Positions 1 through 64,000 of a DNA stretch of 64,000 bases are shown here, in pieces. The notes under the pieces were generated by a model. That model saw only the letters and a list, made by a program, of their open reading frames with translations. It was not told where the DNA came from and searched no databases. This stretch comes from Romboutsia ilealis (GTDB taxonomy: Bacteria > Bacillota > Clostridia > Peptostreptococcales > Peptostreptococcaceae): assembly GCF_900015215.1 (NCBI RefSeq), contig NZ_LN555523.1, positions 502,415 through 566,414 of the forward strand, in the 5' to 3' direction. The first letter of the stretch is position 1. The number at the start of each line of letters is the position of its first letter. Made by a program: the position numbers and the translations under genes.

Positions 1-66
1 ACGAAGTTGTTGACGATATGAAGTATTTTTGCCGACATGCCGATTAAGCGAAGCTCATTTTTTAGT
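1..66. repeat. Dispersed intergenic repeat, 3' module (copy 1, cut by window edge)
   Basis: The stretch reads gaagttgttgacgatatgaag, then gccgaca, then gattaagcgaag and a T-run. It aligns by eye with the segments around 6,900-6,955 and 8,285-8,335. It is gene-free and lies upstream of the permease. The function is unknown; the copy may begin outside the window. Confidence 0.6.
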
Positions 67-187
67 AAAAATATGATATTAATTATATAAGTAAATTAAA
101 TTTTAATTTTTTATCAGAAAGTGGGAATAATAATATCGTAAAACCAGTTAAGTCCTAAATAATATAAATATCATAAGGAGGAGCTTA

Positions 188-1507
188 ATGAATAATGAAC
201 TTAAAAAAACGTTAGGTTTATCAGCAGCACTTTCAACAGTAATAGGAGTAGTTATAGGTTCAGGAGTGTTTTTTAAACCTCAAGCTATATATACAGCGAC
301 TAATGGTGGACCAGGGCTTGGAATGATAGCATGGGTAATAGGAGGTATCATAACAATAACAGCAGGATTAACAGCAGCAGAAGTTTCAGCTGCAATACCA
401 AAGACAGGCGGTATGATGGTATATATTGAAGAAATTTATGGTAAGAAATTAGGTTTCTTAACTGGTTGGATGCAAACTGTACTATTTTTTCCAGGAACTA
501 TAGCAGCCTTAGCAGTAATATTTGCAAAACAAATACTTGAATTACTAGGATATAATCCAGATGCAAATATGATTATGGTTTTAGTTATAGCCATAGTAAC
601 AATATTATTTATAGCATTTTTAAATACAGTTGGTTCATCTTTAGGAGGTGTAATACAAACTGTGGCTACAGTAGGTAAACTTGTACCATTAATAGTTATA
701 ATAATATTTGGGTTTATAAAAGGTAATGGAAATCCTATACTTCAACCTTTAGTTGGACCTGGTGCGACTGTAGGAGGAGCATTAGGACAAGTATTAATAG
801 CAACTTTATTTGCATATGATGGTTGGATAAATGTTGGAGCATTAGCTGGAGAAATGAAAGACCCAGGTAAGGATTTACCAAAAGCAATAGTGGGAGGTAT
901 CTCTATAGTAATGGCTGTATATATAGTTATAAACTTAGCTTATCTATGGGTAGCTCCGGCTTCAGAATTAGCAGCAGCTACAGCACCAGCTGCACTTGTT
1001 GCAGAAAGAATTTTTGGTAATATAGGAGGTAAAATTGTAACAGTAGGTATATTAATATCAGTGTTTGGAGCGCTTAATGGATATTTATTAACAGGACCAA
1101 GGGTAGCTTATACATTAGCAGTTAAAAAAACATTGCCATTTAGTAATGGTTTAGCTAAATTAAATAAAGGTGGAGTACCTTCGAATTCTATTTGGCTAAT
1201 AGCTATTCTAGCATCGTTATATGCATTAACTGGACAATTTAACCTTTTAACTGACTTAACTGTTTTTACAATATGGATATTCTATGTACTAACATTTATA
1301 GGTGTTATTAAACTTCGTAAGGAAAAACCTGATTTAGAAAGACCTTATAAAGTACCTTTATATCCAATTATACCAGCTATAGCAATAATAGGAGGTTTAT
1401 TTGTTATAATAAATCAATTACTAACAGCTACATTAATTGCTTTAGGAGGTATAATACTAACATTAATAGGTATACCTGTATATTCAATAACAAGTAAAAA
1501 TAAATAA
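188..1507 (+). CDS. APC-family amino-acid permease / exchanger
   Basis: This is a 439-residue integral membrane protein that imports or exchanges amino acids at the cytoplasmic membrane. About twelve hydrophobic segments run through the whole protein. The N-terminal GVVIGSGVFFKPQ stretch matches the conserved first helix of APC/LAT-type transporters, where the unwound G-S-G binds substrate. The nearest family I recall is the serine/threonine exchanger SteT group, but the substrate cannot be read from the sequence. The ATG start follows a strong AAGGAGGAG site by 6 nt. The gene stands alone, with a long intrinsic terminator directly after the stop, so it is probably monocistronic. In many clostridia lepA sits upstream of hemW; here the upstream gene is this permease. 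Confidence 0.85.
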   Translation: MNNELKKTLGLSAALSTVIGVVIGSGVFFKPQAIYTATNGGPGLGMIAWVIGGIITITAGLTAAEVSAAIPKTGGMMVYIEEIYGKKLGFLTGWMQTVLFFPGTIAALAVIFAKQILELLGYNPDANMIMVLVIAIVTILFIAFLNTVGSSLGGVIQTVATVGKLVPLIVIIIFGFIKGNGNPILQPLVGPGATVGGALGQVLIATLFAYDGWINVGALAGEMKDPGKDLPKAIVGGISIVMAVYIVINLAYLWVAPASELAAATAPAALVAERIFGNIGGKIVTVGILISVFGALNGYLLTGPRVAYTLAVKKTLPFSNGLAKLNKGGVPSNSIWLIAILASLYALTGQFNLLTDLTVFTIWIFYVLTFIGVIKLRKEKPDLERPYKVPLYPIIPAIAIIGGLFVIINQLLTATLIALGGIILTLIGIPVYSITSKNK

Positions 1508-1550
1508 AATATAAAAGAGGAATTTATATAAATTCCTCTTTTATATTTTT
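1508..1550 (+). terminator. Intrinsic terminator of the permease gene
   Basis: A perfect hairpin of about 18 bp (arms ending GAGGAATTT / AAATTCCTC) is followed by a T-run. Confidence 0.85.
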
Positions 1551-1928
1551 CGTATAATAAAATCATGATGATATTAAATTTATAAATTAAAATATTATAA
1601 TTTGTTATAATATATGTTTTTGATATAACATTAATATTAGGTATAAGTAAAGTTAAAAAATTAATTTATACATAGTATATAATACATTTTCAAAATATGA
1701 TTAATTTATAAAGTCGTATAAATATAAAATTTTATGTAAGAATATATAAATATAGTTAATAAAATTGCTGAGAATACAAGAAAATTATACTATATAAAAT
1801 GTTATAATAATTCTAATAATAAATGAAAATGCTATTGTAAAATTTATTTTATAATAGCTTTAAAATAGATGATAGTATTATGAAAATATTGGTATAATAT
1901 AAGAGAATAAATGGATAAGGAGAAATAA
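1551..1928. other. AT-rich spacer with no recognised feature
   Basis: This 378-nt gap before hemW is extremely AT-rich. I see no tRNA, riboswitch, dispersed-repeat copy or ORF with a ribosome-binding site. The hemW promoter probably lies near its right end, but I cannot single out one -35/-10 pair. Confidence 0.5.
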
Positions 1929-3062
1929 ATGTTAGGATTATATATACATGTTCCGTTTTGTGCACAAAAATGTAACTATTGTGATTTTAACTCTTATAAA
2001 ATAGAAGAAAAGAATCAGAAGACAGATTATTTAATAAGCATTAGAAAAGAAATGGAATTATATAAAGAAGAATTTAAAAATAAAGAATTTACTAGTGTAT
2101 TTTTGGGTGGAGGTACCCCTAGTATTCTAACTCCTGAGGAATTAACTACTCTTATGGAAAATATATATAGCAATTTTAATATAGGAAAAGATGCTGAAAT
2201 AACTATGGAATGTAATCCAGGAACTCTAGATAAAGCAAAATTAAAGGCTATAAAATCCTTAGGAATAAATAGATTAAGTATGGGACTTCAAGTTACTCAA
2301 GACCATCACCTAAAGTACATAGGTAGAATACATACATATGAGCAATTTGAAAAAAATTATAAAGATGCAATAGAAGTAGGCATAAATAATATAAATGTCG
2401 ATTTAATGTATTCACTTCCAAATCAATCATTTGATGAATGGAAAGAAACTTTAAATAAAATAATAAATTTAAATCCGTCACATATATCTGCGTATTCACT
2501 TATATTAGAAGAGGGAACTAAATTTTATGATATGTATCTAAATAAAGAGTTTGAACTTAATGATGAAGAAGTTGATATAAATATATATAACTATACAATA
2601 GATACCTTATATAAGAATGGATATCATCAATATGAAATATCTAATTATGCAAAAGAAGGATACGAATGTAAGCACAATATAGTTTATTGGAAATGTGATA
2701 ATTACCTGGGGTTAGGGCCAGGGGCATCAGGTTACATAAATAATTATAGATATAGTAATATTTGTGATATTAAAGGGTATAATAAATGCTTAGAGTATGA
2801 CAAAAGACCTATAGAAGAAAAAAATATACTAAGTAAAAAAGATGAGATGGAAGAATTTATATTTATGGGGCTAAGAATGAATAAAGGAATTAATTTAGAT
2901 GAATTTTATAAAAGGTTTAATATAGATTTTAAACATAGATATAATAATATTTTAGATAAATTAAAGAATTTAAATTTAATTATAGAGCAGAATAATAATA
3001 TAATTTTAACTCAAAGAGGAAGAGAAATATCTAATACTGTATTTGTGGAATTTATAGATTAA
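1929..3062 (+). CDS. hemW: Radical SAM heme chaperone HemW (HemN-like)
   Basis: HemW is a radical-SAM protein that carries heme; it was long annotated as oxygen-independent coproporphyrinogen III oxidase. At 377 residues it has the usual HemW length, shorter than true HemN. The cluster ligands are visible at the N terminus as HVPFCAQKCNYCDF (Cys 11, 15, 18), followed by GGGTPS, a SAM-binding glycine motif. The first Cys is preceded by P-F as in the family, and the C-terminal HemN domain is present. The ATG follows AAGGAG with correct spacing. It lies just upstream of the hrcA heat-shock promoter, the standard position of hemW in Firmicutes. Confidence 0.92.
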   Translation: MLGLYIHVPFCAQKCNYCDFNSYKIEEKNQKTDYLISIRKEMELYKEEFKNKEFTSVFLGGGTPSILTPEELTTLMENIYSNFNIGKDAEITMECNPGTLDKAKLKAIKSLGINRLSMGLQVTQDHHLKYIGRIHTYEQFEKNYKDAIEVGINNINVDLMYSLPNQSFDEWKETLNKIINLNPSHISAYSLILEEGTKFYDMYLNKEFELNDEEVDINIYNYTIDTLYKNGYHQYEISNYAKEGYECKHNIVYWKCDNYLGLGPGASGYINNYRYSNICDIKGYNKCLEYDKRPIEEKNILSKKDEMEEFIFMGLRMNKGINLDEFYKRFNIDFKHRYNNILDKLKNLNLIIEQNNNIILTQRGREISNTVFVEFID

Positions 3063-3072
3063 TTAAAAATTA

Positions 3073-3103
3073 TTGACAACGCTGAAAAATAATGATATAT
3101 AAT
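3073..3103 (+). promoter_or_regulatory. Sigma-A promoter of the hrcA heat-shock operon
   Basis: TTGACA at 3073-3078 is followed by TATATA/TATAAT at 3096-3103 with a spacer of 17-19 nt. The CIRCE operator lies immediately downstream, in the early transcribed region. Confidence 0.75.
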
Positions 3104-3116
3104 ATATATAATCTTT

Positions 3117-3143
3117 TTAGCACTCGGATTTAAAGAGTGCTAA
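3117..3143 (+). promoter_or_regulatory. CIRCE operator (HrcA binding site)
   Basis: The sequence shows a perfect CIRCE: TTAGCACTC, nine bases, GAGTGCTAA. HrcA binds this inverted repeat to repress the dnaK operon, so hrcA-grpE-dnaK is autoregulated here. It overlaps the 5' leader and ends 17 nt before the hrcA start. Confidence 0.97.
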
Positions 3144-3160
3144 CAGCGAGGAGGCATGAA

Positions 3161-4180
3161 ATGAAACTGAACGAAAGAAAACTAAATATCCTCAAAGCTA
3201 TAGTTAAAGATTATATAGAAACTGCCGAAGCGGTAGGATCTAGAACCATATCTAAAAAACATGATTTAGGAATTAGTGCTGCTACTATAAGAAATGAAAT
3301 GGCTGATTTAGAAGAATTAGGTTATCTCATACAGCCGCATACTTCTGCAGGGAGAGTTCCGTCAGAAAAAGGATATAAGTTATATGTAGATATGCTTATG
3401 AGTAAAAGCGAATTAAGCAATGAAGAAAAAAAATTAATTCAAGATTGCATACAAAATAATGTAAGCCATATAAAAGACTTAATTCAAGAAACATCAAAGT
3501 TATTATCTCAATTAACTAATTATACAACAGTAGCTGTAGCTAAAAGTTTAAATAATCAAAATGTTATAAAGTACATACAATTAGTAAGTATAGATGATAA
3601 TAAAATATTACTGATTGTTGTAACTAATAACGGTGATATTAAAAAGGTCGATTTAACTAGTAATGTTTATTTAGATCAATCTAAATTAAATCTAATATCT
3701 GATAATCTAACTAGAAAATTATTAGGTAAAAGTATAGTAGATATAGATGAAAAATTAATTGCATTTATAAAGTATGAAATAGGTGAATATTCTAATTTAA
3801 TAGATGGACTTATAGATGCTCTTAACTTCAATATGTCGGAAGAAGAATTTGTATTTTCTTTAAATGGTGCAACTAACATATTTAACTATCCAGAATTTAA
3901 TGACATAATAAAAGCTAAATCATTTTTAAATATGATAGAAAAAAAAGAAACAATAGATAGTATGTTAAAATCAAAAGGAATACAAAAGGATAATGTAAAC
4001 ATAATAATAGGTAGTGATAATGACTTTGAGCTAGCTAAAGAATGTAGTATAGTTACAGCAACATATAATATTGATAAGGACTTAGTAGGGAAGATAAGCT
4101 TTATAGGTCCAACAAGAATGGATTATGCAAGGATTTATGCAATAGTAAATTATATTAATTTATTATTTAATCAAAAATAA
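3161..4180 (+). CDS. hrcA: Heat-inducible transcription repressor HrcA
   Basis: HrcA represses the class I heat-shock operon by binding the CIRCE element found directly upstream. The N-terminal winged helix is recognisable (LNILKAIVKDYIETAEAVGS, then SAATIRNEMADLEELGY), followed by the HTSAGRVPSEKGY signature and the GAF-like dimerisation domain. I chose the ATG at 3161, 12 nt from the GAGGAGG site, over an upstream GTG inside the CIRCE half-site. This gives 339 residues, normal for HrcA. It is the first gene of the operon, 18 nt before grpE. Confidence 0.96.
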   Translation: MKLNERKLNILKAIVKDYIETAEAVGSRTISKKHDLGISAATIRNEMADLEELGYLIQPHTSAGRVPSEKGYKLYVDMLMSKSELSNEEKKLIQDCIQNNVSHIKDLIQETSKLLSQLTNYTTVAVAKSLNNQNVIKYIQLVSIDDNKILLIVVTNNGDIKKVDLTSNVYLDQSKLNLISDNLTRKLLGKSIVDIDEKLIAFIKYEIGEYSNLIDGLIDALNFNMSEEEFVFSLNGATNIFNYPEFNDIIKAKSFLNMIEKKETIDSMLKSKGIQKDNVNIIIGSDNDFELAKECSIVTATYNIDKDLVGKISFIGPTRMDYARIYAIVNYINLLFNQK

Positions 4181-4198
4181 ATTGAGGGGTGCAGTGTA

Positions 4199-4762
4199 TT
4201 GGAACATAAGGATACTGTCTTAGAAGAAGAAATAGTTAAAGATGACGCTCAAGAAGAAGTAGTTAAAAATGAAGAAACTACTGAAGAGAGTCAAGAGAAT
4301 GTAGTTGATATAGAAGAAAAGCTTGAAGAAAAAAATTTAAGAGACGAGATGGATGCTCTTAATGATCAATATAAAAGACTTCAAGCAGAATATGCAAACT
4401 ACAGAAGAAGAACTCAACAAGAAAAAGAAACTATAGGTATATTTGCTAATGAAAAAATGCTAAATGAATTAATACCTGTTATAGATAGTATGGAAAGAGC
4501 ATTAGAAGCTTGTACAGATAAAGAAGATACTATGTTTAAAGGTGTAGAGTTAGTTTATAAGCAATTAAAAGATATGATAACAAAATTTGGTTTAGAAGAA
4601 ATTGAAGCACAAGATGCAGATTTTGATCCTAACTTACATTTAGCGGTAATGCAAGAAAATGTAGATGGAGTTGAACCAAATAAAGTTGTTATGGTACTTC
4701 AAAAAGGATATAAACTAGGAAATAAAGTATTAAGAGCAAGTATGGTTAAGGTTTCTTGTTAA
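4199..4762 (+). CDS. grpE: Nucleotide exchange factor GrpE
   Basis: GrpE releases ADP from DnaK. The protein is 187 residues. Its first ~45 residues are a very acidic, low-complexity tail (runs of E), then a long coiled coil (EMDALNDQYKRLQAEYANYRR), then the compact beta domain near the C terminus (PNKVVMVLQKGYKLGNKVLR), which is the GrpE signature. Translation appears to start at TTG 4199 after GAGGGGTG; no in-frame ATG is near. It lies between hrcA and dnaK in the classical order. Confidence 0.95.
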   Translation: MEHKDTVLEEEIVKDDAQEEVVKNEETTEESQENVVDIEEKLEEKNLRDEMDALNDQYKRLQAEYANYRRRTQQEKETIGIFANEKMLNELIPVIDSMERALEACTDKEDTMFKGVELVYKQLKDMITKFGLEEIEAQDADFDPNLHLAVMQENVDGVEPNKVVMVLQKGYKLGNKVLRASMVKVSC

Positions 4763-4877
4763 TTAAATTCAAACTTTATTTTGTAAATATAAACCTTAAT
4801 TAATTAAAAAAATAAAAATAGTAAATAAATCAATAAATAGATTTATATATAGATATATGTATAGGAGGAAAAGTATT

Positions 4878-6716
4878 ATGTCAAAAGTAATAGGAATAGA
4901 TTTAGGAACAACTAACTCTTGTGTTGCAGTACTTGAAGGTGGAGAACCACAAGTTATAACAAATGCAGAAGGTATGAGAACTACTCCATCAGTAGTAGCT
5001 TTTACTAAAGATGGTGATAGAATAGTAGGAGAACCTGCAAAAAGACAAGCAGTTACAAATGCAGATAGAACAATAATATCTATAAAAACTCACATGGGAA
5101 CAGATTACAAAGTTGATATAGATGGTAAAGAATATACTCCACAAGAAATATCAGCTATAACTTTACAAAAATTAAAAGCTGATGCTGAAAGCTACTTAGG
5201 TCAACCAGTTAAAGAAGCTGTTATAACAGTTCCAGCGTACTTTACAGATGCTCAAAGACAAGCAACTAAAGATGCAGGTAGAATAGCTGGTCTTGATGTT
5301 AAGAGAATAATAAATGAACCAACAGCAGCAGCTCTTGCTTACGGTTTAGATAAATTAGATCAAGAAAAGAAAGTATTAGTGTTTGACTTAGGTGGAGGAA
5401 CATTCGACGTTTCTATACTTGAAATAGGTGATGGAACATTTGAAGTTTTAGCTACTGCAGGTAACAACAGACTTGGTGGAGATGACTTTGACCAAGTATT
5501 AATAGATTACTTAGCTGAAGAATTCAAGAAAACTGAAGGTGTTGACTTAAGAAATGATAAAATGGCTCTTCAAAGATTAAAAGAAGCTGCTGAAAAGGCT
5601 AAGAAAGAGTTATCATCAACAATGACAACTAACGTAAACTTACCTTTCATAACAGCTACTGCTGAAGGTCCAAAACACTTAACAATAGATATAACTAGAG
5701 CTAAATTTGATGAATTAACTGCTCACTTAGTAGAAAAAACTATGGAACCAACAAGAAGAGCATTACAAGATGCTGGTCTTTCTACATCTGATATAGATGA
5801 TGTATTATTAGTTGGTGGATCAACAAGAATACCAGCTGTTCAAGAAGCTGTTAAGAAGTTTATAGGAAAAGAACCACACAAAGGTATAAACCCAGATGAA
5901 TGTGTTGCTGCAGGTGCTGCTATACAAGCTGGTGTTTTAACTGGAGAAGTTAATGATTTATTACTTCTTGATGTTACTCCATTATCTTTAGGTATAGAAA
6001 CTATGGGTAACGTAATGACTAAGATAATAGAAAGAAATACAACAATACCAACTAAGAAATCACAAGTATTCTCAACTGCTGCAGACAACCAAACTGCTGT
6101 TGATATACATGTACTTCAAGGTGAAAGAAGTATGTCTTATGACAATACAACTTTAGGTAGATTCCAATTAACTGATATACCACCAGCACCAAGAGGAATA
6201 CCTCAAATAGAAGTTACTTTCGATATAGATGCTAACGGTATAGTTCATGTTACTGCTAAAGATTTAGGAACTGGAAAAGAACAAAAAGTAACTATAACTT
6301 CAGGAACTAACTTAAGTGAAGAAGAAATAGAAAGAAAAGTAAAAGAAGCTGAAATGAATGCTGAAGCTGATAAGCAAAAGAAAGACAAGATAGAAGCATT
6401 AAATCAAGCTGACTCTACTATATACCAAACAGAAAAAACATTAAATGAACTTGGTGATAAAGTAAGTGCTGATGATAAATCTCAAATAGAATCTGCAATA
6501 GCTGAATTAAAAGCTGTTAAAGAAAGAGAAAATGCTACTGCTGAAGAAATCAAAAAAGCTATGGATGAAGTAATGAATAAGTTCCATAAGATATCTGAGC
6601 AAATGTATCAACAAGCTCAAGCTGAGCAACAAGCTAATGCTGGTCAAGAACAAGCTGGACCACAAGATGATAATGTAGTTGATGCTGATTTTACAGAAGT
6701 AAATGATGAAAAATAG
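4878..6716 (+). CDS. dnaK: Molecular chaperone DnaK (Hsp70)
   Basis: DnaK is the cytoplasmic Hsp70 ATPase chaperone. The N-terminal [14 protein letters not shown] phosphate loop, the [14 protein letters not shown] motif and the [13 protein letters not shown] motif of the actin-fold ATPase are all visible, then the linker and substrate-binding domain and an acidic, Q-rich C-terminal tail. I take the ATG at 4878 (preceded by AGGAGG), giving 612 residues, rather than an upstream in-frame ATG at 4857 that lies before the ribosome-binding site. A 115-nt gap separates it from grpE. Codon choice is visibly more biased than in neighbouring genes, as expected for high expression. Confidence 0.98.
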
Positions 6717-6859
6717 GTTACAAATATAGACATATTTGTATATAATTAATATATAAGAAAAGAATATCTTTTCATAAGCATCGTATCGTTAATAATGAAA
6801 TTGAATGCTTAAAATAATGATAATAGCTTGTAGTATTGATATTCTACAAGCTATGTTTT

Positions 6860-6960
6860 TGTTTAATAGGCGGATATATCCGCAGTTGTAACAAGGATAT
6901 ATCGTTTGCGATATGAAGTGTATCGCCGACACGTCGCTTAAGCGAAGCGAGTTTTTGTAA
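6860..6960 (+). repeat. Dispersed intergenic repeat, 3' module (copy 2) between dnaK and dnaJ
   Basis: This 100-nt stretch carries gatatatcc, aaggatatatcgtt, gatatgaagtg, tcgccgacac and cttaagcgaagcgag plus a T-run. It matches copy 1 (1-66) and, in its first half, the segment at 13,405-13,480. It is unusually GC-rich for this spacer. The 263-nt dnaK-dnaJ gap also holds an imperfect hairpin near 6,825-6,860 (tagcttgtag / ctacaagcta) that may attenuate read-through into dnaJ. Confidence 0.6.
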
Positions 6961-6979
6961 ATTTAAGGTGGTGACAAAA

Positions 6980-8134
6980 TTGAGTACTAAAAGAGATTAT
7001 TATGAGGTATTAGGTGTAGATAAAAATGCCGATGAACAAACGATAAAAAAGGCATATAGAAAACTAGCTATGAAATACCATCCAGATAGAAATCCAGATA
7101 ATAAAGAGGCAGAAGAAAAGTTCAAAGAAGTCAATGAAGCATATGAAGTGTTATCAGACGCAACTAAAAGACAAAACTATGATCAATTTGGACATGAAGG
7201 TGTAAATGGTCAAGGTGGATTTGGTGGATTCGGAGGTCAAGGTTTTGGCGGTGGCGGATTTGAAGATATGTTTGGAGATATATTCGGAGATATATTTGGA
7301 GGAGGTTTTGGTGGTGGTTCAAGACCTAGAAGAAGAGGTCCAGAGCGTGGAGACGATATAAAACAAACTGTAAATATAAGCTTTGAAGAAGCGGCATTTG
7401 GTAAAAAAGCATCTATAAAAGTAAATAGAAGTGAAGAGTGTAATGAATGTCATGGTAGCGGAGCAAAACCTGGAACATCTAAAAAAACTTGCCCTACATG
7501 TAATGGTCAAGGGGAAGTTAGAACAGTGCAGAGAACTCCATTTGGTAATATAGCAAGTTCAAGAACTTGTTCAACTTGTGGTGGAGAAGGAGAGGTTTTA
7601 GAAACTCCATGTACAAAGTGTTCAGGTAAGGGAAGCGTTAGAAAGGTAAAAACCATAGAAGTAGATATACCTGCAGGTATCGATGATGGTCAAATGATAA
7701 AGCTATCTGGTCAAGGTGAAGTTGGAAGCAAAGGTGGTCCAAGAGGAGATTTATATATAGTTGTAAATGTAAAACCTCATTCACTGTTTACTAGAGATGG
7801 ATTTGATATATACTTTGAAATGCCTATAACATTTAGTCAAGCTGCATTAGGTGACGAAATAGAAGTTCCAACATTAGATGGTAAGGTTAAATATACTATA
7901 CCAGAAGGAACTCAAACAGGAACTGTATTTAGACTAAGAGAAAAAGGAATTCCAAAACTTAGAGGAAACTCTAGGGGGGATCAATATGTAAAAGTTATAG
8001 TTGATACTCCTAAGAAACTAAATGAAAAGCAAAAAGAGCTTTTAAGACAATTTGCTGCGGAGTGTGGAGAAGAAGTTCATGAAAAAAAGAGTTCTTTTGG
8101 AAAAAAGATAGAAAATTTATTTAAAAAAAAGTAA
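6980..8134 (+). CDS. dnaJ: Molecular chaperone DnaJ (Hsp40, type I)
   Basis: DnaJ stimulates the DnaK ATPase and delivers substrates. The J domain has the HPD motif (KYHPDRNP), then a Gly/Phe-rich region, then four zinc-binding CxxCxGxG repeats ([32 protein letters not shown]) and the C-terminal beta domains. I prefer TTG 6980, spaced 5 nt from AAGGTGGTG, over the GTG inside that site; this gives 384 residues. It is separated from dnaK by 263 nt containing a repeat, so it may have partly independent expression. An intrinsic terminator follows. Confidence 0.97.
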
Positions 8135-8135
8135 A

Positions 8136-8171
8136 GAAAAAGTTCTAGGAGATTATCCTAGAACTTTTTTA
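8136..8171 (+). terminator. Intrinsic terminator after dnaJ
   Basis: Thirteen-bp arms AAAAGTTCTAGGA / TCCTAGAACTTTT with a 5-nt loop and a T-run end the heat-shock operon. Confidence 0.9.
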
Positions 8172-8335
8172 CGCTTAAGGATATTATAATACTTAAAAAA
8201 AATGTGGATAAATTCTGAATGTAAGTAATATCAACAAATTGGTTTTGAGCGTAAAAAAGATTTTGAAATACTTCGCCCACGCAGTGGCTCGAGCAACGGA
8301 CGAAGTCGTTGGCGACATGAGCGAAGCGAATTTTT
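8171..8335 (+). repeat. Dispersed intergenic repeat, most complete copy (copy 3)
   Basis: The copy starts immediately after the dnaJ terminator T-run with acgcttaaggatattataat, then aatgtggataa, ttctgaatgtaa, taatatcaa, ttttgagcgtaaaaaagatttt (5' module), and ends with caacggacgaagtcgttggc, gacatgagcgaagcgaa and a T-run (3' module). The 5' module recurs at 10,058 and 28,046; the 3' module recurs at 1 and 6,900. No protein is evident. The role is unknown; it may be a degenerate non-autonomous element or an RNA gene. Confidence 0.7.
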
Positions 8336-8880
8336 TATATAGAAGAAATGGCTATAGCTTGAATTTGAGTAAATATAGCCTGCGATAAATCATTTAGGTC
8401 TTCTTGTTTAATTATATTCATGTCTCTTAATGATAAAAATGTTATAAATGAATTTAAAGCTACATTTTCATATATATCAAAATATAAGTTTTTGTTTTCA
8501 AAATAATCTTTTTTTCTTATAGATTCATTTATAAGAAATAGCTCATCTATTGTTGAAAACATGACAGCTTTAACTGTAGTAGATTCAATATTAATATTTT
8601 TTAGAACTGAAAACTTTTTATAAGAAAAATTATTAAATCCATTTAATATTTTATGTAGTTCATCTTTATTTTTATTTTTTAACTCATTTTTAGTTTGATA
8701 AGATAAAAAATCATATTTTTCCTTTATATGATCTAACCTAGAATTATGATAGTTTAATAGTGTTTTTAATTTTCTATTATCTTTTACCTCGTTTTTATCA
8801 TCTTTAAGATGCCAAGATTTATATTTATTAGATACTTTACTAATATCATCAAATAATTTTAATGATTCAACTCTATACAT
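8335..8880 (-). CDS. Hypothetical protein, Asn/Lys-rich, 181 aa
   Basis: I do not recognise this protein. It is soluble, lysine- and asparagine-rich and probably mostly helical, with no signal peptide or membrane segment. I start it at the ATG at 8880 because GGGGGAG lies 7 nt upstream; a further in-frame ATG at 8895 lies on the far side of that site. It is transcribed against its neighbours and its stop codon sits in the 3' edge of the dispersed repeat. A perfect 22-bp inverted repeat is just upstream and could be its operator or a divergent structure. Base use is typical of the surrounding chromosome. Confidence 0.6.
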   Translation of the reverse strand: MYRVESLKLFDDISKVSNKYKSWHLKDDKNEVKDNRKLKTLLNYHNSRLDHIKEKYDFLSYQTKNELKNKNKDELHKILNGFNNFSYKKFSVLKNINIESTTVKAVMFSTIDELFLINESIRKKDYFENKNLYFDIYENVALNSFITFLSLRDMNIIKQEDLNDLSQAIFTQIQAIAISSI

Positions 8881-8899
8881 AACAATCTCCCCCATATGC

Positions 8900-8950
8900 T
8901 TTATTACATTTAACTAATAATAGTATAGATTATTAGTTAAATGTAATAAA
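8900..8950. repeat. Perfect 22-bp inverted repeat (hairpin 1)
   Basis: Arms at 8900-8921 and 8929-8950 are perfectly complementary around a 7-nt loop (TTACATTTAACTAATAAT core). It lies 20 nt upstream of the minus-strand gene start, with no G+C-rich stem or T-run typical of a terminator. Confidence 0.85.
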
Positions 8951-8978
8951 TATTTAGTTTAATTTGAAAATTTTAGTT

Positions 8979-9034
8979 GTATTTTCTATCTATGTAATAT
9001 GTATAGAAGCAAATATTACATAGATAGAAAATAC
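8979..9034. repeat. Perfect 22-bp inverted repeat (hairpin 2)
   Basis: Arms at 8979-9000 and 9013-9034 (core TTTTCTATCTATGTAATAT) pair perfectly around a 12-nt loop. The sequence is different from hairpin 1, yet both sit in the same 220-nt divergent spacer upstream of rubrerythrin. Confidence 0.85.
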
Positions 9035-9115
9035 TTTAATCAAAATTATGAATATAAATTTTATTTATACTAATAATAATTATGTATAAATAAACATATT
9101 ACTTGAGGTGATTTA

Positions 9116-9661
9116 ATGAAAAAATACATATGTACGGTATGTGGATACATACATGAAGGTGATGCACCTCCAAAAACCTGTCCTATTTGTAAAGTAGGAG
9201 CAGATAAATTTGAAGAAGTTCAAGGCGAAATGCAATGGGCAGATGAACATAGAATTGGAATAGCAAAAGATATAGATAAAGATATAATAGAAGGTTTAAG
9301 AGCAAACTTTGTAGGAGAATGTACTGAAGTTGGTATGTATTTAGCTATGGCTCCCAAAGCCGATAGAGAAGGATATCCAGAAATTGCAGAAGCTTATACA
9401 AGAATCGCATATGAAGAAGCAGAACATGCTGCAAAATTTGCAGAGATATTAGGTGAAGTTGTTATGCCTGATACCAAATCTAACTTATCAGCTAGAGTTG
9501 AAGCTGAGTTTGGTGCTTGTTCTGGTAAAAAAGAATTAGCAGGGCTCGCTAAAAAGCATAACTTAGATGCTATACATGATACTGTTCATGAAATGTGCAA
9601 AGATGAAGCTAGACATGGTAGAGCTTTTAAAGGTCTATTAGATAGATATTTTTCTAAATAA
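9116..9661 (+). CDS. rbr: Rubrerythrin (reverse type, N-terminal rubredoxin domain)
   Basis: This non-heme iron peroxidase detoxifies H2O2 and O2 in anaerobes. The first 35 residues form a rubredoxin-like Fe(Cys)4 domain ([20 protein letters not shown]), and the rest is a ferritin-like four-helix di-iron domain with the ligands E-x-x-x and EEAEHA, and DEARHG near the C terminus. Rubredoxin-first order marks the 'reverse rubrerythrin' class common in clostridia. The 181-residue length fits. The gene starts after GAGGTGATTTA. It is followed 27 nt later by a DUF1540 gene, so the two are probably co-transcribed. PerR control is likely from family knowledge, but I cannot identify a convincing Per box. 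Confidence 0.93.
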
Positions 9662-9688
9662 AATATAAAACATATAGGAGGTATAAAT

Positions 9689-10006
9689 ATGAATAAAATA
9701 AATTGTAATGTTGATAATTGTTCTCATAATAGTACTGGAGTTTGTTATGCAAATCGTATAGATGTAGGAGGTAAAGGTGTAACTGATGCATGCGAAACTT
9801 GCTGTGGTTCTTTTCTTGATAAAAGACAATATTCAACTTTGACTAATAATACTAATACAGATGGACCTTGTGATTGTATAGTATGCAGTGCTGAGAAATG
9901 TGCTTATAACGATAATAAATTATGTACTGCAGATACTATACAAGTTAATGGGCATGATACAAAAATATATACAGAAACAATATGTTCTACATTTAAGGTA
10001 AAATAA
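9689..10006 (+). CDS. Tandem DUF1540 cysteine-rich protein
   Basis: The protein has 105 residues with two DUF1540-like repeats. Each has the pattern C-x3-C-x5-G-x-C-x-A ... C-x-T-C/F (NCNVDNCSHNSTGVCYANR in the first; IVCSAEKCAYNDNKLCTADT in the second). The cysteines suggest metal binding; the molecular function of DUF1540 is not known to me. A good AGGAGG site lies 8 nt before the ATG. It lies 27 nt downstream of rubrerythrin and is closed by a terminator, which suggests a shared role in oxidative or metal stress (inference). Confidence 0.8.
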   Translation: MNKINCNVDNCSHNSTGVCYANRIDVGGKGVTDACETCCGSFLDKRQYSTLTNNTNTDGPCDCIVCSAEKCAYNDNKLCTADTIQVNGHDTKIYTETICSTFKVK

Positions 10007-10017
10007 ATAAAAAAGAT

Positions 10018-10063
10018 AAAATTAAGAGGGTGCTATTAGTTCCCTCTTAATTTTATTTTTTTT
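10018..10063 (+). terminator. Intrinsic terminator of the rubrerythrin operon
   Basis: Arms AAAATTAAGAGGG / CCCTCTTAATTTT with an 11-nt loop and a long T-run. Confidence 0.88.
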
Positions 10064-10205
10064 ATGTTTAAGGATATAATAATATTTTAAAAAATATAGA
10101 TAACTTAGGAGTGTAACTAATATCAATAAACTAGTTTTGAACGTAAAGATTATTTTAAGTAACGGATGAAGTTGTTGTATATATGAAATAAGTTAATTTT
10201 TTATT
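10058..10205 (+). repeat. Dispersed intergenic repeat (copy 4)
   Basis: Directly after the terminator T-run comes tttaaggatataataata, then gataacttaggagtgtaac, taatatcaataaact, ttttgaacgtaaagatt, then aacggatgaagttgttg and a closing T-run. It is colinear with the complete copy at 8,171-8,335 but shorter in the middle. The rest of the 372-nt gap before prmA (10,206-10,378) is featureless AT-rich sequence. Confidence 0.65.
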
Positions 10206-10378
10206 TACATTAGTATAAAACAAATATATTGGATTTATGTTGAGTAAAATACGTAAATTTTAGTATTATAAAATAATGATAGCAAAAGTATAAAAGAATA
10301 TTGCTAAAGATAATAATAAATATGATATAATAAAATTTACTTAAAATACGAAATTATAACAAAGGAAGGTATCAGTAG

Positions 10379-11317
10379 ATGAAGTGGACTGAAATAACAA
10401 TAAAAACGACAACTGAGGCAGTAGAAGCTGTAACAAATATATTATATGAACAAAACGTGGGTGGAGTATCAATAGAAGATCCAAAAGATTTTAAATTCCA
10501 AAAGAAAAATGAATATGATTGGGATTTTGTGGAAGAAGAAATATTCAATAGTGGATATGATGGAGTTATAATAAAAACTTACATAACAGAAGAAAGAGAT
10601 GTAACAGAAGATATAAATTTAATAAAAGAAAAAATAAATGGATTAAAAGAATTTGGTATAGACGTAGGTGATGCTATAGTAGAAATATCTCAAGTTGATG
10701 AAGAAGATTGGGCAAATGAATGGAAAAATTACTACAAACCAACAAAAGTAGGTGAAAAAGTTGTAGTTAAACCAACTTGGGAAGAATATGAAGCTAAAGA
10801 AGGAGACTTAATAATAGAATTAGACCCAGGTATGGCATTTGGTACAGGTACACATGAAACAACTAGTATGTGTATACAACAATTAGAAAAGTATGTTAAA
10901 CAAGATTCTAAAGTATTTGATATAGGTTGTGGTAGTGGTATACTTGCTATAGCAGCAGCAAAACTTGGTGCTAATGATGTATTAGCAGTAGATTTAGATG
11001 AGGTAGCTGTTAAAGTATCTAAAGAAAATATAGAATTAAATAAAGTAGAAGATAAGGTTAAAGCATTACACGGAAACCTTATGGAAGTTGTAAGCGATAA
11101 AGCTGATATAGTTGTAGCAAATATAATAGCAGATATAATAAAAATATTAGCTAAAGATATTAAAAACTTTATGAAAGAGGATGCAGTGTTCATATCATCA
11201 GGAATAATACATGCTAAAGTAGATGAGGTTAAAGCCTCTTTAGAGGAAAATGGACTTGAGATTATAGAAGTACAATCTTTAGGTGAATGGAATGCTATAG
11301 TTTCTAAAATTAAGTAG
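10379..11317 (+). CDS. prmA: Ribosomal protein L11 methyltransferase PrmA
   Basis: PrmA trimethylates ribosomal protein L11 using SAM. The protein is 312 residues with an N-terminal substrate-recognition domain and a C-terminal Rossmann methyltransferase. Motif I is clear (VFDIGCGSGILAIAAAKLGA), preceded by the PrmA signature DPGMAFGTGTHETT. Motif IV appears as DIVVANIIADII, where N replaces the usual D/N-P-P-Y as in PrmA. AAGGAAGG lies before the ATG. rsmE follows after 8 nt and mtaB abuts that, a conserved clostridial modification operon. Confidence 0.95.
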   Translation: MKWTEITIKTTTEAVEAVTNILYEQNVGGVSIEDPKDFKFQKKNEYDWDFVEEEIFNSGYDGVIIKTYITEERDVTEDINLIKEKINGLKEFGIDVGDAIVEISQVDEEDWANEWKNYYKPTKVGEKVVVKPTWEEYEAKEGDLIIELDPGMAFGTGTHETTSMCIQQLEKYVKQDSKVFDIGCGSGILAIAAAKLGANDVLAVDLDEVAVKVSKENIELNKVEDKVKALHGNLMEVVSDKADIVVANIIADIIKILAKDIKNFMKEDAVFISSGIIHAKVDEVKASLEENGLEIIEVQSLGEWNAIVSKIK

Positions 11318-11325
11318 GTGATTTT

Positions 11326-12078
11326 ATGGATAGATTTTTCGTACAAAAACAAAATATTAATTTAGAAACTAATACTTGTATTATTGAAGGAGAAGATGTA
11401 AAGCATATTTCTAAGGTACTTAGATGCAAAATTGGAGAAGAGTTAGAAATTTGTGATAATGATAATAACGAGTATATATGTGAGATAACTGATATAGATA
11501 AGTCTTTTGTAAGCTTAAATATATTAGAAAAAGTTGATATAAAAAGAGAATCAGATTTAAAAATAAAAGTATATCAAGGTCTTCCTAAAGGTCCTAAAAT
11601 GGAAATGATACTTCAAAAACTTACAGAAGTTGGAGTACATGAAATAGTATTGGTACAAACTAAAAGAAGTGTATCAAAAGTAGATGATAAAAAAGAAGAT
11701 AAAAAGCTTGAAAGATGGGAACGTATAATATACGAAGCTGCAAAACAAAGTAAAAGAGGCAAAATACCTAAGTTAAGAGGTATTTTAAGTTTTAAAGATG
11801 CTTTGGAAGACATGAAAAATAATGATTTAAATATAGCACCTTATGAAAATGAGAGAACAAAATCGATTAAACAAGCAATAAAAGGTGTAAATATAAATAC
11901 TATGGGTATCTTTGTTGGTCCAGAAGGTGGATTTGAAGAATGTGAAATAGAAGCCATAGAAGAAATTGGTGGGAAATCAGTATCTTTAGGACCTAGAATT
12001 TTAAGAACTGAAACGGCATCACTTGTAGCTTCATCTATAGTATTATATGAATTAAGCGACTTAGGAGGCGACGAATAA
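11326..12078 (+). CDS. rsmE: 16S rRNA m3U1498 methyltransferase RsmE
   Basis: RsmE methylates U1498 of 16S rRNA. The 250-residue protein has an N-terminal PUA-like domain (FFVQKQNI...) and a C-terminal SPOUT domain with the trefoil-knot motifs FVGPEGGFEECEIE and LGPRILRTETA, which are diagnostic. It lies 8 nt after prmA and shares no gap with mtaB, whose ATG follows its stop directly. It is therefore translated as part of the prmA-rsmE-mtaB transcript. Confidence 0.95.
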   Translation: MDRFFVQKQNINLETNTCIIEGEDVKHISKVLRCKIGEELEICDNDNNEYICEITDIDKSFVSLNILEKVDIKRESDLKIKVYQGLPKGPKMEMILQKLTEVGVHEIVLVQTKRSVSKVDDKKEDKKLERWERIIYEAAKQSKRGKIPKLRGILSFKDALEDMKNNDLNIAPYENERTKSIKQAIKGVNINTMGIFVGPEGGFEECEIEAIEEIGGKSVSLGPRILRTETASLVASSIVLYELSDLGGDE

Positions 12079-13380
12079 ATGAAAAAAGTAGCTTTTTACA
12101 CATTAGGATGTAAAGTAAACCAATATGAAACTGAAGCTATGCTTGAGATGTTCAAAAAAGAAGGATATACTCAAGTTGATAGTGAAGATTTTGCAGATGT
12201 TTATGTAATAAATACTTGTACAGTAACTCATATGAGTGATAGAAAATCACGTCAATATATAAGAAGAATGAAAAAGAAAAATCCTGATGCTATAATAGCT
12301 GTTGTAGGATGCTACTCTCAGGTTTCACCAGAGGAAATACTTGATATAGAAGAAGTAAACTTAGTTATGGGAACTAATGAGAGAAGACAGATAGTAGAAG
12401 AAATTAAAAAAATTGACGCAACTAATAAAGTAAGTACAGTTGATGACATAATGAAGGTTAGAGCTTTTGAAGAAATAGAAATAAGTCAAACAAATGGAAG
12501 AACTAGAGCATTTATAAAAATACAAGATGGATGTGATAGATTCTGTACTTATTGTATAATACCTTACGCAAGAGGTGGAAAAGTAAGAAGTAGAGATTTA
12601 GAAAGCATAGTATCAGAAGTTGAAAAATTAGTTTTAAATGGATATAAAGAGGTTGTTTTAACTGGAATACATGTTGCATCTTATGGAAAAGATGTAAAGG
12701 ATGAAAACATCAACTTATTAACTGTAATTAAAGCTATAAATGAAATAGATGGAATTGAAAGAATAAGATTAAGTTCAGTTGAACCAGTGTTATTTACAGA
12801 TGAATTTGTAAGCGAAGTTTCTAAAATGGAAAAGGTATGTCCACATTATCATTTATCGCTACAAAGTGGTTGTGACGATACATTAAAAAGAATGAATAGA
12901 AGATATACTACAAAAGAATACAAGGAAATAGTAGATAGATTAAGAAAAAATATTCCTAATGTAGCAATAACTACAGATATAATAGTAGGATTTCCTGGAG
13001 AAACTAATGATGAATTCAATAAAACTTATGAATTCTTAAAAGAGATAGGATTGTCACAAATGCATGTGTTTAAGTATTCCCCAAGAAAAGGTACACCAGC
13101 AGCTACTATGGAAAATCAAATAGACCCGCAAATGAAACAATTTAGAAGTGATAAACTTTTAAATTTAAACAAAGAAAACTTCAATAAATTTGCAGGTGAA
13201 TTTATAGGACAAGATGTAGATGTATTATTTGAACAAAGCATAGCAGAAAATACTTACGAAGGATTAACTCCTAACTATATAAGAGTTATAGTTAAAAGTG
13301 ATAAAGATATACATGGAGAAATATTAAAAGTTAAGTTAACGGATATAAAAGATGAATATGTAGAAGGAACTTTAGTATAA
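12079..13380 (+). CDS. mtaB: tRNA ct6A/t6A-37 methylthiotransferase MtaB
   Basis: MtaB converts t6A37 to ms2t6A37 in tRNAs reading ANN codons. The protein has 433 residues in the order UPF0004 domain (TLGCKVNQYETEAM; Cys 10, 46, 80 region), radical-SAM core (GCDRFCTYCIIPYARG, the CxxxCxxC cluster) and a C-terminal TRAM domain. The G-C-K-V-N-Q-Y-E N terminus separates MtaB from MiaB and RimO. The ATG follows rsmE with no spacer; GGAGGCGACG within the rsmE end acts as its ribosome-binding site. Confidence 0.94.
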   Translation: MKKVAFYTLGCKVNQYETEAMLEMFKKEGYTQVDSEDFADVYVINTCTVTHMSDRKSRQYIRRMKKKNPDAIIAVVGCYSQVSPEEILDIEEVNLVMGTNERRQIVEEIKKIDATNKVSTVDDIMKVRAFEEIEISQTNGRTRAFIKIQDGCDRFCTYCIIPYARGGKVRSRDLESIVSEVEKLVLNGYKEVVLTGIHVASYGKDVKDENINLLTVIKAINEIDGIERIRLSSVEPVLFTDEFVSEVSKMEKVCPHYHLSLQSGCDDTLKRMNRRYTTKEYKEIVDRLRKNIPNVAITTDIIVGFPGETNDEFNKTYEFLKEIGLSQMHVFKYSPRKGTPAATMENQIDPQMKQFRSDKLLNLNKENFNKFAGEFIGQDVDVLFEQSIAENTYEGLTPNYIRVIVKSDKDIHGEILKVKLTDIKDEYVEGTLV

Positions 13381-13404
13381 TCTTTAAAAATAACTATTTT
13401 TAGT

Positions 13405-13480
13405 TTTTAGTAACAGATATATCCATAGCAATAGTAAGAATATATCGTTGCAAAATAAGTGAAGTAAATTTTTATATAGA
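13405..13480 (+). repeat. Degenerate dispersed-repeat copy (copy 5)
   Basis: gatatatcc, aagaatatatcgttgc and gtgaagtaaa plus a T-run parallel the first half of copy 2 (6,860-6,960). It is short and decayed. Confidence 0.45.
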
Positions 13481-13495
13481 AGGAGGTGTATTTGA

Positions 13496-13846
13496 GTGAG
13501 TTGTATATTTTGTAAAATAATAAATGGAGAAATACCATCTAGTAAAGTTTATGAGGATGATAAAGTACTAGCTTTTAATGATATAAATCCAGTTGCGCCA
13601 TATCATATACTAGTTATACCTAAGAAACATTATGAAAGTATAATTGATATACCAGAAAATGAAATGGACATAGTAACACATATGCATAATGTTATGAACA
13701 ATATAGCTAGAGATAAAGGTTTTGATAAAACAGGATTTAGAATCATAAATAACTGTGGTCATGATGGTGGACAAGAAGTTAAACATATTCATTATCATGT
13801 ACTAGCAGGCAAAAAATTACCTTTATACGAAGCTATGGAAAAATAA
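13496..13846 (+). CDS. HIT-family nucleotide hydrolase/transferase (HinT-like)
   Basis: This is a 116-residue histidine-triad protein. The N-terminal CIFCKIINGEIPSSKVYED is a standard HIT start with two zinc-type Cys, and the catalytic triad is visible as VKHIHYHVLAG (H-x-H-x-H). The family hydrolyses purine nucleoside phosphoramidates; the cellular substrate is unknown. Translation starts at GTG after AAGGAGGTG. It lies between mtaB and rpsU, its usual place in clostridia. Confidence 0.93.
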   Translation: MSCIFCKIINGEIPSSKVYEDDKVLAFNDINPVAPYHILVIPKKHYESIIDIPENEMDIVTHMHNVMNNIARDKGFDKTGFRIINNCGHDGGQEVKHIHYHVLAGKKLPLYEAMEK

Positions 13847-13882
13847 GCTAGTTAAAAATGGTACCTTCTTAGTGAAAAATAC

Positions 13883-13910
13883 TTGAAAAAAAATAAAATT
13901 AGTTTATAAT
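13883..13910 (+). promoter_or_regulatory. Probable promoter of rpsU-yqeY
   Basis: TTGAAA (13883-13888) and TATAAT (13905-13910) are 16 nt apart. About 90 nt of leader precede rpsU, including a non-AT-rich stretch (gcatcttttgcag ... aattcgcgctatcgg) that may fold. Confidence 0.6.
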
Positions 13911-14000
13911 AAACAAAGTGTGAGATTGTAATGCATCTTTTGCAGAATAATCGTTACAGTCCTAAGCATAATTCGCGCTATCGGAGGGAGGGAAAAAGAA

Positions 14001-14180
14001 ATGTCAGAAGTAAGAGTAAGAGAAAATGAAACATTAGACAGCGCTTTAAGAAGATTCAAGCGTCAATGTGCTATGTCTGGCATCATGTCTGAAGTTAGAA
14101 AAAGAGAGCACTATGATAAGCCAAGCGTTAGACGTAAGAAGAAAGCAGAAGCAGCAAGAAGAAAAAACGCTAAGAAATAG
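14001..14180 (+). CDS. rpsU: 30S ribosomal protein S21
   Basis: The 59-residue basic protein is a component of the small subunit. The sequence [20 protein letters not shown] is the S21 signature, and the C terminus is a run of R/K. GGAGGGAGGG precedes the ATG. It lies 26 nt upstream of yqeY, the conserved pair in Firmicutes. Confidence 0.97.
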
Positions 14181-14206
14181 TAATATATAACAAAGAGGTG
14201 AAGGGA

Positions 14207-14650
14207 ATGTCCCTTAAAGAAAAGTTACAAGAAGATCTAAAGTCTTCAATGAAGAACAAAGATACAGTAAGAAAATCTGTAGTAACTTTAATAAGAGCTT
14301 CTATAAAGCAATATGAAGTCGACAATAGGGTCGAACTTGATGACGAAGGAATCATAGATATAATATCTAAACAATTAAAGCAACGTAGAGATGCTTTAGA
14401 TGAATTCGCAAAGGCTAATAGAGAAGACTTAGTAAGTGAAACAGAGGCTGAAATCAAAGTTTTAAAAGAGTACCTACCTCAACAGTTAAGCGAAGAAGAG
14501 CTAAATGAAATAGTAAAACTTACTATATCTGAAGTTGGAGCAACTTCGATGAAGGATATGGGAAAAATAATGTCAGTTATAAGACCTAAAGTAAAAGGTA
14601 GAGCTGACGGTAAACTAATAAATGAGTTAGTTAAAGCTAACTTACAATAG
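14207..14650 (+). CDS. yqeY: GatB/YqeY-domain protein
   Basis: This 147-residue protein is mostly helical (LKEKLQEDLKSSMKNKDTVR at the start; LPQQLSEEELNEIV and MGKIMSVIRPKVKGRADGKL later), typical of YqeY. The fold matches the tail domain of the GatB amidotransferase subunit, so tRNA binding is suspected, but no reaction is known to me. I take the ATG at 14207, after GAGGTGAAGGG. It is the last gene of the rpsU transcript; a perfect-palindrome terminator follows. Confidence 0.92.
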   Translation: MSLKEKLQEDLKSSMKNKDTVRKSVVTLIRASIKQYEVDNRVELDDEGIIDIISKQLKQRRDALDEFAKANREDLVSETEAEIKVLKEYLPQQLSEEELNEIVKLTISEVGATSMKDMGKIMSVIRPKVKGRADGKLINELVKANLQ

Positions 14651-14653
14651 ATT

Positions 14654-14684
14654 AAAAGCCTAGAGATATCTCTAGGCTTTTTTA
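14654..14684 (+). terminator. Intrinsic terminator after yqeY
   Basis: A perfect palindrome (AAAAGCCTAGAGA / TCTCTAGGCTTTT) with a T-run. Confidence 0.92.
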
Positions 14685-14769
14685 CTTATAATAAATAAAA
14701 GTTGTAATAATAGCATAGTCTTGTACATATTTATTAACTAAACGAGAATTAAAAGAGGGGGAGAAAGAA

Positions 14770-15267
14770 TTGATTATATCAATTAAAGAGGTTAGAAATT
14801 TTATAATAAGTATATTAATACCTTTAATAATAGGTTATTTAAGTAGTATTTTAGCAAGTTTATTATCAGGAATATCAATATCTACATATTACTCTCAGTT
14901 AATAAAGCCAAGCTTTGCACCACCAAGTTTTATATTTCCTATAGTTTGGACAATATTATATGTATTTATGGGGATATCTGCATATAAGATTTTAAAAAAA
15001 GGATATGACTTAACTAAAGTAAAAGATGCAATGTTTTATTACTGGTTACAACTTACTTTAAACTTTATATGGAGTATATTATTTTTTGGACTAGATTTAA
15101 GATTTACGGCATTAATTGCTTTAGTATTGTTAATAATAGTTATTTCGATTATGATGTATAAATTTTCTAAGATAGATAAAAAAGCAATGTATCTTAATAT
15201 ACCGTATTTAATATGGTTGTTTTATGCTTTATTTTTAAATTACTTTATATGGATTATAAATAGATAA
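14770..15267 (+). CDS. TspO/MBR family membrane protein
   Basis: This 165-residue protein has five predicted membrane helices. The TspO signature is present: KPSFAPPSFIFPIVWTILYV (helix 1-2 loop) and a second W-rich stretch with LNFIWSILFFGLDLR. Bacterial TspO binds porphyrins and has been linked to tetrapyrrole and oxidative-stress control; the role here is unknown. It starts at TTG after GGGGGAGAAAG. It is monocistronic, with a bidirectional terminator shared with the convergent gene. Confidence 0.9.
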   Translation: MIISIKEVRNFIISILIPLIIGYLSSILASLLSGISISTYYSQLIKPSFAPPSFIFPIVWTILYVFMGISAYKILKKGYDLTKVKDAMFYYWLQLTLNFIWSILFFGLDLRFTALIALVLLIIVISIMMYKFSKIDKKAMYLNIPYLIWLFYALFLNYFIWIINR

Positions 15268-15315
15268 GTTTAAAATTTTAAATATGATAAATTAGGATTA
15301 TTTAATTTATATAAT

Positions 15316-15350
15316 AAAAAATACTGAGAATAAATCCTCAGTATTTTTAA
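15316..15350. terminator. Bidirectional terminator between tspO-like gene and minus-strand hypothetical
   Basis: Arms AAAAATACTGAG / CTCAGTATTTTT with A- and T-runs on both sides serve two convergent genes. Confidence 0.85.
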
Positions 15351-15389
15351 ATATTAGGGTATTATGAAACTATTATAATCAGAAATATT

Positions 15390-16379
15390 TTAAATCAAAT
15401 ATATCTCTTGAATAATTCTGGAGTTAACATCTATAGATATATAAAGACATTTTTCTATACTTCTATTATTATAATTATATTTAAATTTATACGATTCAAT
15501 ATCATTACCATAATATGATGAGCTTATATAATTTTCATCACAAAATAAATTATTAAACTCTCCTTTAAATTTTTCTTTTAAATACATATCAACAGCTATT
15601 TTGCTATCTATTTTATTTAAAGGTGGAGATATATTTAGGGTGTCATCATTAAATTGATATATATAGAATACAATTAAAGATTTATCATATATGCGTACTT
15701 TAAAACTGCTATTATTAGATTTAAAGAAGAATTGATAAAACTTGTTTTCGGGATTACTTTCAAAAAATACTTCATAGTATTCATCAGTGATTAAGTTTTC
15801 AACTAAGTAATAGTCAAAGAATATATATATAGCTTCTATACAAATATCTCTAATTAATTCAATTTTATTTTCTTTATGAGAAAAATCTACATTATGAGAG
15901 CTTAAGATATTAAAAAATGTAAATAAATGATTATTAGAGTCTAAGTTTAAAATATCAGTTTTTTCACTTTTTAAATCAAAAGAAGTATTAGATGATAAGG
16001 GACAAAAGCAGTGAATATAAGAAATTAAATCAAAATAACTATTATATAAACCTTGAAATAATTTGTTATAACAAGAATTAGAATATAGTTTTTTTAATAT
16101 ATCAACTCTAGTTAATACATTTAGACTATATTCTAAAAGTGTATTTAAATTATTCTGAGCATTTCTATCTAATTTTATACTGGGGGTATCTTTAATTAAT
16201 AGTTCATCGTTATAAGTAAGTTTGTATAAATGGCATATAACTTTTATATTTTTTAAATTTTCTTTTTTTAGATTATTAAAAAAGTTTAGATGTTTGTATA
16301 TATTAGATGCCATTATTGCATTAATTAAGAAATCTATGCATATACATTCTTGAACTATAAATATTAAGTCATTTTTCAT
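15390..16379 (-). CDS. Hypothetical protein, 329 aa, Asn/Phe/Tyr-rich
   Basis: I cannot place this protein in a family. It is rich in N, Y, F, I and K, with no signal peptide and no clear membrane segment. The last ~30 residues (KFKYNYNNRSIEKCLYISID) alternate like a beta-rich domain. AAAGGATGG lies 6-7 nt upstream of the ATG, a good ribosome-binding site. It lies on the opposite strand between tspO and the sporulation operon yqfC-yqfD, and shares the 218-nt divergent spacer with yqfC, so a sporulation link is possible but unsupported. Confidence 0.6.
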   Translation of the reverse strand: MKNDLIFIVQECICIDFLINAIMASNIYKHLNFFNNLKKENLKNIKVICHLYKLTYNDELLIKDTPSIKLDRNAQNNLNTLLEYSLNVLTRVDILKKLYSNSCYNKLFQGLYNSYFDLISYIHCFCPLSSNTSFDLKSEKTDILNLDSNNHLFTFFNILSSHNVDFSHKENKIELIRDICIEAIYIFFDYYLVENLITDEYYEVFFESNPENKFYQFFFKSNNSSFKVRIYDKSLIVFYIYQFNDDTLNISPPLNKIDSKIAVDMYLKEKFKGEFNNLFCDENYISSSYYGNDIESYKFKYNYNNRSIEKCLYISIDVNSRIIQEIYLI

Positions 16380-16597
16380 ATAACCATCCTTTCTGAAAGT
16401 TTTATAATATTTATTCTATTCTTAGATAGATTAGAAGTTTACATATATATCTTAGGCATTTATAGTATAGGAACTAAATTTAGCATGTATAAGATGGATT
16501 TAAAGTTTATGAACTAAAACAATATAGTTAATATATACTATGTGAAAAATTTAGAAGGTTAATATAAGGATTAAAGATGTATTTGGGAGGTGTGTAG

Positions 16598-16834
16598 ATG
16601 TTAGAGATATCAAGTGACTTACAGGTTAATCAACCAACTGTAACAACTATAGGGAATACATTTGTAAGTATAGAAAATTATTTATCAATACTAGAGTATG
16701 AAAATGATTTAATAAGAGTAAAGACAAAAGCTAAAACAATAAAAATATTAGGAGATAAGCTTTTATTAAAGTACATTACAGAAAATGAAATTGGTATAAA
16801 AGGAGTTATATACAGTATTGAGTATGTAGATTAG
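16598..16834 (+). CDS. yqfC: Sporulation protein YqfC
   Basis: This 78-residue protein starts after GGGAGGTGTG. The family is conserved upstream of yqfD in spore formers and expressed in the mother cell under sigma-E; the biochemical role is unknown. The beta-rich pattern (TVTTIGNTFVSIENYLSILE) is typical of YqfC/YabP-like proteins. It lies 12 nt before yqfD. Confidence 0.85.
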   Translation: MLEISSDLQVNQPTVTTIGNTFVSIENYLSILEYENDLIRVKTKAKTIKILGDKLLLKYITENEIGIKGVIYSIEYVD

Positions 16835-16846
16835 GGGGATGTACAA

Positions 16847-18139
16847 GTGATAAGTTATATAAGAGGATACTATGTTATAACTGTAGAGGGTGTTGCAGTA
16901 GAGAAATTTTTAAATCATCTAATGAGAAATGGTATAAAAGTATATAATGTAAAGAGAATAAGTAATACAAAGATTGAGTTTAATTTAGACAGAGAAGATA
17001 TTAAATCATTTAAAAATGTATATAGAGGTAGTAACTTCCAAGTTAAAATAAAACAAAGCACAGGGCTACCATTTGTATTAAGAAGAATATATAAGAATAA
17101 AGGAATGTGGATATGTGGATTCATATCTTTATTCTTACTTCTTATGACATCTCAATTCGTAACAGACATATATATACAAGTTCCCGAAGGAATAAAAAAA
17201 GAAGAGATTAGAAAAGAGTTATATCAAATAGGATTAAAACCTGGAGTATATAAAAAAAGTATAGATAGAAAAGAGATAAGGGACCATATCATGTTAAAAT
17301 TTGATGAAGTGGCATATTTATCTATAAATGTTAAGGGAACTAATATATTTGTAACAGTAACTAAAAAAGCAGAAACATTAGAATCTGTAGAAGAGTCAAA
17401 TTATTGTAATATAATTGCTAAAAAAGATGGTATAATAGAAAGTGTAATAGAAAGAAGTGGAAATTCTGTAATTCAAAAAGGCGATATAGTTAGAAAGGGA
17501 GACGTTTTAATAAAGGGCTCTAATAACAAATCAATTCCAGAAGTATGGGCTACTACATTTTATGAAGCTTCTAATAGTGCAAGTTATGAAGAAGTAGTAA
17601 AAGAAAAGACGGGAAATACAAAAAATGTATATACTTTAAGTTTTTATGACAATGACTATGCGATAAGAAGAAATATTAAGTACAAAGATTATATTATTGA
17701 AAATAAAGAATATAAACTATCTTTAGGAAATTACACATTTCCATTAACAATAAAGGTAAGTACTTTTTATGAAACTGAAGATAAAAAAGTAGAAAAAGAT
17801 AAAGAACAAGTAATGGCGGAATTAAAAGAAAAAACTTTAAAAGAATTAGATTATACTATTCCAGCATCTGCACGAATAGTAGACTCTAAACATAATTATA
17901 AAGTTAATAATAACATGCTAGAATATACGATAACTGTACAAACATCGGAAAATATAGCAGATGTATACTCTCTTAGTAAAGCAGAAGCTGAGAACATGAT
18001 TAGAGAGCAAAATACTCAAAAAGAAGGCGAAGAAGCAGTACCATCTAATCCGGAAAAAAGACCTATAAATGATATCAGAAATGAATTTGAAGGTACTAAC
18101 AATGAAGAAGAGGATAATAAGGATAAAAATGAAAATTGA
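16847..18139 (+). CDS. yqfD: Sporulation protein YqfD (SpoIV-like)
   Basis: This 430-residue membrane protein is conserved in endospore formers and needed at stage IV of sporulation in Bacillus. It has an N-terminal globular region (VEGVAVEKFLNHLMRNGIKV), one hydrophobic segment (MWICGFISLFLLLMTSQFV, about residues 85-104) and a large extracytoplasmic domain. The acidic, low-complexity C-terminal tail (EEEDNKDKNEN) is probably disordered. The start is GTG 16847 after GGGGGATGT. It forms an operon with yqfC and phoH. Confidence 0.9.
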   Translation: MISYIRGYYVITVEGVAVEKFLNHLMRNGIKVYNVKRISNTKIEFNLDREDIKSFKNVYRGSNFQVKIKQSTGLPFVLRRIYKNKGMWICGFISLFLLLMTSQFVTDIYIQVPEGIKKEEIRKELYQIGLKPGVYKKSIDRKEIRDHIMLKFDEVAYLSINVKGTNIFVTVTKKAETLESVEESNYCNIIAKKDGIIESVIERSGNSVIQKGDIVRKGDVLIKGSNNKSIPEVWATTFYEASNSASYEEVVKEKTGNTKNVYTLSFYDNDYAIRRNIKYKDYIIENKEYKLSLGNYTFPLTIKVSTFYETEDKKVEKDKEQVMAELKEKTLKELDYTIPASARIVDSKHNYKVNNNMLEYTITVQTSENIADVYSLSKAEAENMIREQNTQKEGEEAVPSNPEKRPINDIRNEFEGTNNEEEDNKDKNEN

Positions 18140-18172
18140 TAATTATTATTTTAACTAAGGAGGAATATAAAA

Positions 18173-19174
18173 TTGATAGTACAAAAGAATTTCATAATTA
18201 AGGAAGAAACATTTGAAAGAGAGTTATTTGGCAATTTTGATGAAAATATTAAATTAATAGAGGAAGCATTAAAGATTGATGTTATTTTAAGAGAAGGTAA
18301 TATAGTTTTAATGGGAGAAGAAAAAAATGTTAATAAAGCATTAAAACTTATGACAGAACTGCATCAAAGTGTATCAAATGGTAAAAATCTAGATAAACAA
18401 AGTATTTCTTACTCATTATCTTTATTACTTGAAGGGAATGAAGATAAATTAAAGGAATTAGAAGATACAATTGTTTTAACTCAAAAGGGAAAAGCAGTTC
18501 AGCCTAAAACTTTAGGTCAAAAAGAATACATAAACTTGATAAAAAATAATGATATAACTTTTGGTGTAGGTCCAGCTGGTACAGGTAAAACATATTTAGC
18601 AGTAGCTATGGCGGTAAAAGCATTTAAAAGAGATGAGGTTAGTAGAATAATACTTACAAGACCAGCTGTTGAAGCAGGGGAAAATCTAGGTTTTTTACCA
18701 GGTGATTTAAAAGATAAAGTAGATCCTTATTTAAGACCATTATATGATGCGTTATTTGACATGCTAGGTGCAGATAAGTTTAATAAATATCTAGAAAGAG
18801 GACTAATAGAGGTAGCACCACTTGCATTTATGAGAGGAAGAACTTTAGATAATGCATTTATTATATTAGATGAAGCTCAAAATACGACTAGAGAGCAAAT
18901 GAAGATGTTTTTAACTAGATTAGGATTTGGATCTAAGGCAGTAGTAACTGGAGATTTAACTCAAACTGACTTACCTGATAATAAAAGAAGTGGTTTACTT
19001 CATGCTAGAGATGTACTAAAAGGTGTAGAAGGTATAGGAAGTATAACTTTAACTGAAAGAGATGTTGTTAGACATGCTTTAGTTCAAAGAATTATAGTAG
19101 CTTATGATAAGTATGATAAAAAGCAAGAAGAAATAAAAAATAAGAGACAAGAAAAAAATACTAAGAAAAAATAA
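18173..19174 (+). CDS. phoH: PhoH-family ATPase
   Basis: The protein has 333 residues, a KH-like N-terminal region and a P-loop ATPase with Walker A GPAGTGKTYLAVA and Walker B FIILDEAQNTT. The ALVQRI motif near the C terminus and VTGDLTQTDLP are the PhoH signatures. The family is linked to RNA metabolism, often with YbeY, which follows after 23 nt. It starts at TTG 18173 after AAGGAGGAA. In many Firmicutes the 7TM-HD gene yqfF (pgpH) lies between phoH and ybeY; it is absent here. Confidence 0.93.
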   Translation: MIVQKNFIIKEETFERELFGNFDENIKLIEEALKIDVILREGNIVLMGEEKNVNKALKLMTELHQSVSNGKNLDKQSISYSLSLLLEGNEDKLKELEDTIVLTQKGKAVQPKTLGQKEYINLIKNNDITFGVGPAGTGKTYLAVAMAVKAFKRDEVSRIILTRPAVEAGENLGFLPGDLKDKVDPYLRPLYDALFDMLGADKFNKYLERGLIEVAPLAFMRGRTLDNAFIILDEAQNTTREQMKMFLTRLGFGSKAVVTGDLTQTDLPDNKRSGLLHARDVLKGVEGIGSITLTERDVVRHALVQRIIVAYDKYDKKQEEIKNKRQEKNTKKK

Positions 19175-19197
19175 ACAAAGGAAAAAAGGTGAGACAA

Positions 19198-19656
19198 ATG
19201 GAACTTATAATAGATGATAGACAAGATAAACTAAATGTGACTGAAGAATTAATAGAAAAAATAAAAGATATAATAATTGAATGTTTAGATTATGAAGGGT
19301 ATGATGATGATTATGAAGTAAGCTTATCTTTTGTAGATAATAAAGAAATACATGAGTTAAATAAACAGTTTAGAGGTATAGATAGACCTACAGATGTATT
19401 ATCATTTCCTATGTTAAGTGATGATTTTGATATAGAATTAGAAGAAGAATCATTAGGTGATATAGTAATATCTTTAGAAAGAGCATTTGAGCAAAGTAAA
19501 GAATATAATCATAGCTTTGAGAGAGAAGTTTGTTTTTTAGTTTGTCATAGCACATTCCATCTTTTAGGATATGATCATGACACAGAAGAAAATACAAAAC
19601 AGATGAGAGAAAAGGAAGAATATATACTAAATAAGCTAAACATAACGAGGGAGTAG
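19198..19656 (+). CDS. ybeY: Endoribonuclease / rRNA maturation factor YbeY
   Basis: YbeY is a zinc metalloprotein acting in 16S rRNA 3' maturation and ribosome quality control. The diagnostic H-x3-H-x5-H motif is seen as HSTFHLLGYDH, and RPTDVLSFP is the second family signature. I take the ATG at 19198 (152 residues) following AAAAGGTGAG; a GTG three codons upstream is part of that site. It lies between phoH and dgkA in the standard order. Confidence 0.95.
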   Translation: MELIIDDRQDKLNVTEELIEKIKDIIIECLDYEGYDDDYEVSLSFVDNKEIHELNKQFRGIDRPTDVLSFPMLSDDFDIELEEESLGDIVISLERAFEQSKEYNHSFEREVCFLVCHSTFHLLGYDHDTEENTKQMREKEEYILNKLNITRE

Positions 19657-19661
19657 GCTTT

Positions 19662-20378
19662 ATGAAAAAAACTAAAACTCGTCAAGGTATAATTAAAGCC
19701 TTTAATGCGGCTATAGAAGGTATAATATATACTTTTAAATTTGAAAGGAATATGAAAATACATTACTTCTTAGCTGTAATGGTATTAACAGCAAGTTTAT
19801 TTTTAGGTTTGGATAGATTTGAAATGATACTATTGGTATTTGCAATAAGTTTAGTTGTAATAGCTGAAATGTTTAATACTGCTATAGAAAAAACCATAGA
19901 CATGATAACAGATGAGTATCATATTTTAGCTAAAATAGCTAAAGATGTTGCGGCAGGTGGAGTTTTAATAGCGGCTTTAAATTCTGCAGTAGTAGGATAT
20001 TTGTTATTTTATAATAAGTTAACAGATTTATCTAATTCTGTACTAAATAGTATTAGACAATCTCAAATACATTTAACATTAATTTGTATTATTTTAGTTT
20101 TGATAGCAGTAGTAGTTGTAAAAGCTCTTACAGCGACAGGAACACCTTTAAAGGGTGGAATGCCAAGTGGGCATACTGCACTTGCATTTGCTATAGCAAC
20201 AGCTATAACTTTTTTTGGAGAAAAAGTAGTAGCTTCAACTTTAGCATATTTAATGGCAGTGTTAGTTGCACAAAGTAGGATAGAGGGTAATATACATACC
20301 TTTTGGGAAACTGTTGCAGGTGGATTATTAGGAACGTTAATAACGATATTAGTATTCCAGATTCAATTATTAGTGTAA
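19662..20378 (+). CDS. dgkA: Fused undecaprenol/diacylglycerol kinase (DgkA) - PAP2 phosphatase
   Basis: This 238-residue membrane protein has two enzyme domains. Residues ~1-115 are the DgkA/UdpK type (FKFERNMKIHYF, then EMFNTAIEKTIDMITDEYH with the catalytic Glu). Residues ~125-238 are PAP2-like, with KGGMPSGHTALAF (the SGH motif) and RIEGNIHTFWETVAGG (the R-x5-H-x3-D-like motif, with E replacing D). Kinase plus phosphatase on one chain suggests interconversion of undecaprenol and undecaprenyl phosphate (inference). It starts 5 nt after ybeY. Confidence 0.88.
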   Translation: MKKTKTRQGIIKAFNAAIEGIIYTFKFERNMKIHYFLAVMVLTASLFLGLDRFEMILLVFAISLVVIAEMFNTAIEKTIDMITDEYHILAKIAKDVAAGGVLIAALNSAVVGYLLFYNKLTDLSNSVLNSIRQSQIHLTLICIILVLIAVVVVKALTATGTPLKGGMPSGHTALAFAIATAITFFGEKVVASTLAYLMAVLVAQSRIEGNIHTFWETVAGGLLGTLITILVFQIQLLV

Positions 20379-20431
20379 TGGTTATATTAATACAAAATAT
20401 AAATTATTTTATTCTTAATATTTAATGAGAT

Positions 20432-20461
20432 AAAAAAGAAGCCTTCACGACTTCTTTTTTT
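20432..20461 (+). terminator. Intrinsic terminator after dgkA
   Basis: Arms AAAAAAGAAG / CTTCTTTTTT around a 9-nt loop end the yqfC-dgkA operon. Confidence 0.8.
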
Positions 20462-21097
20462 ATGCTATAATGTAAGATACTAAATAAAATAATAATTATA
20501 TTAATAGATATGTTCTAATTCTATATTATAAAATAATTTTATATTATGGTACTTTTGAATAATACAAAATAATAATTTTATTTAATGAAATATTTTAATT
20601 AAAACATACAAAAATATTTACTGATATTTTTTTATAATATAAGTTTATGTGTATAAAATAAATTAATTTATAAAAATAGGCGAAAGTAAACAAGAAATAA
20701 AAATGTGTATAAATAATTATTTCAATTATCTAAATATATGATAAAAAACGTCTGCGTTTTATATTTTAAATTTAGTATAGAAATTGTAGTTTTGATTAAA
20801 TATGATTACAGAATGAATGATATTTATAGTAACTGAATATGATTAGATAAGAGTTTTATTTAAAACTATTTCAAAGTATATCAGGACAATAGATGGAAAA
20901 ATTTAAATTAAGCTCTACGTATCATTAAAAAATAAGTATATAGATAATGATAGAAGTTTGATTAAATATAAGAATAATCGGATATTCAGAAGATAAAATA
21001 ATAAAAATAACTATAAGAGATTTAGTTAAATATTATTTATAGAGTATCGAATTCCATAAAAATAAATAACAAAAGATAATGATAGGAGAAATACAAC
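20462..21097. other. 636-nt AT-rich spacer between dgkA and era
   Basis: Many Firmicutes carry cdd (cytidine deaminase) here; I see neither the gene nor a recognisable remnant. One small hairpin (AAAACGTCTGCGTTTT, near 20,747) and no convincing ORF. The era promoter must lie in the right half but I cannot point to it. Confidence 0.5.
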
Positions 21098-21988
21098 ATG
21101 TTTAAATCAGGATTTGTTAGTATAGTAGGAAGACCGAATGTAGGAAAATCTACTTTAATGAACAATGTAGTTGGGGAAAAAATAGCTATAATGAGTGACA
21201 AACCTCAGACTACAAGAAATACAATACAAGCAGTATATACAGATGAAGAGGCTCAAGTAGTATTTTTAGATACGCCTGGAATACATAAGCCAAAAAATAA
21301 ATTAGGTGAATTTATGGTTAAGTCTGCAACAGATGCATTTAAAAATGTAGACTTAGTATTATTTGTTGTAGACGAATCTAAAAAAATAGGACCTGGAGAC
21401 AGAAAAATTATAGATGACTTAAAGAATGTAAAAACTCCAGTTGTTTTAGTTTTAAATAAAATTGATCAATTAAACGAAGAAGAATTATTTGATTTAATGA
21501 AAATGTATAATGCTGAAGGTATATTTGAGCAAATAGTACCAATATCAGCATTAAAGGGAAGAAATATAAATGAACTTTTAAAAGTTATAAAAAAACATTT
21601 AGAAGAAGGACCTCAATACTTCCCAGATTATATGATAACAGACCAACCGGAAAGAGTCTTAGTATCAGAGCTTATAAGAGAAAAGGTATTACATTATGTA
21701 CATGATGAAGTACCTCATGGAGTAGCTGTTGAAATAGAAAGAATGAAATCAAGACAAGATAAAGAAATAGTTGATATATCAGCTGTAATATATTGTGAAA
21801 GAGATTCACATAAAGGTATAATAATAGGTAAAAATGGTAGAAAATTAAAAGGTATAGGAAAATCAGCTAGAGCTGATATAGAATTACTTTTAGGATCTCA
21901 AGCAAATCTTCAATTATGGGTAAAAGTAAAAGAAAATTGGAGAAACTTACAAAATTATGTAAGTAATTTTGGATATACTGAAAAATAA
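21098..21988 (+). CDS. era: GTPase Era
   Basis: Era binds the 3' end of 16S rRNA during 30S assembly. The protein is 296 residues. G1 is GRPNVGKSTLMN, G3 is DTPGIHKPK, G4 is NKID, and the C-terminal KH domain contains the GKNGRKLKGIGK RNA-binding loop. The ATG follows TAGGAG. A long AT-rich gap separates it from dgkA, so it has its own promoter; mgtE follows after 11 nt. Confidence 0.97.
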   Translation: MFKSGFVSIVGRPNVGKSTLMNNVVGEKIAIMSDKPQTTRNTIQAVYTDEEAQVVFLDTPGIHKPKNKLGEFMVKSATDAFKNVDLVLFVVDESKKIGPGDRKIIDDLKNVKTPVVLVLNKIDQLNEEELFDLMKMYNAEGIFEQIVPISALKGRNINELLKVIKKHLEEGPQYFPDYMITDQPERVLVSELIREKVLHYVHDEVPHGVAVEIERMKSRQDKEIVDISAVIYCERDSHKGIIIGKNGRKLKGIGKSARADIELLLGSQANLQLWVKVKENWRNLQNYVSNFGYTEK

Positions 21989-21999
21989 AGGTGAATTAT

Positions 22000-23379
22000 A
22001 TGGATAGGAAACAGGATGCTTCCAAAGATTTATTAAGTGAAGTAACAATATTAATTGAAAATAACAAAATACTAGAACTTAGAGAATTACTTGAAGAATA
22101 TCATATAATAGATATATTCGATATAATGGAAAATCTAGAAGAAAATGATAAAATAAAATTATTTGAAGTACTTCCTTTAGATATGGCAGCTTCTATATTA
22201 GAAGAAAGCGATGTTGAGTTTTTTAGTAATATATTATCAAAATTAGATACAGAACATAAAAAAAATATATTAGAATTAATGTCTCTTGATGATATGGCAG
22301 ATATATTAAGTCAGTTAGAGGAAGATGAACGAGAAGATATAATGGAGCTTTTAAGTCAAAAAGATGCAGATGATGTAAAAGAACTATTAATATATGAGGA
22401 AGAATCAACTGGCGGAATAATGACAACTGGATATGTACAGATTAATGAATACATGACGGTTAAAGAAGCAATATCTCATATGAGAGAATATGCAGAAGAT
22501 GCAGAGACTATATATTATGTATATGTAGTTGACAATGAAGAAAGATTAGTAGGAGTCTTATCGCTAAGAGAATTAATAGTTGCTAGAGAGAGTAATATAG
22601 TAAAAGACTTAATGAGTGAGAATATAATATCTGTCTTTGTAGATGAAGATAGAGAGGAAGCAGTTAGACTAGTTTCAAAATATAATTTAATAGCAATACC
22701 TGTTATAGATAGAGAACACAAATTAAAAGGTATAATTACAGTCGATGATATAATAGATGTAATGGAAGAAGAAGCAACAGAAGACATGTATAAGTTTGCA
22801 GGAACTTCAGAACAAGAAAGAGATATAGCACAAAATATAAATAAAACACCAACAGAGCAAATATTTTCATCTGTAAGGGCAAGAATACCATGGTTAATAA
22901 TTACGTTATTAGCAGGTCTTTTATCAAGTGCGATACTTTCAAATTTAGACTTTATAATGAATCCTAAATATGCATCTTTAGTATTTTTTATACCTGTAGT
23001 ATTAGGTATGGGAGGCAATATAGGAACTCAGTCATCGGCCCTTGCTGTAATGAGCTTATCTAATAAGGATCTAGATTTTAATAACGTTATAAGAGAAGCC
23101 ATAGTAGGAATTATTACAGGTATAATATGTAGTTTAATAGTTAGTATTATAGTATTTATATTTATAAAAGATATAAATATAGTATTAGTTGTAACTGTAT
23201 CGTTATTTATAAATATGATTGTTGGGGCTATGATAGGTGGATTTATGCCTATATTATTTAAAAAATTAGATGCAGACCCATCTATTATATCAGCTCCAGT
23301 TATAGCTACAGTGCTTGATATAACTGGAATAACAATATATTTAGTAACGACAACTATAATATTGTCAAAAATTGCCTAA
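22000..23379 (+). CDS. mgtE: Magnesium transporter MgtE
   Basis: This is a 459-residue Mg2+ channel. The N-terminal superhelical MgtE_N domain is a series of acidic repeats (LEENDKIKLFEVLPLDMAA), then two CBS domains (from GGIMTTGYVQ to VDDIIDVMEEEATEDM), the plug helix, and five membrane helices with the pore signature GMGGNIGTQSSALAV. I take the ATG at 22000 following AAAGGTGAA. The CBS/N domains sense cytoplasmic Mg2+. It is placed directly after era. Confidence 0.95.
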   Translation: MDRKQDASKDLLSEVTILIENNKILELRELLEEYHIIDIFDIMENLEENDKIKLFEVLPLDMAASILEESDVEFFSNILSKLDTEHKKNILELMSLDDMADILSQLEEDEREDIMELLSQKDADDVKELLIYEEESTGGIMTTGYVQINEYMTVKEAISHMREYAEDAETIYYVYVVDNEERLVGVLSLRELIVARESNIVKDLMSENIISVFVDEDREEAVRLVSKYNLIAIPVIDREHKLKGIITVDDIIDVMEEEATEDMYKFAGTSEQERDIAQNINKTPTEQIFSSVRARIPWLIITLLAGLLSSAILSNLDFIMNPKYASLVFFIPVVLGMGGNIGTQSSALAVMSLSNKDLDFNNVIREAIVGIITGIICSLIVSIIVFIFIKDINIVLVVTVSLFINMIVGAMIGGFMPILFKKLDADPSIISAPVIATVLDITGITIYLVTTTIILSKIA

Positions 23380-23396
23380 TAACTTAATGTATTATT

Positions 23397-23447
23397 TACC
23401 CTCTTCTTACTAAGAATATAACTATAACCGTAAGAAGGGGGTTTTTT
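23397..23447 (+). terminator. Intrinsic terminator after mgtE
   Basis: Arms ACCCTCTTCTTAC / GTAAGAAGGGGGT with a 19-nt loop and T6. Its T-run lies only a few bases before the yqzL start, so the stem may also affect initiation there. Confidence 0.8.
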
Positions 23448-23451
23448 AAAA

Positions 23452-23607
23452 ATGAACAATTTATGTTGGGAAGTTTTTAAAAAGACGGGTAGTATAGAAG
23501 CATATCTATATTTAAGTGACTGTAAAAACTTGCATGAAGAAACTGATGGATTAAGGGAGATAGATAACACCGATGATAATACTGAACACCCAGGGGATAG
23601 TACTTAA
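23452..23607 (+). CDS. yqzL: YqzL-like small protein
   Basis: This 51-residue ORF begins [20 protein letters not shown]. The W-x-V-F-x-x-T-G-x-I-x-x-Y-L pattern is that of the short YqzL proteins found just upstream of recO in Bacillus. It has an acidic C-terminal extension not seen in the Bacillus form I remember. It overlaps the start of recO by 35 nt in another frame. The start codon has only GGGGG of the terminator stem upstream, so expression may be coupled to that hairpin. Confidence 0.7.
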
Positions 23608-24346
23608 AGCAGTAAAGTACAAAGAAAATGATGTTATATTAACTTTATTTACGCGTAAGTTAGGAAAAGTATCTGCAATAGCTAAAGGAGCAAAACGAAA
23701 TAAAAGTGCATTGCTTTCGTCAGCTCAACTTTTCTCTTATGCAAATTATACATTAAAAAGAAAAGGAAATATGTATATAGTAAATCAAAGTGATACAATA
23801 AAAAGTTTTTATGATATCTCATATGATATAGAGGCATTTTCATATGCTACCTATATTACTAAACTTGTAGAAAGTTCTACATGCGAGAATCAAACTAATA
23901 ATAGATTATTTATACTACTTGCCCAGACTCTATACTTATATACACAAAAAGATACAGATAAAAAGTTTATAACAAGAGCCTTTGAATTAAAATTTTTAGA
24001 CTATATAGGTTTTAGACCTGTTGTGAACAGATGTAGTAGTTGTGGAAGTAAGGGTATAAAGTCAGCAATTTTCAATATATATGAAGGTGGCTTATTATGT
24101 GACTTATGTAGTAAAAATACTGAAGAAAATATAAAATTGGATGTAACAACTATAAAGCTAATGGAATATATATTAAATAACGATATATTAATATGTAGTA
24201 AAGCTAAAGTATCTAAGTATATAACTTATGAACTAGAAAAAGTTTTAAAGCGATATTTAAATGTTTATATTGATAATATAAACTTTAAATCGCTATATTT
24301 CTTAAAAGATATAGAAAATATAAAGGGAGTTGATAAGGGTGAGTAA
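23573..24346 (+). CDS. recO: DNA repair protein RecO
   Basis: RecO loads RecA with RecR by annealing and displacing SSB. The 257-residue protein has an N-terminal OB fold ([20 protein letters not shown]) and a C-terminal helical domain containing a zinc-type site (CSSCGSKG ... CDLCSK). The ATG lies within the end of yqzL; GGGAGATAG upstream is a workable ribosome-binding site. Its end overlaps the start of the DUF4342 gene by 8 nt. Confidence 0.94.
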
Positions 24347-24938
24347 CGAAATTACAATAGAAAAGATTGATGCAGTAATACAAAGAGTTCCTAGTGCAAC
24401 ATATGCAGAAGCTAAACAAGCACTTATAGACCATAATGGAGATGTTATAGAATCTATAATAGCATTAGAATCTAATAATACAATAGAAAGCAATTTCTCA
24501 AAGAAAACTAAACAAGCTAAAAAAGCAGTAGAAGATATACTTTCTAAAGATAGCGAAGATTTTAAAGATATAAAAGAACAAGCAAAAGAACTTCTTAAAA
24601 GAAGTAGCGTAATAAGAGTTATAATTGATAGAAATAATAAGGTTATAATGAATATACCTTTAACAGTAGGCGTGGTAGGTGTAGCACTACTTCCTATATA
24701 TACATTAGTTGGATTATCTGCAGCAGTTATAGGAAAGTGTAGAATAAAGATACAAAATGAAGATGACGGCAGTATAGTTGATTTAGGTGAACTAAATGAA
24801 GAAAAACTTAATATGTTAAAGCAAATGATAGTTAACACAGCCAAAGATGTAAAAGATGTTGTAGTAGATAATAAAAAAGATGATAAAGATATAACTGATG
24901 AACTTATTAATGAAGATAATGATAATTTAAATAAATAG
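24339..24938 (+). CDS. DUF4342 protein with UBA-like N terminus
   Basis: The first 45 residues ([23 protein letters not shown]) resemble a UBA/EF-Ts-like three-helix domain. A central segment with a hydrophobic stretch ([20 protein letters not shown]) follows, then a charged, low-complexity tail. This matches DUF4342 proteins; the function is unknown. GTG 24339 is the probable start, with GGGAG 9-10 nt upstream. It overlaps recO, so the two are translationally coupled. Confidence 0.7.
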
Positions 24939-24952
24939 GATTACCATTTACA

Positions 24953-24981
24953 TTGACAAATTTCGTTTAATTTGATATTCT
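24953..24981 (+). promoter_or_regulatory. Promoter of glyQS
   Basis: TTGACA (24953-24958), a 17-nt spacer and TATTCT (24976-24981). Confidence 0.75.
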
Positions 24982-25003
24982 AAAAGTTAGAAAATAGCTA
25001 TTA

Positions 25004-25034
25004 AGGGCCTTTCGTGTAGACGAAAGGCTTTGTT
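25004..25034 (+). terminator. Leader hairpin upstream of glyQ (possible attenuator)
   Basis: GCCTTTCG / CGAAAGGC with a 6-nt loop followed by TTTGTT sits in the 80-nt leader between promoter and glyQ. The leader is too short for a T-box and lacks the AGGGUGGNACCGCG motif, so if this is an attenuator it works differently. Confidence 0.5.
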
Positions 25035-25067
25035 ATATTAAGCAAATTTATTAAAGGAGGTATTATT

Positions 25068-25946
25068 ATGAATTTTCAAGATATGATACTTACATTGCAA
25101 AATTATTGGTCTAAGCAAGGATGTATAATGATGCAACCTTACGATGTAGAAAAAGGTGCAGGAACAATGAATCCTAATACTTTTTTAAGATCATTAGGAC
25201 CAGAGCCTTGGAAGGTTTGCTATGTAGAGCCATCTAGAAGACCGGCAGATGGTAGATACGGTGAAAATCCAAATAGATTATATCAACATCATCAATTCCA
25301 AGTTATTTTAAAGCCATCTCCAGATAACATACAAGAATTATACTTAGGAAGCTTAAAAGCTATCGGTATAGATCCAAATGAACATGATATAAGATTTGTT
25401 GAAGATAACTGGGAATCAACTACAGTTGGAGCTTGGGGACTTGGATGGGAAGTATGGTTAGATGGTATGGAAATAACTCAATTTACATATTTCCAACAAG
25501 TTGGTGGAATAGAATGTGAACTTGAAACAGGAGAAATTACATATGGTCTAGAAAGATTAGCAATGTATATTCAAGAAGTTGATAGTGTTTATGATTTAAA
25601 ATGGAACAATGAAATAACTTATGGAGATGTATTCAAGCATGCTGAATACGAAAACTCTATGTATGCATTTGAAGAATGTGATGCAGATATGTTATTTAAT
25701 TTATTTGATATATATGAAAAAGAAGGTCTTAAGCTAATGGAAAAAGGTCTAGTAATTCCAGCTTATGATTATGTACTAAAATGTTCTCATGCGTTTAATA
25801 CTTTAGATGCAAGAGGAGCTATAGGGGTTAGCCAAAGGGCATCTTTTATAGGGAGAGTTAGAAATATGGCAAGAAATGTTGCAGCAGCATTTGTTAAACA
25901 AAGGGAAGAAATGGGATTCCCACTTTTAAAGGAAGGTGATAAATAA
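25068..25946 (+). CDS. glyQ: Glycyl-tRNA synthetase alpha subunit
   Basis: The 292-residue class II subunit of the heterotetrameric bacterial GlyRS. The N-terminal [36 protein letters not shown] and [14 protein letters not shown] stretches are typical of GlyQ and form the glycine/ATP site. AAAGGAGG precedes the ATG. The stop overlaps the glyS start by one base (TAATG), giving tight coupling. Confidence 0.98.
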
Positions 25947-28012
25947 TGAATAACTACCTTTTATTTGAAGTTGGTGTTGAAGAATTACCATCAAGATTTG
26001 TAAGCAGCACATTAGATCAAATAAAGAGCAACTTAACTAAGATGTTCAATGAAAATAGAATCGAATTTAGTGATATAAAAACATATGGAACTCCAAGAAG
26101 ATTAACTTTTATAGTTGAAAATATAAGTGAAAAACAAAGTAATTTAGAAGAAGAAGTTAAAGGTCCTTCAAAGAAAATAGCATTAGATGCAGATGGAAAC
26201 TTCACAAAGCCGGCACTTGGGTTTATGAAGAGTAAAGGTATAAAAGAAGAAGATGTTGTTTTCAAAACTGTAGGAAAAGATGAGTACATATTTGGAACTA
26301 TAAGACAAGAAGGTAAGGAAACTAGTGAAGTTTTAAAAACTATATTACCTGAAGCTGTAAAAAATGTAACTTTCCCTAAAGCTATGCGTTGGGGTGGAAA
26401 AAATATGAGATTTGCAAGACCGATAAGATGGATGGTTACTTTACTAAATGACAATGTATTAGAAATAGATTTAGAAGGAATAAAATCATCTAATGTTACA
26501 AAAGGTCATAGATTCTTAGGAAAAGATGAATTTGAAGTTAATTCATTAGAAGATTACCTAACAAAATTAGAAGAAAACTTCGTAATATTAGACCAAGATA
26601 AGAGAAAAGAACTTATAAGAAAGCAATGTATAGAAGTTGCTAACTCTTTAGGTGGAGAAGTTGAATTTGATGAAGACTTATTAGAAGAAGTAACTCATTT
26701 AGTTGAATATCCAACAGCATTTTATGGAGAATTCAATGAAGATTATATTAAACTTCCAAAAGAAGTTGTAACAACACCTATGCAACAACATCAAAGATAT
26801 TTCCCTGTTGTTAAAAATGGTAAACTACTACCTAATTTTATAGCAGTTAGAAATGGAAATGATTATAGAATAGACAAAGTTAAGGCAGGAAACGAAAAAG
26901 TTTTAGTTGCTAGGCTTGAAGATGCATTATTCTTCTACAAAGAAGATACTAAAAAAAGTTTAGAAAGCTATATAGAGAAGTTAAAGAGTGTAGTATTCCA
27001 AGCTAAACTTGGAACAGTATACGATAAAACTTTAAGAATAGAAAATTTAAGCTCTAATATAATAGATTTATTAAACTTACAACAAGATAAAGATGATGCC
27101 AAAAGAGCAGCTAAGCTTTGTAAGGCAGACTTAGTTACAGGTATGGTGTTTGAATTTACAGAGCTTCAAGGGATAATGGGTAGAGAGTACGCTAGAGTAA
27201 GTGGCGAAAATGAAGCTGTTTGTGAAGCTATATTTGAACATTATTTACCAAGATTTGCAGGAGATATACTTCCTAAAACTAATGCAGGGATAGCTTTATC
27301 TATAGCTGATAAGTTAGACTCTATAGCTGGGTTCTTTGCAATAGGAATACAACCAACTGGTTCTCAAGATCCATATGCTTTAAGACGTCAAGCATTAGGG
27401 GTACTTAATATATTAATGGATAGTAAATTAGATATAAACTTAAAGGAATTAGTAGAGTTAGCATTAAATAACTACTCTAATTTAGAATTTAATAAAGAAG
27501 AAGTAGTAAATTCTATAATGGAATTCTTCAAAGAAAGAATAAAAAATCTATTTAGAGATTTAGGTATAAGATATGATGTAATAGATGCAATATTAAGCTC
27601 AGAAATAAATGATATATCAGATATGTATTTAAGAGCTACTGAACTTAATAACTGGTTAGGTAAAGATGAACTAGTTGAAATGTTAACTGCATTTAACAGA
27701 GTTTCTACATTAGCTCAAAAAGCTGTATCTAGTGATGTTAATGAAGAATTATTAAAAGAAGAAGCTGAAATAAACTTATACAAAGAATTTAATAATATAA
27801 AGATTAAAGTTAAAGAATTATTAAATGATAAAAAATACAGTGAAGCACTAGATAGTTTTGCATCATTAAGACCATCTATAGATGCTATGTTTGATAGTGT
27901 GATGGTAATGGATAAGGACGAAGCTATAAAGAATAATAGATTAGGATTATTAAAGCAGATATATGACACAATGTTAAGTATATGTGATTTATCTAAAATA
28001 GTATATAAATAA
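25946..28012 (+). CDS. glyS: Glycyl-tRNA synthetase beta subunit
   Basis: The 688-residue beta subunit recognises tRNA-Gly. LLFEVGVEELPSRFV at the N terminus, TPRRLTFIVENI, FARPIRWMV and QDPYALRRQALGVL are conserved GlyS blocks, and the C-terminal DALR-type anticodon-binding domain is present. It is the last gene of the glyQS operon. Confidence 0.98.
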   Translation: MNNYLLFEVGVEELPSRFVSSTLDQIKSNLTKMFNENRIEFSDIKTYGTPRRLTFIVENISEKQSNLEEEVKGPSKKIALDADGNFTKPALGFMKSKGIKEEDVVFKTVGKDEYIFGTIRQEGKETSEVLKTILPEAVKNVTFPKAMRWGGKNMRFARPIRWMVTLLNDNVLEIDLEGIKSSNVTKGHRFLGKDEFEVNSLEDYLTKLEENFVILDQDKRKELIRKQCIEVANSLGGEVEFDEDLLEEVTHLVEYPTAFYGEFNEDYIKLPKEVVTTPMQQHQRYFPVVKNGKLLPNFIAVRNGNDYRIDKVKAGNEKVLVARLEDALFFYKEDTKKSLESYIEKLKSVVFQAKLGTVYDKTLRIENLSSNIIDLLNLQQDKDDAKRAAKLCKADLVTGMVFEFTELQGIMGREYARVSGENEAVCEAIFEHYLPRFAGDILPKTNAGIALSIADKLDSIAGFFAIGIQPTGSQDPYALRRQALGVLNILMDSKLDINLKELVELALNNYSNLEFNKEEVVNSIMEFFKERIKNLFRDLGIRYDVIDAILSSEINDISDMYLRATELNNWLGKDELVEMLTAFNRVSTLAQKAVSSDVNEELLKEEAEINLYKEFNNIKIKVKELLNDKKYSEALDSFASLRPSIDAMFDSVMVMDKDEAIKNNRLGLLKQIYDTMLSICDLSKIVYK

Positions 28013-28045
28013 TAAATAGGGGGAGATTGATTCCTCCTATTATTT

Positions 28046-28195
28046 TTTACGATTAAGGGTATTATAATACTTTGAAAAATGTGGTTAACTTCTGAATGTA
28101 AATAATATCGATAAACTATTTTTTAGCGTAAAAAAGATTTTGAATACATACAATATATTAACTAGCATGACAGATTAAAATAAGATTTAGATAAC
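28046..28195 (+). repeat. Dispersed intergenic repeat (copy 6) after glyS
   Basis: ttacgattaagggtattata, aatgtggttaacttctgaat, gtaaataatatcgataaact and agcgtaaaaaagattttgaa closely match the 5' module of copy 3. The 3' module is decayed (taactagcatgacagatt), and resembles taactagcacaacagatt at 33,778. A weak hairpin (gggggagattgattcctcct) with a T-run at 28,018-28,048 immediately precedes it. The remaining spacer to 28,491 is AT-rich without other features. Confidence 0.65.
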
Positions 28196-28491
28196 ATATA
28201 TTAAATTTTATTTTATAAAAATATGTAGTGTAATATAAAATATAAAAAAATACATTAAATATAGATTAATATAAAGAATTATATATTATAATATTAAATA
28301 AATAAAAAATAATTTAGACCATTATTTGAAATAAATCATATTAATAAATTCTATAAAATAAATAAAATATACTAAATAATATCAATATTATATACTATAT
28401 CTTTGAAAAAGTTTGCAAGAAGAATATATAAGGTATATTATATATTATGTAGGATATATTTGGTTGAAAAGTATATCATATTTGAAAGAAG

Positions 28492-29130
28492 GTGACTATT
28501 ATTCAACTTAATCCTAGACAATTGAAAATAATAGACATAGTAAAAGAAAATGAACCTATAACAGGTGAGAACATAGCTTCTATTTTAAATGTAACTCGTG
28601 CTACATTAAGATCGGATTTAGCTATTCTTACAATGACAGGTATATTAGATGCAAGACCAAAGGTTGGATATTTCTACTCAGGCATAACTGGTGCTACTTT
28701 AGTAGGAAATAAAATAAAAGATAAAAAAGTAAAAGACATAATGAGTGTGCCTGTAATTATAAAACAAGATACTAATATATACGACTCTATAGTCACAATG
28801 TTTTTATCTGATGTAGGAAGTATATTTATAATAGATGATAGTGAAAATTTATGTGGGATAGTATCTAGAAAAGATTTATTAAAAGCTACAATAGGAAGTG
28901 CAGATATAAATAAAATGCCAATAGGTATGATAATGACTAGAACTCCTAATGTTATAACTGCAAATAAAGAAGATGATGTAATATTAGCAACTAAAAAGAT
29001 AATAGAGCATGAAGTTGATTCTATTCCAGTAGTTGAAATAAATAAAGAAGATACAAATCAGATTAAAGTAATAGGTAGACTATCTAAGACTAATATAACG
29101 AAATTATTTTTAGAAATAGCTGACAATTAA
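28492..29130 (+). CDS. ccpN: CcpN-like HTH-CBS transcriptional repressor
   Basis: This 212-residue regulator has an N-terminal winged helix (LNPRQLKIIDIVKENEPITG, then NVTRATLRSDLAILTMTG) and two CBS domains that bind nucleotides (VKDIMSVPVII, SIFIIDDSENLCGIVSRKDL). It matches CcpN/YqzB, which represses gluconeogenic genes in Bacillus. The start codon is uncertain: GTG 28492 is part of the GAAGGTGA sequence that would be the ribosome-binding site, and no in-frame ATG/TTG follows closely, so an ATT start at 28498/28501 is possible. The ppsR gene follows after 10 nt. Confidence 0.88.
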   Translation: MTIIQLNPRQLKIIDIVKENEPITGENIASILNVTRATLRSDLAILTMTGILDARPKVGYFYSGITGATLVGNKIKDKKVKDIMSVPVIIKQDTNIYDSIVTMFLSDVGSIFIIDDSENLCGIVSRKDLLKATIGSADINKMPIGMIMTRTPNVITANKEDDVILATKKIIEHEVDSIPVVEINKEDTNQIKVIGRLSKTNITKLFLEIADN

Positions 29131-29140
29131 GGAGGAATAA

Positions 29141-29977
29141 ATGGACAATTTAATTATATATGTCATATCAGACTCAGTTGGAGAAACTGCAGAACAAGTT
29201 ACTAAAGCTGCTTTATCTCAGTTTAGTATAGAAAATGACTGTGAAGTAAGAAGATTCCCATATGTAGTTGATGAGAAGTTTTTAAAGGAAGTGTTAGAAA
29301 GCGGTAAGAATGAAGGAGCGATGATAATATACACTTTAGTTTCTGAAAACTTATTAAATATAGCTAAGACTTTCTGTGATAATGAAGAATTAAGTCATGT
29401 AGATTTAATGACGCCTTTACTTAAACAGATATCGAATAAAACTGGTGTTAAACCGAAAAGAGAACCTGGAGTTATAAGAAAGTTAGATGAAAGTTATTTT
29501 AAACGAGTTGAAGCTATAGAGTTTGCAGTTAAATATGACGATGGAAAAGATCCAAGGGGGATATTAAAATCAGATATAGTACTTTTAGGGATATCGAGAA
29601 CCTCTAAAACACCTCTTAGTATGTATTTAGCAAATAAAAATATAAAAGTTGCAAATGTTCCGTTAGTACCTGAAATACCAATACCAAAAGAGGTATTTGA
29701 AATAGATCCTAAAAAGATTATAGGTTTAACTAATACACCAGAAAAACTTAACTCTATAAGACAAGAAAGATTAAAAGCATTAGGTTTATCCAGTAATGCA
29801 AGTTATGCTAACTTGGAGAGAATACTTCAAGAATTAGATTACTCAGAAAAAATAATGAAAAAAGTTGGATGTCCAGTAATAGATGTTTCTAGTAAAGCTA
29901 TAGAAGAAACAGCAGGAATAATACTAGACATAATGAAAAAGAATGGTTTAAAGATATATAAAGATAATGATAAATAA
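29141..29977 (+). CDS. ppsR: PPDK regulatory protein (kinase/pyrophosphorylase)
   Basis: This 278-residue DUF299 (YqfL/PpsR) protein both phosphorylates with ADP and dephosphorylates pyruvate, phosphate dikinase. The N-terminal IYVISDSVGETAEQVTKA and the P-loop-like LLGISRTSKTPLSMYLA are characteristic. It follows the CcpN-like gene as in Bacillus yqfL. The target gene ppdK is usually close by; it is not seen here. Confidence 0.94.
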   Translation: MDNLIIYVISDSVGETAEQVTKAALSQFSIENDCEVRRFPYVVDEKFLKEVLESGKNEGAMIIYTLVSENLLNIAKTFCDNEELSHVDLMTPLLKQISNKTGVKPKREPGVIRKLDESYFKRVEAIEFAVKYDDGKDPRGILKSDIVLLGISRTSKTPLSMYLANKNIKVANVPLVPEIPIPKEVFEIDPKKIIGLTNTPEKLNSIRQERLKALGLSSNASYANLERILQELDYSEKIMKKVGCPVIDVSSKAIEETAGIILDIMKKNGLKIYKDNDK

Positions 29978-30340
29978 AAAAGTTTTATTAATAAACTATA
30001 GTGATTTTAAATAATGGAAGCTAAATATATTTGTAATTAATTAGGTATATATAAAGAGCATGGTAAATAGCCATATTCAGTTAAATTTTGTTATCAAATA
30101 GGACTTGATAATGTTAGAGTACTAATGGCAAAACTTGCCGTAGCTCAAGTACATATAAAAAGTTTTATATAATAAAAATTAGTAAATATTAAATGAAATA
30201 TATTTATATTTTAATATAATAATATAAATAAGTAAAAACCTTTCTAAGTATAAATATGTATGAACACTATAACTAGTTAAATGCATAGATTAATAGAAGG
30301 GTTTTTATTTAGATAAATTTAATTTCAGGGGGGATACTAT
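29978..30340. other. Spacer with long-loop inverted repeat
   Basis: No ORF with a ribosome-binding site. Near 30,131 is a short hairpin GGCAAAACTTGCC. AAAACCTTTCTA (30,236) and TAGAAGGGTTTT (about 30,293-30,304) form a 12-bp inverted repeat separated by ~45 nt and ending in T-runs, a possible long-loop terminator of ppsR. Confidence 0.45.
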
Positions 30341-30589
30341 ATGACTAAATGTCCAAGATGTGGGAAAGATGTATCATCACGACCAGGAACAATCTGCCCA
30401 AGATGTGGACTTAGAGTATATGAAGTTAATGAAAAGGTAAGATGTCCAGAACCGAGTTGTAGAGCATTAGTATCTAAAAAACTAGATTATTGTCCTAAGT
30501 GTGGGTGTAAATTAAAAGGATATAATTTTTCTGAATTTATAAAAATGGCAAGATCTAAAATAGACGAAACTCTGAATGATAAATTTTAA
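30341..30589 (+). CDS. Small double zinc-ribbon protein
   Basis: The 82-residue protein has zinc-ribbon knuckles CPRCGKD, CPRCGLR, CPEPSCR and CPKCGCK. It is soluble, starts after GGGGGGATA, and is probably a nucleic-acid or protein-interaction module; a specific role is unknown. It converges on topB, and its stop codon lies in the shared palindromic terminator. Confidence 0.75.
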   Translation: MTKCPRCGKDVSSRPGTICPRCGLRVYEVNEKVRCPEPSCRALVSKKLDYCPKCGCKLKGYNFSEFIKMARSKIDETLNDKF

Positions 30590-30617
30590 GGTTGCTAAAT
30601 TTAGCAACCTTATATTT
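30588..30617. terminator. Bidirectional palindromic terminator between zinc-ribbon gene and topB
   Basis: A perfect 24-nt palindrome (AAGGTTGCTAAA / TTTAGCAACCTT) overlaps both stop codons. Confidence 0.8.
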
Positions 30618-32775
30618 CTATATCCCAAGCAAAATATCCATTTTCTTTTTTAGAATACGTTAAAGTAGCATCAAATTTGTTACCTTGCTTTGAAGTAAGT
30701 GATTTTACTTTAGCAGACCCATTTTTAAGTATGCTTTTTACCATAGTTTTATTAGGTTTTTTCTTATAATACTCTAAAAATTTATCATTTTTCCAAATTC
30801 CAAATTTACATTCTTTGTAGTTCTTGCATATAAATCCTTTTTCTATTTCTACAACATCACCTTGGCAGATAGGGCATTTACCTAGTGATTCATTGCTATC
30901 TTTATTTTTAGATTTACTACTTTTAGAGGTTGTAGCTGATTCCTTAGAGAATTTTTTAGTTTTTGGATTATATATATAATTTTCTGTACTAATATTTTTT
31001 GGTGTATCTCTTTTTATAAGTTCAACACTGTTAAATATAAATGTCATTATGTTATTTAGATATTCTTTCCTTGTAAATTGGCCTTTTTGTATATCACTTA
31101 AACTTTTTTCAAGTTTACCAGTATAGTCAACGTCAAATAATTCTTTAACTGGGAATATTTCAACTAAATTTTTACCTAAATCAGTTATAAAGTAAGATTT
31201 ACCTTTTTTACCAACATATCCAACTTGAGAAATCTTTTTTAAAACGTCAGCACGAGTAGCAGATGTACCTATAGAGTAACCAGATAATACAGTAGTATCG
31301 TCATCAGGAACATTTTTACCACAGTTTTTCATAGCTTTAAGTAAAGTATCCTCTGTATATGGTTTGGGTGGTGTAGTTTGTTTAGTTAATGGTTTAATTT
31401 CTAAAACTTCAACGATATCATTAACATTTACACTTGGAAGTAAATCATTTTTTTCTTCTTTCTTATATACTTCTAGATACCCCTTAGATTTAAGAACTTT
31501 ACCCTTAGTTAAAAATATATTTGAATCTACATCAGTTTTAATTTCGGTATTTTCATACTCAGCAGGTGGCATGAAATTAGAGATGAATCTATCTTTTATA
31601 GCGTTATAAACGATTTGTTCATCAGGGGTTAATTTAGTAGGTATTATATAAGTAGGTATTATAGCACTATGGCTATCTACTTTAGAAGAGTCGAAAACTC
31701 TTTTAGTTTTGGTAAATTTAATTTTATTTTCATATTCAAGGCCTACTTTTAACTTGTCTAAAGTTTGAGAAACTTTAGAAGCTAAACTCTCTTCTAAATA
31801 TATTGAATCAGTTCTAGGATAAGTTATATATCCACCTTTTCCGCTACCTTCATAAAGTGATTGGCATACATTTAGTACTTTATCAGAGGTAAAGTTTGAA
31901 TATTTAGAAGTAATATATCCTTGAAGAGAAGTTAAACTGAAAAGTTTAGGTGCATATTCTTTAGAATTAGTAACCTTTTTATCTATAATTTTACCTTCAT
32001 TAGAATTTATACTATTTATAACCTTGTTGACTTCTTCTATATTATCAAATTTACTTTCTTTTCCTTTGATATATTTTCCTTTATATTCACCATTTTTAGA
32101 TTTAAAATTACCTTCTATTTCATAATATGTTTTAGGAACAAAGTTTAAAATTTCCATATCTCGGTCATAAACTAATTTAACTGTTGGGAGTATAACACGT
32201 CCAATATTTAATAATTTTCCATTACCATATTTTAACGTAGCTACAGAAGTAAAATTTATACCGATTAACCAATCAGTTATAAGTCTAGTATATCCTGCAG
32301 CTTGTAAATTTCTCATATCGATATCATCTTTTAAATTATTAATACCACGAGTTATATCTTCAGGAGTCCATTCATTAACTAAAATTCTTTTTACTGGTTT
32401 CTTATTTTTAGCTAATAAGAATATTAGAAATGAGATAAGCTCTCCCTCCCTATCATTATCAGTTGCATTTATTACATATTCTATATCATCTCTATGTAAG
32501 AGTTTTTTGACAATATCAAATTGTTTCTTTTTAGAACTATCTACTTTAAATTTGAATTTATCTTGGGGGATAAATGGAAAGTTACTTAACTTCCATGAAC
32601 CTGAATATTTATCTTTATCGTAATCTTTCATATCATATAAACCAACTAAGTGACCAACAGCATATGTAACTATATATCCGTTGCCTTCAAAGTATCCATC
32701 ATGTCTAGTTTTAGCACCTAAAAATGATGCGATGGTTTTAGCTACAGAGGGTTTTTCTGCTAATATAAGTTTCAT
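30610..32775 (-). CDS. topB: DNA topoisomerase III
   Basis: This 721-residue type IA topoisomerase decatenates DNA through single-strand passage. The TOPRIM domain starts LILAEKPSVAKTIASFLGA and includes the acidic NATDNDREGELI motif; the catalytic tyrosine lies in GKGGYITYPRTDSIYL. The C terminus has a zinc-type CPICQGDVVEIEKGFICKNY segment and a topo-III repeat ending FAWDIEI. AAAGGAGG precedes the ATG. It is longer than E. coli TopB because of the extra C-terminal zinc and repeat region, as usual for Firmicutes. Confidence 0.95.
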   Translation of the reverse strand: MKLILAEKPSVAKTIASFLGAKTRHDGYFEGNGYIVTYAVGHLVGLYDMKDYDKDKYSGSWKLSNFPFIPQDKFKFKVDSSKKKQFDIVKKLLHRDDIEYVINATDNDREGELISFLIFLLAKNKKPVKRILVNEWTPEDITRGINNLKDDIDMRNLQAAGYTRLITDWLIGINFTSVATLKYGNGKLLNIGRVILPTVKLVYDRDMEILNFVPKTYYEIEGNFKSKNGEYKGKYIKGKESKFDNIEEVNKVINSINSNEGKIIDKKVTNSKEYAPKLFSLTSLQGYITSKYSNFTSDKVLNVCQSLYEGSGKGGYITYPRTDSIYLEESLASKVSQTLDKLKVGLEYENKIKFTKTKRVFDSSKVDSHSAIIPTYIIPTKLTPDEQIVYNAIKDRFISNFMPPAEYENTEIKTDVDSNIFLTKGKVLKSKGYLEVYKKEEKNDLLPSVNVNDIVEVLEIKPLTKQTTPPKPYTEDTLLKAMKNCGKNVPDDDTTVLSGYSIGTSATRADVLKKISQVGYVGKKGKSYFITDLGKNLVEIFPVKELFDVDYTGKLEKSLSDIQKGQFTRKEYLNNIMTFIFNSVELIKRDTPKNISTENYIYNPKTKKFSKESATTSKSSKSKNKDSNESLGKCPICQGDVVEIEKGFICKNYKECKFGIWKNDKFLEYYKKKPNKTMVKSILKNGSAKVKSLTSKQGNKFDATLTYSKKENGYFAWDIEI

Positions 32776-32854
32776 AATAAAACCTCCTTTTATACTTACT
32801 TATATACTACAATTTTATATGATATCACAAAAAAATAAAAGACTGCAAGGCAGT

Positions 32855-33481
32855 CTAGAAATTATAATTAAAGTTATTGTTATTATTGGTTAACCTCTTT
32901 AAATAATAATCAATAAAGCTATCATTGTAAGGATAATCCATTAAATTAACAAATGATACATGAGTAACATTATTAGGATTAAGTTGATTCATATGATAAT
33001 TTAAAACTATTCCAGATATTGAACACGATGATATTGGATTAATATATATATTTTGAGTATCTGAAAGAGAAGTAAAGATTTCATATGTTTTATCACTATC
33101 AATTAAGTATGAATAACTTACAATAGAATCTAAATTTTCATATTTACTACATAGATTAGCTAAACAGTCTAGTTTATTTAAATTTGGATAAATATCTTTG
33201 TATCCACCTAAAATTATATATACATTCTCATGATACAAATCTTTAAAAGAAATCATTAATTTATAAATTTGGTTATTTAATTCCATTGGTAAATATAGAT
33301 ATAAAGGATGGAATTCATCAACTAAAATATTATGGTTTTCTAATAAAGTGTTTAATGAATTGGTGTCAATCCTATAATTACTATTTATATCATTAAAAAT
33401 TAAATACAAATTACCATATAAGTTAACATTATATATACTTTCTAATTTTAATTTCATCCAAGGTATAGGTAATAAATTCAT
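32855..33481 (-). CDS. Hypothetical protein, 208 aa
   Basis: I do not recognise this protein. I start it at the ATG at 33481 because GGAGGG lies 5-6 nt upstream; the longer reading to 33562 crosses that site. It is rich in N, Y, L and I and ends in an Asn run (TNNNNNFNYNF region). There is no signal peptide. It lies upstream of topB on the same strand with 79 nt between them, so the two might be co-transcribed. Confidence 0.55.
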   Translation of the reverse strand: MNLLPIPWMKLKLESIYNVNLYGNLYLIFNDINSNYRIDTNSLNTLLENHNILVDEFHPLYLYLPMELNNQIYKLMISFKDLYHENVYIILGGYKDIYPNLNKLDCLANLCSKYENLDSIVSYSYLIDSDKTYEIFTSLSDTQNIYINPISSCSISGIVLNYHMNQLNPNNVTHVSFVNLMDYPYNDSFIDYYLKRLTNNNNNFNYNF

Positions 33482-33675
33482 TATATCCCTCCAAAAATGT
33501 AATAATAATGTGTTTAACAAATTATATTCTATAAAAATGCTGTATTTTTTATTCACATGCATGCTTCAAGTCATAAAATAATTATTTCAAAAATTTAAAT
33601 AGATAATACTTTTTATAGTGTATAAATAAGACTATATATTGAAAATAATAATATAGTAAAATTAATAATTAACTC

Positions 33676-33790
33676 GTTGTGCTAGTTAAATATGATTATT
33701 GAAAACACTAGAGTCTAATAAACTATATTTTTATAGTTCAAAAACTTTATATAGTAATTTCAATATGTTTAGTAAAGTAACTAGCACAAC
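33676..33790. repeat. 13-bp perfect inverted repeat in a divergent spacer
   Basis: GTTGTGCTAGTTA (33676-33688) and TAACTAGCACAAC (33778-33790) flank ~89 nt of AT-rich DNA between two divergent hypothetical genes. The right arm with following agattaa resembles the decayed 3' module of the dispersed repeat at 28,165. It may be a divergent operator pair or a repeat remnant. Confidence 0.6.
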
Positions 33791-33823
33791 AGATTAATTA
33801 AATAAAAGATAAGGAGAAAAGTT

Positions 33824-34231
33824 ATGAATGTGATAACTGATTTCTATCAATTTAAATATAGTAGGGATTCATATTATATAGATTTATTTATAAACACAAA
33901 GGCTCTTTTAAATATTGAACAAGCTTTAGATGAGATGTTATCTAGTTTTTATACAACTAAAGATGAACAGTGTGCATATATGAGACTTAAGGAATTATTT
34001 AAATCATCTAGAGAATCTACAGATTCTATGTATGCAGAGGTTAGAATGAATAAATGTTATCTAAAATATATTAAGACCCTTTGCTATTATTTTGCGTATA
34101 GAGTTGAATATGCACCACTTAAAATATTAAATGAATATTTGCAAGTATTCATGATTGAAGATATGGAGAATATATCAAGTTTTATTAATTTAAATGAAGA
34201 TATAAAAGTAAGAGTTTTATCTAATATATAA
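33824..34231 (+). CDS. Hypothetical protein, 135 aa, helical
   Basis: No family is recognised. The sequence is mainly alpha-helical with many charged residues and no signal or membrane segment. AAGGAGAAAAG precedes the ATG and a terminator follows the stop, so it looks like a genuine single-gene unit. It is the last complete chromosomal gene before the prophage junction. Confidence 0.6.
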   Translation: MNVITDFYQFKYSRDSYYIDLFINTKALLNIEQALDEMLSSFYTTKDEQCAYMRLKELFKSSRESTDSMYAEVRMNKCYLKYIKTLCYYFAYRVEYAPLKILNEYLQVFMIEDMENISSFINLNEDIKVRVLSNI

Positions 34232-34234
34232 ATT

Positions 34235-34264
34235 ATACTGCTGATTATAGGCAGTATTTTTTTG
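34235..34264 (+). terminator. Intrinsic terminator of the 135-aa gene
   Basis: ATACTGC / GCAGTAT with a 9-nt loop and T7. Confidence 0.82.
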
Positions 34265-34354
34265 AAAAGATATATTAATATAAATTAAAAATTATATAAA
34301 AAAGAGAGCAGATAACTTAAAAATTGTAAGTATACTGCTCTAGTAAAATTAAAT

Positions 34355-34618
34355 TTAGAATACGTGTTTACTTTCGTCAAAATCATAAACATCCATCAAA
34401 GCTTCCCCAAATCTTTGATAATGAACGATTTCTCTTTCACCTAAAAATCTTAAAACATTTATTATATCTACATCATCAGTTAAATTTATAAGGTGATAAT
34501 AAGTTGCTAAAGCCTTTTGTTCAGCCGCCATATCTTCGTGTAAATCAGTAACCGGATTTCCCATAACCGCAATAGGAGCAGTACTAAATGGAACACCATT
34601 TGAATCACCTAATAATAC
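34355..34618 (-). pseudogene. cotJC: cotJC, 3' part only (spore-coat manganese-catalase-like protein)
   Basis: Reading leftward, 87 codons are open: VLLGDSNGVPFSTAPIAV, then GNPVTDLHEDMAAEQKALAT and FLGEREIVHYQRFGEALMDV. This is the C-terminal half of CotJC, a ferritin-like Mn-catalase of the spore coat (normally about 190-200 residues); the E and H metal ligands of the second half are kept. The frame meets a stop (TAA at 34619-34621) exactly where homology begins, and a strong hairpin plus phage genes follow. No N-terminal half, cotJA or cotJB is in the window. The residual frame is undamaged, which suggests recent or reversible interruption by the prophage rather than decay. Confidence 0.85.
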
Positions 34619-34625
34619 TTAAAAC
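34606..34625. other. Probable left prophage attachment junction (attL) inside cotJC
   Basis: CotJC similarity ends at about 34618 and unrelated phage-side sequence begins. The exact core cannot be fixed without the right end, which is outside the window. No integrase is present on this side. Confidence 0.6.
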
Positions 34626-34664
34626 CACTAATTAAGAGAAAACTTAATAAGTGGTTTTATTTTA
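34621..34664. terminator. Strong hairpin at the prophage left boundary
   Basis: Arms of 16 nt (AAAACCACTAATTAAG / CTTAATAAGTGGTTTT, one mismatch) with a 6-nt loop, T-rich on the right and A-rich on the left, can terminate both ways and insulate the phage from the host gene. Confidence 0.75.
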
Positions 34665-34688
34665 CCACAAAAAGGTTTTATAAGGAAG

Positions 34689-35120
34689 AGTGTTTGACCT
34701 AGAGTAATCCGAAAGGCTCGATAGAGTACAGGAGAAACCGACTAAACACTTGGGTGAAAATCCCAATTGCATATATGTATGCCTAGCACCATACAAAAGG
34801 GCAAAGAGTAGTAACCTCGGACTACAAAGAAGAACAGGAGTGGGTAGGAAGTCTGATTTGAGGATGATATCAATTTTAATGTGGCTATGGGGTCAGATGT
34901 AGTAAGTATTAAGTTACAAACACAAGATATTGTAAAGGCTGTGCTAGTCCAACGTTGTATGGTCGTAACATACCTATCCTAACTGGGATAATCCAAAAGG
35001 AAGTCTACTCACTGTTTTTCGTGGGTAGCTATGTCCAATTGGCTAAGCCTTCTAGGATAATCAGTTTAGGTTATTAGAAGTCAATAGGTTTCGGTAAAAA
35101 TTGAAACTTGGACATAGCTG
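34689..35120 (+). ncRNA. Large structured RNA candidate at the prophage end
   Basis: About 430 nt without a protein-coding frame but with much higher G+C than its surroundings and many nested pairings: AGTGTTT/AAACACT (34689/34744), TTGGG/CCCAA hairpin (34750-34766), GCATA/TATGC, GTAGT/ACTAC (34808-34825), GTATG/CATAC, CTACTCAC/GTGGGTAG (about 35004-35028), an extended CTTCTA..TAGAAG hairpin, and a perfect 12-bp long-range stem AGCTATGTCCAA / TTGGACATAGCT (35027-35038 with 35108-35119). It lacks a group II domain V, tmRNA, RNase P or SRP signature. Its size and prophage location recall the ROOL/GOLLD class of ornate phage RNAs, but I cannot confirm membership. The strand is inferred from neighbouring phage genes. 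Confidence 0.65.
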
Positions 35121-35169
35121 ATATACTTAATAATAAAAGAAATAGATAATATATAGATTGGAGATAGGA

Positions 35170-35478
35170 ATGAAAAGTAAAAAGTCTGGAGTAAGTATGG
35201 GTGGTACTATTGAATACACAAGAACAAAAAAGAAACAACAATTTATAAATAAGATAGATAGAGTAAAAAAGAAGAATGCAAAAGTATGTGTTAATTGTGT
35301 AGATAACAGGGAAGGTTATTGTGATAGGTTCAAAGGATGGTGTGGTAGAGTGAACTATCACTGCAATGGAGAAACTATATCATATCAAGAAAAGTTACAA
35401 CAAGATAAAATTAAATATGAATTAAAAAAGAAAAAAGAAAAAGAAAAAAGAAGGTGCAATAAAACTTGTAATAAGTAA
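35170..35478 (+). CDS. Small Lys/Cys-rich phage protein
   Basis: 102 residues from the ATG at 35170 (TTGGAGATAGGA upstream). A basic N terminus, a compact cysteine cluster (VCVNCVDNREGYCDRF, then WCGRVNYHCNG) that probably binds zinc, and a long KE-rich helix at the C terminus. No known family is recalled. It is the first protein gene after the structured RNA and may be translated from the same transcript. Confidence 0.6.
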   Translation: MKSKKSGVSMGGTIEYTRTKKKQQFINKIDRVKKKNAKVCVNCVDNREGYCDRFKGWCGRVNYHCNGETISYQEKLQQDKIKYELKKKKEKEKRRCNKTCNK

Positions 35479-35503
35479 ATATTTATATTAAGAGGTATAT
35501 TAA

Positions 35504-35659
35504 ATGGTAAAGTTTAAAATAGAAGATATGAAAATTAATATTACATATGGTACAAATAAGGTTGATAAAGATAGATTGTGTAGCATCTTTATAGATATAA
35601 TAAAAGATTTAGAAAAAGAAGATTTAAAAAACAATGAGAATAAAATATCGACACAATAA
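35504..35659 (+). CDS. Small hypothetical phage protein, 51 aa
   Basis: ATG 35504 follows AAGAGG. The peptide (MVKFKIEDMKINITYGTNKV onward) is charged and helical. Its end overlaps the next ORF by 26 nt, an arrangement usual in compact phage operons. No function can be assigned. Confidence 0.45.
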   Translation: MVKFKIEDMKINITYGTNKVDKDRLCSIFIDIIKDLEKEDLKNNENKISTQ

Positions 35660-36119
35660 AGAAAATAATATGTTATACAATATCTTTTTAAATGTATATG
35701 AAATAGATTATAGACCATATAAAATAGATGATATAGATAAATTTATAGTAAAAGATACAATACATCTTATAGATAGAATAATCACAAGTGAATGTAAAAA
35801 GATATTAGGCAAGATAGGCATAAAAAAATATACAAATCTAAGAGAAAAAGAAGTTAAAGAATTATTAAAAAAACACCTATCAAATGTAGAACCAGAAATT
35901 GTTTTGAATATATATAATGAGCATAAAGTTAAACTAGATATGTTTGGCTATGAAGTATGTGAAGTATTAAATATATCAAAGTGGAAATTTAACAAAATTA
36001 AACATACTTTAAAAATATCTGGAACACAGGTTGTAAATATTAATTGTAAACCTAAGATAATAAACAAATATGATAGAAGATTTATATATGAAATATTGAT
36101 AAACAAAAATAAATTATAG
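35634..36119 (+). CDS. Hypothetical phage protein, 161 aa
   Basis: A basic, helical protein (LREKEVKELLKKHLSNVEPE; ICKWKF-like region VLNISKWKFNKIKHTLKI) that could contain a helix-turn-helix near its C terminus, but I recognise no family. The start is uncertain: ATG 35634 overlaps the previous gene; an internal ATG lies at 35670. No strong ribosome-binding site decides between them. Confidence 0.5.
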   Translation: MRIKYRHNKENNMLYNIFLNVYEIDYRPYKIDDIDKFIVKDTIHLIDRIITSECKKILGKIGIKKYTNLREKEVKELLKKHLSNVEPEIVLNIYNEHKVKLDMFGYEVCEVLNISKWKFNKIKHTLKISGTQVVNINCKPKIINKYDRRFIYEILINKNKL

Positions 36120-36340
36120 TTTTACACATTAAAATCCAGATGAATATTTTAATTAAATAGATTGATTAGGAGCTGGAGCAATCTATACTTTAAAGAATAA
36201 TAGGTTAGTAAAAGAATTATACCTTAAGTAAGTTACAACAGCTTAGAAACGAATTTAGACAGGATATAAAGGCATTAAAGAAGGAATATAACCAATTAGT
36301 TTTTGATTTAGATAAAAAAATTTAAAAGTGGTTTATGTAT
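36120..36340. other. Spacer with an ORF fragment lacking a start
   Basis: The only frame of note ends near 36,325 and reads KLQQLRNEFRQDIKALKKEY, a helical stretch without an ATG, GTG or TTG start or ribosome-binding site. It may be the remnant of a phage gene. Confidence 0.35.
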
Positions 36341-36371
36341 AAAAAAAGTAGCTAAATAGGCTACTTTTTTT
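36341..36371 (+). terminator. Intrinsic terminator
   Basis: AAAAAAGTAGC / GCTACTTTTTT with a 7-nt loop isolates the left phage genes from the promoter at 36,404. Confidence 0.85.
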
Positions 36372-36403
36372 ATACAAAAATACAAAAAAATGTAAAATAA
36401 GAC

Positions 36404-36432
36404 TTGCAAAGTTCACGATATCGTGATATAAT
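36404..36432 (+). promoter_or_regulatory. Phage promoter with palindromic operator in its spacer
   Basis: TTGCAA (36404-36409), 17-nt spacer and TATAAT (36427-36432). The spacer contains a perfect 14-bp palindrome, TCACGATATCGTGA (36413-36426), placed where a bound repressor would block RNA polymerase. This looks like a lysogeny-type switch; the repressor is not identified. Confidence 0.75.
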
Positions 36433-36448
36433 AATATTTGTAAAGGAG

Positions 36449-36568
36449 GTGAGAACAATAAAACTGATAAATAAATTAAAAAGACTTAACAACCTTCTAA
36501 GACAAATTGTTAAGTCACTACTTTACCTAATAGCAATAAAAGAACTTATTTTATCGCTATTAAAATAA
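36449..36568 (+). CDS. Possible small amphipathic peptide
   Basis: Following AAAGGAGG is an open frame of about 36-39 codons (KLINKLKRLNNLLRQIVKSL...), amphipathic with a hydrophobic C-terminal half. The GTG at 36449 overlaps the ribosome-binding site, so the real start would have to be ATA 36458 or CTG 36464, both unusual. It resembles small membrane-active phage peptides in composition only. Confidence 0.35.
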   Translation: MRTIKLINKLKRLNNLLRQIVKSLLYLIAIKELILSLLK

Positions 36569-36574
36569 AATTAA

Positions 36575-36612
36575 ATATATTAAAGAGATACCCACATATC
36601 TCTTTAATATAT
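36575..36612 (+). repeat. 16-bp perfect hairpin in the leader after the operator promoter
   Basis: ATATATTAAAGAGATA / TATCTCTTTAATATAT around CCCACA. A T6 run follows 10 nt later, so it may terminate weakly. Confidence 0.7.
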
Positions 36613-36632
36613 ATTATCAGTTTTTTATTAAA

Positions 36633-36704
36633 AATGAAAGAATTATTAAAAACAATTTTTTACACAATAATAATTATTATGTTATTAAAAGTTTTATTTA
36701 GTTA
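36633..36704 (+). CDS. Possible 23-aa hydrophobic peptide
   Basis: MKELLKTIFYTIIIIMLLKV and three more residues form a single membrane helix. There is no clear ribosome-binding site, so coding status is doubtful. It lies just before the HTH gene. Confidence 0.25.
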
Positions 36705-36719
36705 AAAGAAGGTGAGAAT

Positions 36720-36917
36720 ATGAATAATCCATTTGAAGGATTAATGGCATTTTCAGATGCTAGTAAACGTTGGAAACTAAGTGACAGCACATTAAGAAAA
36801 GCTGTAAGCTATGGGAAGTTAGTAGAAGGTATTGATTGTAAAAAGTTTGGTAAGCAATGGATAGTAACTGAAACAGCTATGATAAGAGAATATGGAGAAC
36901 CAAAAGAAAGTAATTAG
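36720..36917 (+). CDS. Small helix-turn-helix protein
   Basis: 65 residues. AFSDASKRWKLSDSTLRKAV is an excisionase/MerR-like helix-turn-helix, followed by KFGKQWIVTETAMIREYGEP, the wing region. AAGAAGGTGAG precedes the ATG. It may be an excisionase-like or regulatory protein of the phage, and it lies downstream of the operator promoter. Confidence 0.6.
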   Translation: MNNPFEGLMAFSDASKRWKLSDSTLRKAVSYGKLVEGIDCKKFGKQWIVTETAMIREYGEPKESN

Positions 36918-36936
36918 ATAATAAAAAAGAACCATA

Positions 36937-36991
36937 CCCAATAGATTGGAATACAGTTCCCTAGACAAGAAATAGTATACCATCTATTGGA
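36937..36991 (+). repeat. Stem-loop leader upstream of the small membrane protein gene
   Basis: CCAATAGAT and ATCTATTGG (9 bp) enclose an inner GGAA/TTCC hairpin. It ends just before the ribosome-binding site, so it could affect translation of the next gene. Confidence 0.55.
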
Positions 36992-37018
36992 ATGAAAAAC
37001 AATAGGAGGAAATACAAA

Positions 37019-37252
37019 ATGATATACATAAAAGCAAAAATAAGAAGGTTTAATAGGGATTTTAATAAGGAGGAAAAGTTAGTGATAATACTTGGAAGTA
37101 TAGTAACTATATTAGCTGTAACTATGGGATTAATTTTCTTGTTGATGATAGCTAAAAAGATATTTGATTTATATATAAATTCAACAGCCCCATATTTCAT
37201 AAAGGCAATGAATAATATAATAGGATTTTTCTTTGAAGGTTGGACTTTATAA
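37019..37252 (+). CDS. Small phage membrane protein, 77 aa
   Basis: The ATG at 37019 follows AATAGGAGGAAA. A basic N terminus (KAKIRRFNRDFNKEEK) is followed by one strong membrane helix (LVIILGSIVTILAVTMGLIF, residues ~22-48) and a short hydrophobic tail. It is too early in the map for a lysis holin. The function is unknown. Confidence 0.5.
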   Translation: MIYIKAKIRRFNRDFNKEEKLVIILGSIVTILAVTMGLIFLLMIAKKIFDLYINSTAPYFIKAMNNIIGFFFEGWTL

Positions 37253-37270
37253 ATTTGAAAATTAATATTC

Positions 37271-37300
37271 AAAACAGGTATAATACCTGTTTTTATTTTA
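37271..37300 (+). terminator. Intrinsic terminator after the membrane protein gene
   Basis: AAAACAGGTA / TACCTGTTTT palindrome with T-rich tail. Confidence 0.8.
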
Positions 37301-37374
37301 TTTAAAGTTAATGAAACTTAATGACATTTTAATAATAAAGTATTATAATTATTCTTATAAGGGAGTTGTTAAAT

Positions 37375-37545
37375 ATGACACGAATACGTAAGGAAGTGAG
37401 TAGAACTAGATTTAGTACAAATGTAGACAAAAAACTTTTGGAAATCTTAGATGAATTATCAAAAGAAACTAAAATACCTAAGTCTAAACTAGTAGACACA
37501 GCTTTAGAAATGTTATTTGAAAAATATCAAATTGGAGGAGAATAA
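37375..37545 (+). CDS. Ribbon-helix-helix (RHH) DNA-binding protein, 56 aa
   Basis: The 56-residue sequence (VSRTRFSTNVDKKLLEILDE, then KIPKSKLVDTALEMLFEKY) has the beta-helix-helix pattern of CopG/Arc-type repressors. GGGAG lies 9 nt before the ATG. Its stop is 1 nt before the ATG of the nuclease gene, whose ribosome-binding site GGAGGAG lies inside this gene, so the pair is translationally coupled. It probably autoregulates the pair. Confidence 0.75.
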   Translation: MTRIRKEVSRTRFSTNVDKKLLEILDELSKETKIPKSKLVDTALEMLFEKYQIGGE

Positions 37546-37546
37546 A

Positions 37547-38647
37547 ATGGACTTTATAGATAAAATAAAACAGCATTCACAAAGAATAGAAATGGTAAGA
37601 GGTAATTTAGCTACAGAAGAAGCTACTAAAACAGCTTTAATAATGCCATTCTTTAGTTTATTAGGATATGATGTATTCAATCCTATGGAATTTATACCAG
37701 AATTTGTAGCTGATGTTGGAACTAAAAAAGGGGAAAAAGTAGATTATGCAATAATGAATGAAGGAAAACCTGTAATACTTATAGAAGCAAAAGGTGTAGA
37801 TGATGATTTAACAAAACATGATGCACAATTATTTAGATATTTTACAGTAACTGATGCTAAGTTTGCTATATTAACTAATGGTATAGTATATAAATTCTTT
37901 ACGGATTTAGAAGAACCTAATAAGATGGATGAAAAACCATTCTTAGTGTTAGACTTATTAAACATAAATGATATGCAAGTAGCTGAACTTAAAAAGTTTA
38001 CTAAAGATAAATTTGATATAGATACTATATTCAATACAGCATCAGAATTAAAATATAGCAATCTTATAAAGGCTCAATTAAATAGTCAATTAAATAATCC
38101 TAGTGATGAATTTGTAAGATTTATAATAGGTGATTTCTTTACAGGAGTAAAAACAGCTAATGTAGTTGAAAAGTTTAGACCTATAGTAAAGAAATCTATG
38201 CAACAATTTGTAAATGAATTTATGAATGATAAAATAAAAAGTATATTAAATAATGAAGTTGAAGAAGATAAAACTGTAGTTATTGCTCCAGAAGAAGTTG
38301 AAAACATAGAAGAAGTTGCTGTACAAGAGAATACAGAAAGTAAGATTGTAACAACAGAAGAAGAACTAGAAGGATTTAATATAGTTAGAAGTATATTATC
38401 AGAAGTAGTAGCTCCAGAAGATATACAATTCAAAGATGTTGAAAGATATTTTGGTATATTATATCAAGGAAATATAAGAAAATGGATATGTAGATTATAT
38501 TTCAATTCATCTAAAAAGAGCATAACAATATCTGATGAAAATAAGAGAGAAGTAAGATATTATATAGAAAATATAAGTGACATATATAAATATAAAAATG
38601 AATTATTAAGTTCATTAGATAAGTATTTAGAAAAAGTAGATGCATAA
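37547..38647 (+). CDS. Type I restriction HsdR N-terminal-like nuclease (COG4748 type)
   Basis: The 366-residue protein starts at ATG 37547. The N-terminal ~180 residues match the HsdR_N PD-(D/E)xK nuclease domain: KVDYAIMNEGKPVILIEAKG gives the D...E-x-K catalytic pattern, followed by QLFRYFTVTDAKFAILTNGI. No helicase motor is present. The C-terminal ~100 residues (YFGILYQGNIRKWICRLYFN) look like the separate DNA-associated domain of predicted type IV/IV-like restriction proteins. In a prophage it could act in exclusion of other phages or host DNA turnover (inference). Confidence 0.75.
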   Translation: MDFIDKIKQHSQRIEMVRGNLATEEATKTALIMPFFSLLGYDVFNPMEFIPEFVADVGTKKGEKVDYAIMNEGKPVILIEAKGVDDDLTKHDAQLFRYFTVTDAKFAILTNGIVYKFFTDLEEPNKMDEKPFLVLDLLNINDMQVAELKKFTKDKFDIDTIFNTASELKYSNLIKAQLNSQLNNPSDEFVRFIIGDFFTGVKTANVVEKFRPIVKKSMQQFVNEFMNDKIKSILNNEVEEDKTVVIAPEEVENIEEVAVQENTESKIVTTEEELEGFNIVRSILSEVVAPEDIQFKDVERYFGILYQGNIRKWICRLYFNSSKKSITISDENKREVRYYIENISDIYKYKNELLSSLDKYLEKVDA

Positions 38648-38796
38648 TTTGAAAGCAGGTGTAAAATCCTGCTTTTTACAATTTGTTTATAAGGATTTAA
38701 AACTTAAGTATAGATGTAGATTGATTATTATATTTTGAAAAAAGTAGATAATTTATATAAAATAGGTTATAATATAGTTAATAATAAACAAAAAAA

Positions 38797-38900
38797 GAAA
38801 TTACAATCTAGTGGAATAGAGCGTGATTTCTATGTAATAAACTAACAAAGTTAATTTTTATCTAAATCACTCTTATTGCCTGTAAGAGTGATTTTTATTT
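38797..38900 (+). ncRNA. Candidate antitoxin RNA (type I) antisense to the toxin 3' end
   Basis: A -10-like TATAAT (about 38,770) precedes AAGAAATTACAATCTA, and the stem ATCACTCTTA / TAAGAGTGAT plus T-run near 38,868-38,897 can terminate the plus-strand RNA inside the toxin ORF. The RNA would pair with the toxin mRNA 3' region. The 5' sequence is the same as the 5' end of the toxin mRNA on the other strand. Confidence 0.45.
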
Positions 38901-38976
38901 TGTCATAAATAAAACAACCTATAATACTCAATATTATAGCATCTGAATTATTCAATAAAAATGTTAAAATTTCCAT
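38851..38976 (-). CDS. Small hydrophobic type I toxin candidate, 41 aa
   Basis: MEILTFLLNNSDAIILSIIG begins the peptide; it continues with one membrane helix, then a charged tail (KITLTGNKSDLDKN). AAAGGAGGTGG lies 4-5 nt before the ATG. The promoter TATAAT lies at about 39,066-39,071. The leader begins AAGAAATTACAATCTA and the mRNA 3' end carries its exact complement followed by T7, so the 5' and 3' ends pair. Size, composition, antisense convergent RNA and end-pairing all fit type I toxins such as those of C. difficile prophages and SPbeta (YonT/BsrG). Confidence 0.6.
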   Translation of the reverse strand: MEILTFLLNNSDAIILSIIGCFIYDKIKITLTGNKSDLDKN

Positions 38977-39259
38977 ACATCCACCTCCTTTCCTCGGACT
39001 ATAGGAAAGAAGTCTTATCTTAGTACAGAAACCATCACTCTTAGATTGTAATTTCTTCAAGCTAAATTATACCATATATTAATTATTAAATCATTTGTTT
39101 TGTTTATAAAATTAATTTTTTATTCAAAATATTAGAAAAAAACAATCCATTTAAAGCCACGGAGAGCCTTTTCAAAATTATAGGTAATACTAAATATCCT
39201 TTTAAAAATGAGTATTACAAAACAAATCTTAAATATTATTAAAAAATTTTATATATTTT

Positions 39260-39289
39260 TTTACACTTGTCATTTTTACCGTATATAAT
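39260..39289 (+). promoter_or_regulatory. Promoter of the zinc-finger/helicase operon (phage promoter A)
   Basis: TTTACA (39260-39265), 18-nt spacer, TATAAT (39284-39289) in the context CCGTATATAATCACTTA. The same context occurs at 61,952-61,981 before the RNA polymerase gene. A short hairpin (AGTTC/GAACT) and tGTAGCTACa follow in the leader. Confidence 0.75.
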
Positions 39290-39356
39290 CACTTATCAAG
39301 TTCTTTAGGAACTAAAAAAAATTTAAAGATTATGTAGCTACAAAGGAGATAAGAAA

Positions 39357-39500
39357 ATGATAAAAAATGAAGTGATTAGAGCTAGAGTGAGCAAACAGGA
39401 AAAAGAAAAATATATGAAATTCGCCGAAAGTAAAGGTATGAAAATATCAAATTTAATAAGAACTTTATTAAATAAAGAAATAGAAAAAGAAAATAGATAG
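39357..39500 (+). CDS. Ribbon-helix-helix protein, 47 aa
   Basis: MIKNEVIRARVSKQEKEKYM followed by KGMKISNLIRTLLNKEIEKE is a small RHH-type fold. AAAGGAG precedes the ATG. It is the first gene of the operon with the zinc-knuckle protein and helicase, and probably regulates promoter A. Confidence 0.6.
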   Translation: MIKNEVIRARVSKQEKEKYMKFAESKGMKISNLIRTLLNKEIEKENR

Positions 39501-39522
39501 ATTAAAAAGGAGATTTAATAAG

Positions 39523-40341
39523 ATGAATAAAAGTTTTAAATACAAAAAAGAATGTAAAATATGCAATAAAACATTTGACACTAATACAGCAACATCAAAA
39601 TATTGTTCTGATGAATGTAGGGCAATAGCTAATAAAAATAGAACTTATAAACTTATTTGTGAAGAATGTGGAGAAGAATTTGATGGTAAAAATAAAACTA
39701 ATAAATTCTGTAGTGATGAATGTAGAAGAAAAAATATAAAGGAAAGATATGAGGTAGTTTGTAGTGAATGTGGAGTTGTATATAAAGCACCTATTGATTT
39801 AAAACATTATCCTTGTAAGGAATGTAGAGAAATTATAGAAAACTCTAAAGTAGAAAAAATATGCAGAATGTGTGGAGAAATATTTAAAACAAATGAAAAT
39901 ATAGAAGTTTGTAGTGGTTTATGTGAGTACAATTACAAAAGAGAAAATAAGTATAAATATAATATTAACATAGAGGAAGTTAAATCTATAGATAAACAAA
40001 TAAAAGAGCTTTTATTAAGCTATTCTGGAGTAAGATTGAATAAAAAAGAGCAAACAGAAATATATAAACAAATAAAAGAAATATCGAATTTACCTATTCA
40101 TAAATCAATTTATAAGTGTCTAAAAAGATATAATATATCTCATACTTACTTTGATACAGTTGATGGATGGTCACCTTTATTGATAAATACATCAGATGAA
40201 CAAGATATTGAAAAACAAATATTAATAGAAGTAAAAAAAGAATTATTACAACAAACTATAAATAAATATGAAATAACTAAACGTGAATTTGAAATGAAAA
40301 TAGAAAACATAAAACAAATTATAAAAAAATTAGAAAATTAA
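39523..40341 (+). CDS. Multi-zinc-knuckle phage protein, 272 aa
   Basis: Four similar zinc-binding repeats fill residues ~5-145: CKICNKTFDTNTATSKYCSD-x-C, CEECGEEFDGKNKTNKFCSD-x-C, CSECGVVYKAP..CKEC, CRMCGEIFKTNE..VCSGLC. The rest is helical with a C-terminal coiled coil. The repeats resemble zinc ribbons of HNH/transposase-associated and DNA-binding proteins, but there is no catalytic motif. AAAAGGAGA precedes the ATG. It lies 21 nt before the helicase gene and probably works with it. Confidence 0.6.
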   Translation: MNKSFKYKKECKICNKTFDTNTATSKYCSDECRAIANKNRTYKLICEECGEEFDGKNKTNKFCSDECRRKNIKERYEVVCSECGVVYKAPIDLKHYPCKECREIIENSKVEKICRMCGEIFKTNENIEVCSGLCEYNYKRENKYKYNINIEEVKSIDKQIKELLLSYSGVRLNKKEQTEIYKQIKEISNLPIHKSIYKCLKRYNISHTYFDTVDGWSPLLINTSDEQDIEKQILIEVKKELLQQTINKYEITKREFEMKIENIKQIIKKLEN

Positions 40342-40362
40342 TAAAAAGGAGATTGAATAAAA

Positions 40363-42096
40363 ATGACAGCAAGATATTTATCAGAAAAATTTAGTAAAGA
40401 ACAAGTAGAAGAGTTATTTACTACTAAAGGTAAAATACAAATGATTACAGCCCCTACAGGAGCAGGTAAGACTTATTTTGTGCAAACTAATGTAATTAAA
40501 ATAGCTAAAGGTGAATTTAAACCTTTTGGAGCATCACAAAAGAAAGCATTACTATTAGCTAATAGAAGTGCTTTAATAACTCAAATCAAAGAAGATTTAA
40601 AGAATAATTTGGATGCTACATACTTTGAAAGTATAAATGAAGAAGAGTATGTAAGTAAATATATAGATATACTTTCATATCAATCATTAGCTAAAAAGAT
40701 TTTAGAAGATATAACATTCTTAGAAAAATATAATCTAATAATAGCTGATGAATGTCATTATTTTTTAAATGATTATTGGAATAATACAACTCAATTAACC
40801 TTAAATGAGCTTATAAATCATTCTGTAGATAATACAATATTATTCTTTAGTGCTACTACAGAAGAATTGAAACATTTTATGGATATTATAAAAGATATAG
40901 AATTTGATGGAAGAGAACTTTACAATGAAGTTTTAAGTGTAGAAGAAAGTATGGATTTAGGATTTAATGATAGATTAGATATAGTTGTAACTAATGATGA
41001 ATTAGAAAATGTTATGCAACAAATACCAGCTGATGAAAAATTTATAATATTTGTAAATGAGTTTATGACTAAAAATAAGATAGAGGATTTAGTTAAGACT
41101 ATGAGTACAGATAAAAGAGCTATTGGTTTTATGTATTCTAAATGGGAACAACAAGGGAGAGGTTTTAAAGTTGATGAAGAAATGGCTAAAAAGTATGATT
41201 TAACTATAAATAATGAAAGTTTCTATGATGATTATATATTAGGAATAATAGCAAATAATGCTATGGATAATGGTGTTAATCTTAAGATGGAAGATTTAAA
41301 GCACATAGTCTTATTAAATCAATATGATTTTACACAAATAAAACAATTCATAGGTAGAAAAAGACATAATCCAAATAATCCAGAAGATAGAACTAATGTA
41401 TATATAATATCTCATAATAAAGCAGAGTTAGAGAAAATAAAAGTTAACTGTGATAAAACAATGGGATATGTAAAGGACTATGAAACACTAACTAAAGAAG
41501 AGTTTATGGACAAGTATATGGTAGATATAACTTTAAATAGTGTATGTATTCCTAAGTATGAAAATTCATATTTAGAAGGATTAAAAATGTTAGATAGAAC
41601 AAAATATAATGTGGAAAGAAACAATGATTTTCCTTTTATGATAACATTTTGTTTTGATGGAAATGTAGAAATACATCCTAATTATTGTCAAATAGAAAAA
41701 GTGGCTTGTAAGTTAAACATAATAAATGGTGTATTAGGGCAATTACAATATTGTACAATGGCTAAATTTTATGAAGTTAACCTAAGAAAATATTATAAAA
41801 ATGTATCAATAAAAGAAGTTAATAAAAGTAAATCACAGAAAAAATATTCAGCATTAGAAGAGATACCAGAATATCTTGATAACTTAAAAGGTGTAAGCAT
41901 AAATAAAGAACAATATAAAAAATTAAGAGAAGAATTTAAAATTAAATGGGATGTTAAGCATGAAAAGAAATTTACAGTTTTAGGTGATAAAGCTTTCAAT
42001 GAATATATAAGTCAGTTTGGTTATTGTATTATGAAAGGTAAAGGTAAAAAAGTAGGTAATACAATACCAACTATATATATTATAGCTAAAAATTAA
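40363..42096 (+). CDS. Superfamily 2 DEAD/DECH-type helicase, phage
   Basis: 577 residues. Motif I APTGAGKTYF (about 30-39), motif II IADECHYF (DECH), motif III FFSATT, and motif VI QFIGRKRH, so both RecA-like domains are present. The C-terminal ~200 residues are not a known helicase accessory domain to me. AAAAGGAG precedes the ATG. Being in an early-type operon with RHH and zinc proteins suggests a role in phage replication, recombination or transcription. Confidence 0.75.
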   Translation: MTARYLSEKFSKEQVEELFTTKGKIQMITAPTGAGKTYFVQTNVIKIAKGEFKPFGASQKKALLLANRSALITQIKEDLKNNLDATYFESINEEEYVSKYIDILSYQSLAKKILEDITFLEKYNLIIADECHYFLNDYWNNTTQLTLNELINHSVDNTILFFSATTEELKHFMDIIKDIEFDGRELYNEVLSVEESMDLGFNDRLDIVVTNDELENVMQQIPADEKFIIFVNEFMTKNKIEDLVKTMSTDKRAIGFMYSKWEQQGRGFKVDEEMAKKYDLTINNESFYDDYILGIIANNAMDNGVNLKMEDLKHIVLLNQYDFTQIKQFIGRKRHNPNNPEDRTNVYIISHNKAELEKIKVNCDKTMGYVKDYETLTKEEFMDKYMVDITLNSVCIPKYENSYLEGLKMLDRTKYNVERNNDFPFMITFCFDGNVEIHPNYCQIEKVACKLNIINGVLGQLQYCTMAKFYEVNLRKYYKNVSIKEVNKSKSQKKYSALEEIPEYLDNLKGVSINKEQYKKLREEFKIKWDVKHEKKFTVLGDKAFNEYISQFGYCIMKGKGKKVGNTIPTIYIIAKN

Positions 42097-42097
42097 T

Positions 42098-42165
42098 AGA
42101 GCAAAAAAGGTAGTTTTTTATATAATATTAATATACTTTAATCTAAAAACTACCGAAAAAACTCT
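42098..42165 (+). terminator. Inverted repeat after the helicase gene
   Basis: GGTAGTTTTT (42109) and AAAAACTACC (42144) are perfectly complementary around ~25 nt of AT-rich loop. It is a possible weak terminator. Confidence 0.5.
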
Positions 42166-42192
42166 TAAAAATAAACAATAAAAAATATACGA

Positions 42193-42286
42193 CACCAGCT
42201 TGTCTGGTGGCGACACGTTGCATTTGCGATAGCAAATCAATGTGTAAAGAAATTAATACTAGTTTTAAATGCTAGTATTTTTTTTG
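42193..42286 (+). ncRNA. Small structured RNA candidate with intrinsic terminator
   Basis: Three consecutive hairpins: CACCAG/CTGGTG (42193-42209), ACACGTTG..CAATGTGT with an inner ATTTGC-GATA-GCAAAT (42213-42245), and AATACTAG/CTAGTATT plus T6 (42255-42285), the last a good terminator. No ORF. The promoter is not identified. Confidence 0.5.
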
Positions 42287-42324
42287 ATTTAATATAAATA
42301 ATAGTTGAGCTTAAATACTCACTT

Positions 42325-42340
42325 GCTGGTTGCACCAGCT
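42325..42340 (+). other. tRNA acceptor-stem remnant (GCTGGTT-G-CACCAGC)
   Basis: The 7-nt 5' and 7-nt 3' acceptor strands of the phage tRNA-Thr (43,211) occur here joined by a single G, as if the whole interior had been deleted; even the preceding CTT and the discriminator T are the same. Confidence 0.45.
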
Positions 42341-42447
42341 CGTTCGTTTGGTTTGTGGAAGAAATAAGTCAAGTGTAATCATTCAGAGCTTATTATTCTG
42401 ACATATGAAGTGAGTTATGGTATCTCATTAAAAAACCACTCCTTTAT

Positions 42448-42494
42448 GCTGGCTTAAGACAGGCTTATTGTGGGTTCAATTCCTACAGCTGGCA
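42448..42494 (+). ncRNA. tRNA-like minihelix 1 (acceptor + mini-arm + T-arm, no anticodon arm)
   Basis: GCTGGCT (42448-42454) can pair with AGCTGGC (42487-42493) as a 7-bp acceptor with two central G-U pairs. TAAG-ACAGG-CTTA (42455-42467) forms a mini-arm, and GTGGG-TTCAATT-CCTAC (42470-42486) is a canonical T-arm. The discriminator is A and CCA is not encoded. At 47 nt it is too short for an anticodon arm. It may be a decayed tRNA or a functional tRNA mimic; a terminator-like hairpin pair follows at about 42,510-42,575. Confidence 0.5.
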
Positions 42495-42710
42495 AATAAA
42501 TATAAGACTTAAGATATTTCTCTTTTGTTTCTTAAGTCTTTCATTATAGATTGAATTATTCAATCTTCCTTTTATTTTTGAAAAGTGATGGCTCACTCTA
42601 AAAGCTACTTGTTTTAATCAAAAATCATTGAATTTATTCTTCATTGGATGTGCTATATAAAGTGGAGAATGTGTATGGTAGGACACTATAAAACCTACCT
42701 TCTTAAATAT

Positions 42711-42760
42711 GTTCGTGTGAGTAGGTCATTTTTAATCTGGTTCAATCCCAGACACGAGCT
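42711..42760 (+). ncRNA. tRNA-like minihelix 2
   Basis: Acceptor GTTCGTG (42711-42717) pairs with CACGAGC (42753-42759, one G-U). TGA-GTAGG-TCA (42718-42728) is a mini-arm whose loop also ends AGG. T-arm TCTGG-TTCAATC-CCAGA (42736-42752). Discriminator T, no CCA. The 7-nt linker between mini-arm and T-arm cannot hold an anticodon arm. The layout is the same as minihelix 1 with a different sequence. Confidence 0.5.
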
Positions 42761-42865
42761 ATTAAACTATTTGTTCAAATCGTAAAACTAGCAAAAATTT
42801 TAGAGGGACTTAGTGTTTAAGTTAAAAATTTCCAATATATTAATTGTCTTGGTGGTATGTTGGGC

Positions 42866-42896
42866 AAGCAGGTTGAAATATACCTGCTTTTACGTT
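42866..42896 (+). terminator. Intrinsic terminator after minihelix 2
   Basis: AAGCAGGT / ACCTGCTT around a short A-rich loop, followed by TT and a T-rich tract. Confidence 0.7.
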
Positions 42897-42924
42897 TTAT
42901 GATAAATTATTCCGAGGTGAGAAT

Positions 42925-43047
42925 ATGGAATATGGCATTTTTAAAGACAAACTAAAAAAAGAATTATGTAAATATAATATTAATTTAAATAGTAAAATAA
43001 TGGCTATAATATTCAAAGTACTCAATGAATTGAATATTATAGACTGA
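42925..43047 (+). CDS. Small phage protein, 40 aa
   Basis: GAGGTGAGAAT precedes the ATG, a convincing translation start. The peptide (MEYGIFKDKLKKELCKYNIN onward) is charged then hydrophobic and helical. No family is recognised. It lies inside the otherwise non-coding tRNA region. Confidence 0.5.
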   Translation: MEYGIFKDKLKKELCKYNINLNSKIMAIIFKVLNELNIID

Positions 43048-43210
43048 ATATAAAAATTTTTTTAAGAAAGGCTGACTTATAAAGGAAAGTCGGACTAATC
43101 TGTTGCGTGAGATTTTAGAGTATTAATCTAGTCAACTTGAGAAGTTGACATTGTTAAATTGTTTACTAATCAAAAATCAATTCTCTATCTAATTGATAGA
43201 GAACCTCCTT
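43048..43210. other. Hairpin-rich spacer before tRNA-Thr
   Basis: Perfect hairpins GTCAACTT-GAG-AAGTTGAC (43131-43149) and TCTCTATC-TAATT-GATAGAGA (about 43182-43202), plus an imperfect GCTGACTT/AAGTCGGAC. The stretch between helicase and terS is also where a cos packaging site would be expected. Confidence 0.45.
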
Positions 43211-43285
43211 GCTGGTTTAGCTCAATGGTAGAGCAATGCACTTGTAATGCATAGGTTATAGGTTCGATTCCTATCACCAGCTCCA
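43211..43285 (+). tRNA. tRNA-Thr(UGU), phage-encoded, CCA included
   Basis: A full cloverleaf: acceptor GCTGGTT/CACCAGC (last pair mismatched), D-arm GCTC-AATGGTA-GAGC, anticodon stem ATGCA/TGCAT with loop CTTGTAA (anticodon TGT at 43243-43245), variable AGGTT, T-arm ATAGG-TTCGATT-CCTAT, discriminator T and encoded CCA. G1-C72 and C2-G71 fit threonine identity. ACA is a common codon in these phage genes. Confidence 0.93.
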
Positions 43286-43304
43286 ATAAATATTATAGAA
43301 GGAT

Positions 43305-43772
43305 GTGGTTATTATCCTTTATACACTTTGTAAGGATTGTAATACTAAAGTTCCATATGGTACTACTAGATGCAAAGAATGTGATAGTAAGTTTAATGAG
43401 GAACGAAACAAGAGAAACAATAGGAATAGATATGTAAGAGATAAGGCTAATGAAGATGCTATAAGAATGTTTTATGTATCTACAGATTGGAGAAATAAAA
43501 GGCAAGAGATTATAAAACTATATGATAATCATTGTGCAATATGTAGAGCTTTAGGAAGATATACAGAAGGTTTAGATGTACATCATATAGTTTCATTGCT
43601 TAAAGACTTTGATAAGAGATTAGAAGATAATAATCTAATATTAGTTTGTGTTGATTGTCATAGAGAGTTACACAGAGATAATATTGATAATGAAATTAAA
43701 TTAAATAAATATATAAAACAAAAGATTAATAGTGATAAGTTCACAAAGAAATTATTAGGTATTGAAAAATAA
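43305..43772 (+). CDS. HNH endonuclease (phage packaging-associated)
   Basis: 155 residues. An N-terminal zinc ribbon (LCKDCNTKVP ... CKEC) is followed by an HNH domain with C-A-I-C, DVHHIVSL, DNNLILVCVDCHRELH, so all metal and catalytic positions are present. HNH proteins directly upstream of terS assist terminase cleavage at cos in many HK97-like phages. GTG 43305 is the most likely start, though AGAAGG is only 2 nt before it; initiation may be at a codon slightly downstream. Confidence 0.88.
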   Translation: MVIILYTLCKDCNTKVPYGTTRCKECDSKFNEERNKRNNRNRYVRDKANEDAIRMFYVSTDWRNKRQEIIKLYDNHCAICRALGRYTEGLDVHHIVSLLKDFDKRLEDNNLILVCVDCHRELHRDNIDNEIKLNKYIKQKINSDKFTKKLLGIEK

Positions 43773-43895
43773 TTTTCAAAAATGGCTGGAGGACTAGTAA
43801 TTTCCATTTTCCTTGAGAACCATCATTCCCAATGGAGAGGTCACGTTTACACACAATGTTAGTTTTCCAAACTTTTTAGAAGTAGGTGAATAAAT

Positions 43896-44333
43896 ATGAA
43901 AAATATGTATTCTCAAAGAACTAAAGAAAACTATGAAACTACACAACAATTACAAGAGTTAAACGGAAAAACTCTTACATTAGATACACCACATTTGAAA
44001 ATACAGGATGATGTATGGCTGAATAAATTTGATTTCTATGTTGATTTATTAACCATATCTGATTTGCTTTCAGATTTAGATTTAGGTGTATTAGGTAATC
44101 TAGTTTCAACAGAAGTTTTATTAGAGAGATTACAAAAAGAATTATTAAATCCAGAATTGGATTTAGTAGAACAAAGTAAAATCATCAATAGTTATCAAAA
44201 ACTATTGAGTAGTTATAATACCTTATGTTCCACAGTAGGACTAGGAATAAAGAACCGTGGACAAATACTGAAAAATAAAGAACAAAAAGTAGAAGAACAA
44301 AATGATGAATTACTAAAATTATTAAGAGATTAA
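43896..44333 (+). CDS. terS: Terminase small subunit (P27-like)
   Basis: 145 residues, helical, between HNH and terL. The pattern DDVWLNKFDFYVDLLTISDL and the later NSYQKLLSSYNTLCSTVGLG resembles P27-family small terminases, where a C-terminal helix packs against the core. The ATG follows AGAAGTAGGTG. Identity rests mainly on position. The 76-nt gap and a GIY-YIG gene separate it from terL. Confidence 0.75.
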   Translation: MKNMYSQRTKENYETTQQLQELNGKTLTLDTPHLKIQDDVWLNKFDFYVDLLTISDLLSDLDLGVLGNLVSTEVLLERLQKELLNPELDLVEQSKIINSYQKLLSSYNTLCSTVGLGIKNRGQILKNKEQKVEEQNDELLKLLRD

Positions 44334-44409
44334 TATAAGAAGGTTCTGATGAATAATTATCATCCAGCCTTCTTTTTTGTTATGAAAAATAATAGAAAGA
44401 AGGTAAGTT

Positions 44410-45246
44410 ATGAAGAAAAAATATTATGTATATATGCATCTATATCAAGACAAACCTGTTTACATAGGTAAAGGTAGCGTTAACTATAGCAAATGTAAAA
44501 CTAAAGGTGGATATGATTGCAGAGCAAATAATAAGACAAATAGAAGAAGTCAAGAATACTTAGATTTCATTAAAATGGTTGGTAAGGAAAATATAGAGGT
44601 TAAAATAATAGCTAGATTTGATAACGAAGAAGATGCTTTATGGCTGGAAGAAGAATTACATAAGGTTCATAAAGACTTATTTAGTATGGTTACTAGAGGT
44701 GAAATGCATCCTTTGTATAATAAACCGAGAAGTGTATCAACTAGACAAAAACTAAGTAAAGCCAATAAAGGTGCTAATAATCCCAGAGCTAGAAAAGTGA
44801 TTATGTTAGATAAAATAAACAACAAACATATTAGAATATTTGATTGCATAGTAGATGCATTGGAGTATTTAGATTGTACTACCAATAACACATCAAATAT
44901 AACGAAGTGTTGTACAGGGGAAGGATTAACAGCTTTAGGTTATAAGTGGATGTATCTGGAAGATTATGAAAATAAGACCGAGTTATATTATAAAATAATC
45001 AATAATAAATCAGATGTAAAAAGAAGTAATAATCATAATGCCAGAAAAATAATAATGCTGGATAAAAATATAGATGTAGTTATAAAACAGTTCGATTGTA
45101 TAACGGATGCTATAGATTATTTACAAAAAGGAAATACAACAAATCTAAGTGCTTGTTGTAGAGGTAAGCAAAAAACAGCATTTGGTTATAGATGGATGTA
45201 TGCTGATGATTATTTAAAACTAAATAAATTTAAAGAGATAGCTTAA
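44410..45246 (+). CDS. GIY-YIG homing endonuclease with NUMOD domains
   Basis: 278 residues. The N-terminal GIY-YIG nuclease has YVYMHLYQDKPVYIGKG, then RSQEYLDFIK and the catalytic E in ALWLEEELHKVH. A NUMOD3-like loop (RQKLSKANKGANNPRARK) and two NUMOD1 repeats (KVIMLDKINNKHIRIFDC and KIIMLDKNIDVVIKQFDC, each ending GYKWMY/GYRWMY) follow as DNA-binding modules. It is a free-standing homing gene inserted between terS and terL, with no intron evident. Confidence 0.9.
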   Translation: MKKKYYVYMHLYQDKPVYIGKGSVNYSKCKTKGGYDCRANNKTNRRSQEYLDFIKMVGKENIEVKIIARFDNEEDALWLEEELHKVHKDLFSMVTRGEMHPLYNKPRSVSTRQKLSKANKGANNPRARKVIMLDKINNKHIRIFDCIVDALEYLDCTTNNTSNITKCCTGEGLTALGYKWMYLEDYENKTELYYKIINNKSDVKRSNNHNARKIIMLDKNIDVVIKQFDCITDAIDYLQKGNTTNLSACCRGKQKTAFGYRWMYADDYLKLNKFKEIA

Positions 45247-45287
45247 GACAAGTTATCTCATATTACTATGAGAAAGAAGGTGTTTAT

Positions 45288-46970
45288 ATGAATATTAGTG
45301 CATATGCAAAAGCATATAAATATGCACAGGATGTAGTATCTGGTAAAGTTGTAGCTGGTAAATACATTATAAAACAATGTAAACACTTCTTAGATATGGT
45401 AAATAACAAAGATAGTGAATATTACAAAACGTATTTTGTAGATATGAAGGTAGTAAAAAAGATAGATGGAATAGTTCAATTATCAAATTTTGCTACAGGG
45501 GAATTTGCAGGTAAGTCTTGTTATAAGCACATAGCAGGTTACCAATGGTTTATATTAATAAACCTATATGCAATATTCCATAGAGATAAACCATATAAAA
45601 GAAGATATGAAAAGGCTTGTGTATTTATAGCTAGAAAAAATGCTAAAACGTGGTTAGTTTCAATGTTTATGTTATTAGCATTGATATTTGAACCAGATTA
45701 TGCACAATTAGTAGCTGGAGCTAATACAAGAGACCAAGCAAGTATATTATTTGATGAAATAAAGAAAACATTAGAAGTATCACCTTTATTGTTGAAACAT
45801 TTTACAGTACGAAAAGATAAAATAATATGTAAAATGAACAATAATATATTATTTCCAATAGCAGGTGAAGCAAGAAATACAGATGGAAAATTAGTATCTG
45901 TAGGTTGTGTAGATGAATATGGTAGTGCTAGAGATAGTTCTATATATGATAGTTTACAAACTTCTATGCTATCTACTATAAACAGATTATTATTTACAAT
46001 TTCAACAGGATATCCATATCCAAATAATCCAATGAAAGACCAGATTGAATATGGGAAGAAAGTTTTAGATGAAATAATAATAGATGATAGATTTTTCTTA
46101 ATGTGCTATGAATTGGATGAAGATGATGATTGGATAGATGAAACAGTTTGGATTAAATCCAATCCTTTACAGGCTACATCTGAATTAGGTATGGAGTTCT
46201 TAAGAGGTGAGTGTAAAATGGCACTTGAAATGAGTAGTAAACAAACATCTTTTAGAACAAAAAATCTTAATCAATGGTTGCAATCAGCTGGAGAAGATAA
46301 ATATATGGACTTTGATTTATGGAAAAAGTGTAGAGTTGATAAGATTGATTTCAAAGGTAAAGAAGTTATAGTTGGTATAGATGCATCTTTAACAACCGAT
46401 TTAACAGCAATAAGTATTATGTTTAAAGAAAATAACAAGTACTACATAAAATCAATAGGATTTCTACCAGAAGAAAGTTTGAAAAATCGTAGGGAAAAAT
46501 TCGATTATAGACTTTCAGCTGAAATGGGTGAATGTCATATAACAGATGGATATATAGTAGATTATAACTATCTTGAAGAGTATATAAGAAATATACCTTC
46601 TATATATGGATGTACTATAAAAGAAATATGTTATGACAGCTACAATATGACACAAACAGCTCAAAGGTTAGCTGATACATTTGATGTAGTAGAGATAAAG
46701 CAGAATTATTACAATTTATCACATCCAACAAAGACATTTAGAGAACAAGTATATCTGAAAAATGTATACTATGAGAAATCAAGTTTATTTGATTGGTGTA
46801 TGAGTAACTGTAGCACAGTTAAAGATAAATCAGAAAATGAAATGATAACTAAGAAAAATAAAAATAATATGAGGATAGACTTGGTTGCAAGTACAATATT
46901 TGCTTTCAAACAAGCATATGCACTTGAAGAAAAACCAAAATTTAATATTGACGATATATTTATGATTTAA
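45288..46970 (+). CDS. terL: Terminase large subunit
   Basis: 560 residues, the packaging motor and nuclease. ATPase Walker A is the variant ARKNAKTW (about residues 115-122) and Walker B is SVGCVDEYG. The RNase H-like nuclease has VGIDASLTTDLTAIS, EICYDSYN and NNMRIDLVAS with the three acidic residues. This matches the Terminase_1/HK97-type family. AGAAAGAAGGTG precedes the ATG. A 98-nt spacer with an inverted repeat (CCTTTAAA / TTTAAAGG) precedes the portal gene. Confidence 0.93.
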   Translation: MNISAYAKAYKYAQDVVSGKVVAGKYIIKQCKHFLDMVNNKDSEYYKTYFVDMKVVKKIDGIVQLSNFATGEFAGKSCYKHIAGYQWFILINLYAIFHRDKPYKRRYEKACVFIARKNAKTWLVSMFMLLALIFEPDYAQLVAGANTRDQASILFDEIKKTLEVSPLLLKHFTVRKDKIICKMNNNILFPIAGEARNTDGKLVSVGCVDEYGSARDSSIYDSLQTSMLSTINRLLFTISTGYPYPNNPMKDQIEYGKKVLDEIIIDDRFFLMCYELDEDDDWIDETVWIKSNPLQATSELGMEFLRGECKMALEMSSKQTSFRTKNLNQWLQSAGEDKYMDFDLWKKCRVDKIDFKGKEVIVGIDASLTTDLTAISIMFKENNKYYIKSIGFLPEESLKNRREKFDYRLSAEMGECHITDGYIVDYNYLEEYIRNIPSIYGCTIKEICYDSYNMTQTAQRLADTFDVVEIKQNYYNLSHPTKTFREQVYLKNVYYEKSSLFDWCMSNCSTVKDKSENEMITKKNKNNMRIDLVASTIFAFKQAYALEEKPKFNIDDIFMI

Positions 46971-47068
46971 TATCAAAAAATTCGAGCCTTTAAATTGGAT
47001 TTTAAAGGTGTTTAAAAATACTTATAAGGTATTTATACCTTTAAAAATACGATAGAAAGGAGAACACT

Positions 47069-48343
47069 ATGGGAATATTTGATAAATTCACAAGAAGTGA
47101 AACTGTTCCAATGGATAGTGAAAATATAAATACAGGAAATGTATTAAATATAGAATTTAATGGATTTTCAAAAAGTAATAGAGATATAGCTTTAAAACTA
47201 AGTGCATTATATTCTGGAACTAATTTAATATCAGAAACTATTGCTAGTTTACCAATCTATAAATATAAGATTGAAAAAGATGGTTCTAAGGTAAGAGTTA
47301 ATGAGAAAATAAACTATTTATTAAATAGGTCGTGTAATGGATTTATAACTTCATTCGATTTAAAGGATACAATTATAAAATCAGCTATATTAGAAGGCAA
47401 TGGTTTTGCACTAATAGTTAGAAATGATAATTTTGAAATAGAAAAACTAATTCCTTTAAAGAAATCAGAAGTTGAACTAAGACAAATAAATGGTACAGAT
47501 GAATATATGTACAAGATAACTAAGGAAAATTATCAAGGTGAATATCAATATTTTGAGGTTATAAACTTAGCTTTAAATAGTGAAGATGGTGTAAATGGAA
47601 AAGGTATTTTAGAGCTAGGAAAAGAAGTCATAGGTCTAGGGAATGCGCAATCAAAATTTATTGGTGCTACTCTTACTAATGGTTCTTATATGAAAGGTTT
47701 ATTAACTACACCTAACAACTTATCTCCAGAGCAAAGAGAAAATTTATCACAAAAGATTAAAAGTTTCTTTAGTGGTGGAAATTCTGGGAGAGTGCTAGTA
47801 CTACCAGATGATTTAAAATACCAGAATATAAGTTTATCACCAGCTGATGTAGAACTATTGAAGATGCAAGAGTTTAATATATCAGAAATAGCAAGATTAT
47901 TAAAGATTTCACCACATATGATTGGTGGAGCAGAAAAGTCTGGTAACTATGGTAATCTTGAACAATCAAATCTACAGTTCTTACAATATACATTATTACC
48001 TTATATTAGAAGGATTGAAGAAATATGTAATATGCAGTTACTTACAGAAGAAGAAAAAGAAAGTGGAAATTATTTCTACGAGTTTAATATAAGTAACCTA
48101 TTGAGAACTAATAGAAAAGATGAAATTGAGTATTACACTAGAGCATTAGATGCAGGTGTATATTCTATAAATGAAGTTAGGAATAAACTAAATGAAAATA
48201 GAGTTGAAGGTTTAGATGTACATACATTATCTAAATTCAATTCAATAGTTCGTGATGGTCAAGTAATAAATACTATTATGAACCAAACTATTAATGAAAA
48301 AACAAATGAATATGAAGAAAAGAACACTAGTGAAGAAAACTAG
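47069..48343 (+). CDS. Phage portal protein (HK97 type)
   Basis: 424 residues forming the dodecameric DNA channel at the capsid vertex. The order LSALYSGTNLISETIASLPI, then LLNRSCNGFITSFDLKDTII, and IARLLKISPHMIGGAEKSGN / YGNLEQSNLQFLQYTLLPYI is the typical HK97-type portal (Phage_portal family). AAAGGAGAACA precedes the ATG. The capsid gene follows within 42 nt, with no prohead protease gene between them. Confidence 0.92.
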   Translation: MGIFDKFTRSETVPMDSENINTGNVLNIEFNGFSKSNRDIALKLSALYSGTNLISETIASLPIYKYKIEKDGSKVRVNEKINYLLNRSCNGFITSFDLKDTIIKSAILEGNGFALIVRNDNFEIEKLIPLKKSEVELRQINGTDEYMYKITKENYQGEYQYFEVINLALNSEDGVNGKGILELGKEVIGLGNAQSKFIGATLTNGSYMKGLLTTPNNLSPEQRENLSQKIKSFFSGGNSGRVLVLPDDLKYQNISLSPADVELLKMQEFNISEIARLLKISPHMIGGAEKSGNYGNLEQSNLQFLQYTLLPYIRRIEEICNMQLLTEEEKESGNYFYEFNISNLLRTNRKDEIEYYTRALDAGVYSINEVRNKLNENRVEGLDVHTLSKFNSIVRDGQVINTIMNQTINEKTNEYEEKNTSEEN

Positions 48344-48384
48344 TGTATTTTTGTGTGCAATTTTACAGAAAGGAACTTTGAAAA

Positions 48385-49437
48385 ATGAAAGCACTTATAG
48401 AAAAAAGAGCCAAATTAATGGCTGAATTAGATGCTATGGAAGTAGAGCTAGAAACAAGAACAGCTGAACAAGCTGATGTAGAAAAAATGCAAACAAAAAT
48501 AGCAAAAGTAAAAGAAATAGATGCTCAAATAGAGCTACAAAAAGAAACTAGAAATTTAAAAAATACAAAAGAAATGAAAGTAGAGGAAACAAATATGGAA
48601 ACTAGAGCAATGTTATTAGAAGGAAAAGAAGTAGAATTAAGGGATATGACTAAATCAAATGTAAAAGGTGAACAAGTTCAAAATGGTACATTAGTTACAG
48701 ATAGAGCAAAAGAATTAGGATTAAAAGATTTTGCTAGAATAGAAAAATTCAATGGTAATTCAATAGTACCTGTACAAAAATCTAAAATGGGTAAACTTGT
48801 TAAGGCATCTGAATTAACTGAAATATCTAAGAAAGATGTTTTAGTTGAACAAGTAGACTTAAGACCAGAAAAATATGCTTTATTAACAGTTGTATCAGAA
48901 GAATTAATGAATGATGCATCATATGATGTTGAGGGATTAATAAGAGAAGAAGGAAATCAAGCTATAGATGAAACTGTAGAAAGTATGATAGCTACAACTT
49001 TAAATACAGCAGAAGGTGTTGTAGATGTTAATCAAAAAGCATCTGGAGTTATAGCTTTAGAAGATGTTACTAACTTATACTTTGGATTAAATGCTAAATA
49101 TAGAAAGAATGCTATATTCGTAGTAAATGATGAACACTTAAAAGGATTAGCAGGATTAGTTGGTACTGATGGGCATCCAATACTAGTTAGAGATTTAGTA
49201 AATGGAATGCAATTTAAATTAATGGGTAGACCTGTTGTTGTATGTGAAGATATAACAGATATGATGTTTGTTGATATGGAAAAAGCTGTAGTTTGTGGAA
49301 TAGGAACAAATGCACAAGTTAAGCGTTCAGATGATGCTTTCTTTACTACAGGTGGAGTTGTATTTAGAACAACTGTAGCTTTAGACTGTAAACCAGCTAT
49401 AGTTAAAGCAATAGCTAAGTTAAAGTTTGTAGGTTAA
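48385..49437 (+). CDS. Major capsid protein (HK97 fold), with N-terminal delta domain
   Basis: 350 residues. Residues ~1-65 are a coiled coil (EKRAKLMAELDAMEVELETR ...) resembling the scaffolding delta domain, and the rest has the HK97 shell pattern (VDLRPEKYALLTVVSEELMN; NAIFVVNDEHLKGLAG; FFTTGGVVFRTTVALDCKPA). HK97 phages normally remove the delta domain with a protease encoded upstream; that gene is missing, so the domain may be retained or cut otherwise. The start follows AGAAAGGAAC. Confidence 0.88.
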   Translation: MKALIEKRAKLMAELDAMEVELETRTAEQADVEKMQTKIAKVKEIDAQIELQKETRNLKNTKEMKVEETNMETRAMLLEGKEVELRDMTKSNVKGEQVQNGTLVTDRAKELGLKDFARIEKFNGNSIVPVQKSKMGKLVKASELTEISKKDVLVEQVDLRPEKYALLTVVSEELMNDASYDVEGLIREEGNQAIDETVESMIATTLNTAEGVVDVNQKASGVIALEDVTNLYFGLNAKYRKNAIFVVNDEHLKGLAGLVGTDGHPILVRDLVNGMQFKLMGRPVVVCEDITDMMFVDMEKAVVCGIGTNAQVKRSDDAFFTTGGVVFRTTVALDCKPAIVKAIAKLKFVG

Positions 49438-49455
49438 TATTTCCTAGTTGAAAAT

Positions 49456-49490
49456 AAGTTGTGTCTTTAATGGCACAACTTTAATTTTAT
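49456..49490 (+). terminator. Terminator-like hairpin after the capsid gene
   Basis: AAGTTGTG / CACAACTT with a 10-nt loop and a T-rich tail, inside the late operon. Confidence 0.6.
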
Positions 49491-49508
49491 TTTAATTGAG
49501 GTGATAAG

Positions 49509-49697
49509 ATGAAATATGAAGTTATAACATCACCTTTTTATTGCTTAAAGTTAAGCAGAGCATTCACAAAAGGTTCAATAGTAGAAATAGAAGATACTGT
49601 AAGAGCTGGTGAATTGGTAGATGCTGGTTTATTAGCTGTTGTAGCTGAAACTAAAAAGAAATCTACTAGAACTAAGAAGGTGAAGAAAGATGTTTAG
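49509..49697 (+). CDS. Small head protein, 62 aa
   Basis: MKYEVITSPFYCLKLSRAFT starts a small beta-rich module followed by a Lys/Thr-rich tail (KKKSTRTKKVKKDV). Similar small genes lie between capsid and connector genes in Firmicutes siphophages; the role is unknown. GAGGTG precedes the ATG; the end overlaps the next gene by 8 nt. Confidence 0.6.
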   Translation: MKYEVITSPFYCLKLSRAFTKGSIVEIEDTVRAGELVDAGLLAVVAETKKKSTRTKKVKKDV

Positions 49698-49983
49698 TAT
49701 TAAAGATATAGATTTAGATTTTATGAAAAATTATCTTAGAGTTGAATTAGAATTTGAAGATGATGATAATGAAATAGAAATATTTATGTATGTTGCTAAA
49801 GAATATTTAAAACAAGTCTGTGGACTTTCAGAAGATGAATATTTACAAGCAAATACACTAGTTCCTGCTTATTTAATTTTAGTTAGTGAAATGTATGAAT
49901 ACCGAAGTGCTATGGTGCAATCAAATACTAAAGCTAACCCATTGATACAAAGATATATAAATACCAGCAGAAAGTTCTTTTAG
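49690..49983 (+). CDS. Head-tail connector (gp6/DNA-packaging type)
   Basis: 97 residues. LDFMKNYLRVELEFEDDDNE IE and the helical AKEYLKQVCGLSE/YEYRSAMVQ pattern fit the HK97 gp6-like connector that binds below the portal. AAGAAGGTGAAG precedes the ATG. It is followed 7 nt later by the joining protein. Confidence 0.8.
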   Translation: MFSIKDIDLDFMKNYLRVELEFEDDDNEIEIFMYVAKEYLKQVCGLSEDEYLQANTLVPAYLILVSEMYEYRSAMVQSNTKANPLIQRYINTSRKFF

Positions 49984-49990
49984 GTGAGTT

Positions 49991-50308
49991 ATGTTTAATA
50001 TAGGCGAGTTAAGAGAAATATTACAAATTCACAAAGAAGTAAAAGTAGCAGATAAGAACACAGGAATGAGTGTAAAAAAACTTCAAAAATTATATCGTTT
50101 AAGATGTAAAAAGAAAGTTCAATCATCTAAAGAATATATATTTGCTAATAAAGACATGGAAAGTCAAACTGTAAAGTTTCTAATATTTAGTAGAAGAGAT
50201 ATATATTTAGATAATGTAGTTATTTATAAAAATGAACAATACAATATAAAGCATATAAGTCCATATGGAAATGGATATGTTGAGCTTATATGTGAAATAA
50301 GAAGGTAG
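49991..50308 (+). CDS. Head-tail joining/adaptor protein (SPP1 gp16-like)
   Basis: 105 residues. The N-terminal NIGELREILQIHKEV and the internal KFLIFSRRDIYLDNVVIYKN with a beta-barrel pattern are typical of the phage head-tail adaptor (Phage_H_T_join) that stops the connector. Position supports it: second gene after gp6. Confidence 0.8.
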   Translation: MFNIGELREILQIHKEVKVADKNTGMSVKKLQKLYRLRCKKKVQSSKEYIFANKDMESQTVKFLIFSRRDIYLDNVVIYKNEQYNIKHISPYGNGYVELICEIRR

Positions 50309-50313
50309 TTAAT

Positions 50314-50694
50314 ATGAGTTTACAATTTGATTTATCAAGTTTAACTAAGAAACTATCAGAGCTTGAAAAGAAAGTTCAAAAAGATGTAGCTAAGAAAGCA
50401 TTATTAGCTGGAGTAGAGCCAATGGAAGATGCTTTAAAGAGTGCATCACCTGTAGATACAGGAGAATTAAGAGATAATATAAAGAGTGCTAAGAAGATAA
50501 AAACTAAAAAAGGTAGAACCACAATAGATGTTGGAGTTACAGGAGATAATCGAAAGATTGTAGAACGTGCTTATTATAATCATTTTGGTTCTAGAGGTAG
50601 AGCTGGAACATATTTTATGAATGATGGTTTTAAGAAAGGTTTAAATCCAGCACAAGAAAAAATAATAGAAGTTTTAAAGAAGGAGTTAAGATAA
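50314..50694 (+). CDS. HK97 gp10-like tail completion protein
   Basis: 126 residues. DLSSLTKKLSELEKKVQKDV, then AGVEPMEDALKSASPVDTGE LRDNI and the C-terminal RAGTYFMNDGFKKGLN segment are the HK97-gp10 family signature, a protein joining the head connector with the tail tube. Confidence 0.88.
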   Translation: MSLQFDLSSLTKKLSELEKKVQKDVAKKALLAGVEPMEDALKSASPVDTGELRDNIKSAKKIKTKKGRTTIDVGVTGDNRKIVERAYYNHFGSRGRAGTYFMNDGFKKGLNPAQEKIIEVLKKELR

Positions 50695-50695
50695 A

Positions 50696-51025
50696 ATGAT
50701 TAACTCAAAGATAATAACAGCATTAGAGCCTTTAAACATACCTATTTATTGGATGAATTATGATGGTGATGATAGTGAATATATAATATTCCAAACTAAT
50801 AATCAGAATGATATTAGATTTACTGACGATAATGCTGATGCAGAACAATCAGATATAGGTTTAATATATTGGTTTAATACAACAGATGGAGCATCTAAAA
50901 TAGATATGTTAAAGGAGCTAATGAAACAAAATAATTTTATAAAAATAAGTGAACGTGATATGTATGATGATGGTTATTATGGTAGAACGTTCAATTTTAG
51001 ATATGTAAAAGACTTTGAAATATAA
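50696..51025 (+). CDS. Tail completion/terminator protein (gp17-like)
   Basis: 109 residues. SKIITALEPLNIPIYWMNYD and the following alpha-beta pattern match DUF3168-type tail terminators. It lies between gp10 and the tail tube, the expected place. The ATG is 1 nt after the previous stop; GGAG lies 12 nt upstream. Confidence 0.72.
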   Translation: MINSKIITALEPLNIPIYWMNYDGDDSEYIIFQTNNQNDIRFTDDNADAEQSDIGLIYWFNTTDGASKIDMLKELMKQNNFIKISERDMYDDGYYGRTFNFRYVKDFEI

Positions 51026-51067
51026 GTCTTATTTTTATGTAAAAATAAGAAATGAGGTAATAAAAAT

Positions 51068-51664
51068 ATGGCAAAAATAGGTCAAATAGGTTTAAGTGGT
51101 TTACACTTAGCTAAAAGAAATGAGTTAACTAATGAAGTAGATACAGACACAACAATATCTGTAGCTGGTTTAGTTACAGCAGAAGTTGAAATAGAAACTG
51201 TAAGTGAAAATATATATGCTGATGATGTCGTTGCAGAAGTAATAGCATCTGGTTTCAGTTCTGGAACAGTAACTATGGAACTTTTAGGTTTATCAATGGA
51301 AGAGTATGCATTAATTTCTGGACAAGAAATAGTTGATGGAGTTGTAGCAGATAATTCAAATGTATTATCACCTGTGCTAGCAATGACATTTAAGTCACAA
51401 AAATCTAATGGTACTTATAGATATGTATCTTTACCGCAAGTTAAAGCTAATATAAAAGGTGAAAGTTTTACTACAAAAGAAGATGGTGTTGAAATAGCTA
51501 ATGTAGAAATAGAGTTCTCTATAATACCAATGGCTGAAACAGGGATATGGAGGGTTCGAGCAGACCAAGATGCTTGTAAGAATACAGAGTTCTTAAATAC
51601 ATTCCTAACTACATTCCCAGAAAATGTACCAACACCTTTAGAAATGTTAAAAAATAAAAAGTAG
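51068..51664 (+). CDS. Major tail tube protein
   Basis: 198 residues, beta-rich. MAKIGQIGLSGLHLAKRNEL, then ENIYADDVVAEVIASGFSSG and WRVRADQDACKNTEFLNTFL resemble the phi13-type major tail protein, forming the hexameric tube. GAGGTAATAAA precedes the ATG. Three hairpins follow before the chaperone gene. Confidence 0.85.
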   Translation: MAKIGQIGLSGLHLAKRNELTNEVDTDTTISVAGLVTAEVEIETVSENIYADDVVAEVIASGFSSGTVTMELLGLSMEEYALISGQEIVDGVVADNSNVLSPVLAMTFKSQKSNGTYRYVSLPQVKANIKGESFTTKEDGVEIANVEIEFSIIPMAETGIWRVRADQDACKNTEFLNTFLTTFPENVPTPLEMLKNKK

Positions 51665-51679
51665 TGAAAATAACTAAGA

Positions 51680-51775
51680 TAAAAGGTTCTCTAATTCGAC
51701 TTAGAGGGCTTTTTATTATGTACATAAGGTATTAGCATACCTATGAAATAAGGAATATTTTATATATTCCTTAGA
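51680..51775 (+). repeat. Three consecutive hairpins between tail tube and chaperone genes
   Basis: An imperfect GGTTCTCTAA/TTAGAGGGCT stem with T5 (51683-51715), AGGTAT-TAGC-ATACCT (51727-51742), and AAGGAATAT-TTTAT-ATATTCCTT (51750-51772). The first can act as a partial terminator. Confidence 0.65.
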
Positions 51776-51807
51776 ATTTAAAAATTAAACTTTAAGGAGT
51801 ATGTAAA

Positions 51808-52119
51808 ATGCAAAAAATAAAAATAAACAATAAAGAATATAAAATATCATTTAACTTTGGAGTTATAAAAGGTGTATGTAAAGAATGTAAATGTACAACA
51901 CCAGAAATGATAGCAAGATTAGCTGACGGTGATTTAGATGTTATATCTAGTGTTTTATATCATGGTATAAAATTCAATCATCCAGAGTTCGAGCAATCAG
52001 AAGTAGATACATTAAATTTACTAGAACTATTTGCTAGTTTTAATGTTGTTGGTCAATTAATGAATGATGCAATGCCACAGGATAATAAGCCAAAAAAAAC
52101 AGTAACGAAGAAGAAATAG
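51808..52119 (+). CDS. Tail assembly chaperone, short (gpG-like) product
   Basis: 103 residues. QKIKINNKEYKISFNFGVIK, then CKECKCTTPEMIARLADGDL is the TAC/gpG-type chaperone that coats the tape measure during assembly. AAGGAG precedes the ATG. Near its end is A-AAA-AAA, where -1 slippage gives the longer gpGT-like form. Confidence 0.85.
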   Translation: MQKIKINNKEYKISFNFGVIKGVCKECKCTTPEMIARLADGDLDVISSVLYHGIKFNHPEFEQSEVDTLNLLELFASFNVVGQLMNDAMPQDNKPKKTVTKKK

Positions 52120-52322
52120 ATTTAACTGATGATTGGGATTGGTCATATCTGGAATATTTGTGGTATACGTTATTACACAGAACAGATAATTTTGATAATA
52201 CAACACCTAAATATTTATTTGAACAGCAAGAGGTATATATGAAGGTAAATGGATTATCAAAAGATGATAAATCTAAAGTAAAAGAAGAAAAGAAATTGGA
52301 TAAAGTAGAAGATTTCTTTTAA
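51808..52322 (+). CDS. Tail assembly chaperone, -1 frameshifted (gpGT-like) product
   Basis: In the zero frame the codons run CCA AAA AAA ACA, an A-AAA-AAA slippery heptamer at ~52,092-52,098. A -1 shift at 52,098 opens 74 further codons (NSNEEEIDLTDDWDWSYLEY ... VEDFF) to TAA at 52,320-52,322, giving about 171 residues. This is the conserved G/GT arrangement of siphophages. The extension has no start codon of its own or ribosome-binding site. Confidence 0.8.
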
Positions 52323-52329
52323 TTAAATA

Positions 52330-52376
52330 GGAGATAAACAAGGAATTTAATTTCCTAGTTTATCTCTTTTTTTTTA
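52330..52376 (+). terminator. Strong terminator between chaperone and tape measure genes
   Basis: GGAGATAAAC..AGGAA / TTCCT..GTTTATCTCT followed by T9. It lies inside what should be one late operon. Confidence 0.8.
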
Positions 52377-52408
52377 TTAAAAAATTAAAGAAAGAGGGAA
52401 AAGAAATA

Positions 52409-55225
52409 ATGAGTGAAGTTATAAATAATTTGCTTGTAGAACTTTCATTAGATAGCAAAGATTTTGAAAGTGGTTTAAAAGATGTTAATAGAGCAACGAA
52501 ACAAATGGAAACAGCATTTAATGCAAGTAAGAAAGCATTAGCTTTAAGTGAAAAAGGTATAGAAGATTATACTAAAGCTGTTAATGCTGGAGAAAATGTA
52601 TTAAAGCAATATGAAAATAAATTAGATGCTTTAAATAAAGCATATGTAGAACAGCAAGATAAACTAAAGAGCTATAAGAAAGAATTTGATGAACTACCAT
52701 CTAAAATAGCTGATGCTGAAAAGAAATTACAAGATTTAGCACAAACAGTAGGAACAGGTTCTAAAGAATATAAAGATGCAGAGAAAGAACTTCAAAAGTA
52801 CCAGCAAAAACTAGATGGTATGGACAGAACACTTTCAAGTGCTGTATCTGGTTTAAGAAGTTTTGAAAATCAAATAGCACAGACTGAAAATAAGATGACA
52901 TCAGCATCTAAAGAAATCGGACAGCTAAAAGATGAATTATCTAAGTTAGATAATGTTGATGTTGATAATTTATCATCTATGTTCGATGATTTGGATATAG
53001 GAGATTTCACAGGTCAAATAGATGGTTTAGATAGTGGATTAGATTTATTATCATTAGGAGCTAAAGGAGCAGGTTTAGCACTAGCAGGAATGTTCACAGC
53101 ATCCATAATAGATGGTACAAAGAGTTTCGATAAGGCTATAACGGATTTAGAAATAAATCTAGGAGTGACAGAAAAACAAGCTGAAAGCCTTCATAAGAAG
53201 ATAAAAGATTTTTCTGATGGAGGATATGATGTTGGTAGTATATCAGAAGGTGTTGAATTACTAAGTCAAACTATGAGCCTTACTGATGAAGAAATGGAAA
53301 AAGTAACTAAAGGTATGTCTATAATGAACGATAGAGGATATGAAACATCTGATATGGTTCGTTTTATGCAAATGGCTTATAATAATTGGGGAATGTCAGC
53401 AGAAGATGCATTAGGTATGATTATAAGAGGACAGCAAGAAGGAATGAATATTGCTGGAGATATGATGGACACATTCTTAGAATATACACCAATATTTAGT
53501 CAATTCGGTGTAGATGGTAAACAAGCATTTGCATTAATATCACAAGCTATGAAAGATACAGGTATGGATAGTGATAAAGTAGCTGATATGATGAAAGAAG
53601 TATTTCTTACTATCACAGATGGTTCTGATGCTAGTAAAGAAGCATTAGCTAGTGTTGGAGTAGATGTAGATGATTTAAAATCAAGAATTGATAGTGGCGA
53701 AATTACTATGGTAGATGCTTTTAATGAAGTAAATAAAGCTATACTAAGTGTGGGTGATGAAACAAAAAGAGCACAAGCACTTCAAGATATATATAAAGGA
53801 ACGGTAGAATATGGAAATCAAACAGTATTAGAAAGCTGGTTAAATGTTAAAGATGGTGCTTTAGATACAGCAGGAGCTATAGATGAAGTAACAGGTGCTT
53901 ATGAAGGAAGTTATCAAGCATCACAGCAAGATTTTAGTAACAGTTGGAATGAGTTAAAAGAAACTATTGGTAGTGGTGTATTACCTATATTAACTACTGT
54001 TATGGACACTTTCAATTTATTATTTTCATCTGTAGGTTTAGGTGTAAGTAATGTAGTATTAAACGTTCAAACTATGGCTAATCAAATAAAAGCATTTTTC
54101 CAAGAAATTCAGATAAGTATATTAGAAACATTTGTTAATAATCCAATAGCCGAAAAGTTATTTCCAGGGATGGAAGAAAGACTTGAAACAGCAAAGCAAC
54201 AACATGAAGAAACTATAAATTACATTCAAGAAAATGAAAGAAAGTTAGCTGAAAATTCTAAATTAAGTAATGAAATTTACAAAGGAAGTAAAGAACAAAC
54301 TTATAATGATACAAAGAATATAGCAGACCAAAAGACTAAAGAAACAGCTGATATAATAGATAAAAATACAAAAGATGGAGCTAGTAAAGCGAAAGCTAAT
54401 ATGGATGCTATGAAAACTGATGTTGAAAATAGTTTATCTGGATTGGGAAATATAGCATTAACTGAAACAGGTGAAATACCAAAGGCTACTAAAGCTAATT
54501 TAGATGCATCAGCATTAGTTATAAAGCAATTTGGTACTGATGCATATTTAGGTGTAAAAACTAGTTTTAGTAAATTAGAAGAAAGTGCTAAACAAAGTAT
54601 GACTAATTTATATAAAGGTGTAAGCACTTCTATGTCAAAAACTAAGACTAATGTTATGCAAGATGCTACAGGTATGTATAATCAAAGTAAGAAGAGTTTT
54701 AGTGCTTTAGAACAATCAGCTAAAAGTTCATTTAGTTCATTATACAATGGTTGTTCAAATTCTATGAAAAAACTGAAAAATAATGTTATAGCAGATTGGA
54801 ATAGTATCAGAAATACTTTATCAAAAGGCATAACAGGGAAGGTTACTGTAACTAGAGCTACAGTATATCAAACATCTACACAGGCATTAACACAAGCTAT
54901 GAATGAACGTATGGCTGGTTTAAGTAGAAATAGTGTAGATTTCTATGGAGCAAGATATAAACCATCACAGGTTGTGTCAACAACAGGTGGAGCATCTACA
55001 GCTAGTTCAAGAACTAATGATAGAATGTATGAGGAAATAAAAACTCAAAATAAATTATTAACTAAAATGTTAGATGTGCTAATGAGCGAAAGAACTACTG
55101 TAGTTGAAAATACAATTAACTTAGATGGTAGAGCTGTAGCAAAAGGAACAGCAAAATATATAAATGAAGAAATAAATACCTCTAAAACTAGAAGTGCAAG
55201 ACTAGCTGGAGGAGTAGGATTTTAA
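52409..55225 (+). CDS. Tail tape measure protein
   Basis: 938 residues, setting siphophage tail length. The N-terminal LVELSLDSKDFESGLKDVNR and a long heptad-rich coiled coil (about 30-190) lead to the TP901-type core (TEKQAESLHKKIKDFSDGGY, MSLTDEEMEKVTKGMSIMND, SVGDETKRAQALQDIYKGTV), a short hydrophobic segment (LALAGMFTASIIDG), and a repeated Ser/Lys-rich helical region near 700-800 (SFSKLEESAKQSMTNLYKG-like repeats). No peptidase domain is seen. GAAAGAGGG precedes the ATG. Confidence 0.93.
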   Translation: MSEVINNLLVELSLDSKDFESGLKDVNRATKQMETAFNASKKALALSEKGIEDYTKAVNAGENVLKQYENKLDALNKAYVEQQDKLKSYKKEFDELPSKIADAEKKLQDLAQTVGTGSKEYKDAEKELQKYQQKLDGMDRTLSSAVSGLRSFENQIAQTENKMTSASKEIGQLKDELSKLDNVDVDNLSSMFDDLDIGDFTGQIDGLDSGLDLLSLGAKGAGLALAGMFTASIIDGTKSFDKAITDLEINLGVTEKQAESLHKKIKDFSDGGYDVGSISEGVELLSQTMSLTDEEMEKVTKGMSIMNDRGYETSDMVRFMQMAYNNWGMSAEDALGMIIRGQQEGMNIAGDMMDTFLEYTPIFSQFGVDGKQAFALISQAMKDTGMDSDKVADMMKEVFLTITDGSDASKEALASVGVDVDDLKSRIDSGEITMVDAFNEVNKAILSVGDETKRAQALQDIYKGTVEYGNQTVLESWLNVKDGALDTAGAIDEVTGAYEGSYQASQQDFSNSWNELKETIGSGVLPILTTVMDTFNLLFSSVGLGVSNVVLNVQTMANQIKAFFQEIQISILETFVNNPIAEKLFPGMEERLETAKQQHEETINYIQENERKLAENSKLSNEIYKGSKEQTYNDTKNIADQKTKETADIIDKNTKDGASKAKANMDAMKTDVENSLSGLGNIALTETGEIPKATKANLDASALVIKQFGTDAYLGVKTSFSKLEESAKQSMTNLYKGVSTSMSKTKTNVMQDATGMYNQSKKSFSALEQSAKSSFSSLYNGCSNSMKKLKNNVIADWNSIRNTLSKGITGKVTVTRATVYQTSTQALTQAMNERMAGLSRNSVDFYGARYKPSQVVSTTGGASTASSRTNDRMYEEIKTQNKLLTKMLDVLMSERTTVVENTINLDGRAVAKGTAKYINEEINTSKTRSARLAGGVGF

Positions 55226-55226
55226 T

Positions 55227-55262
55227 AAAAAAAGGATAACAATTAAGTTATCCTTTTTTTTA
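55227..55262 (+). terminator. Intrinsic terminator after the tape measure gene
   Basis: AAAAAAAGGATAAC / GTTATCCTTTTTTT with a 6-nt loop. It ends the late operon with no distal-tail gene following. Confidence 0.92.
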
Positions 55263-55405
55263 CACTTTAACTCTGGCAGGAGAAAAAGTGGTATAGAACT
55301 TGAAATAAATATCAAGTTCAAAAAATCCAAATAATTATTATGGAAACCACACTCTACAGCACATAGAATGTAATCTCTTTTATACATATTATTATATCAC
55401 ACTTT
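55262..55405 (-). ncRNA. Minus-strand small RNA candidate with toxin-like leader
   Basis: On the minus strand, TATAAT (about 55,394-55,399) is followed by AAAGAGATTACATTCTA, then GAGTGTGGTTTCC, closely parallel to the type I toxin leader at 39,060 (AAGAAATTACAATCTA ... GAGTGATGGTTTC). It continues into a GAACTTGA/TCAAGTTC hairpin and ATACCACTTTTT. No good ORF with a ribosome-binding site is present, so it could be a toxin-locus relic or a regulatory RNA. Confidence 0.4.
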
Positions 55406-55780
55406 ATGTAAACTTAAACAAATATTATACAATAAGATATTAAATAAAATATGTTTTTTATATGCTATTTTAAGGCTATAGGAGCTATTATAAGGGCTTT
55501 CATAAAGATTATTGATAAAATATATTGCTTAATATAAATATAAAAATTAGAGCTTTAATTATTAATAGGATATTTTTAAAAAGTTGTCAAAATAGGAGTT
55601 ACATATAGAGGTAAAATACAAGAACTCTTAAATTGATAACTTTTTAAATTATTGAAAATTAATATTCAAAATAGATTTACAGTTTATGTTTATACGTTCC
55701 GTTTCGTAACCGTACACCTTCGGTGTACACTTCACTTCACTAGGTTTGTGAGAAGAAAAAATTATGAAAGGAACAATATA
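55406..55780. other. AT-rich spacer with one GC-rich hairpin
   Basis: Mostly featureless. At about 55,709-55,725 is GTACACC-TTC-GGTGTAC, a 7-bp hairpin in an unusually GC-rich patch (cgttccgtttcgtaaccg). No gene. Confidence 0.45.
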
Positions 55781-56089
55781 ATGAATAAGTTAGAATTTAA
55801 TTTATGGCTGTTAGTTTTACATCCAGATAAATCAATTGAACTCATGAACCACAGCTATGAATATGAATACCACAAAGAAGAGATAACAGAATTACTTTTA
55901 AATAAGTATAAATATTATCCCTTAAATTTAGTGCTAGATAAAAGGTATGAAAAAGAATTTAAGTTGATACATTCAACAGAAGATATAAGTAATGCAAATT
56001 ATCAAACATTAGATATTGGAATTAATTTTATACGATTAAACAATAAATTAATATACAAAGGAGATATTGAAGATGAAAATAATAGATAG
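55781..56089 (+). CDS. Hypothetical phage protein, 102 aa
   Basis: I start it at ATG 55781 because GAAAGGAAC lies 6-7 nt before it; a longer upstream reading crosses non-coding sequence. A mixed alpha/beta protein (LEFNLWLLVLHPDKSIELMN) without known family. Overlaps the next gene by 17 nt. Confidence 0.5.
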   Translation: MNKLEFNLWLLVLHPDKSIELMNHSYEYEYHKEEITELLLNKYKYYPLNLVLDKRYEKEFKLIHSTEDISNANYQTLDIGINFIRLNNKLIYKGDIEDENNR

Positions 56090-56429
56090 AAAAGAAATAG
56101 ATGCTAAACTAATGACAGGTATACATATATTACAAAGGCAATTTGGATGTAGGATAAAAACTGTATATGCTTATAAAGTTGAACATCAAGATAGTTATAT
56201 AGGAGCTTTAGTAGGCTATTTTAATAGAAGAATTAATGAAATATATATAAATATATATAAGCAAGTAGCAGGTACTATTATTGATGTAGGAACTGTTTTA
56301 GTTTCAGAAGGTAAATATGGAATACAAGTAGATACATTAGAAGGTAAAAAAGAAGAGCTGGATGCTCATAGAGATATAATAGATGAATTAGCATTAGAAA
56401 TATATAGAAAGGAGCATATAGAGGACTAG
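56073..56429 (+). CDS. Hypothetical phage protein, 118 aa
   Basis: ATG 56073 follows AAAGGAG by 9 nt. The sequence has an alternating hydrophobic pattern (IKTVYAYKVEHQDSYIGALV) and an acidic helical C terminus. It overlaps the previous gene in a different frame, indicating coupling. No family is recognised. Confidence 0.5.
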   Translation: MKIIDRKEIDAKLMTGIHILQRQFGCRIKTVYAYKVEHQDSYIGALVGYFNRRINEIYINIYKQVAGTIIDVGTVLVSEGKYGIQVDTLEGKKEELDAHRDIIDELALEIYRKEHIED

Positions 56430-56460
56430 AGAAATCTAGTTCTTTTTTATATACAAAAAT

Positions 56461-56637
56461 ATGGATTTAGATTTAATATATATTGCAGAAATGCAAGCAA
56501 GACATGAAGAAAAAGAAAATAAAAAATATGATGCTGTAGATTACTTTGAAATATATGATGAAACAGATTATAGAAGAAATACAAATAGAATGAATGCTAA
56601 ATATTATGATAGCTATGAGAGTAGATTTAATTATTAA
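56461..56637 (+). CDS. Small acidic phage protein, 58 aa
   Basis: A Tyr/Asp/Glu-rich peptide (MDLDLIYIAEMQARHEEKEN onward), fully open from ATG 56461. No clear ribosome-binding site is visible, but it is 15 nt before the next gene and keeps phage-like codon use. Confidence 0.4.
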   Translation: MDLDLIYIAEMQARHEEKENKKYDAVDYFEIYDETDYRRNTNRMNAKYYDSYESRFNY

Positions 56638-56652
56638 AGGAGATTGAAGAAT

Positions 56653-57147
56653 ATGAAGAAAAGAAAATTAAAAAAAGTAACACCTTATTGCTATAAAAGA
56701 GTTTTTGACTTAACTATGTTCCCAAAGGAGCTATTAAAATACTATGGTTTAGAGCCAGCAAAATATTATTATATAGGTTCTAGTAATATTGAACCTAAAG
56801 ATAGAAACAATAGGTGGAAATCACACGTAGTAGCTGATTATCACATAGATAGAAATGTATTAGATTTTATAAAAAAATATAAAATGTTTCTTGAAGAACA
56901 AAGTGATATGTCTACTAAAGAGATAGACAAATTATTATTTGATACTTTAGAAGTGTTTTCTAAACATCAATCAATAGAGAATGCTAGAAAATTTGAAAAT
57001 GATTTAATAGGTCACTACCAAATGTTACAAGCTATTAATAGTACTATAAGTATAAAAGATAGAGTTTTTATATTAAACAGTAGAGGAAGTAGTGTGAAAA
57101 TTAAAAATGGTAAAGTTAAATTTAAGAGAAAATTATTCATAGATTAA
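56653..57147 (+). CDS. GIY-YIG-like phage protein, 164 aa
   Basis: ATG 56653 follows AAAGGAG. The segment AKYYYIGSSNIEP, then RWKSHVVADYHID and ARKFENDLIGHYQML resembles the YIG, R-x-x-x-H and catalytic-Glu blocks of GIY-YIG nucleases, in the right order. It lacks the DNA-binding NUMOD domains of the gene at 44,410. The assignment is tentative. Confidence 0.5.
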   Translation: MKKRKLKKVTPYCYKRVFDLTMFPKELLKYYGLEPAKYYYIGSSNIEPKDRNNRWKSHVVADYHIDRNVLDFIKKYKMFLEEQSDMSTKEIDKLLFDTLEVFSKHQSIENARKFENDLIGHYQMLQAINSTISIKDRVFILNSRGSSVKIKNGKVKFKRKLFID

Positions 57148-57148
57148 C

Positions 57149-57453
57149 TGTGGATATATTGTGAATAATTTTACAGAAAAGGAAATATTTCTTAATGGAT
57201 AATGAAAAAAATCCTAATGGATAATGAAATATTTCCTTAACAATAGAAACTGAAAATTTTCCGTGACATACTATTCTATTATATAACTATTCTACTAGTT
57301 ACTATTCTAATAAATAACTAAATAAATAAATAAAAAAGTTGGTTGTGTATTTATTTGATTTATTTATTCGGATAAATAAATATTTCATCATAACAAATAT
57401 TTTGTAGTATGGTATAATTAACACATAACATTTACAGAAGGAGTTAAGTTGAA
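57149..57453. other. Candidate replication origin / iteron region
   Basis: In 300 nt there is a DnaA-box-like TGTGGATAT (57149-57157, 8 of 9), two 15-bp direct repeats TAATGGATAATGAAA (57193 and 57215, period 22) flanked by inverted repeat AAGGAAATATTTC / GAAATATTTCCTT (57179 and 57226), three ACTATTCTA repeats (57270, 57286, 57301, spacing 16/15), and a very AT-rich tract of TAAATAAA repeats. A promoter-like GTATAAT precedes the next gene. The assembly looks like a plasmid or phage origin controlled by the adjacent winged-helix protein. Confidence 0.55.
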
Positions 57454-57717
57454 ATGATATGTATACAAGATAAAGTTTTAGATTTAGGTTTAAGAGCACA
57501 AGAATTACATTTATATATGCAAATGATAAAAGTATCAGATGAAACAGGAACAGTTATATTGAAACAACAGGAGTTTAGAGATTTGATAGATGTTCAAGAT
57601 ACTAGAAGTATAGTTGCTTATTTAAGAGCCTTAGAGAGCCACGGATTGGTTTATTATGTAGGTAGAACAGATAGAGTAAATACATATAAACTAAACAATA
57701 AGTTTTATTTCAAGTAG
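57454..57717 (+). CDS. Winged-helix DNA-binding protein, 87 aa
   Basis: The sequence (LGLRAQELHLYMQMIKVSDE, LKQQEFRDLIDVQDTRSIVA YLRALESHGLVYY) is a winged helix of the replication/DnaD or MarR-like sort; the wing is VGRTDRVNTYKL. AGAAGGAG precedes the ATG. It lies directly after the repeat-rich region and before the IS, so it could be the initiator or its regulator. Confidence 0.6.
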   Translation: MICIQDKVLDLGLRAQELHLYMQMIKVSDETGTVILKQQEFRDLIDVQDTRSIVAYLRALESHGLVYYVGRTDRVNTYKLNNKFYFK

Positions 57718-57738
57718 GAGATTTTAAAAAAATCTCTT

Positions 57739-57746
57739 TTTTAATA
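57739..57746. repeat. Left target site duplication TTTTAATA
   Basis: Identical to 59596-59603 on the other side of the IS; 8 bp is the IS1595-family value. Confidence 0.92.
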
Positions 57747-57833
57747 GGCTATGTTTTAAATCAATGTTGAAAATGGATACTTTTAAATATATAGGTTATA
57801 ATATAGATATATTAATGTTTCGGAGGTTATAGT

Positions 57834-58859
57834 ATGCCAAGTATAAAGTCTATATTAACAGATATACAAACATTACCATTAGGTCAAATAGAGGAATTAT
57901 TATCTTACTTAGAAGAATTTCTTGTATTAGGTTCTCAAGTAGGACAAGTATGTGAAGAAGTTAAAGAGTTTAGATTTGCTAAGGGGAAAGTGTGCCCTCA
58001 TTGTAATTCTGAATCGATATCAAGAAATGGTAAATACAATGGTAAGCAAAGATATATCTGTAAAGATTGTAGAAAGACTTTTACTGATTTTACAAACTCT
58101 GCAACATATAGAAGTAAGAAATCTTTAGATAAGTGGTTAAAATACGCTAAATGTATGATTATGGGTCTATCAATAAGAAAATCTGCTAAAATAGTAGGTA
58201 TAAATATAGCAACAAGTTTCTTCTGGAGACACAAAATACTTGATTGTATAAGCGATTTTTTAGGTACTGGTCATGTTGATGGAGTAATAGAAGCAGATGA
58301 AGTATTTTTTGCTGAAAGTTTTAAAGGTACAAGAACTGGTAATATGCCAAGAAAATCTCGTAAAAGAGGTAAAGAGATTAAAAAAAGAGGTATATCTAAG
58401 GAGCAGATTTGTGTTGCAACAGCGTTAGATAGACAGGGAAACTTAATAATAGAGCCTTTATGTAAAGGTAGAATGACACATAAAGAACTTGAAAGGCTTT
58501 ATAAAGGACATATAGGAGAAAATTCTATATTATGTACAGACAGCCATAAGTCATATATTAAATTTGCTACAGATTTTAATTTAGACCATAAACGTATAAA
58601 AACAGGTAAACATAAAGAAGGTATTTATCACATCCAGCATATCAACAGTTTACACAGTAACTTAAAGAAATGGATGGGTAGATTTAATGGTGTCGCAAGT
58701 AAGTATATATCAAACTATATGCAATGGTTTAAGTGGTTAAGATTATTTGAAACTGATAGAGATTATATTAAAACTAAGAATTTTATTGTACAAAGCAATG
58801 TGGCATACTCTTATACTAAGATAAAGGATTTCAAATTAAGAACTCTAGAGTTTATGTAA
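57834..58859 (+). CDS. IS1595-family (ISXO2-like) transposase
   Basis: 341 residues. A zinc ribbon (KVCPHCNSESISRNGKYNGK ... CKDCRKTF) is followed by a DDE domain: GVIEADEVFF (first Asp), LCTDSHKSY (second Asp) and HSNLKKWMGRFNGVASKYI, where N replaces E in the ISXO2 type. GGAGG precedes the ATG. It is intact and lies within perfect ends, so the element may be active. Confidence 0.95.
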   Translation: MPSIKSILTDIQTLPLGQIEELLSYLEEFLVLGSQVGQVCEEVKEFRFAKGKVCPHCNSESISRNGKYNGKQRYICKDCRKTFTDFTNSATYRSKKSLDKWLKYAKCMIMGLSIRKSAKIVGINIATSFFWRHKILDCISDFLGTGHVDGVIEADEVFFAESFKGTRTGNMPRKSRKRGKEIKKRGISKEQICVATALDRQGNLIIEPLCKGRMTHKELERLYKGHIGENSILCTDSHKSYIKFATDFNLDHKRIKTGKHKEGIYHIQHINSLHSNLKKWMGRFNGVASKYISNYMQWFKWLRLFETDRDYIKTKNFIVQSNVAYSYTKIKDFKLRTLEFM

Positions 58860-58989
58860 TCGGAAACATATTGGTAAAATATGCTATAATAAAAACAAGT
58901 ACGCAATTGTTATATATTACAAAATAACTAAAAAATGGTAAAATATAGTTTATTGTGTATTTTCAAATATTAATTTAAGGGAGAGTAAA

Positions 58990-59478
58990 ATGAAGAAAAA
59001 ATTAATTTTAATATTATCATTTATGATATTTGGATTTGAATTAATAGGATGTAATAAAGATAATGTGGAAACTATAAAAGATACTATTTCAAATAATTAT
59101 GCTGAGGTAAATGGTGAGGATTTAGAAATACTAGAATGGTCATATAGTGCAAAAGAACCAGATAATCCAGATAAAAATAGTGCTAGTTTCATGGGTGATA
59201 TAACTATGGGTAGTAAAGATTATATGTCTAAAAAAGCAGTTAATATAAACTTAAAAGAAGGACAATCGCTAAGAATTGAAACAAAGACTTACTATCCTAT
59301 TACAGTAATGCTAAAAGATAATTCAAATGAAGAATACTTATTTAATAAAACTTCAACACCAGTAGATAGTTCTATATTAGTAGATGAAGTTAAAAAAGAC
59401 GGGCAATATGAATTAATGGTAGATTTTAATGAGATTGATGAATTTACCTTTAAAGTGTACATAGTTAATAAAAAATAG
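58990..59478 (+). CDS. Lipoprotein passenger gene of the IS1595 element
   Basis: 162 residues. The signal peptide (KKKLILILSFMIFGFELIGC) ends in the lipobox L-I-G-C, so it would be a lipid-anchored surface protein. The mature part is acidic and beta-rich (ASFMGDITMGSKDYMSKKAV; VMLKDNSNEEYLF) with no known domain. AAGGGAGAG precedes the ATG and its own terminator follows, all inside the IS ends, so it is cargo. The role could be surface exclusion or stress, but nothing shows which. Confidence 0.75.
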   Translation: MKKKLILILSFMIFGFELIGCNKDNVETIKDTISNNYAEVNGEDLEILEWSYSAKEPDNPDKNSASFMGDITMGSKDYMSKKAVNINLKEGQSLRIETKTYYPITVMLKDNSNEEYLFNKTSTPVDSSILVDEVKKDGQYELMVDFNEIDEFTFKVYIVNKK

Positions 59479-59510
59479 TAATAATACACAACATTAATAT
59501 AATGCGAACA

Positions 59511-59549
59511 AAAGTAGTGGTATACCGATTGATATACCACTACTTTTTT
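59511..59549 (+). terminator. Intrinsic terminator of the lipoprotein gene
   Basis: AAAGTAGTGGTATA / TATACCACTACTTT with T6, inside the IS right end. Confidence 0.9.
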
Positions 59550-59595
59550 GTTATTGAAATTTATTCTAATATCAACATTGTATTAAAACATAGCC

Positions 59596-59603
59596 TTTTA
59601 ATA
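59596..59603. repeat. Right target site duplication TTTTAATA
   Basis: Perfect copy of 57739-57746. Confidence 0.92.
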
Positions 59604-59645
59604 AAATAAAGTATTGCATTTTTGCAACATTACATTTATAATAAT
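59604..59645 (+). promoter_or_regulatory. Operator 1 (TTGCA-N4-TGCAA) with promoter
   Basis: TTGCATTTTTGCAA (59614-59627) lies in AAAATAAAGT...CATTACA. The TTGCAA half (59622-59627) may be a -35, with ATAATA downstream. It shares the flanks AAAATAAAGT and CA(A/T)TACA with operator 2 at 60,334. Confidence 0.7.
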
Positions 59646-59678
59646 ACTTGTAATAAAGATTAAAGGAGTTAGGCAAAT

Positions 59679-60314
59679 ATGAAAACAAACATAATGGGAT
59701 TTGAACAAACAGCAATAATAGATGCTAAATTAAATGGAAATGATGTAATAGTTTTAAGAACTATGGTTGACATGATAGAGAGTGAAAGATTTGCTACTAT
59801 AGAAATAGAAGGTGAAGTTTTTACTTGGATAAACTACCAGCTATTAGTTGAAGATTTACCAATGATAAGTGATAAAATAGACACTTTTAAAAAGATAGTA
59901 ACTAAGTTAGTAAATAATGGTTTTTTAGATAGGAAAGTTAAAAAAGCAATAGGAGCTGGAGCTTATACATATTTTAAGAAAACTAAAAAACTAGATGCTA
60001 TTATATTTAAACCAGAAGTAAAAGAAACTAAGAAAGACATTAAGAAAACATCTAAAGAAAATGTTGATGCACAAGTTCCAGAAGATTTTATACCAGCTGA
60101 AACTTCTTTAAGAGCAGAGTTAGAGATATTAGATGAAGTAATGACAGAAAGAATAAGTTTTACAACTAGTGAATTAGCAATAGAGTTTATAAGTAAAAAA
60201 GGTATAAGTGGTTTAGTACCTATAGTGAATAGATTATCTAAGAAAAAGGAAAATGGAGATTTTATAAATAATAAATATGTAAGAAATGCATTAAATACAG
60301 CAATGAATGCATAA
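59679..60314 (+). CDS. Probable replication/partition winged-helix protein, 211 aa
   Basis: The N-terminal ~100 residues (GFEQTAIIDAKLNGNDVIVL, then EVFTWINYQLLVEDLPMISD and VTKLVNNGFLDRKV) form a winged-helix pattern like plasmid or phage replication initiators and DnaD-type proteins; the C terminus is helical (TTSELAIEFISKKGISGLVP). AAAGGAG precedes the ATG. Flanked by two identical-type palindromes and followed by parM/parR-like genes, it is probably the DNA-binding component or regulator of that module. The exact role is inferred. Confidence 0.55.
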   Translation: MKTNIMGFEQTAIIDAKLNGNDVIVLRTMVDMIESERFATIEIEGEVFTWINYQLLVEDLPMISDKIDTFKKIVTKLVNNGFLDRKVKKAIGAGAYTYFKKTKKLDAIIFKPEVKETKKDIKKTSKENVDAQVPEDFIPAETSLRAELEILDEVMTERISFTTSELAIEFISKKGISGLVPIVNRLSKKKENGDFINNKYVRNALNTAMNA

Positions 60315-60322
60315 AAAATTTT

Positions 60323-60355
60323 AAAATAAAGTGTTGCAAAAATGCAACAATACAT
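60323..60355 (+). promoter_or_regulatory. Operator 2 (TTGCA-N4-TGCAA) upstream of the ParM-like gene
   Basis: TTGCAAAAATGCAA (60334-60347) in AAAATAAAGTG...CAATACA. Same palindrome ends as operator 1 with A4 instead of T4 in the centre. Candidate binding site or centromere-like element of the partition module. Confidence 0.7.
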
Positions 60356-60380
60356 AAAAATAAAAGGAGATTGGAAAGTT

Positions 60381-61274
60381 ATGAATAAGAAAATATATGT
60401 AGATTTAGGCAATAGCAATTACAAAATGTTAGTAGGAGATAAGAAAATAGTAGATTGTAGTAACATCCAAGAAGTAACAGCAGGCACATTTGGAGCTTGG
60501 AATATTGATAATAAACATTACATAATAGGAGCTGGAGCTGTGACACGTAAACAGACTAATAAAATAGTTCCAGAAAAAAGAGCTTTATTAAGCAGGGCAT
60601 TATATAGTGTAGTTGATAATGGAGATAAGATAGACTTAGTAACAGTATTACCTTTAAGTTTATACTTTGATGTAGCAAATAGAGAAAGCTATATAAACCT
60701 TCTAAAAGGCAAACACACTATAACAAATAGTGATGGAGCTAAAAAGAGTTTTACTATAGCTAGTGTGGCTGTATATGCAGAAGGATTTAGTTCATTGATA
60801 ACTGATATGACATTATTACAACAGCCAATATATGTTGTAGATATAGGTGGAACAGATTTAGATATATTTTATGTTAACCGTACACCAGATGCGAATAAAC
60901 TACAAACTACTGAAAAAGGTACTAATATTTTAACAACTCAATTAGCTAAAGTATTAACTTCAAAATTACTTGAAAGTTATAATGGTTCGCAGGTTGAATT
61001 GTTACTAGAAAGATATGAAACACTTCCAAAAGAAATAAAAGATACTATAGATAGCTTTATGGAAGAATATATCAAGGTTAATATACAAATACCTTTAAAA
61101 GATTTAGGATATAGAGATTTATTAGCAACACCAATAATTTTCACAGGTGGAGGTTCAAAGCTAATGGCAAAATATATATCTAAAATACCAAATGCTAAGA
61201 TATTAGACAACTGTATATTTAGTAATATAGAAGGAGCTAGAATACTTGACTTAAGAAAAAATGGAGGTAAATAA
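60381..61274 (+). CDS. ParM/Alp-like actin ATPase (partition)
   Basis: 297 residues with actin-fold motifs: phosphate-1 VDLGNSNYKML, phosphate-2 VVDIGGTDLDIFY, adenosine IIFTGGGSKLMAKY. Bacterial ParM/AlfA filaments push plasmid copies apart. I start at ATG 60381 after AAAAGGAGA; an upstream in-frame ATG lies in the operator. The ParR-like gene follows after 2 nt. Presence on a prophage suggests it can exist as a low-copy plasmid or needs subcellular positioning. Confidence 0.85.
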   Translation: MNKKIYVDLGNSNYKMLVGDKKIVDCSNIQEVTAGTFGAWNIDNKHYIIGAGAVTRKQTNKIVPEKRALLSRALYSVVDNGDKIDLVTVLPLSLYFDVANRESYINLLKGKHTITNSDGAKKSFTIASVAVYAEGFSSLITDMTLLQQPIYVVDIGGTDLDIFYVNRTPDANKLQTTEKGTNILTTQLAKVLTSKLLESYNGSQVELLLERYETLPKEIKDTIDSFMEEYIKVNIQIPLKDLGYRDLLATPIIFTGGGSKLMAKYISKIPNAKILDNCIFSNIEGARILDLRKNGGK

Positions 61275-61276
61275 TA

Positions 61277-61606
61277 ATGCTAATAAAATTAAATATAGAA
61301 GGTGAACTATTAGAACTTTTAAAAAAGGATGCAGAGATTAATTGTAGAACAAACCCACAGCAGATTTTGTACTATTTAAGGCAAATATATAGTGGTCAAT
61401 TATCGGTATCAAACAATACACAAGTGGTACAAATAGAAGTACCTACAGTAAACCAAGAAATACCAATAGTAAATAATGAGGTTCAAGGTGGTAACAATAC
61501 AGGTTTAGCAATGGATATATCAAGTATAAATTATAGTACCAATATGGTACAACAGCAGGAACTTGAAGGTATACCAGAGATTGATGATGATATATTGAAT
61601 TTTTAA
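61277..61606 (+). CDS. ParR-like adaptor, RHH type, 109 aa
   Basis: N-terminal ~45 residues (LIKLNIEGELLELLKKDAEI N..NPQQILYYLRQIYSG) fit a ribbon-helix-helix as in ParR. The rest is low-complexity and Gln/Asn/Val-rich with an acidic hydrophobic tail ending PEIDDDILNF, which could contact the filament as ParR C termini do. It directly follows the ParM-like gene (2 nt). Assigned from context and fold pattern. Confidence 0.6.
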   Translation: MLIKLNIEGELLELLKKDAEINCRTNPQQILYYLRQIYSGQLSVSNNTQVVQIEVPTVNQEIPIVNNEVQGGNNTGLAMDISSINYSTNMVQQQELEGIPEIDDDILNF

Positions 61607-61652
61607 AACTAATGGCTGGTGAAATATCTAGCCTTTTATATTAGAGAAAATA

Positions 61653-61937
61653 TTGATATATGCTAAAGATATGTTATAATAATAAAGAAGTAAAACTCAA
61701 CGGAGTTTTGCTAGTGTAAAAATGTTTAAAGATTTGATACAAAGAATTTTACAATGATTGTGTGGTAGCTTTCATTGTAGCTTTAATAATAACGGTGTGG
61801 GAGCTGTTAATATTAATGTATATTCATTTTGTTTTAAAATCCAGAATGGAAATTTGTTGTTGTTGTACTAAACTCATTAGTACGGAAAATATAATTAAAA
61901 TCATAAAAAAGAGAAGGTCGGATACCTTCTCTTTTTT
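61653..61937 (+). other. Short transcription unit with promoter, hairpin and terminator
   Basis: TTGATA (61653-61658), 16-nt spacer, TATAAT (61675-61680), an AAAACTC/GAGTTTT hairpin (61692-61709) and a terminator AGAGAAGGT/ACCTTCTCT-T7 (61911-61937). Inside, ATG 61722 opens MFKDLIQRILQ then stops; the +1 frame continues as VVAFIVALIITVWELLILMY, a membrane helix. Joined they would look like a Fst-type toxin, so this may be a frameshifted toxin gene. Confidence 0.4.
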
Positions 61938-61951
61938 TGTTTATTATTATT

Positions 61952-61981
61952 TTTACATTTTCTTATTGTTCCGTATATAAT
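61952..61981 (+). promoter_or_regulatory. Phage promoter B, upstream of the RNA polymerase gene
   Basis: TTTACA (61952-61957), 18-nt spacer, TATAAT (61976-61981) in the context CCGTATATAATTACTTA; 16 of 17 match promoter A at 39,284. The leader has GTAGTC/GACTAC (about 62,023-62,038), positioned like the GTAGCTAC of promoter A. Confidence 0.75.
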
Positions 61982-62077
61982 TACTTAAATCAAAAATGAT
62001 AATAAAAATTTTAAATACAATGTAGTCACATCGACTACTAATAGATTAAAACAGGTTAAAAGGAGATTGAATTTAAA

Positions 62078-64000
62078 ATGGAAATATTAAGATTAAAATC
62101 AGATGCAATAAGAATAAATAAAACAAGGGAAATATCAAAAGATGTATTTCTAGATAAATACAAAGGTATAGATAAAATAGAACTTGATGAAAGTTTATTT
62201 ACTTTAGCATTAGCACAATGTGAAGGTGTAAAACCAGAAGAGATATTATTTACAGATGCCATAATAAAGGTAGAATTTGAAGATGATAAAGATATTATAG
62301 ATAGAATAATTGAAATTAATAATTCAAAATATTGCTTTTATATGGCTACAGCAAGCGACCTTAAGAAATCAAGTGCAATATTTATAAAGGAACAATATTA
62401 TCCGTTCGGTCAATGGTTAAAAGAGCAAGCAACAGGTGGAGTTGAGCATATACTAAAAGAAAAAGATAAAGTAACTATAATGAAGGAAACAGCATATCAA
62501 GGATTTATATTTTCTGGAGCACAGAAAACAAATATAATTCCAAAGGTTGTAATAATAGAAGAGCCAAAATATATTTATAGAGGATTACACACAGTTTTAG
62601 AAGGTGTAGAAACAGCTGAAACAATAGATGATATAAACCTAGTAGAAAAAGAAATAGAAACTACCTTAAGTGCATTTGATGGACAAGGTATAATGTCTAA
62701 AAGTTTAGCTGATAGAATAGCTAAAGATTTAAATATAGATTATGATTTAACTTGGATAACATTTAGACTTTATGCTGGAACAGGTGGAAAGGGAGTTGCT
62801 ACTACAGTAGATATACAACAAGAGTTAATAAGAGTTAATAAGGTATATGGAAATACAGAACATTTAAAAATGGTTGATGGTGAACTAATGATACGTGATA
62901 TATGGAATAGATACCACAAAGTTTCAGATGTGGATATGATATTAAATCAATCACAATGTAAATTAGTAAAACACTTTGATGCTGAATATTTAGACAATGT
63001 ATTTAATCAAGTTGATGATATATTTAAATGTTTATATGTATGTAAATATAATCCTAAAAAGCTAAGAAGTGATAGAACAAGATTAAACTATCAATTCTTA
63101 CAGGCTTTAAACTTATCATATGAAGAGTTAATGGAGATAACAAAACACGATAGAGAACATTTAGATGCATCTTTAACTGATATAGATAGTTTACTAATAA
63201 CTACAAATTTAACAGATATAATAGATGAAGATGATGATGAAGATAAGGAAACTAAAAATAAATTCAATCTAATGTTAGAATTAGTGAAATATGATAGTTC
63301 TTTATTAAAAGATTGGTCAGTACAAAAGGAAATTCAAAAATTACTAAAGAGCAGAATAAACAAAGTTAGTTATGGGAAAGTAACATTAAATGATAGTGCT
63401 TATAGATTAATAATACAAGATGTTCAAGTATATATGAACTTTATAGCCACTAGAGATATGAACACAGCTAGAAATGAAAGTTGTTTACAAGCTGGAGAAT
63501 ATTATTCAGTAGGTAGACCAGATGGACAAAAAACTGTAATGGGTAGAAATCCACTTTCGAGTTCACAGGAGCTTGTGAAGTTTGAGAATAAAAAGAATAG
63601 TTATATAGATAGTTTAGGATATAATTCTGATGATATATTAGTAATGAACACTTATGATGCTACAGCCAGCAGGATGTCTGGAGCAGATTTTGATGGGGAT
63701 ATAGCTTGTTGTATAGTTGATGATATTATATACAATGCTGTAATAGAATTAGATACACCATTATTCTTTAATGAAGATGATGGAAAAACATATCCAATAA
63801 AATACACACCAGAGAATATAAAAAGAATGACTAAAGAATGTTCTGGGAACTTTATAGGAGCTTTAGCATTAGCTAATGCTGGAGTTATGAACCTAACAAA
63901 TGAATATCCATATATGCTACAGGATGGAACTTTATTATCTAACTATGATTTCTTTAGTAAAGTTAAAAATGATTTTAAATTAAATACTAATGAAGAAATA
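62078..64000 (+). CDS. Single-chain double-psi beta-barrel RNA polymerase, YonO/crAss-type (partial, 5' 641 codons)
   Basis: The frame is open from ATG 62078 (AAAAGGAGA upstream) to the window edge, with no stop. The key motif is MSGADFDGDIACCIVDD (DFDGD at residues 537-541), the metal-binding A-D-F-D-G-D of the beta' subunit and of eukaryotic RdRP/QDE-1 and phage YonO and crAss gp66 polymerases. Upstream, RNESCLQAGEYYSVGRPDGQ and MGRNPLSSSQELV lie where the same barrel and bridge region are expected. The first ~350 residues have no family I know. It probably transcribes the phage's own genes from DNA. Confidence 0.8.
   Translation, partial: MEILRLKSDAIRINKTREISKDVFLDKYKGIDKIELDESLFTLALAQCEGVKPEEILFTDAIIKVEFEDDKDIIDRIIEINNSKYCFYMATASDLKKSSAIFIKEQYYPFGQWLKEQATGGVEHILKEKDKVTIMKETAYQGFIFSGAQKTNIIPKVVIIEEPKYIYRGLHTVLEGVETAETIDDINLVEKEIETTLSAFDGQGIMSKSLADRIAKDLNIDYDLTWITFRLYAGTGGKGVATTVDIQQELIRVNKVYGNTEHLKMVDGELMIRDIWNRYHKVSDVDMILNQSQCKLVKHFDAEYLDNVFNQVDDIFKCLYVCKYNPKKLRSDRTRLNYQFLQALNLSYEELMEITKHDREHLDASLTDIDSLLITTNLTDIIDEDDDEDKETKNKFNLMLELVKYDSSLLKDWSVQKEIQKLLKSRINKVSYGKVTLNDSAYRLIIQDVQVYMNFIATRDMNTARNESCLQAGEYYSVGRPDGQKTVMGRNPLSSSQELVKFENKKNSYIDSLGYNSDDILVMNTYDATASRMSGADFDGDIACCIVDDIIYNAVIELDTPLFFNEDDGKTYPIKYTPENIKRMTKECSGNFIGALALANAGVMNLTNEYPYMLQDGTLLSNYDFFSKVKNDFKLNTNEEI

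Follow-up and report, generated by a model that had tools for sequence, protein, structure and literature searches.

A family of large structured RNAs carried mainly by Peptostreptococcaceae plasmids and present at a prophage end in Romboutsia ilealis

The prophage end and the extent of the RNA

The window is a 64,000-nt stretch of the Romboutsia ilealis genome (RefSeq assembly GCF_900015215.1, contig NZ_LN555523.1, forward strand positions 502,415 to 566,414). The C-terminal half of a cotJC-like Mn-catalase gene lies on its minus strand at 34355-34612 (PF05067, E = 2.7e-18), and the N-terminal half was located about 32 kb further on, outside the window (G000:C1 569515-569796). The prophage spans from the one half to the other; it contains terminase and tape-measure genes, and a recombinase-like gene at its far end clusters with an annotated recombinase. 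A partition-protein-like gene (phrog_691), followed by a 109-aa ORF, was also found inside the prophage (60342-61606). In three related genomes (G002, G004, G030) the RNA described below adjoins a comparable C-terminal piece of cotJC, with sequence that resembles the window to either side; the G030 contig covers only about 3.8 kb of the cotJC-inserted element. The splitting of this cotJC-like spore-coat gene by a recombinase-bearing prophage, in related genomes too, is possibly a sporulation-linked rearrangement.

An initial annotation had placed a large G+C-rich structured RNA without an ORF at 34689-35120, at the prophage end, where it separates the cotJC fragment from the first phage ORF. 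Its location held, and the RNA is present over that span, but alignment of 20 full-length relatives put the true bounds of the conserved unit at 34674 and about 35118 on the plus strand (34674-35118; about 445 nt in the window, 414-462 nt across the 20 aligned copies). No gene-sized ORF was found in 34689-35120, the longest plus-strand ORF listed for the RNA stretch (34750-34902) having a TTG start and a length of 50 aa. The G+C content of the same span is 0.396 as against 0.273 for the whole window, a value reached by 0.08% of 432-nt segments taken at a step of 50 bases. The sole other stretch about as rich in G+C is 7101-7732.

The unit opens with a nearly invariant leader, GGTTTTATAAGGAAG (34674-34689, plus strand), which is possibly part of a -10-like promoter (TATAAG) or a piece of the RNA itself; a promoter scan of the plus strand of the window gave no promoter-like site upstream of it. 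An inverted repeat followed by T's, read by eye and not assigned to a strand, lies at 34624-34661, in the position of the terminator-like hairpin that precedes the plasmid copies. Similar repeats, again read by eye, precede three other cotJC-side copies, and the terminator scan of the window gave no score at 34624-34661. The first phage ORF (35158-35478, plus strand) encodes a small protein that contains Cys and matches nothing in Pfam or PHROG; it starts about 40-50 nt past the last stem of the RNA.

Structure and comparison with known RNA classes

Folding energy was modestly unusual on the plus strand (z -2.05; 1 of 100 shuffles folded as well) and reached z -1.70 on the opposite strand (6 of 100 shuffles as good). 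It was therefore dropped as proof of structure, which rests on comparison. The main alignment (A6) omitted L037 (internal deletion), L014 (a 57-nt remnant), L015 (a short match that is unrelated), repeat entries for a single locus and four of the 21-kb Terrisporobacter plasmids; L012 and L016 entered it with manually trimmed 3' ends. A second alignment (A4) additionally omitted L052 and L053.

Compensatory changes in the stems had been set beforehand as the test of the RNA, and over the full length (20 sequences) 30 of 50 pairs had changes on both sides, against 15.5 in shuffles that ignore relatedness, several alignment rows being close relatives. The covariation score was 0.384 (0.189 in shuffles), there were 107 double-change cells (28.1 in shuffles), and 96.1% of cells were paired compared with at most 45.8% when the strands were slid; the structures tested derive from these same alignments. 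The 5' domain (20 sequences) had double changes in 24 of 32 pairs and a score of 0.479, against 0.201 shuffled, and the 3' domain (18 sequences) had them in 8 of 17 pairs with a score of 0.361, against 0.199. Further pair types, a weaker one of the five measures, were reached by 30 of 500 shuffles for the full length, 123 of 500 for the 3' domain and 0 of 500 for the 5' domain. RNAalifold predicted 35 pairs for the 5' domain in 13 sequences, 23 of them with compensatory cases. Paired positions contained G-U 52 times and A-C 4 times, an imbalance that assigns the structure to the plus strand and speaks for RNA. A real and new structured RNA family is nearly certain.

The structure comprises at least eight helices and two pseudoknots, all given here on the plus strand. 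P1 and its enclosed arm occupy 34690-34749 (34690-34695 with 34744-34749; double changes in 3 of 6 pairs, 98.3% of cells paired) and are followed by the P2 hairpin at 34750-34766 (5 of 5 pairs, 100%). P3 (34767-34770 with 34801-34804; 3 of 4 pairs, 100%) encloses P4 (34777-34781 with 34790-34794; 4 of 5 pairs, the inner four paired in 82.5% of cells). The loop of P4 (34783-34789) forms the 5' strand of pseudoknot 1 and pairs with 34941-34947. Of the cells of this pseudoknot 98.6% were paired, with double changes in 4 of 7 pairs; it was first spotted by eye and then recovered in an all-against-all column scan, in which a competing partner of 34941-34947 at 34704-34715 had an almost equal score (94% paired, 3 of 7 pairs covarying).

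The P5 hairpin lies at 34808-34825 (double changes in 3 of 5 pairs, 100% of cells paired), and its loop (34815-34818) is the 5' strand of pseudoknot 2, whose 3' strand is 34838-34841. This pairing was first suggested by the column scan, and it was tested by loop swapping because MAFFT misaligns its linker and column counts fail. An exact 4-bp downstream partner was found in 18 of 20 rows and 14 of 16 distinct rows; swapped loops gave a mean of 2.6 and a maximum of 8 of 16, and 0 of 2000 shuffles were as high (mean 6.0 and maximum 11 with G-U allowed). The two rows that miss the four-pair match are L008 and the window, where 34838-34840 pair with 34816-34818 and 34815 does not pair with 34841. 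No common structure was resolved across subfamilies in the middle domain (about 34842-34940).

On the 3' side, the P9 hairpin (34957-34973) had double changes in 4 of 5 pairs and 95.6% of cells paired, with gaps in two rows. P10 (35008-35025; 94.0% of cells paired) changed mostly on one side, with double changes in 1 of 5 pairs. The perfect 12-bp stem noted earlier (35027-35038 with 35108-35119) is present as P11 (35027-35119; 93.7% of cells paired), but it closes the 3' subdomain and not the whole RNA. Eight of its pairs are family-wide (35029-35036 with 35110-35117), three of them with double changes.

A scan of the window with Rfam returned one tRNA only at gathering score. At E <= 10 over 34500-35300 there were eight matches, none to ROOL, GOLLD, OLE, raiA, HEARO, an intron or tmRNA, in a set of 4227 models among which these named families were not individually confirmed. 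The eight, among them BaMV_CRE at 23 bits (cut-off 100), were set aside as chance. Membership of a ROOL/GOLLD-type class, which had been offered as one option, was not borne out, since these scans gave no hit for ROOL, GOLLD, OLE, HEARO or group I. The claim that tmRNA and group II features are missing agrees with Rfam and with ARAGORN, which found no tmRNA, and no credible match to a known intron or ribozyme, named in advance as grounds for refutation, was found in Rfam at the locus. A group I intron was rejected: there was no Rfam match, and a P7-like GACTA/TAGTC pair seen by eye did not covary. The copies of the RNA interrupt no common gene.

Relatives, carriers and the upstream element

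A covariance model of the 5' domain (R1) found 13 copies in 12 of 71 Peptostreptococcaceae genomes. It matched one of 391 genomes sampled from the class, the window's own, and 12 of 393 genomes sampled from the order, the same twelve, in large searches with stricter filters that lose weak matches and miss unassembled plasmids. Among 72,556 plasmid records, 14 matched by blastn with a relative as query and 10 with the window as query, all ten among the 14; every one is from Terrisporobacter or Clostridioides, and all relatives found belong to the Peptostreptococcaceae. Annotated phage records searched by blastn with three queries and viral contigs searched with three sequence patterns gave no match. 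No description of the RNA was found in the open-access literature, which was the scope of that search. Public RNA-seq reads are available for R. ilealis CRIB (ERS533849-ERS533860; PMC5598433).

Eight of the 13 copies lie on contigs of 7-44 kb that were taken as plasmids by contig and context, four lie beside a cotJC fragment and one at the end of a phage-like contig. The alternative of a new large phage RNA was therefore right as to a new large structured RNA and wrong in emphasis, since this is mainly a plasmid RNA. Of the plasmids of Terrisporobacter sp. COM, two carry the RNA and a third has element II (described below) together with a different region. T. petrolearius ELB also has the RNA on two plasmids, and G004 has it both beside cotJC and on a phage-like contig. 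The presence of a separate version on each element points to a role on that element's own behalf.

The plasmid copy in L037 has lost the middle of the RNA; L037 and L043 pair an internal deletion of the RNA with a degenerate element II, as if the two were decaying together. A chromosomal remnant (L014:1494-1557) keeps 57 nt of the 5' end; the ORF downstream of this remnant begins, by eye, like a choloylglycine hydrolase. Contigs with copies of the RNA also carry a Guanidine-I riboswitch and a Flavo-1 match (L042:9176-9271 and L043:19421-19497, both minus strand).

Neighbouring genes differ among the copies, and no gene family was found in common to all carriers. A family of 180-197-aa proteins, HTH-like at the N-terminus and RHH-like at the C-terminus by no more than weak Pfam matches, is encoded on 8 of the 17 elements compared, in one case judged by a match of just 57 aa. 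In six plasmids its gene lies 357-546 bp upstream of the RNA, divergently in two. The protein occurs on 60 plasmids, nearly all from Clostridioides, Paraclostridium and Terrisporobacter, and also where the RNA is missing, as on pCD630 (L062:4150-4695). R1 had no match in the ten of these plasmids searched as non-carriers, and an obligate pairing of the RNA with the protein was rejected. Plasmids pTPELB2 and pTVTCOM3 have a common backbone (95.4% over 2957 aligned bases) with a 194-aa HTH/RHH-like protein, the RNA and a MobV gene, and differ in cargo. No replication protein appears in the gene table of pTPELB2, a table marked as incomplete by PLSDB. L042 and L052 encode Rep_3, and pTPHSE2 encodes a CHC2-primase-like protein. 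The 21-kb Terrisporobacter plasmids carry ParA, ParB and Hin, and no initiator is named in the available part of that account (PMC10564238).

A conserved non-coding element of about 85 nt, here called element II, lies upstream of the RNA on plasmids (L003:4613-4694, L005:3711-3794, L022:4865-4953 and L050:3285-3371, among others). Element II and a terminator-like hairpin precede the RNA in 12 of 12 plasmid copies measured, several of which are close relatives; the end of element II and the RNA are 176-400 nt apart, and the hairpin, followed by T's, stands between the two at 4-209 nt before the RNA. Terminator-like sites were scored just upstream of the RNA in L003, L005 and L050. Sigma-A-like promoters were read by eye before element II (TTGTCA-17-TATAAT in L005, TTGACT-17-TAGAAT in L050), and a promoter search beside the RNA gave counts at chance level.

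Element II gave no hit to Rfam at gathering score. RNAalifold predicted no pair from its alignment, and for this reason the model of it (R2) describes sequence only; folded singly, seven of its sequences had z values between -0.5 and -5.7. Both the sequence and the position of element II are conserved, and any structure in it is putative. R2 matched 11 places in 9 of 71 family genomes: six beside the RNA, two on other G013 contigs, two before regions containing EGFOA and a weak eleventh (24.4 bits, G076). It also matched pTVTCOM2, and it missed L042, one of its own training rows, and the degenerate element of L043. No R2 match occurred in the window, L049 or the three related cotJC stretches.

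Element II also precedes other large G+C-rich non-coding regions, two of which contain EGFOA RNA (Rfam RF02955, an sRNA), behind element II and a terminator-like hairpin (L074:395-528 and L075:1248-1344; 48.9 and 40.5 bits, cut-off 37.7), on contigs of 7.7 and 6.5 kb from the same family. EGFOA thus occupies the same slot as the RNA, but the two differ: RF02955 had no match in the window, nor at gathering score in 12 carrier loci, and R1 had none at the EGFOA stretches or in the other element II stretches lacking the RNA (the G013 contigs and pTVTCOM2). A search of the open-access literature for the name EGFOA gave no account of it. In L067 (16906-16990, minus strand, and about 600 nt after), L072 and L073 element II is followed by another G+C-rich non-coding region with the motif CAATGCAGAAA (by eye), which the two G013 contigs and pTVTCOM2 have in common and which perhaps marks a third RNA.

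Possible functions

The RNA is likely to be a trans-acting one that serves its carrier element. As the best explanation we tentatively favour, at somewhat less than even confidence, a trans-acting RNA for the carrier's replication, copy number or stable maintenance. Such a role appears the most likely because several plasmids in one strain have different versions of the RNA and the region after element II varies. The RNA would act as RNA, not protein, for the element carrying it. On plasmids it stands behind a sigma-A-like promoter (by eye), element II and the terminator-like hairpin, so that its synthesis may need read-through or its own TATAAG-like start. The prophage copy may serve an excised circular form or be a passenger.

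The explanation as a whole is favoured by the covariation and pseudoknots, the excess of G-U over A-C, the differing contexts, the upstream module, the backbone shared by pTPELB2 and pTVTCOM3, and two precedents. In prophages of mycobacteriophages, replication needs a region that expresses a non-coding RNA (PMC7157519); these origins and ColE1 RNA II resemble the present RNA as non-coding RNAs of phages or plasmids, the tie to replication being putative here. They differ in that several present carriers have Rep proteins and no antisense RNA was identified, and the window prophage, unlike those with RNA-based origins, has a recombinase-like gene. A plasmid lncRNA of about 520 nt in L. salivarius lowered the megaplasmid ratio when deleted (PMC5643018). 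It is likened to the window RNA by description, as a plasmid-borne RNA, and not by sequence; in the available text its authors hold that a maintenance role cannot be argued, since some strains lack the lncRNA, and this counts against the replication reading. Also against it are the plausible initiators of several carriers (Rep_3, the CHC2-primase-like protein), the integrated prophage, which with its recombinase-like gene needs no plasmid origin, the chance-level promoter counts, and the HTH/RHH-like protein, whose 60 plasmids include the ten non-carriers. No switch in GC skew was tied to the RNA; skew follows gene direction, and an origin by GC skew was rejected.

It is also possible, though we would not favour it, that the RNA acts in trans on mobile elements in the manner of ROOL and GOLLD, perhaps forming assemblies or binding host components, with no role in replication. 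Those RNAs are encoded in phages and prophages, often near tRNA islands, and form RNA-only cages; as described in the available text (PMC12286853) they are, like the window RNA, large and ornate, borne on mobile elements and without a known partner protein. The pseudoknots of the present RNA fit this comparison, whereas the Rfam results do not. The window RNA is also shorter than the ROOL (659 nt) and GOLLD (>800 nt) RNAs of that study, was found in these searches only in Peptostreptococcaceae, and has no adjoining tRNA array, the sole tRNA of the window being a tRNA-Thr at 43211-43285, 8 kb away (ARAGORN, window only). Element II with its terminator-like hairpin in front, so far on plasmids only, likewise argues against a ROOL/GOLLD-like function.

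A regulator of the host or of rival elements, whether for counter-defence, for superinfection exclusion or for RNA-based control of transcription or translation, seems improbable. The RNA is kept by both phage-like elements and plasmids, and several versions coexist in one strain, as such a regulator might be; no target or partner was found, and no test result points there.

Very improbable is a structure in single-stranded DNA, such as a single-strand origin. Rolling-circle replication is possible for several carriers, which are small plasmids, and single-strand origin types are structured, exchangeable elements, which the pattern of the RNA recalls. A tailed-phage prophage and Rep_3 elements carry it too, however, and the two covarying pseudoknots, the terminator-like hairpins around it and the excess of G-U over A-C argue for RNA, though G-T is partly tolerated in DNA. 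A cis-acting leader or riboswitch, suggested by the closeness of the window's phage ORF to the last stem, is hardly tenable because of gene order: the next gene is convergent or unrelated at other copies, and no downstream gene family is common to plasmid and phage carriers.

Building on the replication reading, one may picture a clostridial plasmid module of promoter, element II, terminator and large RNA, in which unrelated RNAs, EGFOA included, would be exchanged like incompatibility types for RNA-based or RNA-gated replication and copy control, and which phages would also have picked up. We regard this extended proposal as unlikely in its full form.

The outcome is a large RNA family with good support and two covarying pseudoknots, whose slot holds different regions, EGFOA among them, on other plasmids of the same bacteria. 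If the exchangeable-RNA module is real, it could account for those small Peptostreptococcaceae plasmids in which no initiator gene is recognisable. For six newly identified extrachromosomal elements of C. difficile, the replication mode is given as unknown and origin searches as having yielded none, in the available text of PMC6807378. If the RNA is a determinant of replication or copy number, such questions would be directly testable on plasmids of <6 kb.
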